This document shows, piece by piece, positions 1 to 64,000 of a stretch of DNA of 64,000 nucleotides; the stretch's first letter is position 1, and every line of letters starts with the position of its first letter. Origin of the DNA: Arthrobacter sp. M2012083. Its GTDB lineage: Bacteria > Actinomycetota > Actinomycetes > Actinomycetales > Micrococcaceae. The stretch is from contig NZ_AKKK01000016.1 in the NCBI RefSeq assembly GCF_000281065.1, positions 1-64,000 of the forward strand. The letters run 5' to 3'. The translations under genes were made by a program, and so were the position numbers. The notes beneath the pieces were generated by a model. That model was not told where the DNA came from. It saw nothing but the letters and a program-made list of their open reading frames with translations, and ran no database searches.

Positions 1-927
1 GCCGGGGAGGTCACCTTTGATGTGGTCACGGACCAGACCAGTGCGCATGATCCCCTGTCTTACCTTCCTGAGGGCATCACCGTGGCCGAGTGGCATGTTG
101 AGGCCGGGGCGGATCCGGAAGGGTTCACGAAGAAGGCTCAGGCGTCCATGGCCCGTCAGGTCCAGGCGATGGTGGAGTTCCAGGATGCCGGGGCTGAGGT
201 GTTCGATTACGGCAACTCGATCCGGGATGAGGCCCGGAAGGGTGGGTACGAGCGGGCGTTTGAGTTCCCTGGCTTCGTTCCGGCGTACATTCGGCCGTTG
301 TTCTGCGAGGGTCTGGGCCCGTTCCGTTGGGTGGCGCTCTCGGGCGATCCGGAAGACATCGCGGTGACGGACGCGGCGATCAAGGAGTTGTTCCCGGAGA
401 ACAAGCACCTGCACAAGTGGATCGATGCTGCGGCCGAACGGGTGGAGTTCGAGGGGCTGCCGGCTCGTATTTGCTGGCTCGGGTACGGCGAACGGGCCAA
501 GGCCGGGTTGTTGTTCAACCAGCTCGTGAAGGAGGGCAAGGTCAAGGCCCCGATCGTGATCGGCCGTGACCACCTGGACTCGGGTTCGGTGGCGTCTCCG
601 TACCGGGAGACCGAGTCGATGAAGGACGGCTCGGACGCGGTCGCTGACTGGCCGCTGTTGAACGCTCTGACCGCTGCCTCCTCGGGTGCTACCTGGGTTT
701 CCATCCACCACGGCGGTGGTGTTGGTATCGGCCGGTCCATCCACACGGGCCAGGTTTCCGTCGCTGACGGCACTGAACTGGCAGCCCAGAAACTCGAGCG
801 GCTCCTGACCAACGACCCCGGCATGGGCGTCATCCGCCACGTCGACGCCGGCTACGACCGCGCCATCGAGGTCGCCAACGAACGCGGCGTCCGCATCCCC
901 ATGAACGAGACCGCCAGGGCGCGGTAA
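1..927 (+). CDS. hutU: Urocanate hydratase, 3' part (5' end outside window)
   Basis: Urocanate hydratase converts urocanate to imidazolone propionate in cytoplasmic histidine degradation, using tightly bound NAD+. The frame is open from base 1 and gives 308 residues, a little over half of the usual ~550, so the 5' end lies outside the window. The stretch [16 protein letters not shown] at the start and the [15 protein letters not shown] ending match the C-terminal half of HutU. A strong hairpin follows the stop. The next large gene is a histidine ammonia-lyase relative. The call is secure from the family match; the N-terminal half was not seen. Confidence 0.95.
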
Positions 928-944
928 CTGCCTCTCGAAGGAAA

Positions 945-989
945 CCCCGGGACGGATAGGCGAGGCATCCTTGCCTAGCCGTCCTGGGG
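945..989 (+). terminator. Hairpin after hutU
   Basis: CCCCGGGACGG (945-955) pairs with CCGTCCTGGGG (979-989), with one G-U pair and a further inner AGGC/GCCT helix. It starts 18 bases after the hutU stop and fits the end of the hut transcript, although no clear T-run follows. Confidence 0.6.
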
Positions 990-1054
990 CAACCTAGGCA
1001 TGAGTTCGAATAACAAACGATCAGCACATCCACCTGAGAGCGAGGAAACGCACC

Positions 1055-1258
1055 ATGGAAAGGGAGAGCCCGGGACCGTGGACATCAGTCGCGATGGGAA
1101 CGCGGGTGACAATGACAAAAGGCGGCCACAATCCGTTTCGGGGGACTGTGGATGATAGAACCGCGGATGGCACAATTCTCTGGATCCTTTCCAGGACAGG
1201 GATTCGGAAGCTCTTTCATACTGAGGACGGGTTTCAGTTGACCCCAGGTGAACGATGA
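1055..1258 (+). CDS. Small hypothetical protein (67 aa)
   Basis: The family is not recognised. The ATG at 1055 has GAGGAAA 7 bases upstream. The protein has alternating hydrophobic strands in its second half (GTILWILSRTGIRKLF), which suggests a small beta-rich fold. It sits alone between hutU and the lyase homologue. No signal peptide or membrane segment is visible. It could be chance, but the ribosome binding site and the sensible composition favour a real gene. Confidence 0.5.
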   Translation: MERESPGPWTSVAMGTRVTMTKGGHNPFRGTVDDRTADGTILWILSRTGIRKLFHTEDGFQLTPGER

Positions 1259-1434
1259 CGGCACTCTTACCACTAGCGTTCCAGCCTGATACCCGGAATC
1301 ATGCTCCGGATGAATACTCATCTCGAGATAGTGCAGGCGTCGAACAACAACAGTTGTCTTGTCCGGAGGACTGCTTTTACTGCACTGCACCGGAAACGGA
1401 TTAGCCCTGGAAACTGACTGGAAAGGACCGGTTC

Positions 1435-2877
1435 ATGGTCACGATTGATGGCTTGACGCTGAACTTGGCCGATGTCGTCGCAGTAGCCGACGGTGAAGAC
1501 GTCGTGCTGGCTCCGGAAGCTTTGGTCCGAATGGACGAATCGCGTAAGTCTGCGGAAGCTACGGCGTTGCGCCGTCCGGTCTACGGCCGATCGACCGGGG
1601 TTGGAGCGAACCGCACCGTTTCGCTGACGGAAGCCGAGGGTGGGGACACCCACGGGCTGAAGCTTCTGCGCAGCCACGCTGTGGATGCGGGCCGTGCACT
1701 GGATCGCAGGACAGTTCGTGCAATGTTGGTTGTCAGGCTCAGCCAATTGGCGGCTGGCGGATCTGGGATCAACCCCTCCATTGCCGAGAAGTTGGTGGAA
1801 CTCATCAATAGCGATGTCGTTCCGGAAATCCGGGAGTTCGGTGGCATCGGAACTGCGGACCTGCAGGCATTGGCCGGCACGGCGCTCACTTTGTTGGGCG
1901 AACGCCAGCCATTGGGTGGCGGCAACGTTCCGGTTCGCCTCACGGGGTGGGCCACGTCCGATGCCCTTCCGTTCATCAGCTCCAGCGCGCTGACTATTGG
2001 CCAAGCGATCTTGGCGCAGCAAAAACTGTCGAGGCTCGTGGATAATGCAGCGTCAGCGGCTGCAATGTCCTTCATTGCCATGTCCGGCAACTCAGAGGCG
2101 CTGAGCCCCGCAGTAGCGGCGGCTGCAGATACTCGAGAGGTGTCGTCGGCCGCAACGATGTTCCATGGCATGGTTCATGGCAGCGGCGAGCCTGCCCGCA
2201 TTCAGGATCCTTACTGCTTGAGGACCTTGCCACAGATTTTTGGTTCCCAAACGGAGGAACTAGCGGGCTTGCATGCTCTTCTGAGCCGTCTTGTCACAGC
2301 GGGCAATGAGAATCCGCTCGTTTACGGCTCGCCGTCAGACGGCACGAACGACGTCGCGCACCACGGGCTCTTCCAGATGACAAACCTTGCCCGCCGCGTG
2401 GATACGTTGCAGCTGGCCATCGGCGCGGCGTGCGCCACTCACCTTCGGAGGATCGACCTCCTTTGCGACCCAAGGTATACGGCCCTGCAACCCTTCCTGG
2501 CTGAGGACGGTTCAGGTCAGTCAGGGGTAATGATGCTCGAATACGTGGCTGCTGCCGCCGTCGGCCGCATTCGGGCCAACGCCCAGCCGGCAAGCCTGCA
2601 GACTGGGGTGCTGTCCCTCGGGGCTGAGGAGGATGCCAGCTTCGCAAGCGTGGCCACCGCCCAGTTGGAGTCGACGGCGGACGCACTCGCCACCGTTGCC
2701 GCCGTCGAGCTTGTTTGTGCTTCCCGTGCCCTGCGGCTGCAGGGGCGACGCCCCGAAGAGTTCGCCAGCGAGCGGCTGCGCGCCATGATGCAGGCAGGTT
2801 TCACGCTGCCGTCCGACGTTGGGGATCGCGACCTTCGTGGTGACCTGGAGCTGGCCATCGAGTTCATAAAAGGTTAA
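1435..2877 (+). CDS. Histidine/aromatic amino acid lyase family protein with altered MIO triad
   Basis: This is a 480-residue member of the HAL/PAL family (PF00221). Recognisable landmarks are YGRSTGVGANR (Tyr50, for YGVNTGFG), QDPYCLRTLPQ (for QDxYSLRCxPQ), NENPL and GAEED near the C-terminus (for NQEDHVSM). The segment that should be GSVGASGDL reads GGIGTADL (residues 136-143). The Ala-Ser-Gly that cyclises to the MIO cofactor therefore appears as Gly139-Thr140-Ala141. The usual LLNGT motif is replaced by FISSSALT. Lyase activity is doubtful. AAGGA lies 7 bases before the ATG. Being next to hutU suggests histidine-related metabolism, but the substrate is unknown. Confidence 0.8.
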   Translation: MVTIDGLTLNLADVVAVADGEDVVLAPEALVRMDESRKSAEATALRRPVYGRSTGVGANRTVSLTEAEGGDTHGLKLLRSHAVDAGRALDRRTVRAMLVVRLSQLAAGGSGINPSIAEKLVELINSDVVPEIREFGGIGTADLQALAGTALTLLGERQPLGGGNVPVRLTGWATSDALPFISSSALTIGQAILAQQKLSRLVDNAASAAAMSFIAMSGNSEALSPAVAAAADTREVSSAATMFHGMVHGSGEPARIQDPYCLRTLPQIFGSQTEELAGLHALLSRLVTAGNENPLVYGSPSDGTNDVAHHGLFQMTNLARRVDTLQLAIGAACATHLRRIDLLCDPRYTALQPFLAEDGSGQSGVMMLEYVAAAAVGRIRANAQPASLQTGVLSLGAEEDASFASVATAQLESTADALATVAAVELVCASRALRLQGRRPEEFASERLRAMMQAGFTLPSDVGDRDLRGDLELAIEFIKG

Positions 2878-2946
2878 TACTGGGAGTAAAGGGTTAGTAC
2901 TCGGAGCTGCCGACCAAATTGCACAAATGACAATGACCCAATGGAA

Positions 2947-2976
2947 ACGGCAGGCAGTCCGGAGACTGCCTGCCGT
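2947..2976. terminator. Bidirectional terminator hairpin
   Basis: A perfect 13-bp stem (ACGGCAGGCAGTC / GACTGCCTGCCGT) has a 4-base CGGA loop. TCTCTTT follows on the plus strand. It lies between the convergent lyase homologue and MFS gene and can serve both. Confidence 0.8.
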
Positions 2977-3052
2977 TCTCTTTGAACCAGCTATTTGTGG
3001 GCCGATTGTCTATGAACCGGGTCCTTAGCAGCCGGCCTTGTATGTCCAGGCA

Positions 3053-4705
3053 TCAATGCGCCGGAACGGATTCCTTGGCTGCTGCCTTGGGATCCGTCAG
3101 CTTCTTGTTGGGCAGGGCGAAGCTGATCAGGAAGGCTACGAGCATGAGCCCGGCAGCTGTCAGCATGACGATGTCGATCGCTTGGGCAAAGCCTTCGGTG
3201 ATGGGCCGTGTCAGCGTGCTGTTGGCCGTATGAAGCCAGCTGGTGTCATTCAGGGACTCGTTGTTGGCACCATTCTTGAAGAAGTCGAAGAGCTTGGCGT
3301 TTGCCGGGTCCGATGCCACAGCGGGGTCCGTCATCACTGCTTGGTAGTCCGGGCTGGAAGCGGCGGTCTTCATGCCGTCGGCTATTTTGTCGGCCGCTGT
3401 GCTGAACAGCATGGAAATGAACACCGCAGTTCCCACAGCCCCGCCCATGGAACGGAAGAACGCCGCAGTGGAGGTGCCCACGCCCATGTCCTTGGGCGGG
3501 ACCGACACCTGCATTGCGAGCGTGAGCGGCTGCATGCAGAAGCCCAGTCCGACGCCGAAGAACACTGCTATCAGGCCGGGAACCCACAGTCCGGTATCGA
3601 CGCCCAGCACCAAACCCATGACGGTGGCCGCAGCGGCCAAGATAGCGGTACCCAGGATCGGGAAGATCCGGTATACCCCTGATGAGGAGATGGTTCGGCC
3701 GGCAGAGATCGAGCCGAAGAGGATGCCCACAGTAAACGTGATCATCATCAGGCCAGCCTCGGTGGGAGTCAGCCCCTTCACGAGCTGCAGGTACATAGGC
3801 AGCATGGCGATTGCGCCGAACATGCCGATGCCGATGATGAAGTTCAGAAGCGACGACAATCCAAACGTCATGTTCTTGAAAAGCCGCAGGGGAATCAGTG
3901 CGTAGTCCCCGGCTCGCCTTTCGGCCAGGAGGAAGGCCACGATTCCGATGACGCCAAGTCCATAGCAGAGCCAGGATGCGCCGGAGGCCCAACCCCAAAC
4001 GCGGCCCTGTTCTGCAACCAGAAGCAGGGGGACAATGGCCAGTGTGATAGCCGCAGCACCCCAGTAGTCGATCTTTTGCTTCACGTGCCGTGCAGGAAGG
4101 TGCAGGTACATGAAGACCACCACAAGGGCGGCGAGCCCGATGGGGAGGTTGATGAAGAAGACCCACCGCCAGCCTTCGAAGCCCAGGATGTTGGCCGAGC
4201 CCGCGAAGGCCCCGCCGATCACCGGGCCCAGGACGGAAGAGATGCCGAAGACTGACATGAAGTAGCCCTGGTACTTGGCCCTGTCCTTCAGTGCCACGAT
4301 GTCACCGATGATGGTCAGCGCCAATGCCAGCAGGCCACCGGCGCCGAGACCCTGGATGCCGCGGGCAATGGCGAGCTCCGTCATGGAGTGGACCGATCCC
4401 GCGTAAAGGGAACCAATCAGGAAGATCACAATGGCCACGAGGTAGAGCGGGCGGCGGCCGAAAATATCGCTGAGCTTGCCGTAGAGCGGGGTGCTGACCG
4501 TCGATGTGATGAGGTAAGCCGTGGTTGCCCACGCCTGAAGAGACAGGCCATCGAGGTCGTTGGCAATGGTGTAGATGGACGTGGACACGATGGTTTGATC
4601 CAGCGAGGACAGGAACATGCCGAGCATGAGCCCCACCATGACGGTGAGTGTCTGACGTTGCGTCAGGACCTCACCGGCAGCCCTTACGGGCGCAGTTTTG
4701 GACAT
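3053..4705 (-). CDS. MFS drug:H+ antiporter, DHA2 (14-helix) type
   Basis: This is an inner-membrane multidrug efflux transporter of the EmrB/QacA kind (550 aa, many hydrophobic helices). Early landmarks are LDQTIVSTSIYTI in helix 1 (residues 35-47, the DHA2 motif D1) and GKLSDIFGRR (76-85, MFS motif A). GGAGAAG lies just upstream of the ATG. The gene is followed by a shared terminator and has no adjacent local repressor, so its substrate cannot be told from the context. Confidence 0.88.
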   Translation of the reverse strand: MSKTAPVRAAGEVLTQRQTLTVMVGLMLGMFLSSLDQTIVSTSIYTIANDLDGLSLQAWATTAYLITSTVSTPLYGKLSDIFGRRPLYLVAIVIFLIGSLYAGSVHSMTELAIARGIQGLGAGGLLALALTIIGDIVALKDRAKYQGYFMSVFGISSVLGPVIGGAFAGSANILGFEGWRWVFFINLPIGLAALVVVFMYLHLPARHVKQKIDYWGAAAITLAIVPLLLVAEQGRVWGWASGASWLCYGLGVIGIVAFLLAERRAGDYALIPLRLFKNMTFGLSSLLNFIIGIGMFGAIAMLPMYLQLVKGLTPTEAGLMMITFTVGILFGSISAGRTISSSGVYRIFPILGTAILAAAATVMGLVLGVDTGLWVPGLIAVFFGVGLGFCMQPLTLAMQVSVPPKDMGVGTSTAAFFRSMGGAVGTAVFISMLFSTAADKIADGMKTAASSPDYQAVMTDPAVASDPANAKLFDFFKNGANNESLNDTSWLHTANSTLTRPITEGFAQAIDIVMLTAAGLMLVAFLISFALPNKKLTDPKAAAKESVPAH

Positions 4706-4837
4706 ATCTTCTCCAGAGATGGCAGAAAAGTGAGTTAAGCAGGATAGTTGCTTTCAGTAACTATCTTACGGTCCCATTGATTCCCGCCGAGAGAATGTTT
4801 CTTCGACTTTTCTTGTAAGTCGGTGCCTTCAGGAGGG

Positions 4838-5311
4838 TTAGCGCTCCACCAAAATGCCGTCCGTGTCGCAGAAAATCATCACGCCGGGCTGGATCCGCAC
4901 GCGATCGATCACCAGCTGGACGTCAACCTCACCCACGCCTGTCTTGGCGCTCTTCTTCGGGTTGCTGCCGAGTGCTTTCACGCCCAGAGGCAGGCGCGCG
5001 ATGGCCTCGCGGTCGCGAATGGCCCCGTTAATAACTACTCCCGCCCAGCCGTTTGCTACGGCACTTTCCGCGATCATGTCACCCATGAGCGCGGTCCTCA
5101 GTGACCCCTGTCCATCGATGACCAGAACCGCTCCGTCCCCGGGAGTGCTCAGGACGGTCTTGACCAGGGCATTGTCCTCGAAGCATCGAATAGTGCGGAC
5201 CGGCCCACTGAAGTGTGTGCGGCCACCCAAATTCTGAAACTGGACGGCGATGGATTCCAGTTCCTCGCCGCGTTCGTCGTAGAGATCGGCGGTATTTACT
5301 TGCTCGCTCAT
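4838..5311 (-). CDS. RraA family protein (HMG aldolase/oxaloacetate decarboxylase-like)
   Basis: The 157-residue protein belongs to the RraA/MenG-like family. The GDMIAESAVANGWAG segment (77-91) and NGAIRD (95-100) carry the Arg99-Asp100 pair. In the class II 4-hydroxy-4-methyl-2-oxoglutarate aldolases the equivalent residues bind substrate and metal. Many such proteins act as pyruvate aldolases or oxaloacetate decarboxylases rather than RNase E inhibitors. It is divergent from the next MFS gene and shares a promoter region with it, so the two may be linked in uptake and cleavage of a keto acid (inference). Confidence 0.85.
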   Translation of the reverse strand: MSEQVNTADLYDERGEELESIAVQFQNLGGRTHFSGPVRTIRCFEDNALVKTVLSTPGDGAVLVIDGQGSLRTALMGDMIAESAVANGWAGVVINGAIRDREAIARLPLGVKALGSNPKKSAKTGVGEVDVQLVIDRVRIQPGVMIFCDTDGILVER

Positions 5312-5469
5312 AGTGCTGCTCCTCTATCGGTTTGAGGCCACACTAACGCCTGCGTCAGGGCTGCCGCAGGAGATGTTTCGGCCTATGTGGATAAAAAGTG
5401 CAACGGCGGTTTACTGTCGCTCGACCGCGCTAGGCTGAATCCAAACATTGAAACGAGGGGGAACCTGCG

Positions 5470-6774
5470 ATGAGCTTGTCCGATCTACCGGGCCCGGTGC
5501 CGGATCCAGCCGTAGTACGCGGAAGTACCACAACGGCACTGGCGGAGCCTGTTACCCGGGTTCGGCCGATCTGGGTCACCGGCGTCGTGCTCGTGAACCT
5601 GGGCATCAACGCAGCATTCTTTGGTCCCCTTCAAGTTCTTCTCGGGCAGCAGGCAGCCCACTTCGATGAAGGCCAGAAGGAAGCGATCCTGGCTTTGGTG
5701 ACAGGCTGCGGTGCCGCTGTTTCCATGGTTGCGAATCCCTTGTTTGGCGCCTTCAGCGACCGTACGACGTCACGATTCGGACGTCGTGTCCCTTGGGTCC
5801 TGATGGGCGCCATCCTGGCAGCTGTTGCGCTCGTTGCTTTGGCCGGTGCCCCCAATGTTGCAGCCATGACTTTGCTTTGGTGCCTGGTGCAGGCCGGAGC
5901 CAACGCCATGTACGCCGCCATAACGGCCGCCGTACCTGACCGCGTCCCGGTTCCACAGCGCGGAACTGTCGGCGGACTCGCCGCGATGGGGCAGACGGTA
6001 GGTATTCTGATCGGCGCGGTGATCGCGGCGGTGGTTGTTGGAGACTTTGCAGCCGGGTACTGGCTGTGCGCCGCGGCGCTGCTCGCCGGCGTCGTGCTTT
6101 ACCTCTTCAAGAATGACGATCAGCAGCTTCCCCCAACCGAACGCCCGCCCTTCAACCTGGCAGAGTTCCTCAAAGGCTTCTGGGTTTCGCCTCAGCGCTA
6201 TCCCGACTTCGCTTGGGCTTGGCTGACGCGTCTGCTGGTCAGCACCGGTAACCACATGGTCACGTTGTATCTGTTGTTCTTCCTCAGCGATGCCGTGCGC
6301 CTCAAGGAAACCGAGGGAATCGATCCTTCTTTTGGTGTCCTCGTTCTTACCGGGCTTTACGCGGTATCGGTCATTATTACCAGTGTTCTCGGTGGACGGC
6401 TAAGCGACAAGATGGGCAAGCGGAAGCCTCTAGTCATCGCGTCGTCGGTCATCATTGCACTGGCTTCGCTGATCCTTGCCTTCGCACCAACATGGATCGG
6501 CGGTCTCGCCGGGGCGGTGGTGTTGGGGATCGGATTTGGTGCATACCTCGCCGTCGACTTCGCGCTTATCACGCAGGTCCTTCCGACCGGCATGGACCGC
6601 GGTCGGGACTTGGGCGTCATCAACATAGCCAATTCACTGCCCCAAGTGATCGCCCCTTTGATCGCATCGCCGTTTGTCCTGTACTGGGGCGGCTACGTCT
6701 CGCTATACGTAGCCGCCGCAGTCATTGGGCTCTTGGGCGCCGTGTTCGTGGTGAAGATCAAGAGCGTGGACTAG
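5470..6774 (+). CDS. MFS transporter (sugar/glycoside-type)
   Basis: A 434-residue membrane transporter with about 12 helices. FGAFSDRTTSRFGRR (residues 92-106) is the cytoplasmic loop 2-3 signature common in GPH- and SLC45-like actinobacterial MFS proteins. GAGGGG lies before the ATG, and a TAGGCT box about 35 bases upstream could be the -10. The gene is divergent from the RraA-like gene and ends 2 bases before the stop of the convergent FG-GAP gene. The substrate is not identifiable from the sequence. Confidence 0.85.
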   Translation: MSLSDLPGPVPDPAVVRGSTTTALAEPVTRVRPIWVTGVVLVNLGINAAFFGPLQVLLGQQAAHFDEGQKEAILALVTGCGAAVSMVANPLFGAFSDRTTSRFGRRVPWVLMGAILAAVALVALAGAPNVAAMTLLWCLVQAGANAMYAAITAAVPDRVPVPQRGTVGGLAAMGQTVGILIGAVIAAVVVGDFAAGYWLCAAALLAGVVLYLFKNDDQQLPPTERPPFNLAEFLKGFWVSPQRYPDFAWAWLTRLLVSTGNHMVTLYLLFFLSDAVRLKETEGIDPSFGVLVLTGLYAVSVIITSVLGGRLSDKMGKRKPLVIASSVIIALASLILAFAPTWIGGLAGAVVLGIGFGAYLAVDFALITQVLPTGMDRGRDLGVINIANSLPQVIAPLIASPFVLYWGGYVSLYVAAAVIGLLGAVFVVKIKSVD

Positions 6775-6776
6775 GC

Positions 6777-7778
6777 CTAGAACACGGCATTCATGACGTT
6801 CCAGCCGCTACCGACAACCGGCTGCCCTTTCCATGTGAAACCGTAGATGCCCCGGCTGCTGAACCCCGAAGGGTCGGCGAGGTACATCGTGAGCTGACCG
6901 TTCGGGCTGATGCCGTAAACGTCGTTGTAGCCATCGCCATTGAAGTCACCGGCGACCCCAAAGCGACTCAGCACTTCCCAGCCCCTGCCAATGACTCCGT
7001 CGTAGCCGCTGGGATGACCGTACTCATGGAAGAAACCGTTGCGCGGAGAGGACCGAACCTGTAGGTCACCCCACCAACTTCGGGTGAGGACCACGGCCTC
7101 GGGTGTGCCATAGAAATGCCCCGCGCCGGCAGCATCCAGGCCCTGCCAAGCCGAGGAGACCTTGCTGGGTGCGAGCCAGCCGCCCCGCCCGTTTCCTGGG
7201 TAGAGGAATACATTGCCAGCTGCATCCTGGGCAAGGATGTCATTGGTGCCATCGCCGTTCAGATCGCCGGGTGCGATGAGGTTGATGAACCCCTGCCAAC
7301 CTTGGCCGATTTGGAACGCCTGTTTCCACGCCCCGGCGCCGTTTCCTTGGTAAAGGAAGAGCCGTCCGTAGCCGTCCCGGCCCATGACGTCCACTGTTCC
7401 GTCGCCGTCGAAGTCTCCCGGCGAAACCAGGAGGTTGTATATGTGCCAGCCGTTGCCGATTACTTGCGGTGCCCGCCAGTTGCCTCTCCCATCAGTGGGG
7501 TAAAGCAGCAGCCGGCCGGCGGCGTCGCGGGCGAACAGGTCGAAGGTGCCGTCGCCGTCGAAACCCTTCGAGCGGGGCGTCGCTTCGTTCGGCATGGAGT
7601 TGGCCGTTTCAAGGCCAGCCTTTGACCGGACGTTAGAGGTGGTAGAAGTTGAAGCAGCTCTCTCAGGAACCGCGGAAGCAGGCATTGCCGAGGCAAGCAG
7701 CCCGGCGGCTACCAGAGGCGCAGCAATTAAAGAGAGCAGACGGCGCGCAGGCGCGCGAAGGGCAGAGCTGAAGCCCAA
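6777..7778 (-). CDS. Secreted FG-GAP/VCBS repeat protein 1 of 3
   Basis: A signal peptide (LRAPARRLLSLIAAPLVAAG, then a hydrophobic stretch ending MPASA) precedes a set of ~48-residue FG-GAP repeats. The repeats contain calcium-binding loops such as FDGDGTFD, FDGDGTVD, LNGDGTND and FNGDGYND, each followed by LFLYPGNG-type strands. This is the usual beta-propeller of integrin-like surface proteins. The TTG at 7778 is chosen because GGGGGAA lies just upstream and the signal peptide follows directly; an ATG at 7862 would add 28 unlikely residues. Unlike its two neighbours it lacks an N-terminal Ig-like module, and one repeat is degenerate (HFYGTPEAVVL). Confidence 0.8.
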   Translation of the reverse strand: MGFSSALRAPARRLLSLIAAPLVAAGLLASAMPASAVPERAASTSTTSNVRSKAGLETANSMPNEATPRSKGFDGDGTFDLFARDAAGRLLLYPTDGRGNWRAPQVIGNGWHIYNLLVSPGDFDGDGTVDVMGRDGYGRLFLYQGNGAGAWKQAFQIGQGWQGFINLIAPGDLNGDGTNDILAQDAAGNVFLYPGNGRGGWLAPSKVSSAWQGLDAAGAGHFYGTPEAVVLTRSWWGDLQVRSSPRNGFFHEYGHPSGYDGVIGRGWEVLSRFGVAGDFNGDGYNDVYGISPNGQLTMYLADPSGFSSRGIYGFTWKGQPVVGSGWNVMNAVF

Positions 7779-7902
7779 GGATTCCCCCAAATAATAAGGC
7801 GGCACAGAGTTGGCCGAAGAGATCAATTGGGATGACACTACCGCCTGCTGGCCCGCTGGCATATAGCGGTCCGAATATTGCGACGCCGTAGGTGGCTGGA
7901 TG

Positions 7903-9048
7903 CTAGAACAGATCCGTGAACCCGCCCCATCCCCAGCCGACTACTTCAGCGCCAGCCCAGCCGGCATTGCCGTTGCCGTAGTAGGCGCGCAGTTGGCCCG
8001 AGCCGTCCACGGCAAAGACGTCGAGGCTGCCGTCGGCGTTGATATCGCCGGCACTGCCGATCTTGCTCATGCCGTTCCAGCCTTGACCAACGATGGTCAT
8101 GCCGTTCCAGCCACCCGTGCCGTTTCCGCTGTAGAGCCTTAGGTAGCCGGAAGCATCGCGAGCCAAGACGTCGACGTTCGTGTCGCCGTCGAAGTCCCCG
8201 GGAGTGACGATCGCGTTCAGCGCGTTCCAGCCTTGCCCCACGACGGACCTTGGCAGCCAGCCGCCCTCCCCATCACCGGGATAGAGGTAAAGCAAGCCGC
8301 CGGAATCGCGGGCCAGGATGTCGTTGGTGCCGTCGCTGTTAAAGTCCCCGGGGGCCACCAGCGACGTGAAGATGTTCCATCCGGTTCCTACCTTGCGGGG
8401 ACCGTTCCAGCCGCCTGAACCATCGCCGCTGTACAGGTAAAGGCCGCCTGCCGAGTCCCGGCCCAGGACGTCATTGCTGCCGTCGCCGTCAAAGTCGCCG
8501 GGGGAAAGAACTGTGGGGAAGATGTTCCAGCCGGCACCAACAGTCCGTGCAGGTTCCCAGCTGTTGAATACGCGCGGGTACATCACCAAGGCGCCGTCGG
8601 TGCGGCGGGCCAGGAGCTCGAACGCTCCGCGGCTGGTGAAGCCATTGGGGCGGTTCGAGGCAGATATCGGTGCACTTTCTTCGCTGGCAACTTCCATCCC
8701 CTCGCAGGGATGGTTTGCCACGAGGTGCGCTGCGATGGTTTTGCCGCGGTCTTCTTCGCCGAGGAGGTAGTGGGGCCAGGTGGTGTGGTCGGCAGCCAAC
8801 TCGCCATCGCGGGTCCAGTAGATGCGTGTATCGGGCCCGGAGGCCTGGGCGCAGCCCTTATAGGCCATAGGATCCCATGAAACTGTCAGCGTGGAACCAA
8901 CATAAGGGGCACCGGTAATTACTGGAGGTTCAGGGTCCATGTTGGCCATGGCGGGAGTGGGGGCAAGTACTACTGCCGCAAAGATTGCAGCCACTGCTCC
9001 GGCAATTGCCCGGCGCACGCCGGACGTAGGGCGTGATGAAGCAAACAT
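7903..9048 (-). CDS. Secreted FG-GAP/VCBS repeat protein 2 of 3
   Basis: A 381-residue exported protein. Arginines and a hydrophobic stretch ending TPAMA form the signal peptide. An Ig-like module of about 90 residues follows, with two cysteines that may pair (YKGCAQ and NHPCEG). Then come five FG-GAP repeats with loops such as FDGDGSND, FNSDGTND, FDGDTNVD and INADGSLD. GGGGAGG lies 6 bases before the ATG. It is a tandem paralogue of the genes on both sides. The role is not known; surface binding or adhesion is the usual inference for this architecture. Confidence 0.85.
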   Translation of the reverse strand: MFASSRPTSGVRRAIAGAVAAIFAAVVLAPTPAMANMDPEPPVITGAPYVGSTLTVSWDPMAYKGCAQASGPDTRIYWTRDGELAADHTTWPHYLLGEEDRGKTIAAHLVANHPCEGMEVASEESAPISASNRPNGFTSRGAFELLARRTDGALVMYPRVFNSWEPARTVGAGWNIFPTVLSPGDFDGDGSNDVLGRDSAGGLYLYSGDGSGGWNGPRKVGTGWNIFTSLVAPGDFNSDGTNDILARDSGGLLYLYPGDGEGGWLPRSVVGQGWNALNAIVTPGDFDGDTNVDVLARDASGYLRLYSGNGTGGWNGMTIVGQGWNGMSKIGSAGDINADGSLDVFAVDGSGQLRAYYGNGNAGWAGAEVVGWGWGGFTDLF

Positions 9049-9057
9049 TGTGTCCTC

Positions 9058-9093
9058 CCCAGACTTTATGCGGTTAATGGTACCGCGTCTGGG
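9058..9093 (-). other. Hairpin overlapping the ribosome binding site of the preceding gene
   Basis: CCCAGAC (9058-9064) pairs with GTCTGGG (9087-9093), with an inner CGGT/ACCG helix. On the minus strand it lies between FG-GAP genes 3 and 2, and its second arm runs into the GGGGAGG of gene 2. It could be a terminator for gene 3 or could mask the ribosome binding site of gene 2. Confidence 0.45.
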
Positions 9094-9099
9094 ATTTTC

Positions 9100-10227
9100 C
9101 TAGAAGATTGCTGTGAACCATCCAAAGCCTGCGCCCACAACCTCGGAACCCTTCCAGCCGGTCCTTCCGTCGCTGTAGTAGGTCAGCAAGCGGCCTTGCT
9201 GGTCCACACCGTAAACATCGGGGTAGCCGTCGCCGTTGAAGTCACCGGCACCGCCCACGAACCTGAGCGCATTCCAACCGACGCCGATCATCCAGGACCG
9301 TGACCAGCCGCCTGCACCGTTGCCCCCGTAAAAAAACAGGTACCCGCTGCGGTCACGCGCCAGGATGTCTACATTGCCATCGCCATTGAAATCGCCGGGG
9401 GTTGCCAATGCGTCCATGACGTTCCAGCCGGTCCCGACGGCGGCTCGAGGCAACCATCCGCCGGTGCCATTGCCCGGGTAGAGGTAAAGGGCGCCGCCGG
9501 GTTCCCTTGCCAGGACGTCGTTGTGGCCATCGCCGTTGAAGTCGCCCGGGCTGATGATGGAGTCGAACACATTCCAGCCATTTCCGATGGACTTGGCCGG
9601 TTTCCATCCCCCTGCCCCGTCTCCACCGAAGAGGTAAAGCCCTCCAACGGAGTCGCGCACGATTACATCGCTTTTGCCATCGCCGTCGAAGTCGCCCGGG
9701 GAGAATGCCGTGTTGAAGATATTGAAGCCATATCCCACTGTTCGGGCAGGGTCCCAGGCGCTGCCATTCCGCCCGTAGAGCAAAAGCGAGCCGTCGTTGG
9801 CGCGGGTCAGGAGCTCGAAGTTGCGTCCGGTGAATCCTGCGGCCCGGTTCACGGCGCCAACAGGCTTGGTTTCGTTGCTGTGCAGGGATTCTCCGCCGCA
9901 GGCCGTTCTGCTGGCCGTGACGTGGACGGCCATCCGGGAGCCTGTGTCATCGGACTCAAGGAGGTAGCTCCGGGTTGTTTCGCCGGCTACGAGGAAGCCA
10001 TCCCGGGTCCAGTACACCGTGAAGTCCGGGCCTTTGCCGCCCCCGCAGCCATAGAACGTATAGGGACCTATGTCAGCCGTCAGCTTTTTGCCCACAAATG
10101 CTTGCCCATTGAGTATGGGGTCTGGTCCGCTGCTGGGCGCGGCCGACGCCGATAGGGGACTAAGTGCCATGGCCGCCACAGTGGCGGTCAGCAGCGCCGC
10201 TGCAACCCGACGTCGTAATGTCCCCAT
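9100..10227 (-). CDS. Secreted FG-GAP/VCBS repeat protein 3 of 3
   Basis: The same architecture as the middle paralogue: signal peptide (MGTLRRRVAAALL, ending SASA), an Ig-like module with two cysteines (YGCGGG and RTACGG), then five FG-GAP repeats with loops such as FDGDGKSD, FNGDGHND, FNGDGNVD and FNGDGYPD. The ATG at 10227 has GGGAGGAA at good spacing; the ATG nine codons earlier has no such site. It is the first gene of the minus-strand triplet. Confidence 0.85.
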   Translation of the reverse strand: MGTLRRRVAAALLTATVAAMALSPLSASAAPSSGPDPILNGQAFVGKKLTADIGPYTFYGCGGGKGPDFTVYWTRDGFLVAGETTRSYLLESDDTGSRMAVHVTASRTACGGESLHSNETKPVGAVNRAAGFTGRNFELLTRANDGSLLLYGRNGSAWDPARTVGYGFNIFNTAFSPGDFDGDGKSDVIVRDSVGGLYLFGGDGAGGWKPAKSIGNGWNVFDSIISPGDFNGDGHNDVLAREPGGALYLYPGNGTGGWLPRAAVGTGWNVMDALATPGDFNGDGNVDILARDRSGYLFFYGGNGAGGWSRSWMIGVGWNALRFVGGAGDFNGDGYPDVYGVDQQGRLLTYYSDGRTGWKGSEVVGAGFGWFTAIF

Positions 10228-10431
10228 GCGTGTTCCTCCCGGTGCGCCATCCAAACCTGCATGAAGTGTATGTGTCTGCAGGGTAGATAGCCGGGAACGG
10301 CATGGCTCACGGGCGCAAAGGGGCTCTCAGCAAACGGTCATTTTGCTCCCGTATCATTGATGCGATCGGCCAGCCGCGGTTCTTGACCCAGCCGGCCGTT
10401 TCCTTGTCAGCCTGCCAAGAGATCGCCGGAA

Positions 10432-11043
10432 ATGCCCGCATCAAACTCACTGGAACCCTACTCCCTTGACCTGACCACGGGGCTGCCCCGTATGGCTGCC
10501 GCACCCACCACACCGCGGCAGCAGCTGCGGTATGCCCGCATCCTGAAGACTGCCGAAGGATTTGCCCAGCGGCAGTTCGATACCTTGAGCTTGTCTGACG
10601 TTGCTGCCCGCGCTGACATTCCACTTGGCACGCTGTACCGCTACTTTCCCTCTACGGCCCATCTCATGCTGGCCGTCTATCGGCAGCAGTTACGGGAACT
10701 CCGCGACGGCGTCCGGCTGCGGGAAGGCAAAGGCCATGCCCTCGCGGGATTGATGATGGAGATCTTCCATCTGCGGGTCATGCAGCCCGGCGTGGAACAT
10801 TGCCTTATCAGGCCTGCGGGCAAGGACGATGACACGGCGCAGTTACTGCGGGAAATCGATGCCTTGTCCGAGGAAGTGGTTGGTTCGCTGAGCAGGGACC
10901 CTGGGAAGGATGCCGTCAGGGCCCGGATCTTGCTGCACTTGGTGAGCGGGTTGGTGCAAGCGGTTCGTTGCCGCAGGCTTTCTTTGTTTGAGGCCGAGAA
11001 GGATCTTAAGAAAGCGTGCACACTCCTCACCGGGGAGGACTAA
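10432..11043 (+). CDS. TetR family transcriptional regulator
   Basis: A 203-residue DNA-binding repressor. The helix-turn-helix TLSLSDVAARADIPLGTLYR (residues 51-70), followed by YFPS, is classic TetR. The C-terminal ligand domain is of the KstR-like helical type and no ligand can be named. The first 20 residues are atypical, so the true start may be the ATG at 10492. It is divergent from the FG-GAP triplet across 204 bases, which makes those genes its nearest candidate targets. A perfect palindrome follows the stop. Confidence 0.88.
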   Translation: MPASNSLEPYSLDLTTGLPRMAAAPTTPRQQLRYARILKTAEGFAQRQFDTLSLSDVAARADIPLGTLYRYFPSTAHLMLAVYRQQLRELRDGVRLREGKGHALAGLMMEIFHLRVMQPGVEHCLIRPAGKDDDTAQLLREIDALSEEVVGSLSRDPGKDAVRARILLHLVSGLVQAVRCRRLSLFEAEKDLKKACTLLTGED

Positions 11044-11047
11044 ATGA

Positions 11048-11071
11048 CCCTGCTGGTCTAGACCAGCAGGG
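11048..11071. terminator. Perfect 24-base palindrome after the TetR gene
   Basis: CCCTGCTGGTCTAGACCAGCAGGG is fully self-complementary, starts 4 bases after the stop and is followed 13 bases later by TTTTTT. It is most likely a terminator hairpin. A TetR operator is possible, though it lies downstream of the gene. The remaining 240 bases before the next gene show nothing else convincing. Confidence 0.55.
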
Positions 11072-11320
11072 CGCAAGTACACGTTTTTTGGAATGACGTG
11101 AGTCACAATCTGCGGTGGTTGAACGTTTTACTCTCGAATCGTCTCTCTTGGTATTGAATCTTGTACCCTGCGCTCTTCCTTAGGCTGGAAACACCGAAGC
11201 GGCTAGCAGCCCCCTATCTGCAGAAGCAATGCCGGACCAGTCACCCTTGGTCCGCACCAGCAGTTCTGTTCCTGCCCGAATCATGCCGTGGGTTCACGGC
11301 TAGCCTGAGGAGACAAAGAC

Positions 11321-12511
11321 GTGTCCATTGAGACAATTGCAACTGATAACGAAACCTTGGTACTGAGCGAAGAAGAGATCTTCGCAGCCCACGAGGGCGG
11401 CAAGCTGACCATCTCCAGCACCGTTCCGTTGAACAACAAGCGCGACCTCTCCATCGCGTACACCCCCGGAGTTGCGCAGGTCAGCCGCGCAATCCATGCC
11501 AACCCTGAGCTTGCCCGCACGCACACTTGGGCCGAGCGCCTGGTTGTTGTGGTCAGCGATGGCACCGCTGTTCTGGGTCTGGGCAACATTGGCCCGAGCG
11601 CATCCTTGCCCGTCATGGAGGGCAAGTCCGCGCTGTTCAAGTCCTTCGGAGACCTGGACTCCATCCCGCTGGTCCTCAACACCACCAACGTGGACGAAAT
11701 CATCGAGACCCTGGTCCGCCTCCGCCCCAGCTTCGGCGCCGTGAACCTGGAAGACATCTCGGCTCCGCGCTGCTTCGAACTCGAAGAGCGCCTCATCGAG
11801 GCCCTCGACTGCCCGGTCATGCACGACGACCAGCACGGCACCGCCGTCGTGGTCCTTGCCGCCCTGACCAACGCCGCCAAGGTGACCCAGCGCGAGCTCG
11901 CCGGCCTTAAGGTTGTTGTTTCCGGCGCAGGCGCCGCAGGCATCGCCATTGCTGAGATCCTGCTCGCAGTTGGCATCAAGGACGTCATCCTGCTCGACTC
12001 CAAGGGCGTGGTCAACGCTGACCGTGCCGATCTCGTGGCAGATCCCGGCAGCGTCAAGGCACGCATGGCCCAGCGCACCAACCCCCGCGGCATCAGCGGC
12101 GGTCCGGGTGAAGGACTGACCGGCGCCGACGTCTTTGTGGGCGTCTCCTCTTCCAAGCTGGATGAAGAACACCTGAAGCTCATGAACGATCAGTCGATCG
12201 TCTTCGCCCTGTCTAACCCGGACCCGGAAGTTCTGCCTGAGGTTGCCCAGAAGTACGCGGCAGTTGTTGCCACCGGTCGCAGCGATTTTCCCAACCAGAT
12301 CAACAACGTTCTGGCCTTCCCCGGCATCTTCCGTGGCGCACTGGACGCCAAGGCCCGCCGCATTACGCCCGCCATGAAGATTGCTGCAGCCAACGCGATC
12401 GCCGAGCTGGCTGCAGAAGACCTCTCCGCTGACTACATCGTGCCGAGCCCGCTGGATGCCCGCGTGGCACCGGCCGTCACCGCGGCCGTTGCTGCCGCCG
12501 TTACCGAGTAG
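11321..12511 (+). CDS. Malic enzyme (NAD(P)-dependent malate dehydrogenase, decarboxylating)
   Basis: Converts malate to pyruvate and CO2 with reduction of NAD(P)+ in the cytoplasm. The 396-residue protein is the short bacterial form without a phosphotransacetylase tail. Signature segments are YTPGVA (47-52), LEDISAPRCFE (143-153), HDDQHGTA (168-175) and the Rossmann GAGAAGIA (202-209). The start is GTG, with GAGGAGA 6 bases upstream. It stands alone between two hairpins. Confidence 0.95.
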   Translation: MSIETIATDNETLVLSEEEIFAAHEGGKLTISSTVPLNNKRDLSIAYTPGVAQVSRAIHANPELARTHTWAERLVVVVSDGTAVLGLGNIGPSASLPVMEGKSALFKSFGDLDSIPLVLNTTNVDEIIETLVRLRPSFGAVNLEDISAPRCFELEERLIEALDCPVMHDDQHGTAVVVLAALTNAAKVTQRELAGLKVVVSGAGAAGIAIAEILLAVGIKDVILLDSKGVVNADRADLVADPGSVKARMAQRTNPRGISGGPGEGLTGADVFVGVSSSKLDEEHLKLMNDQSIVFALSNPDPEVLPEVAQKYAAVVATGRSDFPNQINNVLAFPGIFRGALDAKARRITPAMKIAAANAIAELAAEDLSADYIVPSPLDARVAPAVTAAVAAAVTE

Positions 12512-12532
12512 CGGCTACTTACGCAAGAATCG

Positions 12533-12573
12533 ACGACGGCGACGCCTCCCGCTGGGGAGCGTCGCCGTCGTTT
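12533..12573 (+). terminator. Terminator after malic enzyme
   Basis: ACGACGGCGACGC pairs with GCGTCGCCGTCGT over 13 bp. An inner TCCC/GGGA helix follows across a one-base bulge, and TTT ends the structure. It begins 21 bases after the stop. Confidence 0.85.
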
Positions 12574-12632
12574 GTGGTTAAGCCGGTCCGGGTGCTCAGT
12601 CGGCCAACCGGGCGGCCCATAGACTTGAGGCC

Positions 12633-13136
12633 ATGAACGCCGAACTTATTGTGACCATCCTGTGCGGCCTGGCCATTGCGGTAGGCGTGGCGGGGACCAT
12701 CATTCCCGTGCTTCCCGGCAGTATCCTCATCGGCGCGAGCCTGCTGGCCTGGGCGATCTGGGGAGGTGCCGGTCCGTTCGGCTGGGTGATCTTCGCCGTC
12801 GGCATGCTGTTCGTGGTGGCCGGCATGGCAGCAAGTGCCGTGCTCACCGGGCGGAAACTGAAGCAACACGGCATCCCCAACAGGTCTGTGCTGATCGGCG
12901 TGGTCCTGGGTGTTGTGGGAATGTTCGTCATTCCCGTGGTGGGGCTCTTTGTTGGGTTCGCCGTCGGGCTGCTCCTCAGTGAAGTCCAGCGGACCCGTGA
13001 CTTCCGTACAGCTGTGCGTTCGAGCGGCGCTGCTTTGAAAGCGACCGGCATCGGGATCCTGGTGGAGTTCGGCCTCGCCTGTGCTGCGGCCAGTACGTGG
13101 ATCATCGGTGTGTGGATCAACGCCGTGAACGGCTGA
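12633..13136 (+). CDS. DUF456 family membrane protein
   Basis: A 167-residue membrane protein with about five hydrophobic segments and the GTIIPVLPGSILIGASLL segment near residues 22-39 that is typical of DUF456. The function of the family is not established. It ends 6 bases before the stop of the convergent deacetylase. Confidence 0.85.
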   Translation: MNAELIVTILCGLAIAVGVAGTIIPVLPGSILIGASLLAWAIWGGAGPFGWVIFAVGMLFVVAGMAASAVLTGRKLKQHGIPNRSVLIGVVLGVVGMFVIPVVGLFVGFAVGLLLSEVQRTRDFRTAVRSSGAALKATGIGILVEFGLACAAASTWIIGVWINAVNG

Positions 13137-13142
13137 GCCACC

Positions 13143-14090
13143 TCAAAACCCTGCGGGCAGGTGGACTTGCGCCGGCCGGAACGTAGCTCCCGCTCCGGGG
13201 AACAGTGGAACATCGATTCGTGCGTGGGTGTGGACTTCCTGCACGGAATCCTTGGTGTGCTGCGCGATCTCGGCAAGCGTAGTGACCCACATTCCCTCCA
13301 AGTCCTTGACCCGTTCGACCAACTGCTCCAGGGCCACCGCACGGGATGGCCGTCCAGAGATGAACGGGTGGTTGGTCAGGACGAAACAGCCGCCTTGGGA
13401 GTGGTGCGCCTGGGCTTCGAGCGTCCACATTTCCAGGGCCTTCGCGGGACTCTCAATCACTCCGCTGCCCGTGACTCCGGGGTAGAACCCGTACTGCTCC
13501 CAGTCGTCCAACGCCCAATCCACAGGGATCTCCACCATGTCACGGGAATCGCCGTCGGCCACGGCCATCCGGTAGGGGGCATCGCCGTCGAGCAGGCTTG
13601 AATCGTAAAGGAAGCCCCGGTCCGCCAGCAGTGCGGGCGACTGCCAGTTCAGCTCCCACCACGGTGCCCGGTAACCCAATGGCCGGATTCCTGCCACCCT
13701 GGCCAGTGCTTCAAGGCCTCGGTCAAGATAGCTTGCCTCGGTGGCGGCGTCGATGCCCTGCATGGGCTCATGAAGGTATCCGTGGTGGGCGATCTCATGC
13801 CCATCATCAGCGATCCGGCGGACCACATCCGGGTAGCTCTCCGCCGTGAAACCCGGGATGAAGAACGTGCCCTTGATGTCCTGACGGTCCAGGATCTGAA
13901 GCAAGCGCGGCACGGCGATCTTGGGACCGTAGGCCTGGTGGCTCATGAGGGACATGCGCTTGGTGCTGGTGGGGTCGTGGGCGATGGTGCAGGACTCGGC
14001 GTCGACGTCAAAGGTAAAGGATGCTGCAGCTTGGTAGCCCTCGGGCCAAGTGATCGGGTGGAGCGAATCGGCGAAAGCGGGCTGGTTCAT
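13143..14090 (-). CDS. CE4/NodB-fold deacetylase, PuuE/HpPgdA-like
   Basis: A 315-residue cytoplasmic protein with no signal peptide. FTFDVDAE (Asp28, Asp30) and HEIAHHGYLHE (His98-Glu108, with His103 and His107) supply the metal ligands of the NodB fold. This is the subgroup that includes PuuE allantoinase and Helicobacter PgdA rather than the secreted polysaccharide deacetylases. Its start overlaps the permease stop by 4 bases (ATGA), so the two are translationally coupled. With an NCS1 permease and a PucR regulator beside it, hydrolysis of an imported cyclic amide (allantoin, hydantoin, creatinine-like) is a reasonable inference. Confidence 0.8.
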   Translation of the reverse strand: MNQPAFADSLHPITWPEGYQAAASFTFDVDAESCTIAHDPTSTKRMSLMSHQAYGPKIAVPRLLQILDRQDIKGTFFIPGFTAESYPDVVRRIADDGHEIAHHGYLHEPMQGIDAATEASYLDRGLEALARVAGIRPLGYRAPWWELNWQSPALLADRGFLYDSSLLDGDAPYRMAVADGDSRDMVEIPVDWALDDWEQYGFYPGVTGSGVIESPAKALEMWTLEAQAHHSQGGCFVLTNHPFISGRPSRAVALEQLVERVKDLEGMWVTTLAEIAQHTKDSVQEVHTHARIDVPLFPGAGATFRPAQVHLPAGF

Positions 14091-15631
14091 GCTGTGGTCC
14101 TTTCAACAGCCGGGGCAGGCGCGGGTTGCGTCAGGAGGACGTGATTGGAACCCGCGAGGACGTACTTTTTGTGCGCCCGCGGGCCGAGAACTGCGTAGCT
14201 CGCCGCGCTGGTGAGTCCACCGGCCAGCCAGGAAAGATCCCAGCCGCCCAAGGCCACGGCTACCGGGCCCTGCATGGCGGGAACAAGTCCGTACATGAAC
14301 AGCCACGTGGAGAAGATGCCCACCAGGAGCGACACGATTCCGGCCCAGTTGATGACGGGCAGACGGTGCGTTCCCACGGGGTCAAAGAGGCGGTCCACCT
14401 TGGCTGGCCAGCGCTTGTCCAGCCAGAAGTAATGGACCAGCATCACGCCACCCCAGGCCGCCACCCAGGCAACCAGGCCAATCAGCCAAGCGTCGAGCAC
14501 TGCCGCGAAGTCCTCTTGGAAGATGAAGAACACCACGGCGATGAGCGAGAAGACGCCCACGAACAGGTTCAGTTTCCGGCGGCTGATCTTGATGTCCAGG
14601 GCCTGCGTGGCCACTGAAAAGGTGTAGATGTTCAGGATGTTGGTGGCGATGGGGCCGTGCAAGACCATCAGAAGGACAGGGAGGGCAAGGACGCCGAAGT
14701 TTTGGACGATCAACTTGCCGGGGTCGATCTCGCCGCTGTTGGTCGCAAGGCTTGCACCGAGAACGCCGAGCCACACCACTGGAATGAACTGCCCGAGGAC
14801 TGAAGCAAGATAGACCTTGCGCTTGGGAACTGAGGTGCTGACAAAGCGGGAGTAATCGGCAGCATAGGTGAACCAGGTGATGCCCCAGCCGATGCCGATT
14901 GCCGTCATCACGGCGCTCATGGCGGCGATGCGCTCAGAGCCTTCAAGGATGTTGCCGGCGGGTCCTGCGTAGCCCCAGTCGATCTTCATGCCGAACCAGG
15001 CCACGCATGACATGACGGCCAGGATGATGATGGTGGGCGGCACGGTCCACTTTTCGAAGGCCGCAATGGCCTTATAGCCGAACCAGGCGATGGCCACCTG
15101 GGCTGCCATGATGGCCGTGGCCACGCCGATCTTCCAGGCGTAGTTCTTGGCGTCGGGATCCACCCAGCCGAGCGTTCCGAACAGGGCCATCACGAGGTCC
15201 AGGATGATCCACGTGTTGACGGCGCACCAGCCGATCACCAGAAGAGCTTGGATGGCGGCAGGGAGGTAGTTGCCTCGACGCCCGAAGGCCGCGCGGGCCA
15301 ACACCATGCCCGTGGCACCGGTCTTCTGACCGAGGAGGACAAAGCAGCCGAACAGCAGCATGCCGATCAGGTTGCCCAGCACCAGCACGATCACGGTGTC
15401 AGCGAAACCAAGGCCAAGATGGATGCCGAGGGCGCCGAGCACCCAGTTAATTGGGGCAAGGTTGGCGCCCGCCCAGATCCAGAACTGTCCGGAAACTTTG
15501 CGGGTGCGGTCGGACTCGGGGATGGGCTGAAGCCAGGCCTCGCTGTCATGCCCCGGCGCCGTTGCCGGATCTGACGGTGCTGGGGTTGAAGACGCTGGGC
15601 CTGAAGATGAGGGGAAGAGGTTGTCTTGCAT
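14087..15631 (-). CDS. NCS1 family nucleobase/allantoin-type permease
   Basis: A 514-residue inner-membrane transporter with about 12 helices. The NCS1 family (cytosine, uracil, allantoin, hydantoin, thiamine) is indicated by FWIWAGANLAPINWVLGALG near residue 51 and by GWCAVNTWI and FTYAADYSRFVS further on. GGAGG precedes the ATG. It is co-transcribed with the CE4 enzyme and divergent from the PucR regulator. The substrate is not settled by the sequence. Confidence 0.88.
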   Translation of the reverse strand: MQDNLFPSSSGPASSTPAPSDPATAPGHDSEAWLQPIPESDRTRKVSGQFWIWAGANLAPINWVLGALGIHLGLGFADTVIVLVLGNLIGMLLFGCFVLLGQKTGATGMVLARAAFGRRGNYLPAAIQALLVIGWCAVNTWIILDLVMALFGTLGWVDPDAKNYAWKIGVATAIMAAQVAIAWFGYKAIAAFEKWTVPPTIIILAVMSCVAWFGMKIDWGYAGPAGNILEGSERIAAMSAVMTAIGIGWGITWFTYAADYSRFVSTSVPKRKVYLASVLGQFIPVVWLGVLGASLATNSGEIDPGKLIVQNFGVLALPVLLMVLHGPIATNILNIYTFSVATQALDIKISRRKLNLFVGVFSLIAVVFFIFQEDFAAVLDAWLIGLVAWVAAWGGVMLVHYFWLDKRWPAKVDRLFDPVGTHRLPVINWAGIVSLLVGIFSTWLFMYGLVPAMQGPVAVALGGWDLSWLAGGLTSAASYAVLGPRAHKKYVLAGSNHVLLTQPAPAPAVERTTA

Positions 15632-15649
15632 GGGGAGAGCCTCCGTGTA

Positions 15650-15694
15650 TGAAAGGGACCCTTTCAGCGTATGTGCCTCACATCACAGCAACAA
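15650..15694 (-). promoter_or_regulatory. Permease promoter with 17-base palindromic operator candidate
   Basis: On the minus strand TTGTTG (15694-15689), 17 bases and TACGCT (15671-15666) form a plausible promoter. The palindrome TGAAAGGG-A-CCCTTTCA (15650-15666) sits just downstream, over the expected start site. It is the only long palindrome in the divergent gap and is a candidate PucR site. Confidence 0.5.
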
Positions 15695-15739
15695 GATACG
15701 ATGTGTCTAAACAAATGAGCCAATACCTTACGGAGTGTC

Positions 15740-17215
15740 ATGCCAATCCTGTTGGGTGCAGCCTTGGAGTACCAAAGCTTGAAGTCCGCCGACCCGCGGC
15801 TCCTCAACAGCGTTCCTGAGGCGCTGTCCAGGCCCGTCCGCTGGGTGCATTCCAGCGAGGTTCTGGACATTGCCCCTCTCCTCAGCGGCGGAGAACTGCT
15901 CCTCAGCGGAGGCCAGGCACTGGCTGCCGTGAGCGATGAACGGCGGGCCGAATACGTCCGCGAACTCGCTGCACGCGGGATCGCGGCGTTAGCGCTGGAA
16001 ACTGGTCCCGCTCTTCCCGAAGTTCCCCAGGGCATGCTGGACATTGCCGAGGCTGCCGGGCTTCCGGTGATCGAGCTGCGTCAGGTGGTTCCCTTTGTTG
16101 GCGTGATGCAGGAAATCAACTCATTGCTGGTGAGCGAATCCGTGGAGCACCTCCAACGCGGCGACCAAGCCAGCCATGCGATGGCCGCCGAACTTGCCCA
16201 CGGAGCCGGGCTCGACCAACTCCTTGCTGTCTTATCCGAAAGGACAGGTGCCAGCGCCAGGCTGGTATCGCCGTCGGGCCTCACCCTGGGCGCCGCCGGA
16301 TCTTTCGACGACGGCGGCAACGTCACCACGGTGGATGTGCCAGTGCGCGGCGTCCTCGCCGCCAGACTTGAACTGCACATGCCGGACGACGGCGATAGCG
16401 GCCTCGCGCGGGTGGCGGGCGAACGCTCCGTAGACATCCTCGGGCTGGCGTTGCTGCAACGCATGCCGCCCGGGCTGAAGGAGTTGGCTGGCATCGAACT
16501 CATGCGTGCCATCAGTTCCGGGAGCCAGCAGTGGCAGCTGCAGCAGCTCGGACCGGCGTCGGGATTCCCAGTCAAGGGCGCGGTGGCGGCCGTAGTGATT
16601 CGTTCAACCGCAGCCGGGCATCTTCGCCCGGCAGTGGACGCGCTGCTTCATGAAGGTGTGCCGCACAGTGCGAGCTACGCCAATAATGCGGAACTGATCG
16701 CCATCGCGTCGTTGGTTGGAGGTGCGGCGAGGGATGGGGCGGCCACTCGCCGTGCACTTATGGATTCACTTGGTCAACTGGACGTTCCCGCCGGATCCTT
16801 GGTGGCTGTCGGACCTTTGGGCAGGGGAATCGGTGAGGCGCCGTGGTCCTTGGCTGAGGCGCGTCGCGCGCTGGATTTGCCCTCGGCCGGCGGCGGAGTA
16901 GTGGACGCTGACACGCTGGCCGTGGAGCTCCTTGCCCAAGAGTCGCTGGACCCGGCCACGCGTGAACGGTTCGTCCACCGGCAGCTGGGTGCCGTCGTCG
17001 AGCATGATCGCCTGAAGAAGTCCGAACTGATGAGGACCCTGGCCATCTGGCTTGATACCGGGTGTAACACTGCCCAGGCTGCGAGAGAACTGCACCTGGA
17101 ACGGCAGTCGCTGCACCACCGGCTCCAACGGATTTTTGAACTCTGTGGTGGAGATCCGCGGGGAACCGGCAGGCTGGCTGCCCTGCATCTGGCAACGCGA
17201 CTTGCTCGGTTGTAG
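15740..17215 (+). CDS. PucR family transcriptional regulator
   Basis: A 491-residue regulator. The N-terminal PucR domain (GGELLLSGGQAL, then AARGIAALALETG) and the C-terminal helix-turn-helix (LAIWLDTGCNTAQAARELHL, then ERQSLHHRLQRIFEL) define the family, which controls purine and related nitrogen catabolism. GGAG lies before the ATG. It is divergent from the permease/CE4 pair, its likely target. Whether it activates or represses cannot be read. Confidence 0.92.
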   Translation: MPILLGAALEYQSLKSADPRLLNSVPEALSRPVRWVHSSEVLDIAPLLSGGELLLSGGQALAAVSDERRAEYVRELAARGIAALALETGPALPEVPQGMLDIAEAAGLPVIELRQVVPFVGVMQEINSLLVSESVEHLQRGDQASHAMAAELAHGAGLDQLLAVLSERTGASARLVSPSGLTLGAAGSFDDGGNVTTVDVPVRGVLAARLELHMPDDGDSGLARVAGERSVDILGLALLQRMPPGLKELAGIELMRAISSGSQQWQLQQLGPASGFPVKGAVAAVVIRSTAAGHLRPAVDALLHEGVPHSASYANNAELIAIASLVGGAARDGAATRRALMDSLGQLDVPAGSLVAVGPLGRGIGEAPWSLAEARRALDLPSAGGGVVDADTLAVELLAQESLDPATRERFVHRQLGAVVEHDRLKKSELMRTLAIWLDTGCNTAQAARELHLERQSLHHRLQRIFELCGGDPRGTGRLAALHLATRLARL

Positions 17216-17230
17216 GCCCTTAAACGCCAA

Positions 17231-17290
17231 TTCGATGGTTCCCTGCACACACCGCCGTTCGCAACAGCGTCTGCGCAGGGAACCATCGAA
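17231..17290. terminator. Long hairpin between convergent genes
   Basis: TTCGATGGTTCCCTGC (17231-17246) pairs perfectly with GCAGGGAACCATCGAA (17275-17290) around a 28-base loop. It lies between the PucR and purU stops and can terminate both. Confidence 0.7.
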
Positions 17291-17308
17291 ATGGGTGCTT
17301 GCAGGGCC

Positions 17309-18208
17309 CTACTTCAACACGATCGTCCTGTTCCCATTCAGGATGATCCGCCCCTCGCAGTGCCAGCGAACGGCGTTGCTGAGGGCCTTGCATTCGGTGT
17401 CCCGGCCGGCGGCTACGAGATCGTCCGGCCCGAACGTGTGGTCCACTTCCACTACCTGCTGGGCGATGATGGGACCTTCATCCAACTCGCCGTTCACGTA
17501 GTGGGCTGTGGCGCCCACAGTTTTCACACCACGTGCGTAGGCCTGGTGGTAGGGCTTGGCGCCCTTGAAGCTCGGCAGGAACGAGTGGTGGATGTTGATG
17601 GCGCGGCCGTCCAGCTTGCGGGCCAGGTCGTCGCTGAGGACCTGCATGTAACGCGCCAGCACAATGAGTTCCACGTCCAGCTCGTCAATGATCTCCAGCA
17701 AGCGCCCCTCGGCTGCCGGCTTGGTGGCTGCAGTGACAGGGATGTGGAAGAACGGGATCCCATGCCACTCCGCCAAACCCTGATGGTCGGTGTGATTGGA
17801 CACCACGCCCACTACATCGATGGGGAGCTCGCCAATCCGTGCGCGGAACAGGAGGTCATTCAAGCAGTGCCCGAACTTGGAGACCATGATCAGCACACGT
17901 CGCTTGTACCCCTGCTGCTCCAGTTGCCAGTTCATGCCGTACTTCTCGCCAACGGGAGAGAACGCAGAACGCAGCTCGTCAACAGTGGATTCATCGCCGG
18001 TCGACGCGAAGTGGACCCGCATGAAGAAGTGGCCCTCGGCGCGATCACCGAACTGCTTGTTGTCGATGATGTCGCAGCCGTGCTCCAGCAGGAAGCCGGA
18101 CACAGCGTGCACGATTCCGGGACCTTCGGGACAGTCGAGCGTGAGCACGTGCTCCACCGTGGTCTCAACAGAGGAATTGGCGGAAGTTTCAGTTTGGATG
18201 GCAGTCAT
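17309..18208 (-). CDS. purU: Formyltetrahydrofolate deformylase
   Basis: Hydrolyses 10-formyl-THF to formate and THF. An N-terminal ACT domain (HVLTLDCPEGPGIVHAVSGF) is followed by the formyltransferase fold, with NIHHSFLPSFKGA (about residues 205-217) and HYVNGELDEGPII carrying the catalytic Asn, His and Asp. The ATG at 18208 follows GGAG by 8 bases; the GTG at 18217 is less likely. It is the last gene of the sarcosine operon, 2 bases after sdaA, where it would recycle one-carbon units made from sarcosine. Confidence 0.96.
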   Translation of the reverse strand: MTAIQTETSANSSVETTVEHVLTLDCPEGPGIVHAVSGFLLEHGCDIIDNKQFGDRAEGHFFMRVHFASTGDESTVDELRSAFSPVGEKYGMNWQLEQQGYKRRVLIMVSKFGHCLNDLLFRARIGELPIDVVGVVSNHTDHQGLAEWHGIPFFHIPVTAATKPAAEGRLLEIIDELDVELIVLARYMQVLSDDLARKLDGRAINIHHSFLPSFKGAKPYHQAYARGVKTVGATAHYVNGELDEGPIIAQQVVEVDHTFGPDDLVAAGRDTECKALSNAVRWHCEGRIILNGNRTIVLK

Positions 18209-18210
18209 GG

Positions 18211-19602
18211 CTAGCACTCCACTACGTTGACGGCGAGGCCTCCACGGGAGGTCTCCTTGTACTTGGATTTCATGTCAGCGCCTGTCTCGCGCATGGTCTT
18301 GATGGCTTTGTCCAGGGACACTTTGTGGCTGCCATCGCCATGCAGGGCAAGGCGGGCGGCGTTGATGGCCTTGACGCTGGCGATCGCATTGCGTTCGATG
18401 CAGGGAATCTGCACCAGCCCGCCCACGGGATCGCAGGTGAGGCCGAGGTTGTGTTCGATGCCCACTTCGGCGGCATTTTCCACTTGCCCGGGCGTTCCAC
18501 CCAGGACTTCGCAGAGGCCGGCCGCCGCCATGGAGCAGGCGGAGCCCACTTCACCTTGGCAGCCCACCTCGGCACCTGAGATGGACGCGTTGATTTTGAA
18601 CAGGATTCCGACGGCGGCCGCCGCCAGCAGGAAGCGCACGACACCGTCGTCGTTGGCTCCCGGAACAAACTTTGTGTAATAGTGCAGGACTGCGGGGACA
18701 ATTCCGGCGGCACCATTGGTGGGCGCGGTGACGATCCTGCCGCCCGCGGCGTTCTCCTCGTTCACAGCCAAGGCGAACAGGTTCACCCATTCCATGGCGA
18801 GGAGCGGATCGGCAGAGTGCGCACCGTTCAGGTCTGCGTCAGTTTCGGAGAGCTTCTTGAACAACGACGGCGCCCGTCGCCTGACCTTCAGGCCTCCCGG
18901 CAGGATTCCCTCGGCAGAGCAGCCGTTGTCAACGCATTCCTGCATAACAGCCCAGATGCCCAGCAACTTCTCACGCAGCTCCTCCTCGGAGCGCCACACG
19001 AGTTCGTTGGCCAGCATGATGTCCGAGATGGACTTGCCCTCGCGGAGGCAGATGGCAAGGAGTTCGTCTGCAGTGGTGAAGGGGTAGGGGAGAACTGTGT
19101 CGTCGGCTACCACTTTGTCTGCACCGGAGACGTCCCCGTCCACCACAAAGCCGCCACCGATGGAGTAGTAGCTGCGTTCCCGGAGCACGCCGCCCGTGTG
19201 GTCCAACGCGCGGAACGTCATGCCGTTGGGGTGTGCCGGCAGCGATTTGCGGCGGTGGAGGACTACGTCCTCGTCCCAGTTGAAGTCCACGCGGTGGTTG
19301 CCGCCCAAGCGAAGTTCCGCGTCGAGTGCAGCGGCCGCCACCTGGTCGTCGGCGGTGTGGGTGTTCACGGTTTCGGGGGAGTGGCCTTGCAGCCCCAGCA
19401 CCACGGCCTTGTCTGAGCCGTGGCCCCGGCCGGTGGCGCCCAGGGAGCCGAAAAGCTCAGCCTGGACGCGCACCGTAGCCGGGAGCTGGCCGGACGATTC
19501 GAGACCGTCCGTGAACTGCTTTGCCGCACGCATGGGGCCAACCGTGTGTGAAGACGACGGCCCGATGCCAACAGAAAACAGGTCAAGCACACTAAGTGCC
19601 AT
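18211..19602 (-). CDS. sdaA: L-serine ammonia-lyase (single-chain, iron-sulfur type)
   Basis: Deaminates L-serine to pyruvate. The 463-residue protein has [15 protein letters not shown] near the N-terminus, and [10 protein letters not shown] and [14 protein letters not shown] in the C-terminal half supply the [4Fe-4S] cysteines. Its ATG overlaps the soxG stop (TAATG). In this operon it drains serine made from sarcosine-derived glycine and methylene-THF. Confidence 0.96.
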
Positions 19603-20261
19603 TAGGGGACCTCTGGGGAGGCGTACTCCCGCATGGCGTCGAGGAGCCAGCGTCCCAGGAAGTCGGCAAACGAGGCCCGGGGAAAGATCCGGTAGGACTC
19701 GTCCGAGGTCTTCCAGAGCATCACCGGAATGTGCGCGAGCTCAGTGGAGACTGCGGTGCCGGCCTTGAAGACGCGAGGGTGCAAGTCCAGTGCGCAAGTC
19801 TTCTCCAGCACTGCGCGGGCGTGGCTGCCGGAGAGCTCGAACGTGGTGCGGTTGGCGGACAAGTCCACCACCTGGCCGGCGTCGTTTCCCAGCGCCGTGG
19901 TCAGATCGCTGACCAGGGATCCGCCCAGGGAATCGTGGGCTTCCTCGGGTGCCACCACCATGAACTCGGTGGGGCCGAGCCACAGGGTGTTGACGGAATC
20001 CTTGCCGGATACCGCACTGCCCGTCACTGCACCGCAGGTGGCAGGCAAGCCGCCGGTTACGGACGCAACCCGGGAGCCGGCGTCGGACGCGGGGTGAACC
20101 CGGACGCCCACCATGGTCTGGTACGGGATTTCGGTGAGCGTCACCGTGCCCGGCACGGAGCCGGAAGTGAAAGCCTCAGCGAGGTGTTCGGCCGGGCTGC
20201 GGCGGGCACCCCGGACGCGATCGACGTGTGCGGTTTCTGCTGGTGTTGCTGTTTCAGCCAT
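19602..20261 (-). CDS. soxG: Sarcosine oxidase gamma subunit
   Basis: The smallest folate-side subunit of the heterotetrameric enzyme (219 aa), distantly related to the aminomethyltransferase fold. [28 protein letters not shown] and [15 protein letters not shown] are family landmarks. The ATG at 20261 lies inside the end of soxA, with an 8-base overlap, so translation is probably coupled. A longer in-frame start at 20306 would sit deep inside soxA and is rejected. Confidence 0.93.
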
Positions 20262-23199
20262 CTTTGCGGGTCCCTTCAGCATCGAAAAGTACGGTTTCGC
20301 CAACAACCACGTCCACCAATTGGTCTCCCAGTGAGGCCACCAGGGTCTCGCCGATGCGGTTGCGGCCGTTTTGAATCAGTGCCAGGGCGAAGGAACGGCC
20401 CAGTGCGGCGCTGTGGTAGCTGGAGGTCACGAAGCCCTCCATGGGGACGGGTCCGTTGGCCGGGTTGACCGGGATGCCCTTTTCCACCAGCTGTGTTCCT
20501 TCGGGCAAACGGAGCGAGTGGTCCACGGGGAGGACGCTCACCAGGTGCTTGCGGTCCTCACGGCTTGCGTCCTGCCGGAGGTAGGAGCGCTTGCCGATGA
20601 AGTCCTTGGCCTTGGAGACGATCCAGTCCATGCCGGCGTCCTGCGGTGTGACCGTGCCATCAGTGTCCTGCCCGACAATCGGGTAGCCCTTTTCGGCGCG
20701 GAGAACGTGCATGGTTTCGGTGCCGTAAGGGGTGATGTTGAACTCGGCACCTGCGGCAGCGACCGCTTCCCAGGTGTTGAGCCCATACCAGGACGGGATG
20801 TTGATTTCGTAGGCCAGTTCGCCGGAGAAGGAGATGCGGCAAACGCGAGCCTGCACTCCTGAGGCCAGCGTGGTTTCGCGGAACGTCATGAATGGGAAGG
20901 CTTCAGCGTCCAGGCCGCCGTTTTCAGCGAGCTGCGGAGCAACCTTTGCGATCACTGCGCGGGACTTCGGGCCGACGACGGCGATGGTGCTCCACTGTTC
21001 CGTGACGGATGTGCAGACCACATCGAGTTCCGGCCACTCCGTCTGGTGCCACTCTTCCAACCAGTCCAGCACCTTGGCAGCGCCGCTGGTGGTGGTCGTC
21101 ATGAAGTAGCGGTCATCGTCCAAGCGCAGGGTCACGCCGTCGTCGAAGATCATGCCGTCCAGGGTGCACATGACACCGTAGCGGGCGGATCCCGGGGCGA
21201 GCTTCTTGAACGCGTTGGTGTACACACGGTTCAGGAATTCGCCGGCGTCCTTACCGCGGATCTCGATCTTGCCCAGCGTGGTGGCGTCCATGAAGCCCAC
21301 GGAATCGCGGACTGCTGCGCATTCGCGCAGAACTGCCGTGTCCATGTCCTCCCCGGCCTGCGGGTAGTACCAAGGGCGCTTCCACTGTCCAACGTCTTCG
21401 AACAGTGCGCCCTGGGCAACGTGCCACGGGTGGATGGAGGTGACGCGGGCGGGATCAAACAGTTCGCCGCGCTGGCGGCCGGCCAGGGCTGCGAAGGCCA
21501 CGGGGGTGAACGGTGCACGGTAAGCCGTGGTCCCGATTTCCCCGACGCCCGGGATGTTCTCGGCTCCGCCGAACTTCAGCGCTGCGGCGATGACGCCGAT
21601 CGCGTTGACGCCGGAGGTCTTGCCCTGGTCGTTGGCCGTGCTGATGGAGGTGTACCGCTTGACGTGTTCCACGGACCGCATGCCCGCTCCGGTGGAGCGG
21701 AGGACATCGGCCACGGACTGGTCGCGCTGGAAGTCGACGAAGTGGTGGTGCCATTCGCCGGGCTCACCGGTCTGGCCGGGGACCAGCCACAGCTGGCGGC
21801 TCGGTGCGCTGGCCACGGGAGCCTGCAGCTCCACCGGTGTGGTTGCGGATTCGAAGCCAGCGGCGATGGAAGCTGCTGCCCCTGCCGAAATACCCTCTGC
21901 CAGGCAGTCCTGAAGTTCGAAGCTGCCACGGCCCGCGCCCACAACCTGCTGGTCGCGAACCGGACCGGCAGGGATGAACGCTGCGAGCTCGTCATCCCAA
22001 CGCAGCTTGCCTTGGCGCTGGCTGTGGAGGTGGACCACCGGGCTCCAACCACCGGAAACTGCAAGCAGATCGGCAGCCAGCTGTTCGACGCCCGAGGTGA
22101 GTTCGCCGTCGTCGTTGATGCTGCGGATGGTGACGCCATTCAGGCGGCCATTCTCGTCTGCCGACGTGTCAGCCACGGCGCTGCCGATGAGCACCCGGAC
22201 ACCGGACTCGACGGCGGCGGCGGCCTTGGCGCTGATCTGCGGACGGGCATCGACGACGGCGGCAACCGCCACGCCTGCCGCCTTCAGGTCAGCGGCAAGA
22301 GCGTAAGCGGAGTCGTTGGTGGTGCTGATGACCACTCGCGAACCGGCTGCCACGGCGTAACGGTTCAGGTAGGTGCGGGCGGCCGAGGCGAGCATGATGC
22401 CCGGACGGTCGTTGTTCTCGAACACCAAGGGACGCTCGTGGGCGCCGGGAGCCAGGACAACCTGCTTGGCACGGATGTGCCAAATACGTTGGCGGGAGAC
22501 ACCCGAAGCTGCCGGAACGCTCAAGTGGTCCGTGCGGTTCTGGGCTGCGATGAAGTAGTTGGAGTCATAGGAGCCGAACGCGGTGGTGCGGTTCAGCACC
22601 GTGCATTCGCCGGCGGAGACCAGCTCGGCTTCCACGTCAGCAACCCACTCCAGGGCTGGTTTGCCTTCGATCTGTTCGGCCAATTCAGGGGCAGTGGAAC
22701 CGGAGAGAAGTGATCCGCCAAGTTCGGGCTGGTCGTCGATCAGGATGACGCGGGCGCCGGTGCGGACCGCTTCGCGGGCTGCTGCCAGGCCGGCAACGCC
22801 ACCGCCAACTACCAAGACGTCTGTGTGGACGTACTTCTTGTCGTACTCGGCCTTGTCCTCATTGGGGTCAAGCTTGCCCAGGCCGGAGAGGAGCTCAATG
22901 TTCATGCCGTCCACCAATGAAACTGCGGTGGCGGGAAGCATGGACTCGGCGACATGTCCGCGGAAGCGGGGAGCGATCTTGACCAGGGCGTTGGACTCTT
23001 CGACGCCGGCTGCCATGATGCCGCGGGGGCGGTCCTCATAGAGTGAGTTGCCGGCGTTGATGTGGCCGTTGGCCAGCAACGCCGAAGCGATGGTGTCACC
23101 CGGGTGACCGGTGAATTCCTGACCGTCCACGGTGAAGCGCCAAGAGATGCTGCGATCGATGCGTCCGCCGGTGGCGAGGCGTGCGTTCTTGCTGGTCAC
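20254..23199 (-). CDS. soxA: Sarcosine oxidase alpha subunit
   Basis: The 981-residue alpha subunit oxidatively demethylates sarcosine together with the beta chain and passes the methylene group to THF. The N-terminal ferredoxin-like part ([20 protein letters not shown]) comes first. The NAD-binding Rossmann segment [17 protein letters not shown] follows at about residue 128, with a second nucleotide-binding region around [10 protein letters not shown]. The C-terminal ~380 residues are a GcvT-like folate domain, ending with [11 protein letters not shown]. It starts 2 bases after the soxD stop. Length and domain order are normal. Confidence 0.97.
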
Positions 23200-23201
23200 T
23201 T

Positions 23202-23630
23202 CTAGACTCCTTCCGAGGAGGTGGGTGCTGTGGCGCCGGAGATCGGGACGCCGGTGGTGGGGGCGCCGGGTGCGAGGCCTGGCTCGGTTTGGCCGAATTC
23301 ACCGGTCTGGGTGAACTCGCCCGGCTTGTCCGGTTCGCTGCGTTGGCCGGGGACTTTGATGTCCGGCCGGGGCTGGCCCATCCCGTAGATGGAGTGGATC
23401 TCGTAGCTCACGGTGTCTCGGAGCATGTTGAACCACTGGCGGCAGCCGGTGCTGTGAACCCAGCGTTCGGCGAAGGTGCCCTTGGTGTTCTCGCGGTAGA
23501 ACAGGTATTCAGCCCATTCACGGTCCGTGAGGTCATTGGGGCTCTCCGGGTAGGCAACGTGTGCTTGGCCGCCGTAGTGGAATTCGGTTTCGTCGCGTGG
23601 CCCGCAGTTGGGGCATGAAATGAGGAGCAT
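23202..23630 (-). CDS. soxD: Sarcosine oxidase delta subunit
   Basis: The zinc-binding small subunit. CPNCG (Cys6, Cys9) and the [10 protein letters not shown] segment (Cys63) are the ligands and landmarks of the family. At 142 residues it is longer than the usual ~100; the extra C-terminal 45 residues are a low-complexity Pro/Gly/Thr tail. It sits between soxB and soxA in the standard order. Confidence 0.94.
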
Positions 23631-23651
23631 GTCTTTCCTGTCCTGTCCTGG

Positions 23652-24872
23652 CTAGTGGGCCACGGCTGCGGCGCCGTGTTCGTCGATCAAGGCGCCGGTC
23701 TCGAAGCGTTCCAAGGCGAAGGGCTTGTTCAGCTTGTGCGGAGCGCCGGTGGCGATGGTGTGCGCGAAGGTCAGGCCCGCTGCCGGGGTGCCCTTGAAGC
23801 CGCCAGTTCCCCAACCACAGTTGACGAACATGTTCTCCACCGGGGAGAGGCCAACGATCGGCGAGGCATCCAACGTGGTGTCCACAATGCCGCCCCAGGT
23901 TCGGAGGACGTGGGCCCTGGCGAAAATCGGGAAGAGCTCAACGGCTGCTGCCATCTGCTCCTCGATCACGTGGAAGGAGCCGCGCTGGCCGTAGCCGTTG
24001 TAGGAGTCCACGCCGGCGCCCATCACCAGTTCGCCCTTGTGGGCCTGGGAAACGTACACGTGGACGTGGTTGGACATGACCACAGTGGGGTGGACCGGCT
24101 CGTGCAGTTCGGACACCAGTGCCTGGAGCGGGTGCGACTGGATCGGCAGGCGGAAGCCGGCCATTTCCGCCAGGACTGAGCTGTGGCCTGCGGCGCAGAG
24201 GCCCACCTTTTCGGTGTTGATGGTGCCACGGGTGGTCTTGACCCCGGTGACCCGGTTGCCGTCCTTGATGAAGCCGGTGACTTCGCAGTTCTGGATGATG
24301 TCCACACCGAGTTCATCGCACTTGCGGGCGAAGGCCCATGCCACGTGGTCGTGCTTGGCGATGCCTGCACGCGGCTGGTACGTGGCACCCATGACGGGGT
24401 AGCGGATGTTGTCGCTGATGTTCAGGATGGGGCAGAGTTCCTTGACCTGCTCCGGATCCAGCCACTCAGCGTCCACGCCGTTGAGCCGGTTGGCGCCAAC
24501 ACGGCGAACGCTTTCACGGACATCGCCCAGGGTGTGGGCCAGGTTCATGACGCCGCGCTGGCTGAACAGGAAGTCGTACTCCAGCTCTTCGGGGAGGATT
24601 TCCCAGAGCTTGAGGGCGTGCTCGTAGATGGCCGCGCTCTCGTCCCAGAGGTAGTTGGAACGGATGATGGTGGTGTTGCGGGCCATGTTTCCACCGGCCA
24701 GCCAACCCTTTTCCAGGATGGCGATGTTGGTCATACCGTGGTTCTTCGCCAGGAAGTATGCGGTGGCCAGGCCGTGCCCGCCGCCGCCCACAATCACGGC
24801 GTCGTAGCTTTTCTTCGGTTCCGGGTTGCGCCAGAGGAAGTCCGGGTGCTCGGGGAGGTGATCTGCACTCAC
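23652..24872 (-). CDS. soxB: Sarcosine oxidase beta subunit
   Basis: The 406-residue flavin subunit. The FAD-binding Rossmann motif is [18 protein letters not shown] (24-41). The KHDHVAWA segment (about 173-180) holds the histidine that carries covalent FMN in characterised heterotetrameric enzymes. The GTG start overlaps the glyA stop by 4 bases (GTGA). The enzyme makes glycine, H2O2 and 5,10-methylene-THF from sarcosine. Confidence 0.97.
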
Positions 24873-26272
24873 TGGGCTGCTCCAATCAGTTCTGCTTCGG
24901 TTGCGGTTCCGGCTCCATTGCCGTTGTTGGACAGGTGGGGGTACAGCGGGAACTTCTCTGCCAGCGTGGTTACGCGGCGGCGGAGCTCGACGGCGGTGGT
25001 CTCGTCCAGGGTCACGTCACCTTCGGTGGCACCTGCTTCAGCGCCTGCTTTGGTGCCGCTGTTGGTTCCGCTGTTCGCAGCGGCGATCAACGCCGTCGCA
25101 ATGATGTCCGAGACTTCGGTGAAGTCCTCAGCCTTGAAGCCGCGGGCGGCGAGGGCCGGGGTGCCGATGCGCAGGCCGGACGAAACCATTGGCGGGCGGG
25201 GGTCGAACGGGACGGCGTTGCGGTTGACCGTGATGCCGATCCGGTGCAGGGTGTCCTCGGCCTGCTGGCCGTTGAGGACCGAGTGGCGGAGGTCGGCCAG
25301 GACCAAGTGGACGTCGGTTCCGCCGCTGACAACCGAGATGCCGGCTGCTGCTACGTCGTCCTGGAGGAGACGCTCGGCCAGGATCTTGGAGCCTTCAAGG
25401 ACGCGGACCTGGCGTTCCTGGAACTCGGGCTCGGCTGCCATCTTGAAAGCCACGGCCTTGGCGGCAATGACGTGTTCCAGCGGACCACCCTGCTGGCCGG
25501 GGAAGACTGCGGAGTTGACCTTCTTGGCGATCTCGGGGTCGTTGGTGAGGATCACGCCGCCGCGGGGGCCGCCGAGGGTTTTGTGGGTTGTGCTGGTGAC
25601 AATGTGCGCGTGCGGGACCGGGCTGGGGTGGAGCCCTGCAGCTACGAGGCCGGCGAAGTGGGCCATGTCCACCATGAGGTAGGCGCCCACAAGGTCTGCA
25701 ATGCGGCGGAATTCTGCGAAGTCCAGCTGGCGGGAGTACGCGGACCAGCCGGCCACGATCAGCTGCGGCTTGCTCTCCAGTGCCAGGCGCTCAACTTCGG
25801 CCATGTCCACGGTGTGGGTGTCCTCGCGGACGCCGTAGGGAACAACCTTGTACAGCTTGCCGGAGAAGTTGATGCGCATGCCGTGGGTCAGGTGCCCGCC
25901 GTGGGCGAGGTTCAGGCCCATGATGGTGTCGCCCGGGGTGATCAGTGCGTGCATGGCCGAGGCGTTGGCCTGGGCGCCGGAGTGCGGCTGGACGTTGGCG
26001 AACTCTGCGCCGAACAGGGCCTTCAAACGGTCAATGGCGAGCTGTTCGATCACATCAACGTGCTCGCAGCCGCCGTAGTAGCGCTTGCCCGGGTAGCCCT
26101 CGGCGTACTTGTTGGTCAGAACCGATCCTTGAGCCTCCATGACGGCCGTGGGAGCGAAGTTTTCAGAGGCGATCATTTCCAGCGTGGACTGCTGGCGGAT
26201 GAGTTCCTGGGCGATCGCCTGATCGACCTCCGGGTCCGCCTGTGCGAGCGGGCGGATCAGCGGTTCAACCAT
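24869..26272 (-). CDS. glyA: Serine hydroxymethyltransferase
   Basis: A PLP enzyme that joins glycine and methylene-THF to serine. The [17 protein letters not shown] segment contains the PLP lysine, and EMIASENF is near the N-terminus. The ATG at 26272 follows AAGGAGAA by 6 bases. At 467 residues it is ~45 longer than usual. A Ser/Gly/Thr/Ala-rich insert (coded around 25005-25085) and a short tail account for the excess. As first gene of the sox operon it is probably a dedicated copy for sarcosine use, with a housekeeping copy elsewhere (inference). Confidence 0.96.
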
Positions 26273-26330
26273 GGTGTTCTCCTTCAAAAGCTTGTCTAGT
26301 GGCCGACTGTTAGGCAACTGATATATTAGA

Positions 26331-26363
26331 ACTATTGCCATAGTATGTTGGAGATCACATAGT
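26331..26363 (+). promoter_or_regulatory. Promoter and operator candidate between glyA and GntR gene
   Basis: TTGCCA (26335-26340), 17 bases and CATAGT (26358-26363) form a plausible promoter for the plus-strand GntR gene. The short palindrome ACTAT-TGCC-ATAGT (26331-26344) overlaps its -35 and lies upstream of glyA, as expected of a site controlling both directions. Confidence 0.4.
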
Positions 26364-26423
26364 CGTCAACAGGTCTGGGAAACTCATCCGTGGGACCGTG
26401 GTTGAGACAACGGGGAGAGAACA

Positions 26424-27095
26424 ATGAGCGCCGCACTGGAAGCACTGGAATCAGCCCCGCAGGGTACGTCCCTCGCGGAGAACGCCTATTTACTGCTGCG
26501 CGACAGGCTCATCATGCTGGACATCAAGCCCGGTGATCCCATCAACGACGGGCAGATCGCCCTGGAACTCGGCATTGGACGCACGCCCGTCCGCGAAGCC
26601 ATCAAGCGGCTCGAAAGCGATCACCTCGTGGTGTCCTACCCCCGCCGCGGCACCTTTGCCACCGGCGTGGACATCACCCAACTCGCTGAAGTCTCCGAAA
26701 TCCGCGAGCTCCTGGAACCATTGGCCTCCCGCAAAGCCGCCCGCATGGCCAGCCCCGCAATGCGTTCCGAACTCCGCTCCGTCGCAGCTGCCATCCGTGA
26801 TCTTGAGGGACAGGACAATTCCTCCCAGGAACTCATGCGCTACGACATCCAGGTCCACAGGCTCATCTACAAAGCCTCCGCCAACGCTCACCTCGAGGAC
26901 GTGCTCATCCGGTACGACAACCTCGCAACGCGCATCTGGTGCCACATGCTGGAGAAGATGCCCTCAGTATCCGGGCACATCTCCGAACACGCGGACCTCC
27001 TCACCGCCATTGCCGACGGCGACGAAGACCTCGCCGCCCAGCTCGCCCTGCACCACGTGGTGAGCTTCGAAGAGACCATCCGCAAGGTCCTCTAG
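26424..27095 (+). CDS. GntR family regulator (FCD/FadR subfamily)
   Basis: A 223-residue regulator. The winged helix at about residues 20-85 includes INDGQIALELGIGRTPVREA, and an FCD ligand domain follows (HRLIYKASANAHLEDVL, then ADLLTAIADGDEDLA). GGGGAGAG precedes the ATG. It is divergent from glyA-sox and is the obvious candidate regulator of that operon; the ligand may be sarcosine, glycine or creatine (inference). Confidence 0.92.
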   Translation: MSAALEALESAPQGTSLAENAYLLLRDRLIMLDIKPGDPINDGQIALELGIGRTPVREAIKRLESDHLVVSYPRRGTFATGVDITQLAEVSEIRELLEPLASRKAARMASPAMRSELRSVAAAIRDLEGQDNSSQELMRYDIQVHRLIYKASANAHLEDVLIRYDNLATRIWCHMLEKMPSVSGHISEHADLLTAIADGDEDLAAQLALHHVVSFEETIRKVL

Positions 27096-27102
27096 CCCCC
27101 TC

Positions 27103-27488
27103 CCGACGCTCTCTCACCTCCCGGGTGCTTGGGCGTGATCCTCTCTCATGTCCCGGGTGCTTGGGCGTGATCCTCTCTCATGTCCCGTTGGTCGTGGGGT
27201 CCATCCTCAGCGCGCTCGGTCGTTCCTCCCTTAGACGCGCGCCGCCGGATAACCCCACCCCTCCCGATCCTCTCTCACATCCCGGGTGCTTGGGCCGGTC
27301 CCTCTCTCACATGCCTCGTGCTTGAGCCCGACCCACCTCCCTTTTGCGCCCATAGGGTGCTGCCCCATTCGCCCGTGTGCGCACTTGGGCTATGGCATTG
27401 AGGCTGCCGGTGCCTGGTGGCGGCCAGCTTTCTTCAAGCCAGTGAGAGAGGGATTGGTTGAAGGGCTCGGGATGTGAGAGAGCGTCGG
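27103..27488. mobile_element. Inverted-repeat-bounded element, MITE-like (unclassified)
   Basis: The 583-base gap between the GntR and MFS genes has no convincing gene. CCGACGCTCTCTCACCTCCC (27103-27122) recurs inverted as GGGATGTGAGAGAGCGTCGG (27469-27488), with one mismatch. The 386-base interval between them holds the 32-bp repeats and another inverted GTGAGAGAG (27442-27450). No transposase gene and no clear target duplication are seen, so calling it mobile is an inference. Confidence 0.4.
27109..27333 (+). repeat. 32-bp tandem repeat, five units in two blocks
   Basis: Units begin CTCTCTCA and continue TCCCGGGTGCTTGGGC. They lie at 27109-27140, 27141-27172, 27173-27202 (decayed), 27270-27301 and 27302-27333. 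The period is exactly 32 in both blocks and no spacers separate the units, so it is not a CRISPR array. Confidence 0.8.
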
Positions 27489-27678
27489 ATGAGGCGAGGT
27501 TGGCTTGGTGCAACGCTGATGTGATAGTTGCAACAAGGTTCATTTGGGGCCGACGGTGCGGTTCGGCACGAGTGACTTCTAGAATCTACAAAAACATCCC
27601 TTGACCGTGGCGTCGCTCACACATAGTCTGGTGCAACAGCGTTGCGTTGAATGCAACCCCAAAGATTTTGGTGGACAC

Positions 27679-29049
27679 ATGAGCAATGAATCCTCTGTGG
27701 CAGCCGAGCAAGGCACTTTCCCCGCCTCCGGCCCCAACCACACCCCTGGCCCCCATCACACAACCAACCACACGGTGAGCAAGGACACTCGACGACGAGT
27801 TGTCACTGCCAGCTTCATCGGCAACTTTGTTGAGTGGTTCGATTACGCCGTCTATGGCTACCTGGCCGGCACCATCTCAACCGTTTTCTTCCCGGAATCC
27901 GATCGTCAAACAGCACTGCTCGCGACGTTCGGTGTCTTCGCCATCAGCTTCTTCGTGAGGCCGCTTGGCGGTTTCATCTGGGGCCACATCGGCGACCGCC
28001 TCGGCAGGAAGCAAGCCCTCAGCCTCTCGATCGTCCTGATGTCAGTGGCCACTTTCTGCATCGCGCTGATCCCCGGCTACGCCACCATCGGCGTCTTGGC
28101 TCCGATCCTGTTACTGCTCGTTCGGGTGGTGCAGGGCTTCTCCGCCGCAGGTGAGTACGCCGGTGCGTCCGCTTTCCTGGTGGAGTATGCGCCTGCGAAT
28201 CGTCGCGGACTGTATGCCGCCGTCGTGCCTGCAAGTACCGCAGCGGGACTGCTGCTTGGTTCCTTGCTGGCCGCGCTCCTCAGCGCGATGCTCACCGCCG
28301 AACAGCTGGGCGACTGGGGTTGGCGGTTGCCGTTCCTGCTCGCAGCGCCCATGGGCCTGATCGGCAGGTATATCCGGACCAAGCTGGAGGACACTCCGGC
28401 GTTCCGGGAACTGGCCGAGAAGGACAACAGTGTCAAAGCCCCGGCCCTGGCAATGTTCAGGACGTATCGGAAGCAGCTCATCATCGCCACAGGCGCGGTG
28501 CTGCTCAACGCCGTCGGCTTCTACGTGATCCTCAGTTACATGCCCACGTACTTGTCGGAGGAGTTGGGCTTCGGTGCCACGGAATCGTTCCTGGCCACCA
28601 CCATTGCCCTGGCAAGCTACATCGGATTCATCTTCCTGACGGGCATTGCCTCGGACAAGTTTGGCCGCAAACGCATGCTCATCACGGCGTCGGTCCTCTT
28701 CATACTGCTGACAGTGCCGGCGTTCATGCTCCTGGACACCCGCAACTTCCTGGTGATCGTCCTGGTTCAGGTCCTTCTGGGCGGAATGCTCACCCTCAAC
28801 GATGGCACGCTGCCCAGTTTCCTCGCCGAACTCTTCCCAACGAAGGTCCGGTACACAGGCTTCGCCGTCAGCTTCAACCTCTCGAACGCCTTGTTCGGCG
28901 GCACCGCGCCGTTCATGGCCACCCTCCTGATCGGTATGACCGCCAGCAAGCTGGCACCCGGCTGGTACCTCGTGGCCGCCGCCGTAGTTTCCCTCATCGC
29001 AGTCCTGTTCGCCGCCGAGACTTCCAAGAAGCCTCTGCTGCAGGACTAG
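27679..29049 (+). CDS. MFS transporter, metabolite:H+ symporter type (candidate creatine importer)
   Basis: A 456-residue transporter of the ProP/ShiA-like group, shown by GNFVEWFDYAVYGYLAG in helix 1 and GHIGDRLGRK in loop 2-3. The ATG at 27679 follows GGTGGA closely; a TTG at 27601 is rejected. A His/Pro-rich N-terminal stretch precedes helix 1. Creatinase follows 28 bases downstream, so creatine is the likeliest substrate, but this rests on context alone. Confidence 0.85.
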   Translation: MSNESSVAAEQGTFPASGPNHTPGPHHTTNHTVSKDTRRRVVTASFIGNFVEWFDYAVYGYLAGTISTVFFPESDRQTALLATFGVFAISFFVRPLGGFIWGHIGDRLGRKQALSLSIVLMSVATFCIALIPGYATIGVLAPILLLLVRVVQGFSAAGEYAGASAFLVEYAPANRRGLYAAVVPASTAAGLLLGSLLAALLSAMLTAEQLGDWGWRLPFLLAAPMGLIGRYIRTKLEDTPAFRELAEKDNSVKAPALAMFRTYRKQLIIATGAVLLNAVGFYVILSYMPTYLSEELGFGATESFLATTIALASYIGFIFLTGIASDKFGRKRMLITASVLFILLTVPAFMLLDTRNFLVIVLVQVLLGGMLTLNDGTLPSFLAELFPTKVRYTGFAVSFNLSNALFGGTAPFMATLLIGMTASKLAPGWYLVAAAVVSLIAVLFAAETSKKPLLQD

Positions 29050-29077
29050 TACAACCCACCCATTGAAAGGAACCACC

Positions 29078-30334
29078 ATGACCATCACCCAGAACGAGTC
29101 CGTCAATGATGTCGCCAAGCTCGAGCGCACCAAGGTCCTCAACAATGGCGACAAAGTTTCGCTGACCTTCTCCGATGCGGAGTTCGAGCGCCGCCTCGCC
29201 GGCCTCCGCCGGATCATGGCCGAGAAGGACCTCGACGCCGTGATCCTCACCAGCTACCACTCCATCAAGTACTACTCCGATTTCCTCTTCACCTACTTCG
29301 GCCGCTCCTACGGCATGGTGGTCACCAAGGATGACACGGTGACCATTACGGCAAACATCGACGCCGGTATGCCTTGGCGCCGCAGCTACGGCGACAACCT
29401 GGTGTACACGGACTGGCGCCGGGACAACTACATCCACGCCATCCAGGAAGTCCTGCGGACCCGCGGCATCAACCCGCGCCGCATCGGCGTCGAAGATGAC
29501 TCGCTGCCCCTGGACAACCGCAACAAGATCCAGGCGGCCTTCTCCGGAGCAACGCTGGTTGACGTCGCGCAGGCGGCGATGCGTCAGCGCATGATCAAGT
29601 CGGATGAGGAGATCGCGGTTATCAAGCACGGCGCCCGCATCGGCGACTTGGGCGGTGAGGCCATCCGCAACGCCATCACGGCAGGCATCACCGAGTACGA
29701 GGTTGCGTTGATCGGTACCGAAGCCATGGTTCACGAGATCGCCCGCACGTTCCCGGACTCGGAAATCCGCGACACGTGGGTGTGGTTCCAGTCGGGCATC
29801 AACACCGACGGCGCCCACAACTGGGCCACCACCCGGAAGATCCAGGAACACGACATCCTGTCCCTGAACTGTTTTCCCATGACCAGCGGCTACTACACGG
29901 CACTGGAGCGGACCCTGTTCTACGGCGAACCGGATGCCCGCTCCTTGGAACTGTGGAACATCAACGTGGAGGTCCACAAGCGCGGCCTTGAGCTCATCAA
30001 ACCTGGCGCCGTCTGCAGGGACATAGCCGCGGAGCTCAACGAGATCTATGTCAGTCACGGCCTCCTGGCCAACCGCACGTTCGGATACGGTCATTCCTTC
30101 GGTGTGCTGAGCCACTACTACGGACGCGAAGCCGGCCTGGAACTTCGCGAGGACATCGACACCGTGCTGGAGCCGGGCATGGTGGTTTCCATGGAACCGA
30201 TGATCACCGTGCTGGAAGGGCAGCCGGGGGCCGGCGGTTACCGCGAGCACGACATCCTGGTGGTGGGCGAGGACGGTGCGGAGAACATCACCAAGTTCCC
30301 GTTCGGTCCCGAGTACAACATCATCGGAGCCTAG
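29078..30334 (+). CDS. Creatinase (creatine amidinohydrolase)
   Basis: Splits creatine into sarcosine and urea in the cytoplasm. The 418-residue protein has the pita-bread fold of the M24 family without metal ligands. Segments such as RRSYGDNLVYTDWRRDN, FQSGINTDGAHN and GYGHSFGVLSHYYGREAG match Pseudomonas creatinase closely. Catalytic His232 and the glutamates 262 and 358 correspond to His247, Glu277 and Glu373 here, each shifted by 15. GAAAGGA precedes the ATG. Its product is the substrate of the sox operon 3 kb away. No urease was seen in the window. Confidence 0.95.
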   Translation: MTITQNESVNDVAKLERTKVLNNGDKVSLTFSDAEFERRLAGLRRIMAEKDLDAVILTSYHSIKYYSDFLFTYFGRSYGMVVTKDDTVTITANIDAGMPWRRSYGDNLVYTDWRRDNYIHAIQEVLRTRGINPRRIGVEDDSLPLDNRNKIQAAFSGATLVDVAQAAMRQRMIKSDEEIAVIKHGARIGDLGGEAIRNAITAGITEYEVALIGTEAMVHEIARTFPDSEIRDTWVWFQSGINTDGAHNWATTRKIQEHDILSLNCFPMTSGYYTALERTLFYGEPDARSLELWNINVEVHKRGLELIKPGAVCRDIAAELNEIYVSHGLLANRTFGYGHSFGVLSHYYGREAGLELREDIDTVLEPGMVVSMEPMITVLEGQPGAGGYREHDILVVGEDGAENITKFPFGPEYNIIGA

Positions 30335-30339
30335 TGGTC

Positions 30340-30373
30340 CGGCCGGTGGACACAGCGTGGTGTCCACCGGCCG
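30340..30373 (+). terminator. Terminator after creatinase
   Basis: CGGCCGGTGGACAC (30340-30353) pairs perfectly with GTGTCCACCGGCCG (30360-30373) around a 6-base loop, 5 bases after the stop. Confidence 0.75.
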
Positions 30374-30411
30374 CACGTCCCTTCCCCAACAAATCCCGTG
30401 TCCCGGCGAAA

Positions 30412-30417
30412 TATAGT
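30412..30417 (+). promoter_or_regulatory. -10 box TATAGT, leaderless start of the IclR gene
   Basis: TATAGT ends 6 bases before the ATG at 30424, and no ribosome binding site is present, so transcription should begin at or next to the start codon. The -35 is weak. Confidence 0.5.
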
Positions 30418-30423
30418 GAACCC

Positions 30424-31239
30424 ATGACTCCCACTGATTCCAGCGAAGCTCCTGATACCGGCAACGGCAACGGCGACAGCAAAAACACCTCGGTCATCGT
30501 CAACGCCATTGCCGTGTTGAGGAGCTTCACAGCCGATGAACCGCTTCTGGGAGTCACTGAAATCGCGGGGCGGATCGGCCTGCACAAGAGCACGGTCAGC
30601 CGCATCCTGGCGACGCTGGAACAGGAAAACCTTGTAGAACGCGACGTCGATTCGCGCAGGTTCCGCTTGGGCTTGGGGATGATCGCCATGGCGGGCCCCC
30701 TCCTGGCGGAACTCGAAGAGCGCCGCGTGGCCTACCCGGTACTTCGCGAACTTACTGAGCGGACGGGGGAGACCAGCGCGCTCATGGTGTGGAACGGCAG
30801 CGAGTCCATGTGTGTGGAACAGATCCCCAGCCGTCACCAGGTCAAGCACCTCGCTCCCCTGGGTGCCAGGTACAACGAAGCCCTGAGCTCCTCGGTGCAG
30901 GTGTTCCTTGGCTCGGAGAACGAGGACCGTGTGCGTCAGTTGTTGCGCAGCGGTTCCATCACCCTTCCGGGTCTGGACGAGGACGCCATTGAGGCCTATC
31001 TGGCCCGGGTGGGGGAGTCCATGAAGCGCGGCTGGGCAGTGAACTTTGGGGAGACATCCATTGAGGAAGTGGGGGTGGCCTCGCCCGTTTACGATCATCG
31101 CGGCGACATCGTTGCGTCCGTCCTCATTCCGGCGCCGAAATTCCGTGTTTCGCAGGACACCCTGAGCAGCCTCGGTGAAGCCTGCGCCGCTGCTGCCGCC
31201 AAGGTCACCACGCGCCTGGGTGGCCGCGCCCCGCAGTAG
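30424..31239 (+). CDS. IclR family transcriptional regulator
   Basis: A 271-residue regulator. A winged helix in the first ~90 residues (LGVTEIAGRIGLHKSTVSRI) is followed by the IclR effector domain (FGETSIEEVGVASPV near the C-terminus). The start at 30424 is chosen over an upstream GTG at 30334 because of the -10 box right before it. It lies just downstream of creatinase and is a candidate regulator of that unit. Confidence 0.92.
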   Translation: MTPTDSSEAPDTGNGNGDSKNTSVIVNAIAVLRSFTADEPLLGVTEIAGRIGLHKSTVSRILATLEQENLVERDVDSRRFRLGLGMIAMAGPLLAELEERRVAYPVLRELTERTGETSALMVWNGSESMCVEQIPSRHQVKHLAPLGARYNEALSSSVQVFLGSENEDRVRQLLRSGSITLPGLDEDAIEAYLARVGESMKRGWAVNFGETSIEEVGVASPVYDHRGDIVASVLIPAPKFRVSQDTLSSLGEACAAAAAKVTTRLGGRAPQ

Positions 31240-31345
31240 CCCGGCAGCCCGTCGTCGAGCCCCCCGAAACCTCCGTCGAGATGGCAGTAGATAACGGACA
31301 TGGTCATCAAATGGCATCCCGGCGGGGAAGAAGGCGGGAAACGGA

Positions 31346-31384
31346 ACGGCGGCCGTCCCCTCAAAGGGAGCGGTCGCCGTCGTT
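31346..31384. terminator. Imperfect hairpin between convergent genes
   Basis: ACGGCG-GCCG-TCCC pairs imperfectly with GGGA-GCGGT-CGCCGT, ending CGTTGTT. It lies between the IclR and DUF4383 stops. Confidence 0.5.
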
Positions 31385-31406
31385 GTTCACAAGCCGCGCG
31401 GAAGGT

Positions 31407-31886
31407 CTACATCTTCCGTCGTGCTGTGGTTGTTTCGTCCATGGCATCCCTGCCGAGCCAGGCGCCCAGCCCGATCATGGCAACGCCGAGGATCAGGTGC
31501 AGCCAGTTGTCAGCCGTATTGAACGGGACGAAGTTGGCAGCCGTTTCCTGGTTGATGACCAGGCCGTAGATCCAAAGAACGATGTACACGGCGCCGCCGC
31601 CCAGGAGGAACAGGCGAGCCATGCGTGCGTTCCTTGCCATGGCCAAGCCGGCCACGCCAAACAGCAGGTGAACGATGTTGTGGAGTATGGACACTTGGAA
31701 GACTCCAAGCAGCATGGCGCCGGATTCATGTCCCGCAAAGGTCATGGCGCCGAAATTGGTAGTGATTCCTGGAATGAAGCCCAGGATGCCTACCAGCAGA
31801 AATACAATGCCAACGCCCATGGCGGTGTTGCGAAGCGTCAACCCCATCATGTGGTGGTGTTCGGCGGGGTGCGAAGCGGTGGTCAT
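31407..31886 (-). CDS. DUF4383 family membrane protein
   Basis: A 159-residue membrane protein with four hydrophobic segments and the HNIVHLLFGVAGLAMAR and NWLHLILGVAMIGLG repeats typical of DUF4383. The N-terminus is His-rich (HPAEHHHMM). GGGAGGA precedes the ATG at 31886. The function of the family is unknown. Confidence 0.88.
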   Translation of the reverse strand: MTTASHPAEHHHMMGLTLRNTAMGVGIVFLLVGILGFIPGITTNFGAMTFAGHESGAMLLGVFQVSILHNIVHLLFGVAGLAMARNARMARLFLLGGGAVYIVLWIYGLVINQETAANFVPFNTADNWLHLILGVAMIGLGAWLGRDAMDETTTARRKM

Positions 31887-32043
31887 CAAGTCCTCCCTTT
31901 CACGCTGTTACCCGGCTCTTCTCATGGAGAGCCGACCTGCGGCAAGGAGTGTCGCAAAACCTTGCCGACGCCGCCATAATACTCCTGAAATGCCTCTGAT
32001 AGCAGGGGCATGAGCCCGGTTCAGCGGCCGCTAGCATGGATTT

Positions 32044-33015
32044 ATGAGCCAAGCTCCAAACGGACGTGTGCACACGATCTTCCATGACACCCGCGATCTC
32101 ACGCCGTTCCGTGAGGGTTACGTCCGCACGCCGGTCCGTGGCCTGGCAGACGGCGTCAATGACGTGCTTTCCGGGGTCCTCAGCGGCCGCGACCATGCGA
32201 GGTTGTCCGTGGTGGGGAATGTCCCGCGGTTGAAGATGCTGTCCTCAAAGACTGCCAAGGCCATGCATGAGGCCGTTTTCACGTCCACGGAGCCGGACCG
32301 ACTTCTTGCTTTCGGCCGTACTTTTCCGGGCTGGGCCGGCTTATGCCACGTGATGGCGGGGCTTCTCGCGTACAAGCACGGCGGATTCCTGAGGGCATCG
32401 GAGCTGCTGCAGCGCGGTTTAACAACAAGGATCGACGACGACGCCAGCCAGTTCTCGGCTACGTACCTTGGGCAGGTGGTCACCAAAGTCGAGGTAGCAG
32501 AACGCATCGAAGTGCCAGTCCTGTTCAGCGAGGAATCCGTATTTCTTGCATTGTCCCACTGCCTCCGGGAAATGGGGATGACCGAGGCGGCCTTGGAAGC
32601 GGTGGTGACTTTGCCGCCGTCGTTGCCTTCAGCGTTGGCGCGCTGCACGGCGGCGTACTCTTTGGAGCGCCACCGCGACGTGGTGCTTTGGACCGAAGGT
32701 TTGCTGAACACGGATGACTTGTCCGCCGCACTGTTGCTGATCCGGGCGCGGTCGCAACGGGCGCGCGGCGATTTCGAGTCGGCGCAGGCTGCCCTGAAGG
32801 AAGTCCTCCGGCGTCGGAAAACCAACCTGGCCTTGAAGAATGATGCATTGACCGACAGGGCGTTGCTTGCGCTTGACCAAGGCCGCCGAACGCTCACTCC
32901 GCGATCCAGGCGGCCAGCCCCGCCTGCCGAGCTTGAGACCTCGGAAGTCATCCGCAAGGACGCTGAGATGCGGCGCCTGTGGGAGAACGACTTCAGGCAG
33001 CTGGGCGGCGAATAA
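32044..33015 (+). CDS. Hypothetical protein with helical repeats (323 aa)
   Basis: The family is not recognised. The protein is soluble and mainly helical. Residues ~100-280 look like degenerate tetratricopeptide-type helix pairs (GLLAYKHGGFLRASELLQRG; LLLIRARSQRARGDFESAQA). The C-terminus is basic then charged (RSRRPAPP, ending NDFRQLGGE). A TAGCAT box lies 14 bases upstream of the ATG. It is divergent from DUF4383 and followed by the ArsR operator region. A scaffold role is possible, but nothing identifies it. Confidence 0.75.
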   Translation: MSQAPNGRVHTIFHDTRDLTPFREGYVRTPVRGLADGVNDVLSGVLSGRDHARLSVVGNVPRLKMLSSKTAKAMHEAVFTSTEPDRLLAFGRTFPGWAGLCHVMAGLLAYKHGGFLRASELLQRGLTTRIDDDASQFSATYLGQVVTKVEVAERIEVPVLFSEESVFLALSHCLREMGMTEAALEAVVTLPPSLPSALARCTAAYSLERHRDVVLWTEGLLNTDDLSAALLLIRARSQRARGDFESAQAALKEVLRRRKTNLALKNDALTDRALLALDQGRRTLTPRSRRPAPPAELETSEVIRKDAEMRRLWENDFRQLGGE

Positions 33016-33055
33016 AAATCCCTTGTGCCGTACTGAAGAGAGGCGTATTCTCTTA

Positions 33056-33103
33056 ATCAACCAAACAGTTGATCAATGAGTAAGTTGATTAGCGTTGGTT
33101 GAT
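33056..33103 (+). promoter_or_regulatory. ArsR operator candidate: three GTTGAT repeats
   Basis: ATCAAC-N6-GTTGAT (33056-33073) is an inverted repeat. GTTGAT recurs at 33084 and 33098, just upstream of the ArsR start. Repeated half-sites of this kind fit autoregulation by the small winged-helix regulator that follows. Confidence 0.45.
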
Positions 33104-33121
33104 GGACGGGATGGAGCGGAG

Positions 33122-33508
33122 ATGGAAGAAGATGCCCCGGGGGCGGAATCCCTGGACAGGGCCTTCATGGCTTTGGCGGATCCGGTGAGGCGGGCCATGG
33201 TAGCCCGGCTGTCCCGGGGGGACGCCACTGTCAATGAGCTGGCCGAACCATTCGCCATCACCAAGCAGGCGGTATCCAAGCACATCCACGTCTTGGAGCA
33301 TGCCGGTTTGGTTACCCGTTCCCGAGACGCGCAGCGCAGGCCGGTCCATTTGGATGCGGCAGCCCTGGAACGACTGACGGCTTGGATTGACCAGTACCGG
33401 CTGATCGCCGAGTCCCGCTTCCGCCAGCTGGACCAGCTGCTTGGCGCCAGCGTCTCCCACCATGACCAAGAGAACACACCTGCAAAGAAGAAAGAGGAAC
33501 TGAAATGA
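33122..33508 (+). CDS. ArsR family regulator
   Basis: A 128-residue winged-helix regulator without the usual metal cysteines. FMALADPVRRAMVARLSRG is followed by the recognition helix FAITKQAVSKHIHVLEHAG. The ATG at 33122 is preferred to a TTG nine codons earlier. Its stop overlaps the next gene by 4 bases (ATGA), the standard arrangement of ArsR with an SRPBCC partner. Confidence 0.92.
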   Translation: MEEDAPGAESLDRAFMALADPVRRAMVARLSRGDATVNELAEPFAITKQAVSKHIHVLEHAGLVTRSRDAQRRPVHLDAAALERLTAWIDQYRLIAESRFRQLDQLLGASVSHHDQENTPAKKKEELK

Positions 33509-33972
33509 GCAATCCAACAACAATCACCGCTGATAGTGGCGTCCCGTTCGTTGATACAGTCCGCGAATTCGATGCCCCGGTCAGTGCAGTTTTCAAAGCC
33601 CACGTTGACCCGGACCTCTTGGCCAAATGGCTGGGCCCGCGCAGCACGGTGACGAAAATTTCTGAGTACAACGCCGTCACCGGCGGCAGCTGGCGGTATG
33701 AAAACGGTGACGACAGCGGGATGTATGGATTCCGGGGCGTCTTTCACACGGTCGAGGCCGACGCGTTGATCATCCAGACAATCGAGTTCGAAGGGGCGCC
33801 CAACCAAGTGGTCATCAGCACCACAACGTTTGAGGAAATCGACGGCAGGACCAGGATGTCGGCGCACGAGGTCTACCCCTCGGTTGAAGCACGCGATATG
33901 GCCTTGGCTACCGGGATGGACTACGGCGTCATCGAAGGATACGAGCGGCTTGACGAACTCCTCGCCGCCTAG
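33505..33972 (+). CDS. SRPBCC (AHSA1-like) domain protein
   Basis: A 155-residue START/SRPBCC-fold protein. REFDAPVSAVFKAHVDPDLLA, KWLGPR and GGSWRY are characteristic of AHSA1-like proteins paired with ArsR regulators. It is translationally coupled to the regulator. The fold binds hydrophobic ligands in a deep cavity; the ligand here is unknown. Confidence 0.9.
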   Translation: MSNPTTITADSGVPFVDTVREFDAPVSAVFKAHVDPDLLAKWLGPRSTVTKISEYNAVTGGSWRYENGDDSGMYGFRGVFHTVEADALIIQTIEFEGAPNQVVISTTTFEEIDGRTRMSAHEVYPSVEARDMALATGMDYGVIEGYERLDELLAA

Positions 33973-33977
33973 CCGCC

Positions 33978-34021
33978 CTGTCCCTTAGCTGCTTGCGGCC
34001 TGTCGCTTAGCTGCTTGCGGC
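33978..34021. repeat. 22-bp tandem duplication at the 3' end of the LysE gene
   Basis: CTGTCCCTTAGCTGCTTGCGGC (33978-33999; 22 bases, one mismatch to the next copy) is followed directly by its second copy at 34000-34021. The copy nearer the gene contains the LysE stop codon, and the outer one repeats the last codons and stop. Confidence 0.85.
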
Positions 34022-34663
34022 CTGGAACTGCGGCAGAAGCGGCAGGAGTTGCTCTGACAGCAGCACCGTCCCGAGTCCGATCATGATGATTCCGCTGACC
34101 AGGGTTACAACCCGGGCGGCACCGGGCCGGGAGGCCAGCAGCTTCCTGGAGGTCAGTGCGACGGCGGTGTAAACCGCCCCGGCGAGGAACACGAAGGTCA
34201 AGCCCAGCAAGCCCGACTGGACAGGAACAGGCAGCGCTGCCTCTGGGCTGACGAACTGCGGTACCAGCGCCACGAAGAAGAGCAGGCCCTTTGGGTTGAT
34301 CCCGCTGGTGCCCATGCCTTGAAGGAAGGTGCGGAGCTGGTTTCCGGAATGCACGACGCCGCCTTCCGCACTGAAGCTGGCGCCTCGCCACGAGCGGAGG
34401 GTAGCGACGCCGAGCCACAGCAGGTAGCCAGCTCCCGCGATGGTCAACCACCCCAGCAGTCCTGGAACTCCGGCCAAGAGGGCCGCCAGTCCTGCCATCA
34501 TCAGCAAAGTGTGGATGACGTAGCCGCTGCACAAGCCAGCGACGGCAGGGACGAAGCTGCGCTGACGGAGGCCCGCCGAAATCGAGTACGCCCAGTCGAC
34601 GCCGGGCGTGCACGCCAAGCTGACGGCGACGAGCATGAAGGCGAGGAACAGCTGCGGGTTCAC
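34007..34663 (-). CDS. LysE family amino acid exporter
   Basis: A 218-residue inner-membrane protein with about six helices and the LysE/RhtB signature SLACTPGVDWAYSISAG near the N-terminus. It has a GTG start with GGAGAG upstream. It is divergent from an Lrp regulator, the usual pairing for export of an excess amino acid; which one is not clear. Confidence 0.92.
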   Translation of the reverse strand: MNPQLFLAFMLVAVSLACTPGVDWAYSISAGLRQRSFVPAVAGLCSGYVIHTLLMMAGLAALLAGVPGLLGWLTIAGAGYLLWLGVATLRSWRGASFSAEGGVVHSGNQLRTFLQGMGTSGINPKGLLFFVALVPQFVSPEAALPVPVQSGLLGLTFVFLAGAVYTAVALTSRKLLASRPGAARVVTLVSGIIMIGLGTVLLSEQLLPLLPQFQAASS

Positions 34664-34754
34664 GTTTTCTCTCCAGGGCTAGGTGGTAGGAAAACTCTAG
34701 GGAAAATTGGCCCATAAGTGTTTCCATATTTAGCCCGCAAGAAGCTCTTCTCGG

Positions 34755-34760
34755 TAAGAT
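34755..34760 (+). promoter_or_regulatory. -10 box TAAGAT, leaderless start of the Lrp gene
   Basis: TAAGAT ends 6 bases before the GTG at 34767, and no ribosome binding site is seen, giving the same geometry as several other regulators here. Confidence 0.45.
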
Positions 34761-34766
34761 AATTGC

Positions 34767-35222
34767 GTGATCGATGGAATTGATAGAACTATTTTGCGCC
34801 ACCTCAAAGAGGATGGCCGGATGACTGCCACAGCCCTTGCGTCCAAGGTGGGTTTGACTGTGGCTCCATGTCATCGGAGGCTCCGCGATCTGGAGTCCTC
34901 AGGGGTGATCCGCGGCTACCGTGCAGACATCGATCCTGCTTCGGTGGGCCTGGGCTTTGAAGCGATTGTTTTTGTCACGCTCAAACAGGTGGAGCGCACC
35001 ATCATGGCGGAGTTTGAAGAGCGTGTGACTGCCAGCCCCAACATTGTGGAGGCCCAGCGGCTCTTCGGATCCCCTGATTACCTTCTCAAGGTTATTGCCG
35101 CGGACCTGCCCGCGTATCAGCGCTTCTATGACGACGAGCTCGCGGCACTTCCCGCGGTGGAACGCCTCACGTCAACGCTGGTCATGAAGAACCTGAAAAC
35201 CAACATAGGCCCGCCGGTCTGA
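34767..35222 (+). CDS. Lrp/AsnC family regulator
   Basis: A 151-residue regulator. The N-terminal helix-turn-helix (MTATALASKVGLTVAPCHRR) is followed by the RAM/AsnC domain (GYRADIDPASVGLGFEAIVF; GSPDYLLKVIAADL). The start is GTG. It is divergent from the LysE gene, its likely target, and converges on a second Lrp gene. Confidence 0.93.
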   Translation: MIDGIDRTILRHLKEDGRMTATALASKVGLTVAPCHRRLRDLESSGVIRGYRADIDPASVGLGFEAIVFVTLKQVERTIMAEFEERVTASPNIVEAQRLFGSPDYLLKVIAADLPAYQRFYDDELAALPAVERLTSTLVMKNLKTNIGPPV

Positions 35223-35228
35223 GAAGAC

Positions 35229-35696
35229 CTACTCTGCCAGCAGTCCAGTGGTCCGGTATGGAATCACTTCCCGGAGGAACATGCTGGTGGACGTTCGCAC
35301 GATCCCCGGGCACAGTCGGATTTCCTCGGAAACCCGGTAGAGGTCGTCCGGGCTCTTGGCTACCACCCTGATGATGAGGTCTGTATCGCCGGCGGGAGCA
35401 TGGCATTCGAGAACTTCGGGGATCTCTCGCAGGGCGGCAATAGCCTCGTTCAGGTGGCTTTGATCGAGCTCGGCACTGACAGCGGCAGCCACGCCACGTC
35501 CCAATGCCGAGGGTAGGACGCGACTGCTGTTGGGGCGGAGGGCTCCGGACGCCGTCATCCGCTCCAGGCGCGACTGGACTGTCCCCCGGGCCAGGTGCAG
35601 TTTCTGGGCCAACACCATGATGGGCACGCGGGGGTCGTCGTCCAGGGCGGCGAGGACCCGACGGTCCGTGGCATCGAGTTCCTGCAAAGTGACCAC
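35229..35696 (-). CDS. Lrp/AsnC family regulator
   Basis: A second Lrp-type regulator of 155 residues: helix-turn-helix with VLAQKLHLARGTVQSRLERM, then an AsnC domain with AGDTDLIIRVVAKSPDDLY. AAAGGAA sits too close to the GTG at 35696, so a TTG at 35687 may be the true start. It is not closely similar to its convergent neighbour, so the two are probably not a recent duplication. Confidence 0.9.
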   Translation of the reverse strand: MVTLQELDATDRRVLAALDDDPRVPIMVLAQKLHLARGTVQSRLERMTASGALRPNSSRVLPSALGRGVAAAVSAELDQSHLNEAIAALREIPEVLECHAPAGDTDLIIRVVAKSPDDLYRVSEEIRLCPGIVRTSTSMFLREVIPYRTTGLLAE

Positions 35697-36048
35697 TTCC
35701 TTTCGAGCTTTTCACGTGTGACTGATCAGATCGATCAATCATAATGTTGTCCGTTGCACCAACTGTAGACCTTCTGCTGAAATGGTGACAACGAAGCAGG
35801 TCGCGGCTACCGCCAAACCCCGCAGGCACCAGGAGTCCGGAACATCACCCGGGGCCCTGCACAGGTTTCCCGCAAGGAAGCAGCCGCTGATTGACTCTTG
35901 TTCACAGCATTGTCATTCTGCACCCGCCCTTTTACGGGGGCGCCACAGCAAGAGCCCCTGAGCTACCGGATCGTTGCGGTAGCGGAGGGGCTCTTGTGTT
36001 GCCCGGCGCCAGTCTCTGTCTCCCGTGCCCGGCGAATAGGCTTGGATC
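35697..36048. other. Gene-free gap with a long hairpin at 35949-35996
   Basis: The 352 bases hold no convincing gene. The only clear structure is a two-part hairpin: CAAGAGCCCCT pairs with AGGGGCTCTTG, with an inner GCTACC/GGTAGC helix, followed by TGTTG. It ends 52 bases before gluQ. It may be a terminator for a lost upstream gene or an attenuator for gluQ. Confidence 0.5.
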
Positions 36049-36936
36049 ATGACTGCTGCTGGCCGCTTCGCCCCGAGCCCTTCCGGCGAACTCCACGTCG
36101 GCAACCTGAGGACCGCGATTCTCGCTTGGCTGTTCGCGAAGTCCAGTGGCCGCGATTTCCTGCTGAGAGTCGAGGATCTGGACCGCGCCCGATCCGGCGC
36201 CGAGGCGGAGCAGCTCCGTGATCTGCGGGCGGTCGGCGTCAGTTGGGACGCCGACGTCGTACGCCAGACTGAACGCGCGGCGCTGTACGACGAAGCGATT
36301 GTGCGGCTGACGGCCGAAGGCCGGACCTACGAGTGCTTCTGCACGCGAAGGGAAATCCAAGAGGCCCCCTCCGCGCCGCATGCCCCGCAGGGCGCTTATC
36401 CGGGAACGTGCCTACGGCTTTCCCCTGCCGAACGTGAGATCCGGCGCGCTACGCGTCCCGCGTCCATCCGCTTAAGGGCGGAGGTTTCGGAGTGGGCTGT
36501 TGAGGACCAGTTGCACGGGAGATACGTGGGCGTGGTGGACGACTTTGTGCTTCGCCGCAACGACGGCGTGACGGCCTACAATCTCGCAGTGGTAGTTGAC
36601 GACGCGCACCAGGGAATCGACCAAGTGGTTCGCGGCGACGACCTCCTTCCGTCCACACCGCGGCAGGCCCGCCTGGCATCGCTGCTGGGGCTGCCGATCC
36701 CCGAATACGCCCACGTTCCGCTGGTGGTTAATCACGACGGCGTGAGGCTGGCGAAGCGCGACGGGGCCGTTACGCTGGGCGACCTCGCCGCCGTCGGAAT
36801 TCCTGCAGAACGTGTGCGTGACCTGCTGCTGGAGTCCCTTGGATTGCCTGCGGGAACCTTGCAGGATGCCCTGCCGCACTTCACCCCGCAAAACGTCCCA
36901 AAGACGCCGTGGGTGTGGAAAATTCCCCGGATTTGA
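36049..36936 (+). CDS. gluQ: Glutamyl-Q tRNA(Asp) synthetase
   Basis: Attaches glutamate to queuosine in tRNA(Asp). The 295-residue protein is the truncated GluRS-like form without an anticodon-binding domain. FAPSPSGELHVGNLRTA (7-23) carries the HIGH-equivalent, RLAKRDG the KMSKS-equivalent, and CFC with a later YPGTC the zinc site. It converges on a TetR gene with a 24-base gap. Confidence 0.95.
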   Translation: MTAAGRFAPSPSGELHVGNLRTAILAWLFAKSSGRDFLLRVEDLDRARSGAEAEQLRDLRAVGVSWDADVVRQTERAALYDEAIVRLTAEGRTYECFCTRREIQEAPSAPHAPQGAYPGTCLRLSPAEREIRRATRPASIRLRAEVSEWAVEDQLHGRYVGVVDDFVLRRNDGVTAYNLAVVVDDAHQGIDQVVRGDDLLPSTPRQARLASLLGLPIPEYAHVPLVVNHDGVRLAKRDGAVTLGDLAAVGIPAERVRDLLLESLGLPAGTLQDALPHFTPQNVPKTPWVWKIPRI

Positions 36937-36960
36937 ACTGCCCGCCGCCGGCCTCGCCGG

Positions 36961-37602
36961 TCAGCTGCGGCATAGTGGGGTGGGGGACGCCTGGCTGTGC
37001 TGCGCAGCCGGTACCCCGGCTGCCATTCCCGCCCATAGTGTGTCGGTGGTAGCGGTGACTACGTCTTCCACCGAATTCCCGTCCAACTGCCCACCAGCGG
37101 CGAGGAGTGCCGTGCCGTGAAGGCTCACAAAGCACACCATGGCCAAGGTTTCAGGGTCCCCGGCAGCCAGGACGCCGGCTTGCTGTGCCTCGGCAATCAT
37201 TGCCCGGGCGACGTGTATCCCTTGCACGCCGGTGCTTCGCAGCTCTTCGCTGGAATCGGGGTGGTGCTTGGTGGAGTACATCACGGTCAGCAGGGCAGGG
37301 TGCTCAACAGCAAAGTCGACATAGGCTTTGCCAACACTGACGAAACGCCCCCGGAGGTCTTCGCCGGACTGGGCGGCGTCGCGGATGCGGCGGTTCATCG
37401 ACTCAAAGCCAGCCAGCGCCACGGCGTCGATCAGGGCTTGCTTGTCGCGGAAGTGCTTGGCCGGCGCGCCGTGGCTGACATTCACATCGCGGGCAAGTTG
37501 CCGCAGGGATAGCCCGTCCACGCCAGCTTCTTCGATGGTTTCCGTGGCGCGTTCCAAGAGGGCTTCCCGGAGTTTGCCATGGTGGTAGGGCTGTTCGGTC
37601 AT
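36961..37602 (-). CDS. TetR family regulator
   Basis: A 213-residue regulator. SLRQLARDVNVSHGAPAKHF (about 34-53) is the helix-turn-helix, with an unusual SHGAPAKHF turn seen in the WHG-type subgroup. TAATAT ends 6 bases before the ATG, so the transcript is probably leaderless. It is divergent from the SDR gene across an operator-rich gap. Confidence 0.92.
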   Translation of the reverse strand: MTEQPYHHGKLREALLERATETIEEAGVDGLSLRQLARDVNVSHGAPAKHFRDKQALIDAVALAGFESMNRRIRDAAQSGEDLRGRFVSVGKAYVDFAVEHPALLTVMYSTKHHPDSSEELRSTGVQGIHVARAMIAEAQQAGVLAAGDPETLAMVCFVSLHGTALLAAGGQLDGNSVEDVVTATTDTLWAGMAAGVPAAQHSQASPTPLCRS

Positions 37603-37608
37603 GGGTCC

Positions 37609-37675
37609 ATATTAGGGCAATGTAGTCATTGACAACAATGTAGACGCTGCCTACCATGTAGACAGCGACTACATT
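37609..37675. promoter_or_regulatory. TetR/SDR divergent operator region
   Basis: AATGTAGTC (37619-37627) is exactly inverted as GACTACATT (37667-37675). Inner TGTAGACGCTG and CAGCGACTACA form a second, nearly perfect inverted repeat, and ATGTAGAC recurs between them. TAATAT (minus strand, 37614-37609) is the TetR -10. Confidence 0.55.
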
Positions 37676-37705
37676 AGTCTCCGGCTCAACCGATTGGATT
37701 CCGCC

Positions 37706-38497
37706 ATGACCATGACATACCCAGGGACCACTGCACTCATCACGGGCGCCAGCTCCGGCCTCGGCGCTGAATTCGCCGGACAGTTTGCTGCACGAGGCTC
37801 CAACCTGGTCCTTGTAGCCAGGCGTGCAGACCGACTGGAGGAGTTGGCTCAGGACCTGCGCTCACGCCACCGCGTCACTGTGACCGTCCTCCCCATGGAC
37901 CTGGGCCGCGCCGGAGTGGGACGCGAACTCCTCGACGAACTGGCCGGCCGCGGAATCACGGTGGACACTTTGATCAACAACGCGGGTTTTGGAACCCACG
38001 GCCCTTTGGTTGAGGAAGACCCGGACACCATTGCTGCGGAGATTTCCTTGAACGTTGCCGCCCTCGTGGACATTACCCGGGCCTTCCTGCCGGAACTGCT
38101 CGCCTCCGGGAAGGGGGCGCTGGTGAACGTCGCCAGCACTGCCGCGTTCCAACCCATTCCCGGCATGGCCGTCTACGGCGCCACCAAGGCCTTCGTCCTG
38201 AGCTTCACCGAAGCCGTTGCCCACGAAACCAAAAACTCCGGACTCAACGTCCTGGCCCTTTGCCCAGGTGCGACGCGCACTGAGTTCTTTGACGTCCTCG
38301 GCGGTGAGTCAGCAGCAGTAGGCAAGATGCAGACCTCTGAACAGGTTGTGGGAACTGCCCTCAAGGCCCTCGATCGCAAGGACACCCCCGGTAGCGTCGT
38401 CTCGGGTTGGGTCAATCGGGTGGCAGCCGGCTTCGCCCAACGCTTGCCTCGGGCCGTCACCGTCGCTATCGCTGCACGTGCTGTACAGGACTGGTAA
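37706..38497 (+). CDS. Short-chain dehydrogenase/reductase
   Basis: A 263-residue NAD(P)-dependent oxidoreductase of the classical SDR type: TALITGASSGLGAEFA (cofactor loop), NNAGFG, and YGATKAF with a preceding Ser as catalytic residues. The start is taken at ATG 37706; ATG 37712 is equally possible. It is presumably repressed by the divergent TetR protein. The substrate is unknown. Confidence 0.9.
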   Translation: MTMTYPGTTALITGASSGLGAEFAGQFAARGSNLVLVARRADRLEELAQDLRSRHRVTVTVLPMDLGRAGVGRELLDELAGRGITVDTLINNAGFGTHGPLVEEDPDTIAAEISLNVAALVDITRAFLPELLASGKGALVNVASTAAFQPIPGMAVYGATKAFVLSFTEAVAHETKNSGLNVLALCPGATRTEFFDVLGGESAAVGKMQTSEQVVGTALKALDRKDTPGSVVSGWVNRVAAGFAQRLPRAVTVAIAARAVQDW

Positions 38498-38581
38498 GCG
38501 AGCAGTACTGGTAGGACGGCCAGGACTGTGCGATTGGCAGGGCGGTGCTGCGGGTCCGGGAACAGCAGATAGCCTGAGGGT

Positions 38582-38607
38582 AAGGACCGATCCCCGCCGG
38601 TCCTTTT
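38582..38607 (+). terminator. Terminator after the SDR gene
   Basis: AAGGACCG pairs with CGGTCCTT around an 8-base loop and ends in TTTT, just upstream of the ribosome binding site of the next gene. Confidence 0.75.
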
Positions 38608-38623
38608 CAAGCCGGAGGCCAGC

Positions 38624-39160
38624 ATGACCGAACCACGCTTCACCGTAGAAACCGCCCAGGTCCTGGCCGAGGTGGCCCACAACAGGCAGAAAGACAAGCT
38701 CAAGCGTCCCTACCGTGAGCACGTCCTGGCCGTGGGGGATGCGCTCGCCGACTTTGACCAGGACATCCAAATCGCTGGCTACCTTCACGACATCGCCGAA
38801 GACACGCCCATCACCCGTCAGGCCCTGCTTGAAATGGGAGTGTCCGAACGGGCGGTAGGCATCATCGAACGCGTCACCCGCCGCTTCCACGACGACCCCG
38901 ATGATGACGACGCCGGCATCCGTTTCATTGCGGAGGACCACGACGCAACGTTGGTGAAGATCGCGGACAACGCCCACAACTCGCTGCCCGAGCGGGTCCG
39001 GGCGCTCGCCGAGAAATGGCCGGACAAGCCGCCGGTAACCCGATACGCCGATGCGCGCCCAGTGCTGTATACGGCCGTTCCCCGTGAAGAAGTCCGGATG
39101 ATCCTGGAGCGGATCAACCCGTACTTGATTGCGGAACTGGACGAGATCGTTCCCGAGTAG
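38624..39160 (+). CDS. HD-domain hydrolase, SpoT/MESH1-like
   Basis: A 178-residue stand-alone HD protein. H33, HD at 55-56 with the following ED (YLHDIAEDT) and KIADNAHN (112-119) follow the order of the (p)ppGpp hydrolase domain of SpoT and MESH1. Residues ~90-97 form an acidic run. GGAGG precedes the ATG. There is no synthetase domain. Alarmone hydrolysis is the family-based guess; other nucleotides are possible. Confidence 0.8.
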   Translation: MTEPRFTVETAQVLAEVAHNRQKDKLKRPYREHVLAVGDALADFDQDIQIAGYLHDIAEDTPITRQALLEMGVSERAVGIIERVTRRFHDDPDDDDAGIRFIAEDHDATLVKIADNAHNSLPERVRALAEKWPDKPPVTRYADARPVLYTAVPREEVRMILERINPYLIAELDEIVPE

Positions 39161-39173
39161 CCCACACCCGCTG

Positions 39174-39236
39174 CGTTGCGGGGCCCACTCTGCGCGCCAT
39201 GGGATGAACTTGGGGCGCAAAGCGGGCCCCGCAACG
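39174..39236. repeat. 63-nt hairpin repeat, copy 1
   Basis: CGTTGCGGGGCCC pairs with GGGCCCCGCAACG at the ends, continued inward by CTGCGC/GCGCA-type pairs. It shares length and 46 of 63 positions with 59953-60015. It sits between convergent genes and may act as a terminator. Confidence 0.75.
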
Positions 39237-39249
39237 CAGGGGGAATGCC

Positions 39250-40493
39250 CTAGCCCGCGGCGGTTTCCAACCGCCGCAGCGCTGCTGCCCGGCCCTTGTG
39301 TCCCCGTCGTTCGTCGTAGGCGATAGACAGGCCCAGGACCAGCATCATAGCCAGCATGCAGATCGGCACCGAGGCTCCCGCTCCAGCCATGGCAATGCTT
39401 GCAGCCAAGCCGAGGACCACCAGCGCCGAGCTCCAGAAGTGTTCGCGGTCCAGGCCGAGCATGATGCCGTACAGCGTGCTGAGCGAGACCTTGAAGACAA
39501 TGATGGGATGGCGATGGAGGCCACCGCCGCGGCCGCAGGAATGTGGGTTTCGTGGTCAATGTAGTAAGCGGCAACGTGCAGTCCCGCACCTGTGGCGGCA
39601 ATGGCAGCGAAGATCGGCATGTGCCCATAGCCGAACACCCATGAACGGTGCCGCTGGACGTGAAGTGCCGGACCCGAGGGCAGGATGAAGTAGATCCACC
39701 ACATGGAGAAGGCCAGTCCGGTGCCACTCAATCCAACCAAAGCGGCATCCATGGACCATTGGTGGGTGGCCACAATGGCACGCAGGGTTTCAATGGCACC
39801 AATCAAACACTCACCCAAGGCGATGATGGCCAGAAGGCCGTACCTTTCCGCGATGTGGTGCGCGTGCCACGGGGTACGGATCTTGCGTTCTGCGAAGTAC
39901 GGTGCCGCCATCTCCATGATGAACAGCGGAGTTGCCATGAGGAAGGTGGTGAGGACGCTCGCATCGACCAAGAGAACCACCACCCATCCGACTTGGACGA
40001 TCGCCACGTACTTGGCGTAACGCAAACAGGTTTCCCGGCGTTCGGGATCCTGCCGGGCTGCGCGTAGCCATTGGAAGATCAGGGCCACCCGCATCACGAT
40101 GTAGCCGAGCACCATGGTGACGTTGTCCACGTGCTTTCCCTCGATAATCGAGTGGAATACCGGCTCAATGCCCATGGCCAGGACCAGGACGCCCACCATC
40201 TGCACCATGGTGACTACGCGGAACACCCAGTCGTCGGTGTCGTAGGCGCTGGCGAACCACGTGAAATTGATCCAGGCCCAGATCACCGCGAACATGGCGA
40301 ACGAGAAGGCGAGCAGGCCTGGCCAGAAATGCGCCTCTGCCACTGCATGGGCGAACTGGTTGCCGGCGACACCGAAGGCGATAACGAAGGTCAGGTCGAA
40401 AAAGAGCTCCAGCGGGGTTGCTGTGCGGTGCTTTTCATGGGGATCGCGGCCGCCCATGCGGGACAGCGCATGGCGAAGGGGATTCGAGGACAT
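39250..40493 (-). pseudogene. Low temperature requirement A (LtrA) family protein, frameshifted
   Basis: A membrane protein with many helices: TPLELFFDLTFVIAFG near the N-terminus, then RYGLLAIIALGECLIGA and WWIYF, as in LtrA/DUF-like families. The frame from ATG 40493 runs correctly to about 39508. It then changes into nonsense (SRSRSARCTASCSA), while the expected C-terminus (LGLDREHFWSSALVVLGL) continues in another frame to 39250. Restoring one C in the CCC run at 39505-39507 (GGG on the plus strand) rejoins them. It is either a true inactivating indel or a homopolymer sequencing error. Confidence 0.8.
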
Positions 40494-40557
40494 GGCACAA
40501 AGATTACCGTTGCCCTTGCCTTCACGCCGAGATCGCCGGAATGCGTCGAGATCCTCT

Positions 40558-40599
40558 GGAATATTCCAGCGATCCCGCAGCATTCCGGCGAAATCGAGG
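40558..40599 (+). repeat. 42-nt dispersed repeat, copy A
   Basis: Begins GGAATATTCCAGCGATC and matches 58694-58735 at 31 of 42 positions. It lies inside a larger hairpin (CGCCGGAATGC / GCATTCCGGCG) between ltrA and the GNAT-AAA gene. Confidence 0.65.
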
Positions 40600-40611
40600 A
40601 AAAATGCCGCC

Positions 40612-41910
40612 CTACACGCGCCCCAACACGTCGATGTCTTCCAGGAAGTCCTGGTGCACTTCGGCGCTGACGGTGGTCCGGGTGTCACCGATCGCGTCGA
40701 GGTAGTCCTGGGTGACCGGCCCTTTACGTCCATTGGAAGCGGAACCGGAACCGCCGTCGTCGTACACTGCTTTTTCCAGGGCCCGCTGGGAGGCGCTGCG
40801 GGCAGCAAACTCGATGTCCGCGGGTGAGAAGCCCTCAGTTCGTTCCACCAGCTGGGCGATATCGACCGAGTCCACCACGGTAGCGGGGATGAATCGCTGC
40901 CACATGGCCTCGCGGGCGTGGACGTCCGGGAGGCCTATGGGAATGACATAGTCGAACCGGCCGTGGCGCAGGAATGCAGTGTCCAGGGCGCGGATGAAGT
41001 TGGTGGCGCACACCAGGAGGCGGCCGGGCTGCTCGCGGAATGCCGGGATGATCTTGAGGAGTTCGTTGGTGACGCCCTGCAGCGGCGACGGTGGATCGCC
41101 GGCGCGCTGCGACGCGATTTCCTCCACTTCGTCGATGAAGACCACAGCGTGTTCCAGCTCGGCGATTTCCAGGAACGTCTCGCGTAATGCGCCGGCCAGG
41201 CCCTTGGGGTCAGCGGCCAAGCGGGACGGGAAGACTTCCACGAACGGCCACTCGAGCCGCGACGCGATGGCCTTGGCGAAGGTCGTCTTGCCGGTGCCGG
41301 GAGGGCCGAAAAGGACTACTGCCCGGGGCGGGACCACGCCGTATTCGTCGGCGAGGTCGGCCTCGGCCAGGGGCAGAACCAGGCGGCGTTCCAGAAGTTC
41401 CTTCTCGCGGCGCATGCCGGCCACGTTCTCCCACAGGTCCCGGGCAAGAATGCGTCCGCCCAGCAGGCTCAACGGTTCCAGTTCCTGCCGCTGTACCGGG
41501 ATGGTCCGCTCGAAGTAGCGCAGGTTTTTCTTCACCACGAACCCGCGTCCCAGGAAGGCTTCGACGCGCGTTTCGGTCTCCGGCATGAGGGCGGAGAGTT
41601 TGTTGAGGCCGTGCGGGGCCATGCGGTTCTCGACGGCGGACAGCAGCGAGGTGCCGATGCCGCGGCCGCGGAACTCCGTCAGCGTGGCCAGGAAAACGAT
41701 CCAGCCTTGGTCATGGGCGGCGCGTCCGACGGCGGCGCCCACCACCTGGTCGCCTTGGACGGCCACCACGGCGTGGTCCTTCTCGCAGGAGGCCAGTACT
41801 TCGGACAACGCGTAGACCGGCTCCACGCCATCGGCTTTGAGTGACTCCCAGAGGTGCAGGATGCCGTCCAGATCGGACGAATGGAAGTCCCTGATGCGCC
41901 AGTTGCTCAT
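40612..41910 (-). CDS. GNAT acetyltransferase-AAA+ ATPase fusion
   Basis: A 432-residue two-domain protein. Residues ~1-145 are a GNAT N-acetyltransferase (FLATLTEFRGRGIGTSLLSA, with the RGRGIG acetyl-CoA loop at 81-86). Residues ~175-430 are an AAA+ module of the FtsH/CDC48 type: Walker A GPPGTGKTT (202-210), Walker B VVFIDE (256-261), sensor 1 ATN (302-304) and RHGR (315-318). No membrane segment or protease domain is present. AGGAGAT precedes the ATG. The partner and the substrate of acetylation are unknown; the AAA+ part might remodel or present the target protein. Confidence 0.88.
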   Translation of the reverse strand: MSNWRIRDFHSSDLDGILHLWESLKADGVEPVYALSEVLASCEKDHAVVAVQGDQVVGAAVGRAAHDQGWIVFLATLTEFRGRGIGTSLLSAVENRMAPHGLNKLSALMPETETRVEAFLGRGFVVKKNLRYFERTIPVQRQELEPLSLLGGRILARDLWENVAGMRREKELLERRLVLPLAEADLADEYGVVPPRAVVLFGPPGTGKTTFAKAIASRLEWPFVEVFPSRLAADPKGLAGALRETFLEIAELEHAVVFIDEVEEIASQRAGDPPSPLQGVTNELLKIIPAFREQPGRLLVCATNFIRALDTAFLRHGRFDYVIPIGLPDVHAREAMWQRFIPATVVDSVDIAQLVERTEGFSPADIEFAARSASQRALEKAVYDDGGSGSASNGRKGPVTQDYLDAIGDTRTTVSAEVHQDFLEDIDVLGRV

Positions 41911-42046
41911 GGCTGTATCTCCTGAGTCTGCTAAGTGAGTCGCCGTTGATCTCTTGGTGTTGAGCATAGGCGAACCACCGCTACAGGAGGTTGCGGGTCC
42001 GTTGCGTTACGAAACCCTACGGCCCTTCGCCCTCCTGAAGAAGCCC

Positions 42047-42808
42047 CTACTGAACGGGACGGAGCCGTAGACCCTGCATCCCGCCGTCGACCGCCAGCGA
42101 GGTCCCGGTAGCCGACCCCGAGAGCGGACTCGCCAGGTAAGCGACGGCGCCGGCTACCTCAGCGGGGTCGACCATCCGGCCGTGCGGCTGGCGGGCGTTG
42201 AGGGCGGCGCGCTCGGCTGCAGGGTCGGCAGCTGAATCGAGCAACCGTCCCACCCAGGGGGTGTCCACGGTGCCGGGATTTACGCAGTTCACACGGATCC
42301 CCTCACGGATATGGTCTGCGGCCATGGCGAGCGTCAACGACAAAACCGCACCCTTCGACGCCGAGTACAGGGCACGCTGCGGAAGCCCGGCAGTCGCTGC
42401 AATGGAACAGGTGTTCACGATCGCGGCGGCCGGAGACTCGCGCAGATGTGGCAGGGCCGCCCGGCTGACACGGGCGATTCCCACCACGTTGACGTTGAGG
42501 ACACGCAGCCACTCGTCGTCGTCGTTCGCCGCGATGTCGCCCTGGGCGCCGATGCCGGCGTTGTTGATGACGATGTCCAGGCGGCCGAATTTTGTGGCCA
42601 CAGCGTCGACGGCGGTTCGCACCGAGGCGTCATCGGCCACATTGCACTGCACCCCGAAGTGCGGGCTGGCTTCCGGGGCGAGGTCCAGGACCGCCACCTG
42701 AGCACCGCCGGCTGCGAGGCGGTGGGCGATCGCGGCCCCAATGCCTGAGGCACCGCCTGTCACGAGCGCTGTCAGGCCTTCGAATTCGTTTCCCACAGAG
42801 GGTGCCAT
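42047..42808 (-). CDS. SDR, probable 2-keto-3-deoxy-L-fuconate dehydrogenase
   Basis: A 253-residue classical SDR: ALVTGGASGIGAAIAHRLA, NNAGIG and YSASKGA. The ATG at 42808 lies 7 bases after the stop of the FAH-family gene. In the non-phosphorylating L-fucose route an SDR oxidises 2-keto-3-deoxy-L-fuconate at C4. Its place in a cluster with all other steps supports that role. Confidence 0.85.
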   Translation of the reverse strand: MAPSVGNEFEGLTALVTGGASGIGAAIAHRLAAGGAQVAVLDLAPEASPHFGVQCNVADDASVRTAVDAVATKFGRLDIVINNAGIGAQGDIAANDDDEWLRVLNVNVVGIARVSRAALPHLRESPAAAIVNTCSIAATAGLPQRALYSASKGAVLSLTLAMAADHIREGIRVNCVNPGTVDTPWVGRLLDSAADPAAERAALNARQPHGRMVDPAEVAGAVAYLASPLSGSATGTSLAVDGGMQGLRLRPVQ

Positions 42809-42815
42809 GGCGGCC

Positions 42816-43736
42816 TCAGGCGTTGATGCGGACGGGATCAGATGCACCGTGCCGGGCTGGGGAGCCGGTCTGCGCGCGGAAGTACTCCTGCCGCTGGCGG
42901 CCCAGTCCCTCAATCTCCAACTCCACCACGTCACCTGGCTGGATGAAGGGGAATCTGCCGGACAGTGCCACGCCCTCGGGAGTGCCCGTGATGATCACGT
43001 CGCCCGGCTCCAGGACCATGTACTGGCTGAGGTGGTGGATGATCGTGGCGGGGTCGAAGATCATGTCCGAGGTAGTGGAGTCTTGGCGGCCTTCGCCGTT
43101 TACCAAGGTCTGCAGGCGAAGGTTGCCGGCGTCAATATCCGAGGACGGGACCAGCCATGGGCCCAGGGGAGTGGAGCCGGGCAGGGACTTGCCCTTGGTC
43201 CATTGACCCGCAGTGCCGGGGATCTGGTAGTCGCGCTCGGAAAGATCGTTGGCCAGGGCATACCCGGCGATGCAGCCCTCGGCCTCGGAAACGGAGGAAA
43301 GGTATGACGCTTCCTTACCGATCACGATTGCCAGTTCCACTTCCCAGTCGTACTTTTCCGACGACGGCGGGATGGGAGCGGCATCGAAGGGGCCAGCTAT
43401 GGTGTTGGTCGGCTTGAGGAACACCACGGGAACCTCGGGCGGCGTAGCACCGGATTCGGCGGCGTGCGCGGTGTAGTTGAGTCCGATGGCAACCACTGCG
43501 CCGGGACGGGCGACGGGGGCGCCGATGCGCAGGCCTTCAGGCGAGATCTCGGGGAGTTCCCCTTTGTCCAGGGCTCCCCGGGTGCGTTCAATGCCGTCCG
43601 AGGCGAGGAAACCGCCGTCGATGTCGTTGGTCAGGGCCCTAAGGCTGAAGTACTTCTCAGCGCCGTCGGCGTCCTGGGCGATGACGGCCGGTTGTTCGTT
43701 TCCGGCCGTACCCAGCCTGGCGAATTTCAAGGTCAT
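42816..43736 (-). CDS. FAH family hydrolase, probable 2,4-diketo-3-deoxy-L-fuconate hydrolase
   Basis: A 306-residue fumarylacetoacetate-hydrolase-family protein with DWEVELAIVIGKEA and later EPGDVIITGTPEGV, the metal-binding core. In this pathway it cleaves the diketo acid to pyruvate and L-lactate. GGAGGA precedes the ATG. A candidate operator lies just upstream. Confidence 0.87.
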   Translation of the reverse strand: MTLKFARLGTAGNEQPAVIAQDADGAEKYFSLRALTNDIDGGFLASDGIERTRGALDKGELPEISPEGLRIGAPVARPGAVVAIGLNYTAHAAESGATPPEVPVVFLKPTNTIAGPFDAAPIPPSSEKYDWEVELAIVIGKEASYLSSVSEAEGCIAGYALANDLSERDYQIPGTAGQWTKGKSLPGSTPLGPWLVPSSDIDAGNLRLQTLVNGEGRQDSTTSDMIFDPATIIHHLSQYMVLEPGDVIITGTPEGVALSGRFPFIQPGDVVELEIEGLGRQRQEYFRAQTGSPARHGASDPVRINA

Positions 43737-43761
43737 GGCTTCCTCCGTGCGTTCGGGACTA

Positions 43762-43772
43762 ACATCCGAGCT
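43762..43772 (-). promoter_or_regulatory. Fucose-regulator operator candidate (FAH-SDR side)
   Basis: ACATCCGAGCT (minus strand AGCTCGGATGT) shares CGGATGT with the sites at 43826 and 49302 and lies 25 bases upstream of the FAH gene. Confidence 0.5.
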
Positions 43773-43813
43773 CTAGTGTGGTGTTGTCACTCATAATACG
43801 GAAATGTGACCCA

Positions 43814-43843
43814 TTGACAAGCTAGACATCGGATGTTTAGGCT
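43814..43843 (+). promoter_or_regulatory. Fucose operon promoter with palindromic operator
   Basis: TTGACA (43814-43819), 18 bases and TAGGCT (43838-43843) form the promoter. ACATC-G-GATGT (43826-43836), a perfect palindrome around one base, fills the spacer, where bound repressor would block polymerase. Confidence 0.65.
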
Positions 43844-43875
43844 CATCAAGAATCGCGACGCACTTCAGGAGCCGC

Positions 43876-45180
43876 ATGAGCATCATCACCGCAATGGATA
43901 CGTTCGACATCCGCTTTCCCACATCCTTGGAGCTGGATGGTTCCGACGCCATGAACCCGGACCCGGACTATTCCGCTGCGTACCTGGTCATCCGCACGGA
44001 TGCGGGGGACGGGCATGAGGGCCACGGCTTTGTGTTTACCATCGGGCGGGGGAACGAGGTGGAGACGGCGGCGATCGAGGCCCTCCGGGAGCACATCCTT
44101 GGCTGCACGGTTGAGGACCTGCTCGCAGACATGGGGACCACCTGGAAACTGCTGACCCATGACTCGCAGCTCCGGTGGTTGGGGCCTGAGAAGGGCGTCA
44201 TGCACATGGCTATCGGTGCCGTGGTCAATGCGCTATGGGATTTGAAGGCCAAACGCGCAGGGCTGCCCCTTTGGGAGTTGCTCGCCGGCATGACGCCCGA
44301 TGAGCTCGTAGCACTCGTGGACTTCCGCTACCTCACGGACGCGCTCACCCAGGACGAAGCTTTGGACATCCTTCGCACTGCCGAACCCGGAAGGAAAGCG
44401 CGCAAAGAGGCACTTCGCGCTGAGGGCTACCCCGCGTACACCACGACGCCGGGCTGGTTGGGTTACAGCGACGAGAAACTGACGCGTCTGGCCAAGGAAG
44501 CCGTGGCTGACGGATTTGCCCAGATCAAGTTGAAAGTTGGCGCCTCCCTGGAGGACGACATCCGGCGCGTGCGGGCTGCCCGCGCTGCCGTTGGTCCCGA
44601 CGTCAAGATCGCGGTAGATGCCAATCAGCGCTGGGATGTGCAGGAAGCCATCGACTGGATGGCGCACCTTGCCCCCTACGACATCGCCTGGATTGAGGAA
44701 CCCACCAGTCCGGACGACATCCTCGGCCATGCCGCCATCGCCCGCGGAGTGGCGCCCGTTCCCGTGGCCACCGGCGAACACGTCCAGAACCGGGTGGTGT
44801 TCAAACAAATGCTCCAGGCCGGCTCGCTGCAGGTCCTGCAGATTGACGCGGCCCGGGTAGCGGGAGTCAATGAGAACATCGCCATCCTCCTACTCGCTGC
44901 CAAGTTCGGCGTGAGGGTGTGTCCGCACGCTGGTGGCGTCGGTCTGTGTGAAGCCGTGCAGCACCTGTCCATGTTCGACTTCATTGCGGTGTCCGGGACG
45001 AAAGAGGACAGGACCATCGAGTTCGTGGACCACCTCCATGAACATTTCATCACACCTGTGGATGTCCACGACGGCGCGTATTGGCCGCCGTCGGATCCTG
45101 GCGCGGGAAACGAGATGCTCCGTGAAACACTGGCCGCATACAGCTTCCCGGACGGCCCCGCATGGAAGGAATCCCGTTGA
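43876..45180 (+). CDS. L-fuconate dehydratase (enolase superfamily)
   Basis: Dehydrates L-fuconate to 2-keto-3-deoxy-L-fuconate with Mg2+. The 434-residue protein has IKLKVG (Lys218, Lys220), VDANQRWD (Asp248), IEEPTSPDD (Glu274), ATGEHVQN (Glu301) and CPHAGG (His351). These positions equal those of the characterised Xanthomonas FucD, as I recall its numbering. It is the first gene of the plus-strand half and overlaps the fucosidase gene. Confidence 0.95.
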
Positions 45181-46499
45181 TCCAGCACGCACCTTGGTTT
45201 GAAGAGGCACGTTTTGGGATGTTTGTTCACTGGGGCATTTACGCCCTGCCTGCCCGGCACGAGTGGGTGATGAACCAGGAAGAAATCACTGTGGAGGAGT
45301 ACTCCAAGTACTTCCGGCGCTTCGACCCGGACCTCTACGATCCCCGTGAATGGGCACGCGCCGCAAGGGACGCAGGGATGAAGTACGTGGTCCTCACCAC
45401 CAAGCACCATGACGGCTTCTGCCTGTGGGACTCGGCGCTAACGGATTACAAAGCCACCAACACGCCCGCCGGCCGCGACCTGATAGCGCCTTACGTGGAA
45501 GCACTCCGGGCCGAGGGGCTGAAGGTCGGCTTCTATCACTCGCTCATCGACTGGCACCACCCCGACTTCACCGTGGACGGCGTACACCCCCAACGGAACG
45601 CGGCCGACGTCGAAAGTTTGAACGCCGGACGCGACATGGCTCGCTACCGCGGCTACCTGCACGGCCAAGTGCGCGAACTCCTGAGCAACTACGGCACCAT
45701 CGACTACCTGTTCTTCGACTTCTCCTACACAGGAGGGCACGAAAAAGACTTCCGGGGCGGCAAGGGCCGGAAGGACTGGGATTCTGAGGCGTTGCTCGCC
45801 ATGGTGCGGGAGCTGCAGCCCGGCATCGTGGTCAATGACCGGTTGGAGATCCCAGGCGACTTTGTCACACCTGAGCAGTACCAGCCCGCCGGGCCCATGA
45901 TGGTCGACGGCGAACCGGTCACCTGGGAAGCCTGCCAGACCCTCAACGGTAGCTGGGGTTATGACAGGGACAACCTGAACTACAAATCCGTGGACCTGCT
46001 CATCCGCATGCTGGTGGATGGTGTGTCCAAGGGCGGCAACCTGCTGCTCAACGTCGGCCCCACAGGCAGGGGAAACCTTGATCCGCGGGCGCTGGCGTCA
46101 TTGGCTGGCATCGGCGAGTGGATGAAGCTGCACTCACGGTCCATCTACGGTGCAGGCGCTTCGTCTTTTACCGCTCCGACGGATGCCCGCTATACGCAGC
46201 GTGGGGACAGGCTTTATGTTCACTTGTTCGCTTGGCCGTTTGAGTATGTCCACCTTCCGAACCTCGCCGGGAAGGTCGAGTACGCGCAGTTGCTGAACGA
46301 CGCGTCCGAGGTGTTCCTCAAAGAAGTAGACCCCGGGCAGCAGGCCATGAATATGACCCAGGGAGGCCAGCCGCCCGGCACCTTGACCATCAAGCTGCCC
46401 GTCCAGCGGCCGAACGTTGCTGTCCCGGTGCTGGAACTGTTCCTGACACCCGAGGCCGCGACGGCGTCGGCAGCGGAGCCCGAGGCCGCTCGTGCCTGA
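45162..46499 (+). CDS. Alpha-L-fucosidase, GH29, cytoplasmic
   Basis: Hydrolyses alpha-L-fucosides with retention. [15 protein letters not shown] (16-30), [11 protein letters not shown] and [11 protein letters not shown] carry the active site; Asp186 in the last is the expected nucleophile. There is no signal peptide, so it should act on imported fucosides. The ATG at 45162 gives 445 residues; a TTG at 45177 with AAGGA at good spacing and a TTGA overlap with the dehydratase stop is a serious alternative. Confidence 0.93.
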
Positions 46500-46806
46500 G
46501 AGCATCGCCCTGCATACCAAGCTGAAGCCAGGAACCGAAGAAAAGTACGCCGACGCACACGCGAACATTTCCCCTGACCTGGTGGCAGCGCTCAAGCATG
46601 CCGGCGTCCGGAACTGGCGAATCTGGCGCAGCGGTCTCGATCTTTTCCATGTAGTCGACGTCGACGACTACCAAGCAATGCGCCACGCGCTCGCCGACCA
46701 TCCGGCCAATGTGCCGTGGCAAGCTCGAATGGCTGAACTTTTGGAGGTCCAGGACGATTACTCAGGGGAGGATAGGGGTATCCAAAAGGTATGGGAGCTG
46801 CCATGA
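46492..46806 (+). CDS. L-fucose/L-rhamnose mutarotase (RhaM type)
   Basis: A 104-residue mutarotase that interconverts sugar anomers. LHTKLKPGTEEKYADAH and IWRSGLDLFHVVDVDDY are typical of the RhaM/DUF718 family. The GTG start overlaps the fucosidase stop. Here it would speed beta-anomer supply to the fucose dehydrogenase. Confidence 0.9.
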   Translation: MPESIALHTKLKPGTEEKYADAHANISPDLVAALKHAGVRNWRIWRSGLDLFHVVDVDDYQAMRHALADHPANVPWQARMAELLEVQDDYSGEDRGIQKVWELP

Positions 46807-47747
46807 ACTCACTTGATGACGGCAAAACAGGCAAACTCGGCTTCGGCGGAGCGGGCATCGGAAATCTCTACCGGGCGATCCCGGACGGGGAGGCGCTGGC
46901 CACCGTGCTGGCTGCGTGGGACGCCGGCATCCGCTACTTCGACACCGCGCCCCATTACGGCCTTGGCCTCTCGGAGCAGAGATTGGGCGCGGTCCTCCGT
47001 GATAAACCCCGGAATGAATTCGTCATCTCCACCAAGGTGGGCAGGCTACTCGAACCCGACCCCGGGGGCGGCCAGGACCCGGAAGGCTTCGACGTCCCCG
47101 CCACCACAAAGCGTGTGTGGGACTTCTCCGAAACGGGTATCCGGCGCAGCATCGAGAGCTCCTTGGAGCGGCTCGGCTTGGACCATGTGGACATCGCATA
47201 CTTGCACGACCCCGACGTCCACGATCTTGGGGCCGGAATCTCCCAAGGCCTTCCGGCTCTCGAGAAGCTGCGCTCCGAGGGAGTGGTCCGGGCAATCGGT
47301 GTGGGCATCAACTCCGCCGAGGCAGCCTTGGAGTGTGTCGAAGCGGCCGATCTCGATCTCGTAATGCTCGCCGGCCGCTACACCCTGCTTGAGCGGCCCA
47401 GCGTCCCCCTGCTTGAACGCTGTGTGGAGCGAAGCACCGGCGTCGTAAGCGTGGGCGCCTACAACTCGGGCCTCCTGGCCCGACCCGACGTTCCGGAAGA
47501 CGCGCATTACAACTACGATCAAGCACCCCCGGATGTGCTGGAGCGTGCGCGTGCGCTCGCGGCCCTCTGCCGCGACTTCGGCGTGGAACTTCCGACGGCG
47601 GCGCTCCAGTTCCCGTTGCGGCATCCGGCCGTGGTGAATGTGACAGCCGGGGCGACTTCCCCTGAACAGGTGGTCACGAACGCTGCCAGAATGGAGGCGC
47701 CCGTGCCGGACGAACTGTGGAATGCGTTGGAGGAGCGCATGGCGTGA
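46803..47747 (+). CDS. Aldo/keto reductase, probable L-fucose dehydrogenase
   Basis: A 314-residue AKR. FDTAPHYGLGLSEQRLG carries the Asp-Tyr pair, STKVGR the Lys and YLHDPDVHD the His. The group includes D-threo-aldose (L-fucose) 1-dehydrogenases, which make L-fuconolactone. The ATG at 46803 follows GGGAG and overlaps the mutarotase stop (ATGA). Confidence 0.88.
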   Translation: MNSLDDGKTGKLGFGGAGIGNLYRAIPDGEALATVLAAWDAGIRYFDTAPHYGLGLSEQRLGAVLRDKPRNEFVISTKVGRLLEPDPGGGQDPEGFDVPATTKRVWDFSETGIRRSIESSLERLGLDHVDIAYLHDPDVHDLGAGISQGLPALEKLRSEGVVRAIGVGINSAEAALECVEAADLDLVMLAGRYTLLERPSVPLLERCVERSTGVVSVGAYNSGLLARPDVPEDAHYNYDQAPPDVLERARALAALCRDFGVELPTAALQFPLRHPAVVNVTAGATSPEQVVTNAARMEAPVPDELWNALEERMA

Positions 47748-48613
47748 TTGATTCGCATCTGCACCTGTGGACCTTGGACACCTTCGTTACCGGCGGTGTG
47801 CGCCACTATCCGTGGCTCGGACCGCAGCACGGTGCGCTCTTCCGCAGTTTTGGTGAGGACGAGGCGCGCGAAACGTTGGACGCTGCCGGGGTGAGGGGAG
47901 CCGTCCTGATCCAAGCCGACGACACCGTAGCCGACACCGAGAGCATGTTGGCCGTTGCAGCGCGGAGTCCCTGGGTGCTCGGAGTAGTGGGCTGGATCAG
48001 GTTGGACTCGCCTGCTGAGGCTGCAGAGCAGTTGCACAGTTTTACATCCCAGTCCGTTTTCAAAGGCGTTCGGCACCTAGTGCATGACGATCCCCGCGAT
48101 GATTTTCTGGATCTTCCGGCTGTGAGGGATTCCTTGGCATTGGTGGCTGGCGAAGGGCTCACCTTGGACATCCCCGATGCTTTCCCCCGGCATCTCGGGT
48201 CCGCGGTTCGACTGGCCCGCGAGATGCCGGAACTGACGGTGGTGTTGGACCACTTGGGTAAGCCGCCGCTGGCTGATCCTGAGCTCATGGATTCGTGGAG
48301 CGCTGATTTCCGGGCGCTCGGGCGGGAGCCGAACTCGGTGGCGAAGCTCTCCGGACTGCATTTGCCGGGCGTTGAGTACACCCCGGATACGTTGCGACCT
48401 CTGTTTGAATCGGCGTTGGAGGCTTTTGGGCCGGAGCGTTTGATGATCGGCTGCGACTGGCCAGTGAGTACATTGGGCGCACCCTATGGCCGGACTCTGG
48501 ATGTACTGCTGGAACTCGTGTCTGCCTTGAGTCCTCCGGAGCAGGACCTGGTGCTTGAGGAGACAGCTATTCGGACCTACGGCCTGGCGGTCACCCCTAT
48601 CGCCGAAGGTTAG
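47744..48613 (+). CDS. Amidohydrolase family, probable L-fuconolactonase
   Basis: A 289-residue amidohydrolase_2 protein beginning IDSHLHLW, with VLDHLGKPPL and a final CDWPVS segment, as in fuconolactone and related lactonases. The GTG at 47744 follows GGAGGAG by 7 bases and overlaps the dehydrogenase stop (GTGA). It opens L-fuconolactone to L-fuconate. It ends with a 4-base overlap against the convergent regulator. Confidence 0.9.
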   Translation: MIDSHLHLWTLDTFVTGGVRHYPWLGPQHGALFRSFGEDEARETLDAAGVRGAVLIQADDTVADTESMLAVAARSPWVLGVVGWIRLDSPAEAAEQLHSFTSQSVFKGVRHLVHDDPRDDFLDLPAVRDSLALVAGEGLTLDIPDAFPRHLGSAVRLAREMPELTVVLDHLGKPPLADPELMDSWSADFRALGREPNSVAKLSGLHLPGVEYTPDTLRPLFESALEAFGPERLMIGCDWPVSTLGAPYGRTLDVLLELVSALSPPEQDLVLEETAIRTYGLAVTPIAEG

Positions 48614-49281
48614 AGCGCCTGCCGTAGCCAGTTCTCCACGCCACTGATGTGCACGGTGACAAGGGCCCGCACCAGTTCGGCATCGCCCCTTTCAAGTGCA
48701 TCCGCAATGGCGCGGTGTTCAGCCAAGGTGTGCGCCACGGCTTTTTCCTGTGTCAGGCCGCGCCAGATCCGGGCCCGCACGGTGCTGCTTGACAGGGCTT
48801 CCAGGAGGCTCCCCAGGTAATCATTTCCGGCGGCCTCGGTGATGATGCTGTGGAACTCAAGGTCGTGGGCCACGAGCTCCTCGACGTCAGTGTTCTCGTC
48901 GATGCCGTCCATGGTGCTTCTCAAAGCAAGGAGCTCGTCGGGCGTGATTTTGCCCGCCGCCAAGTGTGCGGTGGCTGGCTCCAGGATTCGTCGGACCTCA
49001 AAGAGTTCCAGGATGGAGCGGTCCTGGTGCAGGTCCACCACAAAGGCCACGGCTTCGTTGAGCAGCTTCGCATCGAGGCTGGTGACGTACGTGCCGTCAC
49101 CGCGGCGGACATCCAGCACGCGGATCAGTTCGAGGGCTTTCACGGCCTCACGCAATGAGCTCCTGGAAAGACCGAGCCGTTCGCTCAGTTCCTTTTCCGG
49201 CGGAAGTCGATCGCCGGCTTTGAGTTCGCCGCGGATCAGCATGTCTTTGATCTTGCTGATCGCCTCGTCTGTGACAGCCAT
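48610..49281 (-). CDS. GntR family regulator (FadR/FCD) of the fucose cluster
   Basis: A 223-residue regulator. ELSERLGLSRSSLREAVKAL is in the winged helix and EFHSIITEAAGNDYLGSLLE in the FCD domain, which usually binds a small acid. TACTAT ends 6 bases before the ATG, so the transcript is probably leaderless, and an operator copy lies in its own promoter. It probably represses the cluster and responds to an acid intermediate such as fuconate (inference). Confidence 0.92.
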   Translation of the reverse strand: MAVTDEAISKIKDMLIRGELKAGDRLPPEKELSERLGLSRSSLREAVKALELIRVLDVRRGDGTYVTSLDAKLLNEAVAFVVDLHQDRSILELFEVRRILEPATAHLAAGKITPDELLALRSTMDGIDENTDVEELVAHDLEFHSIITEAAGNDYLGSLLEALSSSTVRARIWRGLTQEKAVAHTLAEHRAIADALERGDAELVRALVTVHISGVENWLRQAL

Positions 49282-49287
49282 GGACCA

Positions 49288-49312
49288 ATAGTAGCCACGA
49301 ATGATCGGATGT
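49288..49312 (-). promoter_or_regulatory. Regulator promoter with operator copy
   Basis: On the minus strand TACTAT (49293-49288) is the -10. TGATCGGATGT (plus strand, 49302-49312) lies in the spacer region and matches the fucose operator at 43826 in 9 of 11 positions. Confidence 0.5.
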
Positions 49313-49364
49313 CTGTCTACGCCGCGTCCTCACTCCACTGCGAGCTACTTGGGGGCGTTAACCG

Positions 49365-49417
49365 ACGACGGCGACACCTGGGTTCCGATTGTTACGGAAC
49401 CCGGGTGCCGCCGTCGT
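49365..49417 (-). terminator. Terminator of the asparagine operon
   Basis: ACGACGGCGACACCTGGGTTCCG-type left arm (23 bases in all, 49365-49387) pairs with 49395-49417, with two mismatches and a 7-base loop. It lies 50 bases beyond the permease stop. Confidence 0.8.
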
Positions 49418-49467
49418 GATTTAGCGGTTGCTACTTATCGCCGCTGTCACTGGCGCCGACTTGTCGC

Positions 49468-50976
49468 CTACTTGTCGCCGCCAGGCAACGGGCGGTTGGC
49501 AATCACGGGCGCGCTGCCGGTGTAGCCGTCGCGGGTTGCAGCAAGCTCATGGATTTGCTTGCGGCACAGGAACCAGCCCCAAACCATGAGTCCGCAGGCA
49601 ATCGCGGTGACCAGCATGGTCAACGGGGACTCGATGAACACCATGATCAGCACGGCCGCCAGGAAGATCAAGGACAACCAGCCCGTGTAGGGGGCGCCAA
49701 ACATCCGGAAGGACGGGCGCTTCAGCCATCCCTTGTCGGCCCAGCGTTTGAGTTGCATCTGGCACAGGACGATGGTGGCCCAGGTGACGATGATGCCTAC
49801 CGAAGCGACGTTCAGGACGATCTCGAAAGCGTCCGACGGAACAAGGTAGTTCAGCGGAACTCCCAGGAGGGAAACGCCGGCGGTGATGGCGATGCCACCG
49901 TAAGGGACGCCTGCCTTGTTCATGCGCTGGGCGAACTTCGGGGCAGAGCCGGCCACCGACATGGAGCGGAGGATGCGGCCTGTGGAGTAGAGCCCGGCGT
50001 TCAGCGAAGACAGTGCTGCGGTGAGCACCACGAGGTTCATGATGACGTCCACGCCCTCCACGCCGATGGAACCGAAGAACGTCACGAACGGGCTGACGCC
50101 CTTCTCGTAAGAGGTGTACGGCAGCAGGAGAGCCAGCAGAATCACGGAGCCGACATAGAAGAGGGCGATGCGGATGACCACGGAGTTGATGGCCTTCGGC
50201 ATGATCTTCTCCGGGTTGGCAGTTTCGCCGGCTGCAGTACCGATGAGTTCAATCGATGCGTAAGCGAAGAGCACACCCTGCATGAGGATGATCATTGGAA
50301 GCACACCGTTGGGGAAGACCCCGCCATTGTCGGCGATGAGGCTGAAGCCCACTTCCTGGCCCTCCACCGGGGTGCCGAAGATGACGAAGTAGGTGCCCAC
50401 CAGGAGGAAGGCCACCAGTGCTGCCACCTTGATCAGCGCGAACCAGAACTCCATCTCACCGAAGACCTTCACGGAGACCAGGTTGAGGCCGAGCACTACA
50501 ACCAGTGCGATGAGCGCCCACGCCCACTGCGGAACCGCACCTATCCAGGCGACGTATTTGCCGAAGAACTCCATGTAGAGCGCCGCTGCGGTGATGTCCA
50601 CGATGGTGGTGGTGGCCCAGTTGATCCAGTAGAACCAGCCCGATACGAAGGCTGCCTTTTCGCCGTAGAACTCACGGGCGTAGGAAACGAAGGAGCCCGA
50701 CGATGGGCGGTGCAGAACCAGTTCACCGAGTGCGCGGAGGATCAGGAAGGCGAAGAAGCCACAGATTGCGTAGGCGATAACGAGGGATGGGCCAGCTGCG
50801 TTGAGTCGGCCGCCGGCGCCCAGGAACAGTCCGGTGCCGATTGCGCCGCCGATCGCGATCATCTGGATCTGGCGGGGCTTGAGGTCCTTGTGGTAGCCGG
50901 AGTCCTCCTTATGGAGGGCTTTCTCGCTGGCGTGCGCTTGGGCCGGGACCGTGTGGTCCGTGATGGGATTGGTCAT
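49468..50976 (-). CDS. ansP: L-asparagine permease (APC family)
   Basis: A 502-residue inner-membrane amino acid:H+ symporter with about 12 helices. [20 protein letters not shown] near residue 37 and the [20 protein letters not shown] segment are AnsP-like. AAGGAT precedes the ATG at 50976; the longer frame from 51039 is rejected. It is last in the operon with asparaginase and aspartase, which supports asparagine as substrate. Confidence 0.92.
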
Positions 50977-51114
50977 TGGAATCCTTAGGGGTGTCCTGTT
51001 GGGGGTGTCCTGGGCGTGCCCAGTCGGGGATCCGGGCACGCAGAACTATGCCTCGTGGAGGTATGCCTCATTGGGCGGGACGGCTGGGTCGGGCGTTTAC
51101 GGGCCAGTTGCGGC

Positions 51115-52530
51115 CTATTTGCTGAGATTTGCCAGACGTTCGGGGCTTAGCAGTTCTTCAAGCTGGGTGGCGGTCAGGAGACCGTGCTCCAACACGAGTT
51201 CCGCCACGCCCTTGCCCGTTGCCAGCGCTTCCTGGGCGATAGCGGTGGCGGAGGCGTAACCGATATGTGGGTTCAATGCCGTGACGAGACCGATCGACTG
51301 CTCCACGGTAAGCCGTAGCCGTTCGGTGTTTGCAGTGATGCCCCGGACGCAGCGCGCCGTAAGGGTGCGGCACGCTGCTTCCAGGTGGGAGATGCTCTTG
51401 TGCAGGCTGTGCACAATGATCGGTTCGAAGGCGTTCAGCTGAAGCTGGCCGGCCTCCGCGGCCATGGTGACGGTGACATCGTTGCCGATGACTTCGTAAG
51501 CCACCTGGCTGACCACTTCCGGGATCACCGGATTGATCTTGCCGGGCATGATCGACGAACCGGACTGCACGGCCGGAAGGTTGATCTCGCCCAAACCCGC
51601 ACGCGGTCCGGAGGACAGCAGGCGGAGGTCGTTACAAATCTTGGAGAGTTTCACTGCCACGCGCTTCAGCACGCCGGACAGGTGAACAAACGCGCCCACA
51701 TCCTGCGTTGCCTCAATGAGATCAGCAGCAGTGAGGAGGGGAAGGCTTGTGATTTCGGCCAGGTGGCGGCAGGCAGCTTCAGCGTATCCGGCAGGGGCGT
51801 TCAAGCCGGTGCCGATAGCCGTGGCACCAAGGTTGATCTCGTGGATCAGCATGTGGGACTCGTCCAGGCGGGCCCGGTCCTCGCCGATGGTTACGGCGTA
51901 GCCGCCGAACTCCTGTCCGAGGGTCATGGGAACAGCGTCCTGCAGCTGCGTGCGTCCCATCTTCACCACGGTCCGGAACTCCCGGCCCTTCTCAGCGAAG
52001 GCGAGCTCGAGTTCTTCGAGGGCTTTCAGGAGTTCCTTCACGGAGAAGATCGTGGCGAGGTTCACCGCGGTCGGGTAGACGTCGTTGGTGGACTGGCTCA
52101 GGTTCACGTGGTCATTCGGGTGCAGCTTGGAGTAGTCGCCCTTGGGGTGGCCCAGGATCTCCAGCGCACGGTTGGCGATGACCTCGTTGGCGTTCATGTT
52201 GGAACTGGTTCCAGCGCCGCCCTGGATCACATCAACCATGAACTGCTCGTGGAGCATGCCGTCCATGATGTCCTGGCAAGCCTGCTCGATGGCGCCCGCC
52301 TTTTCGGCGTCCAGCAGGCCAAGCTCGTGGTTGGTGCGGGCGGCAGCCTGCTTTACAGCGGCCAGGCCCCTGACGAGGTGCTTGTTGGTGGAGAGCGGCT
52401 GCCCTGTGATGGGGAAGTTCTCTATTGCGCGGAGGGTGTGGACGCCCCAGTAGGCATCCGCGGGTACGTTGCGGTCACCCAAAAGGTCGTGTTCGGAACG
52501 GAGGGGGATCGCCTGATCGACGGTGGTCAT
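51115..52530 (-). CDS. aspA: Aspartate ammonia-lyase
   Basis: Converts aspartate to fumarate and ammonia. The 471-residue protein has the fumarase/aspartase signature GSSIMPGKINPV and ERDLLGD-like HDLLGDRNVPADAYWG at the N-terminus. The ATG at 52530 follows AAGGACA. It begins 13 bases after the asparaginase stop. Confidence 0.95.
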   Translation of the reverse strand: MTTVDQAIPLRSEHDLLGDRNVPADAYWGVHTLRAIENFPITGQPLSTNKHLVRGLAAVKQAAARTNHELGLLDAEKAGAIEQACQDIMDGMLHEQFMVDVIQGGAGTSSNMNANEVIANRALEILGHPKGDYSKLHPNDHVNLSQSTNDVYPTAVNLATIFSVKELLKALEELELAFAEKGREFRTVVKMGRTQLQDAVPMTLGQEFGGYAVTIGEDRARLDESHMLIHEINLGATAIGTGLNAPAGYAEAACRHLAEITSLPLLTAADLIEATQDVGAFVHLSGVLKRVAVKLSKICNDLRLLSSGPRAGLGEINLPAVQSGSSIMPGKINPVIPEVVSQVAYEVIGNDVTVTMAAEAGQLQLNAFEPIIVHSLHKSISHLEAACRTLTARCVRGITANTERLRLTVEQSIGLVTALNPHIGYASATAIAQEALATGKGVAELVLEHGLLTATQLEELLSPERLANLSK

Positions 52531-52543
52531 AGCTGTCCTTGGT

Positions 52544-53617
52544 TTAGTTGCTGAAAATTTGGGCTGCACGGAGCTCGCCGACCGGAAGGCCGCCGCCCAG
52601 CACAGGTGGGCTCTGAAGCGTGTCCAAGCTGCCGCCGTCGACGCCCAACTGGCGGAGAACCTCAACGGTGACGGGCATGCGGGCGCGATCGCCGCCGTCG
52701 GAAATCTTCACGGCAATGCCAGTACCGTTCGGGAGGCCGACAAGCTGGAGTCCCTCAAAGCCGTCCTTCGCGAGGAGTCCCGGGACTGCCCGCATGAGGG
52801 CGGTGACGTCGCGGCCTTCGCCGGCCACCATCTGCGGGTAGCGGCGCATAGCGTGGGCAACCCTGCCTTCGTCCGTGTTTTCGTCGGCAGCGGCGAGGCG
52901 GCCGTAAGCACGGGCCATGCCATGCAGGGAGTGGGCGAATAGCGGGGTGCCGCAACCGTCAGTACTGACCGCCGCAGCTTCCTCACCGGTCAGTTCCGTG
53001 ATGGTGTCGCGGACCAGGACCTGTAGCGGGTGCTCGGGGTGTAAGTACCCCTCCACAGGCCATCCGTTGATGACGCAGACGGCGGTCATGGAAGCGTGCT
53101 TACCGGAGCAATTCTGTGCAATTCGGGTGGGGCCGTTGCCTTGCCGGAGCCACTCTTCACGCTCAGCGACGCCGTAAGGAAGGTCCGTGCTGTTACCCAG
53201 GGCCGCTTCGGTGAGGCCATGCAGCTTTAGGATCTCGGTGGCGCCGTCGCGGTGCATCTGCGCGCCGGAGTGGCTGGCGGCCGTCAGCGCCAGGAGGTCT
53301 TGGGGGATCTCCAAACCAGCCTTGAGCAGCGCGACAGCCTGCAGCGGCTTCAGGCTGGAGCGCGGGTACATGGGGGCATCCGGTTCGCCGGCTTGGATCG
53401 CGGTGCTGCCATCTGCGCTGAGCGCGATCAGCGAGCCGTAATGGATGCTCTCCACCAGGCCGTCGCGGGTTACCTCTACGAGCGGGACGTGGTTGGGCGC
53501 TTTGATGTGCTGCGCTTGTTGGGGCGCGGCGTTTGCGGGCGCGGCCTTTGCGGGCGCGGCCTTTTGGGCCGGTGCTGCGGGGACGGGCATGGTGGCAGTG
53601 TCCTTTGGGTGTGTCAT
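52544..53617 (-). CDS. L-asparaginase II (Rhizobium-type, PF06089)
   Basis: Hydrolyses asparagine to aspartate. YPRSSLKPLQA and AQNCSGKHASM are the conserved catalytic segments of this family, which is unrelated to the E. coli enzymes. An Ala/Pro/Lys-rich N-terminal stretch (about residues 11-36) is an extra low-complexity leader of unknown use. The ATG overlaps the regulator stop (ATGA), so regulator and enzyme are co-translated. Confidence 0.93.
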   Translation of the reverse strand: MTHPKDTATMPVPAAPAQKAAPAKAAPANAAPQQAQHIKAPNHVPLVEVTRDGLVESIHYGSLIALSADGSTAIQAGEPDAPMYPRSSLKPLQAVALLKAGLEIPQDLLALTAASHSGAQMHRDGATEILKLHGLTEAALGNSTDLPYGVAEREEWLRQGNGPTRIAQNCSGKHASMTAVCVINGWPVEGYLHPEHPLQVLVRDTITELTGEEAAAVSTDGCGTPLFAHSLHGMARAYGRLAAADENTDEGRVAHAMRRYPQMVAGEGRDVTALMRAVPGLLAKDGFEGLQLVGLPNGTGIAVKISDGGDRARMPVTVEVLRQLGVDGGSLDTLQSPPVLGGGLPVGELRAAQIFSN

Positions 53618-54333
53618 TTGCTCAGGATTGTGTCCAGCGCCGCGCTGACGGCCTGCAAGTGAGCGGCCATCGCTTTGCTTGCCGCTTCGGAGTCGCCGGC
53701 TTCGATTGCGTTGAGCACGGCGACGTGTTCCTCGTCAGAGCGGTGTTGCCGGTCTGCCACGAGGTTCAAGGTTTCGGACTGATGGGCCAGGGCTTCACGT
53801 ATATCGGAAACCACGCTGGCAAACACCCGGTTTCCGCTGGCGCGGGCCACGGCTGAGTGGAAGCTCGCGTCCAGGTTCACCCAGGCTTCGGGATCGTTCT
53901 CCGTGAGCATTTCCTGGACGATTTCCTTGAGGTGTTCCAACTCTTCATCGGTGCGGCGCTGGGCGGCGAGCCCGGCTGCCGGGATCTCGATGTGCGGGCG
54001 GGCTTCGTTAAGATCACGCGCACTGTACTGACCCAAGGTAAGGTCATTAGCAACCTTGTTGGCCACAATGAATGTGCCCTTGCCGGTCTTGGTTACGGTA
54101 AGTCCCAAGGTGTTGCAGGACCTGAGCGCTTCCCTGATGACGGAGCGGCTGACGCCGTACTGGCCTGCCAGGGTTGCCTCTGAGCTCAGCTTGGTGCCGA
54201 TATCGAACTGGCCGCCCTCGATGGCGCGCCGAAGGGCCGCAAAGACCGCTTCAGCTGCGGAAATGCGGGAGATAGGCGTATGCCCACCTTGGGGTCCTTG
54301 CTGTCCGGCTGTCCGGCTGTCTGACAGGTTCAC
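53614..54333 (-). CDS. GntR family regulator of the asparagine operon
   Basis: A 239-residue FadR/FCD-type regulator. ATLAGQYGVSRSVIREALRS is in the winged helix and SFHSAVARASGNRVFASVVS in the FCD domain. The GTG at 54333 is chosen because a good promoter ends 6 bases upstream; the longer frame from 54522 reads into the divergent gene. It is first in the operon, so it is autoregulated if it controls it. Confidence 0.92.
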   Translation of the reverse strand: MNLSDSRTAGQQGPQGGHTPISRISAAEAVFAALRRAIEGGQFDIGTKLSSEATLAGQYGVSRSVIREALRSCNTLGLTVTKTGKGTFIVANKVANDLTLGQYSARDLNEARPHIEIPAAGLAAQRRTDEELEHLKEIVQEMLTENDPEAWVNLDASFHSAVARASGNRVFASVVSDIREALAHQSETLNLVADRQHRSDEEHVAVLNAIEAGDSEAASKAMAAHLQAVSAALDTILSK

Positions 54334-54339
54334 GTTTTG

Positions 54340-54369
54340 AATATGGCACGGGTCACAAGGGGCTGTCAA
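54340..54369 (-). promoter_or_regulatory. Promoter of the asparagine operon, leaderless
   Basis: On the minus strand TTGACA (54369-54364), 18 bases and CATATT (54345-54340), then 6 bases to the GTG. No ribosome binding site is present. Confidence 0.65.
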
Positions 54370-54435
54370 CGCTGAAAGGACTGCTTCAGGGTTTGGCGTC
54401 TTTGGGCCTGACAGTGGTGGCCCGCACAATGGACC

Positions 54436-54942
54436 ATGCTCTTCACCAAAAAGTCGCTCACCGACGAGGGTTTCACCGGATTCCGGCCGCTCGACGAACT
54501 CGATCCCATGCGGATTCCCCAAGGACCCGGCATCTTCGCAGTCCTCCGTCCCGGGGGTTTCGAGCCAGTTTTCTTAGCGAAGAGCACTGCCGGGACGTTC
54601 AAGAAGAAGGACCCCAACCTCAAGCGTGAATCCTTGGAGTCCGAATGGATCCCGGATGCTTCCGTGCTGTACATCGGCAAGGCCAGCGCCGGAAGCCAAG
54701 GCAACCGCGGGCTACGCAAGCAGATTCAAGAGTTCATGGATTATGGCCGTGGACGGCCAACCGTCGTTTGGGACGCCCGGCTCCTCTGGCAACTCCGGGA
54801 CGCCCTGGACCTGATCATTGCGTGGAAGGAACTCCCCGCCTCCGAAGTAAACGCCGCCGAGGCCGCCTACCACGCAGATTTCGTTTCCGTTTTCGGGAGG
54901 CTTCCGTTTGCAAACCTGGTTCAGGCCCGCTCCAAGAAGTGA
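54436..54942 (+). CDS. Stand-alone GIY-YIG-like protein (168 aa)
   Basis: PGIFAV (31-36) and VLYIGKA (77-83), followed by RGLRKQIQEF, resemble the two strands and helix of the GIY-YIG nuclease fold. The two motifs are ~45 residues apart, far more than usual, with a basic insert (KKKDPNLKRE) between. The expected catalytic Arg could be Arg92 or Arg95. Nuclease activity is uncertain. It is divergent from the asparagine operon. Confidence 0.65.
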   Translation: MLFTKKSLTDEGFTGFRPLDELDPMRIPQGPGIFAVLRPGGFEPVFLAKSTAGTFKKKDPNLKRESLESEWIPDASVLYIGKASAGSQGNRGLRKQIQEFMDYGRGRPTVVWDARLLWQLRDALDLIIAWKELPASEVNAAEAAYHADFVSVFGRLPFANLVQARSKK

Positions 54943-54943
54943 C

Positions 54944-54996
54944 AACCCGGCGCAACGCAAAGGCAGTACGACGGCGGTAGCCGGGTTCCGCCGTCG
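54944..54996 (+). terminator. Terminator region after the GIY-YIG-like gene
   Basis: CGACGGCGG (54969-54977) pairs with CCGCCGTCG (54988-54996). AACCCGGC (54944-54951) can alternatively pair with GCCGGGTT (54980-54987) in its loop. Confidence 0.6.
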
Positions 54997-55026
54997 GCCT
55001 CCCATGCGGGCCGCCACCGGAGCATA

Positions 55027-55641
55027 ATGGCAACCATGACGGGCAGCAATCCTACTGCAAACACACCGCCTGGACCCCGCATCACTGTGGAGGTGCCCGT
55101 CCTTCGCGTCGGGGCTGCGCCTTCGGACTACGAGGGACTGAACCGCTTCGTCGATTCCCTGCGCAAGCAGCAGGGATTGCATATGACCCTGCTGCATGTT
55201 GGCATTTTGGACGAACTGGGCAGGGACATCGTGGCCTGGACCAAAGGGTTGTCGCCGCCGGAGAGGGTACTTCCCGAGATCGCCAGTTGGTTGACGGAGT
55301 TGCCGGTAATGCAGGGCTTCTTGGGGAAGTCGGACAAACTGGTCCCTTTGGGCGGTGGGCGCCTTATGGGGCTGGAAGTGGACGTGCCTCAGGAGGTCCA
55401 CGACTACCAGGCACTTTTGCTTCGAGGGCTTCACGTGCTTCTTGACGACCTCGGCCTCGACAACATCGACGACTTCATCTTGAGCTCAGCCGCACTTGGC
55501 TACAGATCTCCCCGGTGGTTGCCCCACATAGCCGTTGGCAAAGCCCGCACCAGGCATGAGCCGGCCGTGGAGATTGCGCCTGTGGCCCTGGAATTCGGCG
55601 ACTCACGGATCCGTAACCGCGAGGCACTCCCATTGCCGTAA
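55027..55641 (+). CDS. 2H phosphoesterase-like protein (204 aa)
   Basis: HMT (52-54) and HIA (167-169), ~115 residues apart, resemble the paired H-x-T/S motifs of 2'-5' RNA ligase/cyclic phosphodiesterase folds. The second motif has Ala in place of Thr or Ser. The rest is soluble alpha/beta. The first residues (MATMTGSNPTANTPPGP) are unstructured. Activity is not assured. Confidence 0.6.
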   Translation: MATMTGSNPTANTPPGPRITVEVPVLRVGAAPSDYEGLNRFVDSLRKQQGLHMTLLHVGILDELGRDIVAWTKGLSPPERVLPEIASWLTELPVMQGFLGKSDKLVPLGGGRLMGLEVDVPQEVHDYQALLLRGLHVLLDDLGLDNIDDFILSSAALGYRSPRWLPHIAVGKARTRHEPAVEIAPVALEFGDSRIRNREALPLP

Positions 55642-55725
55642 CCCACGGCTGCACTGGCTGACGCAAGGGAAGTTCTACAGCCGGTAAAATAGGGTGTGTC
55701 TCCCGTTTTCGACCTGAGGACTTCC

Positions 55726-56187
55726 ATGCAGCCCCGCACCTTGTTCCGTACCGTTGCTTTTGCCGAGGCCGTGACATGGACGCTGCTGCTGATCGGACTG
55801 TTCCTGAAGTACGTCACGCGCACCACCGATGTGGGTGTAAGCATCGCCGGAGGCATCCACGGGTTCGTGTTCCTTTGCTACGCTGCGACGGCCGCATTCA
55901 CGTGGATCAACCAGAAGTGGGCAACCCGTACCGGCCTCCTCGCCATCGCTTCAGCAGTGATCCCCTATGCCACCATCCCCATGGAGAAGTCCCTCGACCG
56001 CCGAGGCCTTCTTGCAGGTGGCTGGCGTTTGGCTGCCGGGGGAGAATCGCCTCAGGGTGGATTCGAGAAAGCCCAGGCTTGGGTCCTGCGGAACCCGATT
56101 CTTGCTGTTGTGGTGACTCTGGTGGCCGTGGGTGCAGTGTTTAGCTTCCTGCTGTTCATGGGCCCTCCCGGCACCTGGTTCTCCTAG
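55726..56187 (+). CDS. DUF3817 family membrane protein
   Basis: A 153-residue membrane protein with four hydrophobic segments. FRTVAFAEAVTWTLLLIGLF and GGIHGFVFLCYAATA match DUF3817. GAGGA precedes the ATG at 55726. Function unknown. Confidence 0.85.
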   Translation: MQPRTLFRTVAFAEAVTWTLLLIGLFLKYVTRTTDVGVSIAGGIHGFVFLCYAATAAFTWINQKWATRTGLLAIASAVIPYATIPMEKSLDRRGLLAGGWRLAAGGESPQGGFEKAQAWVLRNPILAVVVTLVAVGAVFSFLLFMGPPGTWFS

Positions 56188-56501
56188 GGTTTCGCCGAGA
56201 GGGCGGGTCCTCATTCCGTGTGCGGCCACCACCCACTTTGAATCCGCGAAGGATCTAACACGCCGTCTGCGGGGTGTGTCGCTGGGATGCCGCCGTCAAA
56301 GTGGGTGGTGGAGGCACGGGCACGCACGAAATTTGACGCTGGCAGTCGGTTGGTTCCCCGACGCTGAGGGTCGGAATTCCCATAGACACCCCTGGCTGGC
56401 CTATGAGGGCTTCGTTGCCTTGTTGGAGGACATATAGCGTGATTCCCCGGAGGTTCAAGCTGTTCGGGCTCAAACGGATCATGTTGCCCGGGCCCGGGGT
56501 T
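56188..56501. other. Gene-free gap with long-arm hairpin at 56226-56311
   Basis: CCACCACCCACTTTGA (56226-56241) is perfectly inverted as TCAAAGTGGGTGGTGG (56296-56311) around 54 bases. The gap lies between convergent genes, so a bidirectional terminator is possible, but the loop is unusually long. The rest shows nothing clear. Confidence 0.6.
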
Positions 56502-58125
<1,624 letters not shown>

Positions 58126-58230
58126 GACAGGCTCCCCAGCAGCTGTTTGGCGGTGTGCCGGTCAGTCTAGGCGGGGGACGGGTAACCGTTCATGTCAGAA
58201 AACGCGGCCTGTGGATAAGTGCCTGCTGAA

Positions 58231-58608
58231 CTACCCCCGCAGCTTCTCCATATCCCGGCGGTCCTTCTTGGTGGGCCGACCTGCGCCGCGGTCACGCTGG
58301 GGGAGTCCGAGCTTTGGAGCAACGGGACGCGGGGGAGTGTGGTCGGTGAAGCAGTGGGAAGCGGCTTCGGCACCCACACGCTTGGCGATGAGTCGCCGGA
58401 CTTCGAGGATCCGTTCCCAGCCGGACTCGCGGACCCGGATGGTGTCGCCGATGATCACGCTTTGCGACGCCTTAACGGGGTTTCCGTTGATGCGGATGTG
58501 CCCGGCACGGCATGCGGCGGTGGCGGCCGAGCGCGTCTTGTAGGCGCGGATCGCCCACAGCCAGGCGTCGACGCGGACACTTGCCGGGGATGATGACGGG
58601 ATACTCAT
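58231..58608 (-). CDS. S4-domain RNA-binding protein (Hsp15-like)
   Basis: A 125-residue protein with an S4 domain (VRVDAWLWAIRAYKTRSAAT; AGHIRINGNPVKASQSV) and a basic tail (GRPTKKDRRDMEKLRG). Hsp15 relatives rescue stalled 50S subunits carrying nascent chains. The ATG at 58608 is used; the frame from 58683 is too long at the front. Confidence 0.9.
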   Translation of the reverse strand: MSIPSSSPASVRVDAWLWAIRAYKTRSAATAACRAGHIRINGNPVKASQSVIIGDTIRVRESGWERILEVRRLIAKRVGAEAASHCFTDHTPPRPVAPKLGLPQRDRGAGRPTKKDRRDMEKLRG

Positions 58609-58693
58609 GGTTGGGAAGAGTCTAACCGGGCCTCGCAAGACCCGCGAGAACGCCGGAAACGTGCGAGCCCCCGGGGAAGCCACCGAATACGCC

Positions 58694-58735
58694 GGAACGC
58701 TCCGGCGATCACGCAGCGTTCCAGCGATCTCGGCG
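58694..58735 (+). repeat. 42-nt dispersed repeat, copy B
   Basis: Begins GGAACGCTCCGGCGATC and contains the inverted pair GGAACGC/GCGTTCC. It matches 40558-40599 at 31 of 42 positions. It lies just 3' of the sulfite-oxidase-like gene, as copy A lies 3' of the GNAT-AAA gene. Confidence 0.65.
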
Positions 58736-58755
58736 GGGGCCGGAACCGAAAGAAC

Positions 58756-59859
58756 CTACCGCACCGTCACCTCAAGCACCTGCGCCATGTTGTTCCCGAT
58801 GCCTTGGTAGTTCCACACTTGCTCGGTGGGCTGCAGCGCGCCCGACGTATCCATCGCCCGGCACCGCAGAACGTGCTCGCCCGGGCTCGCGACCCACACC
58901 ATGGACCACGAGCGCCAAGCAAAGTCGCCCAACGCCGGTTCCAGGTGCGCGGGCATCCATTCGCCGTCGATCCCCACCTCAACGCGCTCCACCTCGCCAT
59001 GCCCGGACCACGCACGCCCGTGGAGCATCACGGGACCGGCATCCACCACGCGTCGCCGGGTGTAGAAGTCCGGGATCCCCGGCGGAATCATGAGGGAGCG
59101 GACGCGGATATGGCTCACGGGTATGCCTGGACCGTCAGGACCTTGAAGGTAGTGGTAGGCGACGGCCTGCTGGAAACCCATGAACCGAGACTTCACAGCC
59201 TCGATCGATGTCAACCACTTCACGCTCGCCATGCCATACCAACCGGGAACCAGCAGCCTGAGCGGGAACCCGTGCTGGATGGGCAAAGGGTTGCCGTTCA
59301 TGGCGTAGACCAGCATGACTTCCGGATGCATCGCTTCTGCCACCGAAAGGCTGCGCGCGTAAGGCTCTTCGACGCCCCCTTGGATGCCGTTGTCGGCGCC
59401 GGTGAAAACAAGTTCGACGGCGTCACTCGCCAAACCTGCTTCCTCCAGCAAAGGCGCCAACGGAGTGCCGGTCCACTCGGCTGTGCCCACGGCACCTAGA
59501 ACCCACGGTTGGCTGACGGGACGAGGTTGCAGAAGCGACCGGCCGTTGCCCGCGCACTCAAGGGTGACGGGCATAGTGACCGCGGGCCGGGCTTTGATGT
59601 CCTCAAGACTCAACTCAAGACTCCGATTAACGGCGCCACCCAGTTGTAATCGCCATGTCTCCGCGGAAACGTGTGGGATATCGAAGTGAATCAGCAGGTA
59701 GTGAAGGCCGGCCGGCGTAATGTCGTCGTGCAGGGCCTCCAGTGGCATGGAGTGATTCCGCCCGGAGAGCTGCAGTTCTTCGTGGGTCAGCGGACCTTGG
59801 GTCGGCTGACCGGGGTTGGCGGTTTTGGTTGCTCTTTGTTTGACGTGGTGCTTGGACAT
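58756..59859 (-). CDS. Sulfite oxidase family molybdopterin oxidoreductase
   Basis: A 367-residue protein with the molybdopterin domain (PVTLECAGNGRSLL, Cys as Mo ligand) and the C-terminal dimerisation domain (VERVEVGIDGEWMPAHLEPA). No heme domain, Tat signal or membrane segment is present, so it is predicted to be cytoplasmic and the electron acceptor is unknown. The ATG at 59859 starts MSKHHVKQ; a GTG at 59925 is possible. Confidence 0.9.
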   Translation of the reverse strand: MSKHHVKQRATKTANPGQPTQGPLTHEELQLSGRNHSMPLEALHDDITPAGLHYLLIHFDIPHVSAETWRLQLGGAVNRSLELSLEDIKARPAVTMPVTLECAGNGRSLLQPRPVSQPWVLGAVGTAEWTGTPLAPLLEEAGLASDAVELVFTGADNGIQGGVEEPYARSLSVAEAMHPEVMLVYAMNGNPLPIQHGFPLRLLVPGWYGMASVKWLTSIEAVKSRFMGFQQAVAYHYLQGPDGPGIPVSHIRVRSLMIPPGIPDFYTRRRVVDAGPVMLHGRAWSGHGEVERVEVGIDGEWMPAHLEPALGDFAWRSWSMVWVASPGEHVLRCRAMDTSGALQPTEQVWNYQGIGNNMAQVLEVTVR

Positions 59860-59952
59860 GGGACGGCGGCGTTCTACTGGAATCCAGACGCTGCGGAGTG
59901 CCGCAGCACTTAGGTCAAGGATCACGCCGCGGGCGAACCCGCGTCAATAGTT

Positions 59953-60015
59953 CGTTGTGTGGCCTGCTCTGCACGTCAACGCAAGCGCATAGGGTGCAAA
60001 GCGGGCCTCACAACG
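59953..60015. repeat. 63-nt hairpin repeat, copy 2
   Basis: CGTTGTGTGGCC pairs with GGCCTCACAACG. It has the same length and layout as copy 1 at 39174, with paired changes at two stem positions. It lies 9 bases beyond the stop of the aldo/keto reductase gene. Confidence 0.75.
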
Positions 60016-60023
60016 GAAGGAGG

Positions 60024-61058
60024 CTACCGGCGTCGTAGTTCCGGGTATTCGAGGTGGGGTGCAACCGTGCCGGCATCGCGCTCCAGGAAGTTCACGGCCG
60101 GGGCAACGATGTCGTCGATTTCGTCGAGGATCGCCTCGCTGAGCACCACATCTGCGGCCTTCAAGTAGTCGGTGAGGTGGTCCTCGGTTCGCGGTCCGAT
60201 GACCACGCTGGTCACCGCCGGGTGGTTCAGGGCGAAGGCCACGGCGAGCTGTATCAGGGTCAACCCATGGCGTGCCGCAAGCTGCGCGAGGGCGTCAGCG
60301 GCGTGCAGCTTGCCTTGGTTAAAGGGCGCGTTGACATCGAAACGGCCAGGAACCGCAGCCGATCGCGAACTTTCCGGCTGTCCGCCGCCCACGCGATAAC
60401 CGCCGGCCAGCCACCCGCCGTCGAGCGGTCCGTAACTCAAAACGCCGACGCCGTACTGCTGGGTGATGGGGAAAACGTCCCGTTCATTCGCGCGCACCAA
60501 GAGCGAATACGGAACCTGGTCCACCACAGGCGGCGTCAGGTGGTTGGTGTTCGCGATCCACTGGGCCTCCACGAGCTGGGCCGGGCTGAACACGGACGTG
60601 CCGTAGTACAGGATCTTGCCCTGCCGAATGAGGTCGTTGAGGGCTGTGATGGTCTCCAACAGATCAGTGTTGTAGTCCGGTCGGTGCGCTTGGTAAAGGT
60701 CGATCCTGTCCGTGTTCAGCCGCCGCAAGCTTTCCTCCACAGCCCGGACAATCCACCGGCGCGAGTTTCCCGCGTGCGCCGGGTTGGAGCCCATCTGGCC
60801 GTGGAACTTGGTGGCAAGGAAAACGTCGTCACGGCGGCTGTGAATGGCCTGGCCAACCACAGTTTCCGCCTCGCCCTGCGAATAGATGTCAGCGGTGTCA
60901 ACGCTGGTGATACCGGCGTCGAGAGCGGCCTTGATGATGCGGATGCTCTCCGCTGGACCCGTGGGTGCGGCACCGGTGCCGAAGTTCAGGGTACCCAGCG
61001 TGAGGGGGCTGATCAGGGCGCCAGTGCGTCCAAGCGTTCGTAGCTCGTTGAGGCTCAT
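60024..61058 (-). CDS. Aldo/keto reductase
   Basis: A 344-residue AKR: SVDTADIYSQGEAE (Asp, Tyr), LATKFHG (Lys) and DLYQAHRPDYN (His) form the catalytic tetrad. The C-terminal NHPAVTSVVIGPRTEDHL binds NADP(H). The ATG at 61058 follows AGGAAG. It is a single gene with no pathway context, so the substrate is unknown. Confidence 0.92.
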   Translation of the reverse strand: MSLNELRTLGRTGALISPLTLGTLNFGTGAAPTGPAESIRIIKAALDAGITSVDTADIYSQGEAETVVGQAIHSRRDDVFLATKFHGQMGSNPAHAGNSRRWIVRAVEESLRRLNTDRIDLYQAHRPDYNTDLLETITALNDLIRQGKILYYGTSVFSPAQLVEAQWIANTNHLTPPVVDQVPYSLLVRANERDVFPITQQYGVGVLSYGPLDGGWLAGGYRVGGGQPESSRSAAVPGRFDVNAPFNQGKLHAADALAQLAARHGLTLIQLAVAFALNHPAVTSVVIGPRTEDHLTDYLKAADVVLSEAILDEIDDIVAPAVNFLERDAGTVAPHLEYPELRRR

Positions 61059-61338
61059 GTCGGCTTCCTGTGGTGGGAAAGTGCTGGTGTCCAAGCCGTG
61101 TATGCGGCCATGGACTGGATGTTCAATCGAGGCTACACACGGCCGCCGGAGGCATAAACGCAAACGGTAGAAGTTCTTCGTTTTTCGTCTTGCGAGGTAA
61201 TGGAAGCGGCCTTAATTCGCGATATTTCTTGACATGCGGCAACACAAATGTCTTTCAAATCAACAAATATTGCCGTTCTCCCACGCAGGTGAATCATGGG
61301 AAAGGAACTCAGGCTACGCACGATTAGGGGACAGCGGA

Positions 61339-61830
61339 ATGACACAGACCACAGTGGAAGAAACGGCGGCCATCAAGGCAGCATTTGCGCAGTTTCCGTC
61401 CGGAGTTGCTGCGTTCAGCGCGATGGTGGATTTCACGCCGGAGGCCCTTGTCGCATCGTCCTTCACGGTTGGCGTTTCACTGGAACCGCCGTTGGTGATG
61501 TTCGCTGTACAAAACTCCTCCACCACCTGGCCGAAACTCCGCCAGGCCCAGCGCTTGGGTGTTTCGGTGCTCGCCGAAGGTCAGGAAGCGGCGGCCCTCC
61601 AACTGGCCTCCAAGACGGGCGACCGTTTCGCCGGGCTGGACACCAGCGTTGGCGATTCAGGTGCAGTGCTGATCGACGGCGCGGTGCTTGGTTTCGAATG
61701 CGAAGTCATCTCCGAGACACCGGCCGGTGATCACGCGATTGTGGTTCTCGAGGTCAAAGCGACCACCATCAACCTCGAGTCCAAGCCTTTGATTTACCAC
61801 GGTGCGACGTTCCGGCAGCTGGCAGCGTAG
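61339..61830 (+). CDS. Flavin reductase family protein
   Basis: A 163-residue FMN-binding reductase domain: FAQFPSGVAAFSAM, ALVASSFTVGVSLEPPLVMF and FECEVISE are family segments. It would supply reduced flavin to a partner monooxygenase, but none is adjacent. The 280-base gap upstream contains TTGACA at 61229 with no convincing -10. Confidence 0.9.
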   Translation: MTQTTVEETAAIKAAFAQFPSGVAAFSAMVDFTPEALVASSFTVGVSLEPPLVMFAVQNSSTTWPKLRQAQRLGVSVLAEGQEAAALQLASKTGDRFAGLDTSVGDSGAVLIDGAVLGFECEVISETPAGDHAIVVLEVKATTINLESKPLIYHGATFRQLAA

Positions 61831-61837
61831 GCGTCAG

Positions 61838-62707
61838 CTAGGAGTTGCGGCTGGCGCCGCTGAGCGAACCTTTTCGAATCGGGCTCGGAGACTTTCCACT
61901 CTTGGAAGTGTTCGGGCCTGGTTTCTTGGCCCCGTTACTTGAGCCAGGGCCCTTGGCCTCGCCCGACTGTGTCGGGCCGTTGTCCGGCCTCCTGGGCGGG
62001 AAGTCGGGACGCTTGGGAGCCGGAGTTTTGCCATTGGACGACGGCGTGGGGTCGTCAAGGTCGCGGACCGTCACCTTGATGGCGGGGGGCTGTTGGGCTT
62101 TGGCGCGCGCCGCCGCCCGTTCGTCTGCTTCTGCCACAGCATCCGCCCAATCCTTTGCGAGCACAGGCGGTTCCTTGGCTGCTGCAACGACTATGGGATG
62201 GTGGGCGGTCTGGTGTTCCACCACCGATTTCACCTCGGCCGGTTTGGGCAGGTTGCGGGGGTCGACTTTTGCCTTCCACGCGCCTTCCTTCAGCGTGGAA
62301 GAGGCTCCCGAGAGCCGCCGTCGAACATCTCCCATGAGGTCGCGCTTCGGCGCGGAAGCTGCGGCGGGAGCGGTAACCGGAGCCACCGCTGCGGGCGCGG
62401 AAACTGCAGCAGTTGCGGGGGCGGGAACGAAAGCAGGCTCCGGGGCGGAAGGCACGGAATCGTCGGCGTCAACTGCCACGGGATCAGACACGTGCGCCGG
62501 ATGCTGGGGGAGGTGAACGATGGGAGTGTGGTCCTTCTTGGGGAAAATCCCCACCATCGCCAAGAGGATGATCGACAGTAGCCGTCCAATTCCGGCGACC
62601 ACAAGAGTGATGATAATGATCAACCCGAGCCCCAGGAACATCAGGACCGCGAGTCCCAGTGTGCCCAAATACGTCAGATTGATGGCGAGTGTTGTCGGAT
62701 CCTCCAC
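61838..62707 (-). CDS. Membrane protein with long disordered cytoplasmic tail
   Basis: The family is not recognised. The GTG at 62707 follows GGGGAGG. Residues ~5-55 form one or two membrane segments (LGTLGLAVLMFLGLGLIIII). The remaining ~230 residues are Ala/Pro-rich, then basic and Ser/Gly/Pro-rich (PKRPDFPPRRPDNGP), probably disordered. It converges on the flavin reductase. Confidence 0.75.
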   Translation of the reverse strand: MEDPTTLAINLTYLGTLGLAVLMFLGLGLIIIITLVVAGIGRLLSIILLAMVGIFPKKDHTPIVHLPQHPAHVSDPVAVDADDSVPSAPEPAFVPAPATAAVSAPAAVAPVTAPAAASAPKRDLMGDVRRRLSGASSTLKEGAWKAKVDPRNLPKPAEVKSVVEHQTAHHPIVVAAAKEPPVLAKDWADAVAEADERAAARAKAQQPPAIKVTVRDLDDPTPSSNGKTPAPKRPDFPPRRPDNGPTQSGEAKGPGSSNGAKKPGPNTSKSGKSPSPIRKGSLSGASRNS

Positions 62708-62895
62708 GTTAGCCTCCCCTGGCCGTCGTTTTGTGATGCGCCCATTGCCCACCCAGCTTGCATATATAAGCCTAAGGTCCAGCACCGACGGAATCACGCC
62801 CCGCCCCACACTCTGGCGGGGTTGTTTCAAAGCTGTTATATGGCGTGGGAAAATATGTTGCCCAGCTCTCATTTTTAGCCTCAGATTGGGACCTC

Positions 62896-63300
62896 GTGAC
62901 CCCTGATTCAGCCCGACTCCGCAATGGCGCTTGCCCCTGTCTCTCCGGCGAGCAGTACGTCGATTGCTGCGGACGATTCCACCGCGGCGAGGCGGACGCA
63001 CCCACAGCCGAGCAACTCATGCGCTCCAGGTATGCGGCCTTCGTGGTTCTTGATGCAGGCTACCTCCTGCGCACCTGGCACGCCTCCACCCGTCCAACGT
63101 CCATGGACCTCGATCCGGACATGGAGTGGCGCAGGCTGGACATTGTTTCCACCTCGAATGGTGGCCCCTTGGACACGACGGGCACCGTGGAGTTCGCTGC
63201 GCACTACAGGCTCGACGGCGAACGCGGCGTCCAGCGCGAAATCAGCCGGTTCGTGCGGGAAAACAAGCGCTGGTTCTATGTGGACGGGGACGTACGCTAG
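62896..63300 (+). CDS. YchJ/UPF0225 family SEC-C motif protein
   Basis: A 134-residue protein with CPCLSGEQYVDCCGRFH, the zinc-binding SEC-C motif, at the N-terminus. An NTF2-like domain follows (MRSRYAAFVVLDAGYLLRTW; RFVRENKRWFYVDGD). The GTG at 62896 gives the usual family length; a GTG at 62845 would add 17 residues. Function not established. Confidence 0.88.
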   Translation: MTPDSARLRNGACPCLSGEQYVDCCGRFHRGEADAPTAEQLMRSRYAAFVVLDAGYLLRTWHASTRPTSMDLDPDMEWRRLDIVSTSNGGPLDTTGTVEFAAHYRLDGERGVQREISRFVRENKRWFYVDGDVR

Positions 63301-63304
63301 CGTC

Positions 63305-64000
63305 TCACCGGTAGCTGCGGTGCAGGTTCTCCTTGGTTGAGGCGCCCGGCGAGGCATCTCCGATCCACGGGCCGGTCCCCTCGGACTGGTCCAGGACGCC
63401 GGCTTCCAACCAGGCATAGTCGCCGGCGAGGACCTTGCGCGAAAGGTCGTGATCGCCGTCGTCAGTATTCCTCCACAGCTGATCGAAGTATTCGTCCACC
63501 CGCACACGCGCCTGCTCGCAGAATGCCTCGGCCAGCTCGTACGCTGTGGCGCCTTGTTCGGGGTGGGTCCGGAGCAGCATTTCGGCGCGTGAACAGCATG
63601 CGGCCATGGCGAACAGTTCAGCACCGATGTCTACGATCCTGCCCAGGAACGCCTGCTTGTGCTCAAGCTTGGCCTGCCACCTGCCCATGCCATAGAAGGT
63701 CTGCCGGGCAAGCCGGCGCGAGGACCTTTCAACGAAGCGCAGTTGCTTGCCCAAGCGCCCGAACTCAGCATAGGACCGCGGATCCATCCCGGCACCGGCC
63801 ACGAGTTTGGGGAGCCATTTTGCGTAGAAGCCGGAGGCCCCGACGGCGGCCCTCGCCTTATCCTGCAGGCTCGCATCCGCTGAGGCGAGGTCGCCCGCGG
63901 CGGCAAGGTGGGCATCCACGGCTTCGCGGGCAATCAGGAGCTTCATGATTTCGCTGGAGCCCTCGAAGATCCGGTTGATGCGGAGGTCCCGGAGGAGTTG
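63305..64000 (-). CDS. Acyl-CoA dehydrogenase, 3' part (5' end outside window)
   Basis: The frame is open to the window edge. It contains RDLRINRIFEGSSEIMKLLI at its upstream end, the diagnostic segment close to the flavin site of acyl-CoA dehydrogenases, followed by a long helical C-terminal extension. The extension (~200 residues) places it in the large (~650-700 aa) actinobacterial subgroup. Substrate chain length cannot be told. Confidence 0.93.
   Translation of the reverse strand, partial: QLLRDLRINRIFEGSSEIMKLLIAREAVDAHLAAAGDLASADASLQDKARAAVGASGFYAKWLPKLVAGAGMDPRSYAEFGRLGKQLRFVERSSRRLARQTFYGMGRWQAKLEHKQAFLGRIVDIGAELFAMAACCSRAEMLLRTHPEQGATAYELAEAFCEQARVRVDEYFDQLWRNTDDGDHDLSRKVLAGDYAWLEAGVLDQSEGTGPWIGDASPGASTKENLHRSYR

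Follow-up and report, generated by a model that had tools for sequence, protein, structure and literature searches.

The gene at positions 1435–2877 (+ strand) of the analysed window—a stretch of 64,000 nucleotides from Arthrobacter sp. M2012083—encodes a 480-amino-acid lyase of the PF00221 superfamily in which the Ala-Ser-Gly triad that makes the electrophilic cofactor MIO is missing, and which belongs to an operon comprising a second copy of hutU and, in its relatives, a dedicated ProV-ProW-ProW-ProX importer. Based on its sequence and genomic setting, we favour, with somewhat better than even confidence, the reading that it is an MIO-less, ergothionase-like lyase that converts hercynine (N-alpha,N-alpha,N-alpha-trimethylhistidine, histidine betaine) into urocanate and trimethylamine. 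The broader proposal is about evenly balanced; it holds that a phylum-wide clade of MIO-free hercynine lyases forms part of an unrecognised histidine-betaine catabolic pathway (ProVWWX, lyase, HutU, and HutF/AAC), in whose core members His309 may replace the lost electrophile.

Soil fungi and actinomycetes produce hercynine, from which ergothioneine is made. If the proposal is correct, the gene would be a genetic marker for the use of histidine betaine and would point to a further bacterial source of trimethylamine; the lyase product would feed normal histidine breakdown, and the enzyme would be an instance of the histidine ammonia-lyase (HAL) fold working without its textbook cofactor. There is also a consequence for annotation, since family scores alone could name such genes histidine ammonia-lyase. 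For the TC1 proteome, PMC6776027 reports a protein termed “histidine ammonia-lyase”, with an ambiguous gene assignment.

The Lyase Gene and Its Cofactor Site

The reading frame begins with ATG and is preceded by a putative ribosome-binding site, GGAAAGGA, at 1420–1427 (+). Its product matches PF00221 with 297.3 bits (cut-off 27.3) over profile positions 1–462 of 466, which places it in the superfamily, and stays below the cut-off of the HutH equivalog model TIGR01225 (231.8 versus 539.15 bits). The original prediction that Gly-Thr-Ala stands in place of Ala-Ser-Gly is borne out by alignments with the genome's own HutH, the HutH of L012, PDB entries 7tqr and 1gkm, and 41 relatives: T-[A/G] and a one-residue gap are found where HALs have the A/C-S-G triad, and codons G139-T140-A141 (1849–1857), together with D142 (1849–1860, +), occupy the place of HAL Ala-Ser-Gly-Asp 142–145 in a loop shortened by one residue (HAL numbering is that of Pseudomonas putida and was verified against the printed chain). 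The LLNGT motif, likewise predicted to be lost, is indeed gone, with HAL Asn195 aligning with Ser182 (1978–1980, +), a serine in 42 of 42 clade members. The published MIO triad is (A/S/C/T)-Ser-Gly, as given in PMC9002059; inspection of the whole 480-residue protein for an intact triad elsewhere revealed none, its xSG strings being GSG at 109, 249, and 359, MSG at 216, and QSG at 362.

Other active-site residues of HAL are retained, all on the + strand. Tyr50 (1582–1584; 41 of 42 members, one gap) corresponds to HAL Tyr53, and Ser80-His81 (1672–1677; His in 42, Ser in 41 of 42) to Ser82-His83, the HAL-type dyad that is named as such in PMC11432326. The segment Q257-D-P-Y260-C-L-R263 (2203–2223) contains the equivalents of HAL Gln277, Tyr280, and Arg283, with Gln and Arg in all 42 sequences and residue 260 being Tyr in 31, Phe in 10, and Ala in one. 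In the segment H309-H310-G-L-F313 (2359–2373), His309 (42 of 42) is found where the genome's own HutH has Ser, and F313 (40 of 42) equals HAL Phe329; Glu398 (2626–2628; 42 of 42) is the counterpart of HAL Glu414. For the Geobacillus kaustophilus HAL, the variants Y52F, H82L, N194D, and E411D are described as having no activity (PMC11432326), and Y52, H82, and E411 of that enzyme correspond to Tyr50, His81, and Glu398 of the lyase. Among the compared residues, as judged from the alignments, the lyase has lost the cofactor triad and its accompanying Asn and has kept the base and the substrate residues. It almost certainly forms no MIO and, because both the triad and Asn195 are lost, it is by these sequence features not a HAL; the predicted absence of MIO and a reaction differing from that of the family are supported by sequence and context.

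The overall fold is uninformative in this respect. In a Foldseek structure search, HALs, aminomutases, and ergothionase all scored TM values of about 0.8–0.87 to the lyase without discrimination, with the HAL HutH (P. putida 1b8f; own HutH on contig C20) at about 0.85 and ergothionase 6s7j, at 0.86, no better than the HALs. The AlphaFold model of the lyase is weak at the active-site loop, where residues 48–68 have pLDDT values below 50.

Conservation, Phylogeny, and Selection

Scanning named genomes turned up close relatives at 21 loci, every one of them under the title Arthrobacter, Paenarthrobacter, or Pseudarthrobacter; 18 of these are full-length and were aligned, while three are broken (L059, L060, and L061). 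Within the genus, seven of the 61 genomes drawn contain a close relative (G000, G008, G012, G042, G043, G054, and, in fragments, G030), and at class level 24 of 394 genomes, own genome included, from 12 genera match at E 1e-60 or better in a profile search, with G-T-[A/G]-D-[L/I] present in all 23 non-own matches. In the resulting 42-sequence alignment (18 named-genome orthologues, 23 class matches, and the window), T140, D142, S182, H81, Q257, R263, E398, and H309 are invariant, and residue 141 is evenly divided between Ala and Gly (21 sequences each). Hence, GT[AG]D is a clade-wide trait and no isolated mutation.

A phylum-level profile search (396 genomes, threshold 1e-50) produced 12 matches, six of them previously unseen. 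These carry GTGD (L151, L152, and L155), G-I-G-D (L150 and L153), or GASGD (L154, a true HAL), so that Ile replaces Thr140 in two more distant relatives. The Ile-bearing gene of L150 adjoins ProV-ProW-ProW (locus L156), for which reason the chemistry seems not to need a dehydratable Thr. According to the alignment, the His309-His310 pair is absent from the distant relatives L150, L151, and L152; His309 is thus not essential to every member, which weakens its candidacy as an essential substitute for MIO.

A 54-row tree (IQ-TREE, LG+C20+F+G4 by PMSF; L111, L112, and L115 left out) unites 40 GTxD rows, including a 43% identical paralogue (L040), in one group with support of 100/100. Alignment and tree thus agree on what the original prediction had proposed to check, namely that GTADL belongs to a conserved clade, with Thr-[Ala/Gly]-Asp in 42 of 42 members. 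The 12 HAL rows form a group of their own (100/98), and ergothionase, represented by one row, and a paralogue of the own genome on contig C39 appear as single long branches between the GTxD and HAL groups. The GTxD rows stand apart from ergothionase, the placement of which is unsure on account of the long branches; since both intermediate lineages are single long branches, one loss of MIO and several losses are indistinguishable.

Comparison of the window gene with three orthologues yielded dN/dS values of 0.084–0.121 (NG86), and over four pairs and both methods (NG86 and YN00) the range, leaving aside one YN00 value, is 0.084–0.152. The lyase is under purifying selection and, with values of 0.08–0.15, very unlikely to be a relic.

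The L059 and L061 loci (Arthrobacter sp. Hiyo8 and Hiyo4) contain a split lyase gene, and hutU is split there, too (in Hiyo4, the canonical copy); the split lyase in these two genomes looks like the result of sequencing error rather than of gene decay.

A Separate Operon with an Importer and a Second hutU

In Paenarthrobacter (G008, L034), an IclR regulator, ProV, two ProW, an OpuAC-type binding protein, HutU, and the lyase follow one another; HutF and an AAC-type amidohydrolase precede them in divergent orientation, as they do at other loci whose stretch extends that far. Of the 12 Arthrobacter-type loci with 5 kb or more of upstream sequence, 11 show the order IclR-ProVWWX-HutU-lyase. In the remaining one, L058 (Arthrobacter sp. 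9AX), an intact lyase follows a short hutU remnant and no ProVWX is present in the preceding 6 kb. The operon of this strain is rearranged or decaying. In the G008 operon, ProV scores 294.6 bits with TIGR01186, under the cut-off of 326.6; the binding protein of the operon matches PF04069 with 168.5 bits, its best NCBIfam model giving 79.6 against a cut-off of 400; and HutU reaches 873.8 bits with TIGR01228 (cut-off 375) versus 628.9 with thiourocanate hydratase (cut-off 930). The importer resembles those of the EgtU/OpuC type (EgtUC, ProX) in combining an ATPase, permeases, and an OpuAC-type binding protein with the ligand Arg kept.

Neighbour genes were assigned by tblastn, as GC3-based ORF picking took some wrong frames in GC-rich genomes. 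Among 20 class loci (the 23 non-own matches minus G190, G250, and G320), a ProV-ProW-ProW-ProX (OpuC/EgtU-type) importer lies beside the lyase in 16, not in L126, L127, L133, and L135, and HutU is found within the fetched stretch in 10 and in none of the other 10. Elsewhere in the phylum—neighbourhoods were fetched without G171 and G725, two of the six new matches—the importer accompanies the lyase in two of three further loci, namely L156, where the contig ends before any ProX, and L157, and not in L158. L157, from a single-contig genome, has the order hutH-proV-proW-proW-proX-lyase-AAC-hutU-hutF on one strand. No ProVWX is seen at the lyase loci L126 (G212) and L127 (G132), both of genus g36; two picked ORFs upstream of the lyase, L127 encodes a PALP enzyme with CBS domains (6759–8147).

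In the 61-genome genus draw, a ProX of at least 82% identity occurs in all seven lyase-bearing genomes and in none of the 54 others; the corresponding hypergeometric value of 2.3e-9 ignores shared ancestry and linkage and merely restates that the genes travel jointly. As a control, the canonical hut locus was inspected in 10 lyase-less genomes: HutU and HutH occur together in 10 of 10 and an APC permease is in the stretch in nine of 10, whereas ProW or ProX was found in none of the 10 fetched HutH stretches, which gave one weak (37%) ProV match. An IclR-type regulator is likewise carried by the canonical hut locus of G012 (L090). The lyase is, thus, located in its own operon with a second hutU, separate from the canonical hut locus.

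In the window itself, positions 1–927 (+) encode the C-terminal part of a canonical urocanase HutU (model positions about 246–545; TIGR01228, 487.5 bits at 22–924, cut-off 375), which scores 342.7 bits with thiourocanate hydratase, under the cut-off of 930, and is placed at C16:7–903 on the window contig. The predicted position of the lyase next to hutU thus stands; the notion that it was merely kept beside the hut genes understated the situation, because the genes belong to an operon of their own that includes a second hutU. The window hutU is incomplete since the contig begins inside the gene. In the own genome, contig C14 ends with the upstream half of the operon (L086, up to base 31279, inside the start of hutU), its ProX lying at L086:8196–9140, and the C14–C16 join is inferred from relatives, not assembled. 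Pieces of hutU lie on C16, C65, and C20; two near-identical copies apparently broke the assembly at this point. The gap between hutU and the lyase gene (window 928–1434) measures 507 bases, versus about 30–330 in relatives.

Two hutU genes are present in the lyase-bearing genomes G008, G012, and G042; G030 has one whole copy and one in three pieces, G043 and G054 show hutU only as assembly fragments, and five lyase-less genomes have one each. Within one genome, the copies are 97.4, 99.1, and 96.4% identical (three genomes), compared with 79–92% between lyase-bearing genomes. This pattern looks like concerted evolution, by which the lyase-linked copy would stay close to canonical urocanase. As the operon HutU is near-identical to the canonical copy and its scores with the thiourocanate hydratase models lie far below the cut-off, urocanate is the probable product; that the protein is an active lyase yielding urocanate is considered likely.

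Proposed Reaction

From the residues retained, the selection on the gene, and the operon linkage, we infer catalysis, a urocanate product, a hercynine substrate, and the roles of individual residues. Hercynine would be imported by the operon's own ProV-ProW-ProW-ProX system. In the active site, Tyr50 would abstract the beta-proton, His81 and Glu398 would assist at the imidazole, Arg263 would hold the substrate carboxylate, and His309—found in the core clade and absent from the most distant relatives—may assist as well. Departure of trimethylamine would leave urocanate, the breakdown of which to glutamate would be completed by the operon HutU and the hut enzymes. Since trimethylamine leaves readily by itself, MIO would be dispensable, as in ergothionase, while HAL needs the cofactor to expel ammonia.

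The closest precedent is ergothionase (Treponema denticola, PDB 6s7j/6s7q; Burkholderia sp. HME13), a PF00221 enzyme that, as described in PMC13405746, releases trimethylamine and lacks MIO. The lyase shares with it the fold, the predicted absence of MIO, and the proposed release of trimethylamine. Read from an alignment of its printed chain, the T. denticola enzyme also has a loop one residue shorter (IG-EG-D), Ser at the Asn195 position, and equivalents of Tyr53, His83, Arg283, and Glu414. The two differ in that the lyase clade has GT[AG]D instead of GEGD, mostly Tyr instead of Leu at residue 260, His309 in its core members, and a canonical HutU instead of thiourocanate hydratase as partner. 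On account of the different partner and a substrate that is only proposed, the lyase is not classed as an ergothionase. With HAL, it has in common Tyr53, Ser82-His83, Gln277, Arg283, Phe329, Glu414, and, presumably, the product urocanate, and it is set apart from HAL by the lack of Ala/Cys-Ser-Gly and Asn195 and by a different importer.

Hercynine as the substrate is rated somewhat above even, and the evidence bearing on it is mixed. EgtD, the hercynine synthase, was not found in any of the six Arthrobacter lyase genomes tested and occurs in 20 of 28 further lyase genomes (G643, with a true HAL, left out). In two of the 20 EgtD-bearing genomes, both of genus g109, the distance to the lyase is 2.7–2.8 kb for EgtD and about 4.5 kb for EgtB; this linkage represents perhaps one event and fits ergothioneine equally. 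EgtUC responds weakly to hercynine, according to PMC9732360. When its cage residues, taken from the same paper, were mapped by counting onto a Listeria homologue (a shift is possible, and four rows are partial), the lyase-linked binding proteins showed Tyr/Asp/Phe/Glu-or-Gln in place of Phe/Tyr/Tyr/Tyr, i.e., two of the four cage aromatics are left, with the ligand Arg kept. The complete aromatic cage expected in these proteins was thus not found in the alignment, which counts against a certain quaternary-amine ligand; a cage that is acidic in part may accommodate trimethylammonium or an amine with fewer methyl groups. Titles and abstract openings returned by a literature search described no hercynine lyase or hercynine-breakdown gene.

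Alternative Readings

The composition of the cage bears on a reading that retains both the chemistry and the urocanate product and assigns to the enzyme N-alpha-mono- or dimethylhistidine or another N-alkyl histidine as substrate. With two of the cage aromatics exchanged for Asp and Glu/Gln, the site could suit an N-H amine, and the evidence from HutU and the lyase fits equally; chemical reasoning speaks against it, a less alkylated amine being a poorer leaving group without MIO, as do the betaine, choline, and ergothioneine binders among the relatives of the importer and the linkage of EgtD, the maker of hercynine, in one genus. We regard it as rather unlikely. That the enzyme is a true ergothionase, cleaving ergothioneine to thiourocanate and trimethylamine, would agree with the missing MIO, the shortened loop, and the Asn195-to-Ser exchange common to both, with EgtUC among the relatives of the binding protein, and with egtB and egtD nearby in one genus. 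It is, however, quite improbable: ergothioneine was rejected as substrate because the partner hydratase is a canonical HutU by the scores given above and near-identical to the histidine-pathway copy, and the lyase itself scores 81.3 bits against ergothionase versus 148.3 and 110.4 against the HALs 7tqr and 1gkm, nor do the two group in the tree, with the caveat of long branches and a single ergothionase row. An MIO-less lyase for another aromatic or betaine substrate, with a product other than urocanate and hut genes nearby by chance or regulation, could account for the 10 of 20 class loci without HutU in the fetched stretch. It appears improbable given that at least 41 of 42 members retain HAL's Ser-His dyad and Glu414 and that, among the 12 Arthrobacter-type loci reaching 5 kb upstream, 11 have hutU immediately before the lyase, this second copy being near-identical to the canonical one; chance placement was rejected as the operon recurs.

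Two further readings, both raised in the original prediction, fared poorly. A HAL that uses a variant cofactor made from Gly-Thr-Ala, with histidine or a different aromatic amino acid as its substrate, could draw on Thr140 and Asp142, which align with HAL Ser143 and Asp145 and are invariant in all 42 sequences. Against this, the would-be cyclising residue is Ala, not Gly, in 21 of 42, Asn195 is lost in 42 of 42, the published triad has Ser in its centre, and the genome already holds a normal HutH with CSG; a Thr-derived MIO was rejected on the Ala at the third position and the Ile that L150 and L153 have instead of Thr, making the variant cofactor very unlikely. The loss of the family's hallmark cofactor and the broken copies at three of the 21 named-genome loci might suggest a relic without catalytic function, or a subunit beside the hut genes that serves regulation or binding. 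Such a status is extremely unlikely in view of the retained HAL catalytic residues and a transporter-urocanase gene arrangement that recurs across the phylum, and the relic was rejected on dN/dS; moreover, two of the three broken copies (Hiyo8, and Hiyo4, which is G030) come from genomes with hutU also in pieces and may be sequencing errors.

Related Genes and Neighbouring Features

The own genome encodes a further PF00221 lyase of 521 amino acids on contig C39 (L041:8999–10564), which resembles the window lyase in having no Ser-Gly triad, one residue fewer (GSVG-SS-DL, i.e., GSSD), and Ser at the Asn195 position, and which should likewise lack MIO. It is 29% identical to the window lyase and, in contrast to it, is accompanied by neither HutU nor ProVWX within its 20-kb stretch; it is flanked by a luciferase-like monooxygenase on one side and a cysteine-synthase-like PALP enzyme on the other, with a sulfate permease and an enzyme of Cys/Met metabolism close by. 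In G054 (contig C22), the 43% identical GTADL paralogue (L040:9110–10555) has Ser replacing His81 and no hut genes in the fetched stretches; a lone extra copy of the 82%-identical ProX is situated about 10 kb from it.

Downstream of the lyase, window positions 6777–10254 (−) contain three tandem related genes with repeated GDFDGDG-type motifs, which we take to be FG-GAP/VCBS-like. Several relatives from Paenarthrobacter and Arthrobacter likewise carry members of this cluster on the downstream side of their lyase gene.
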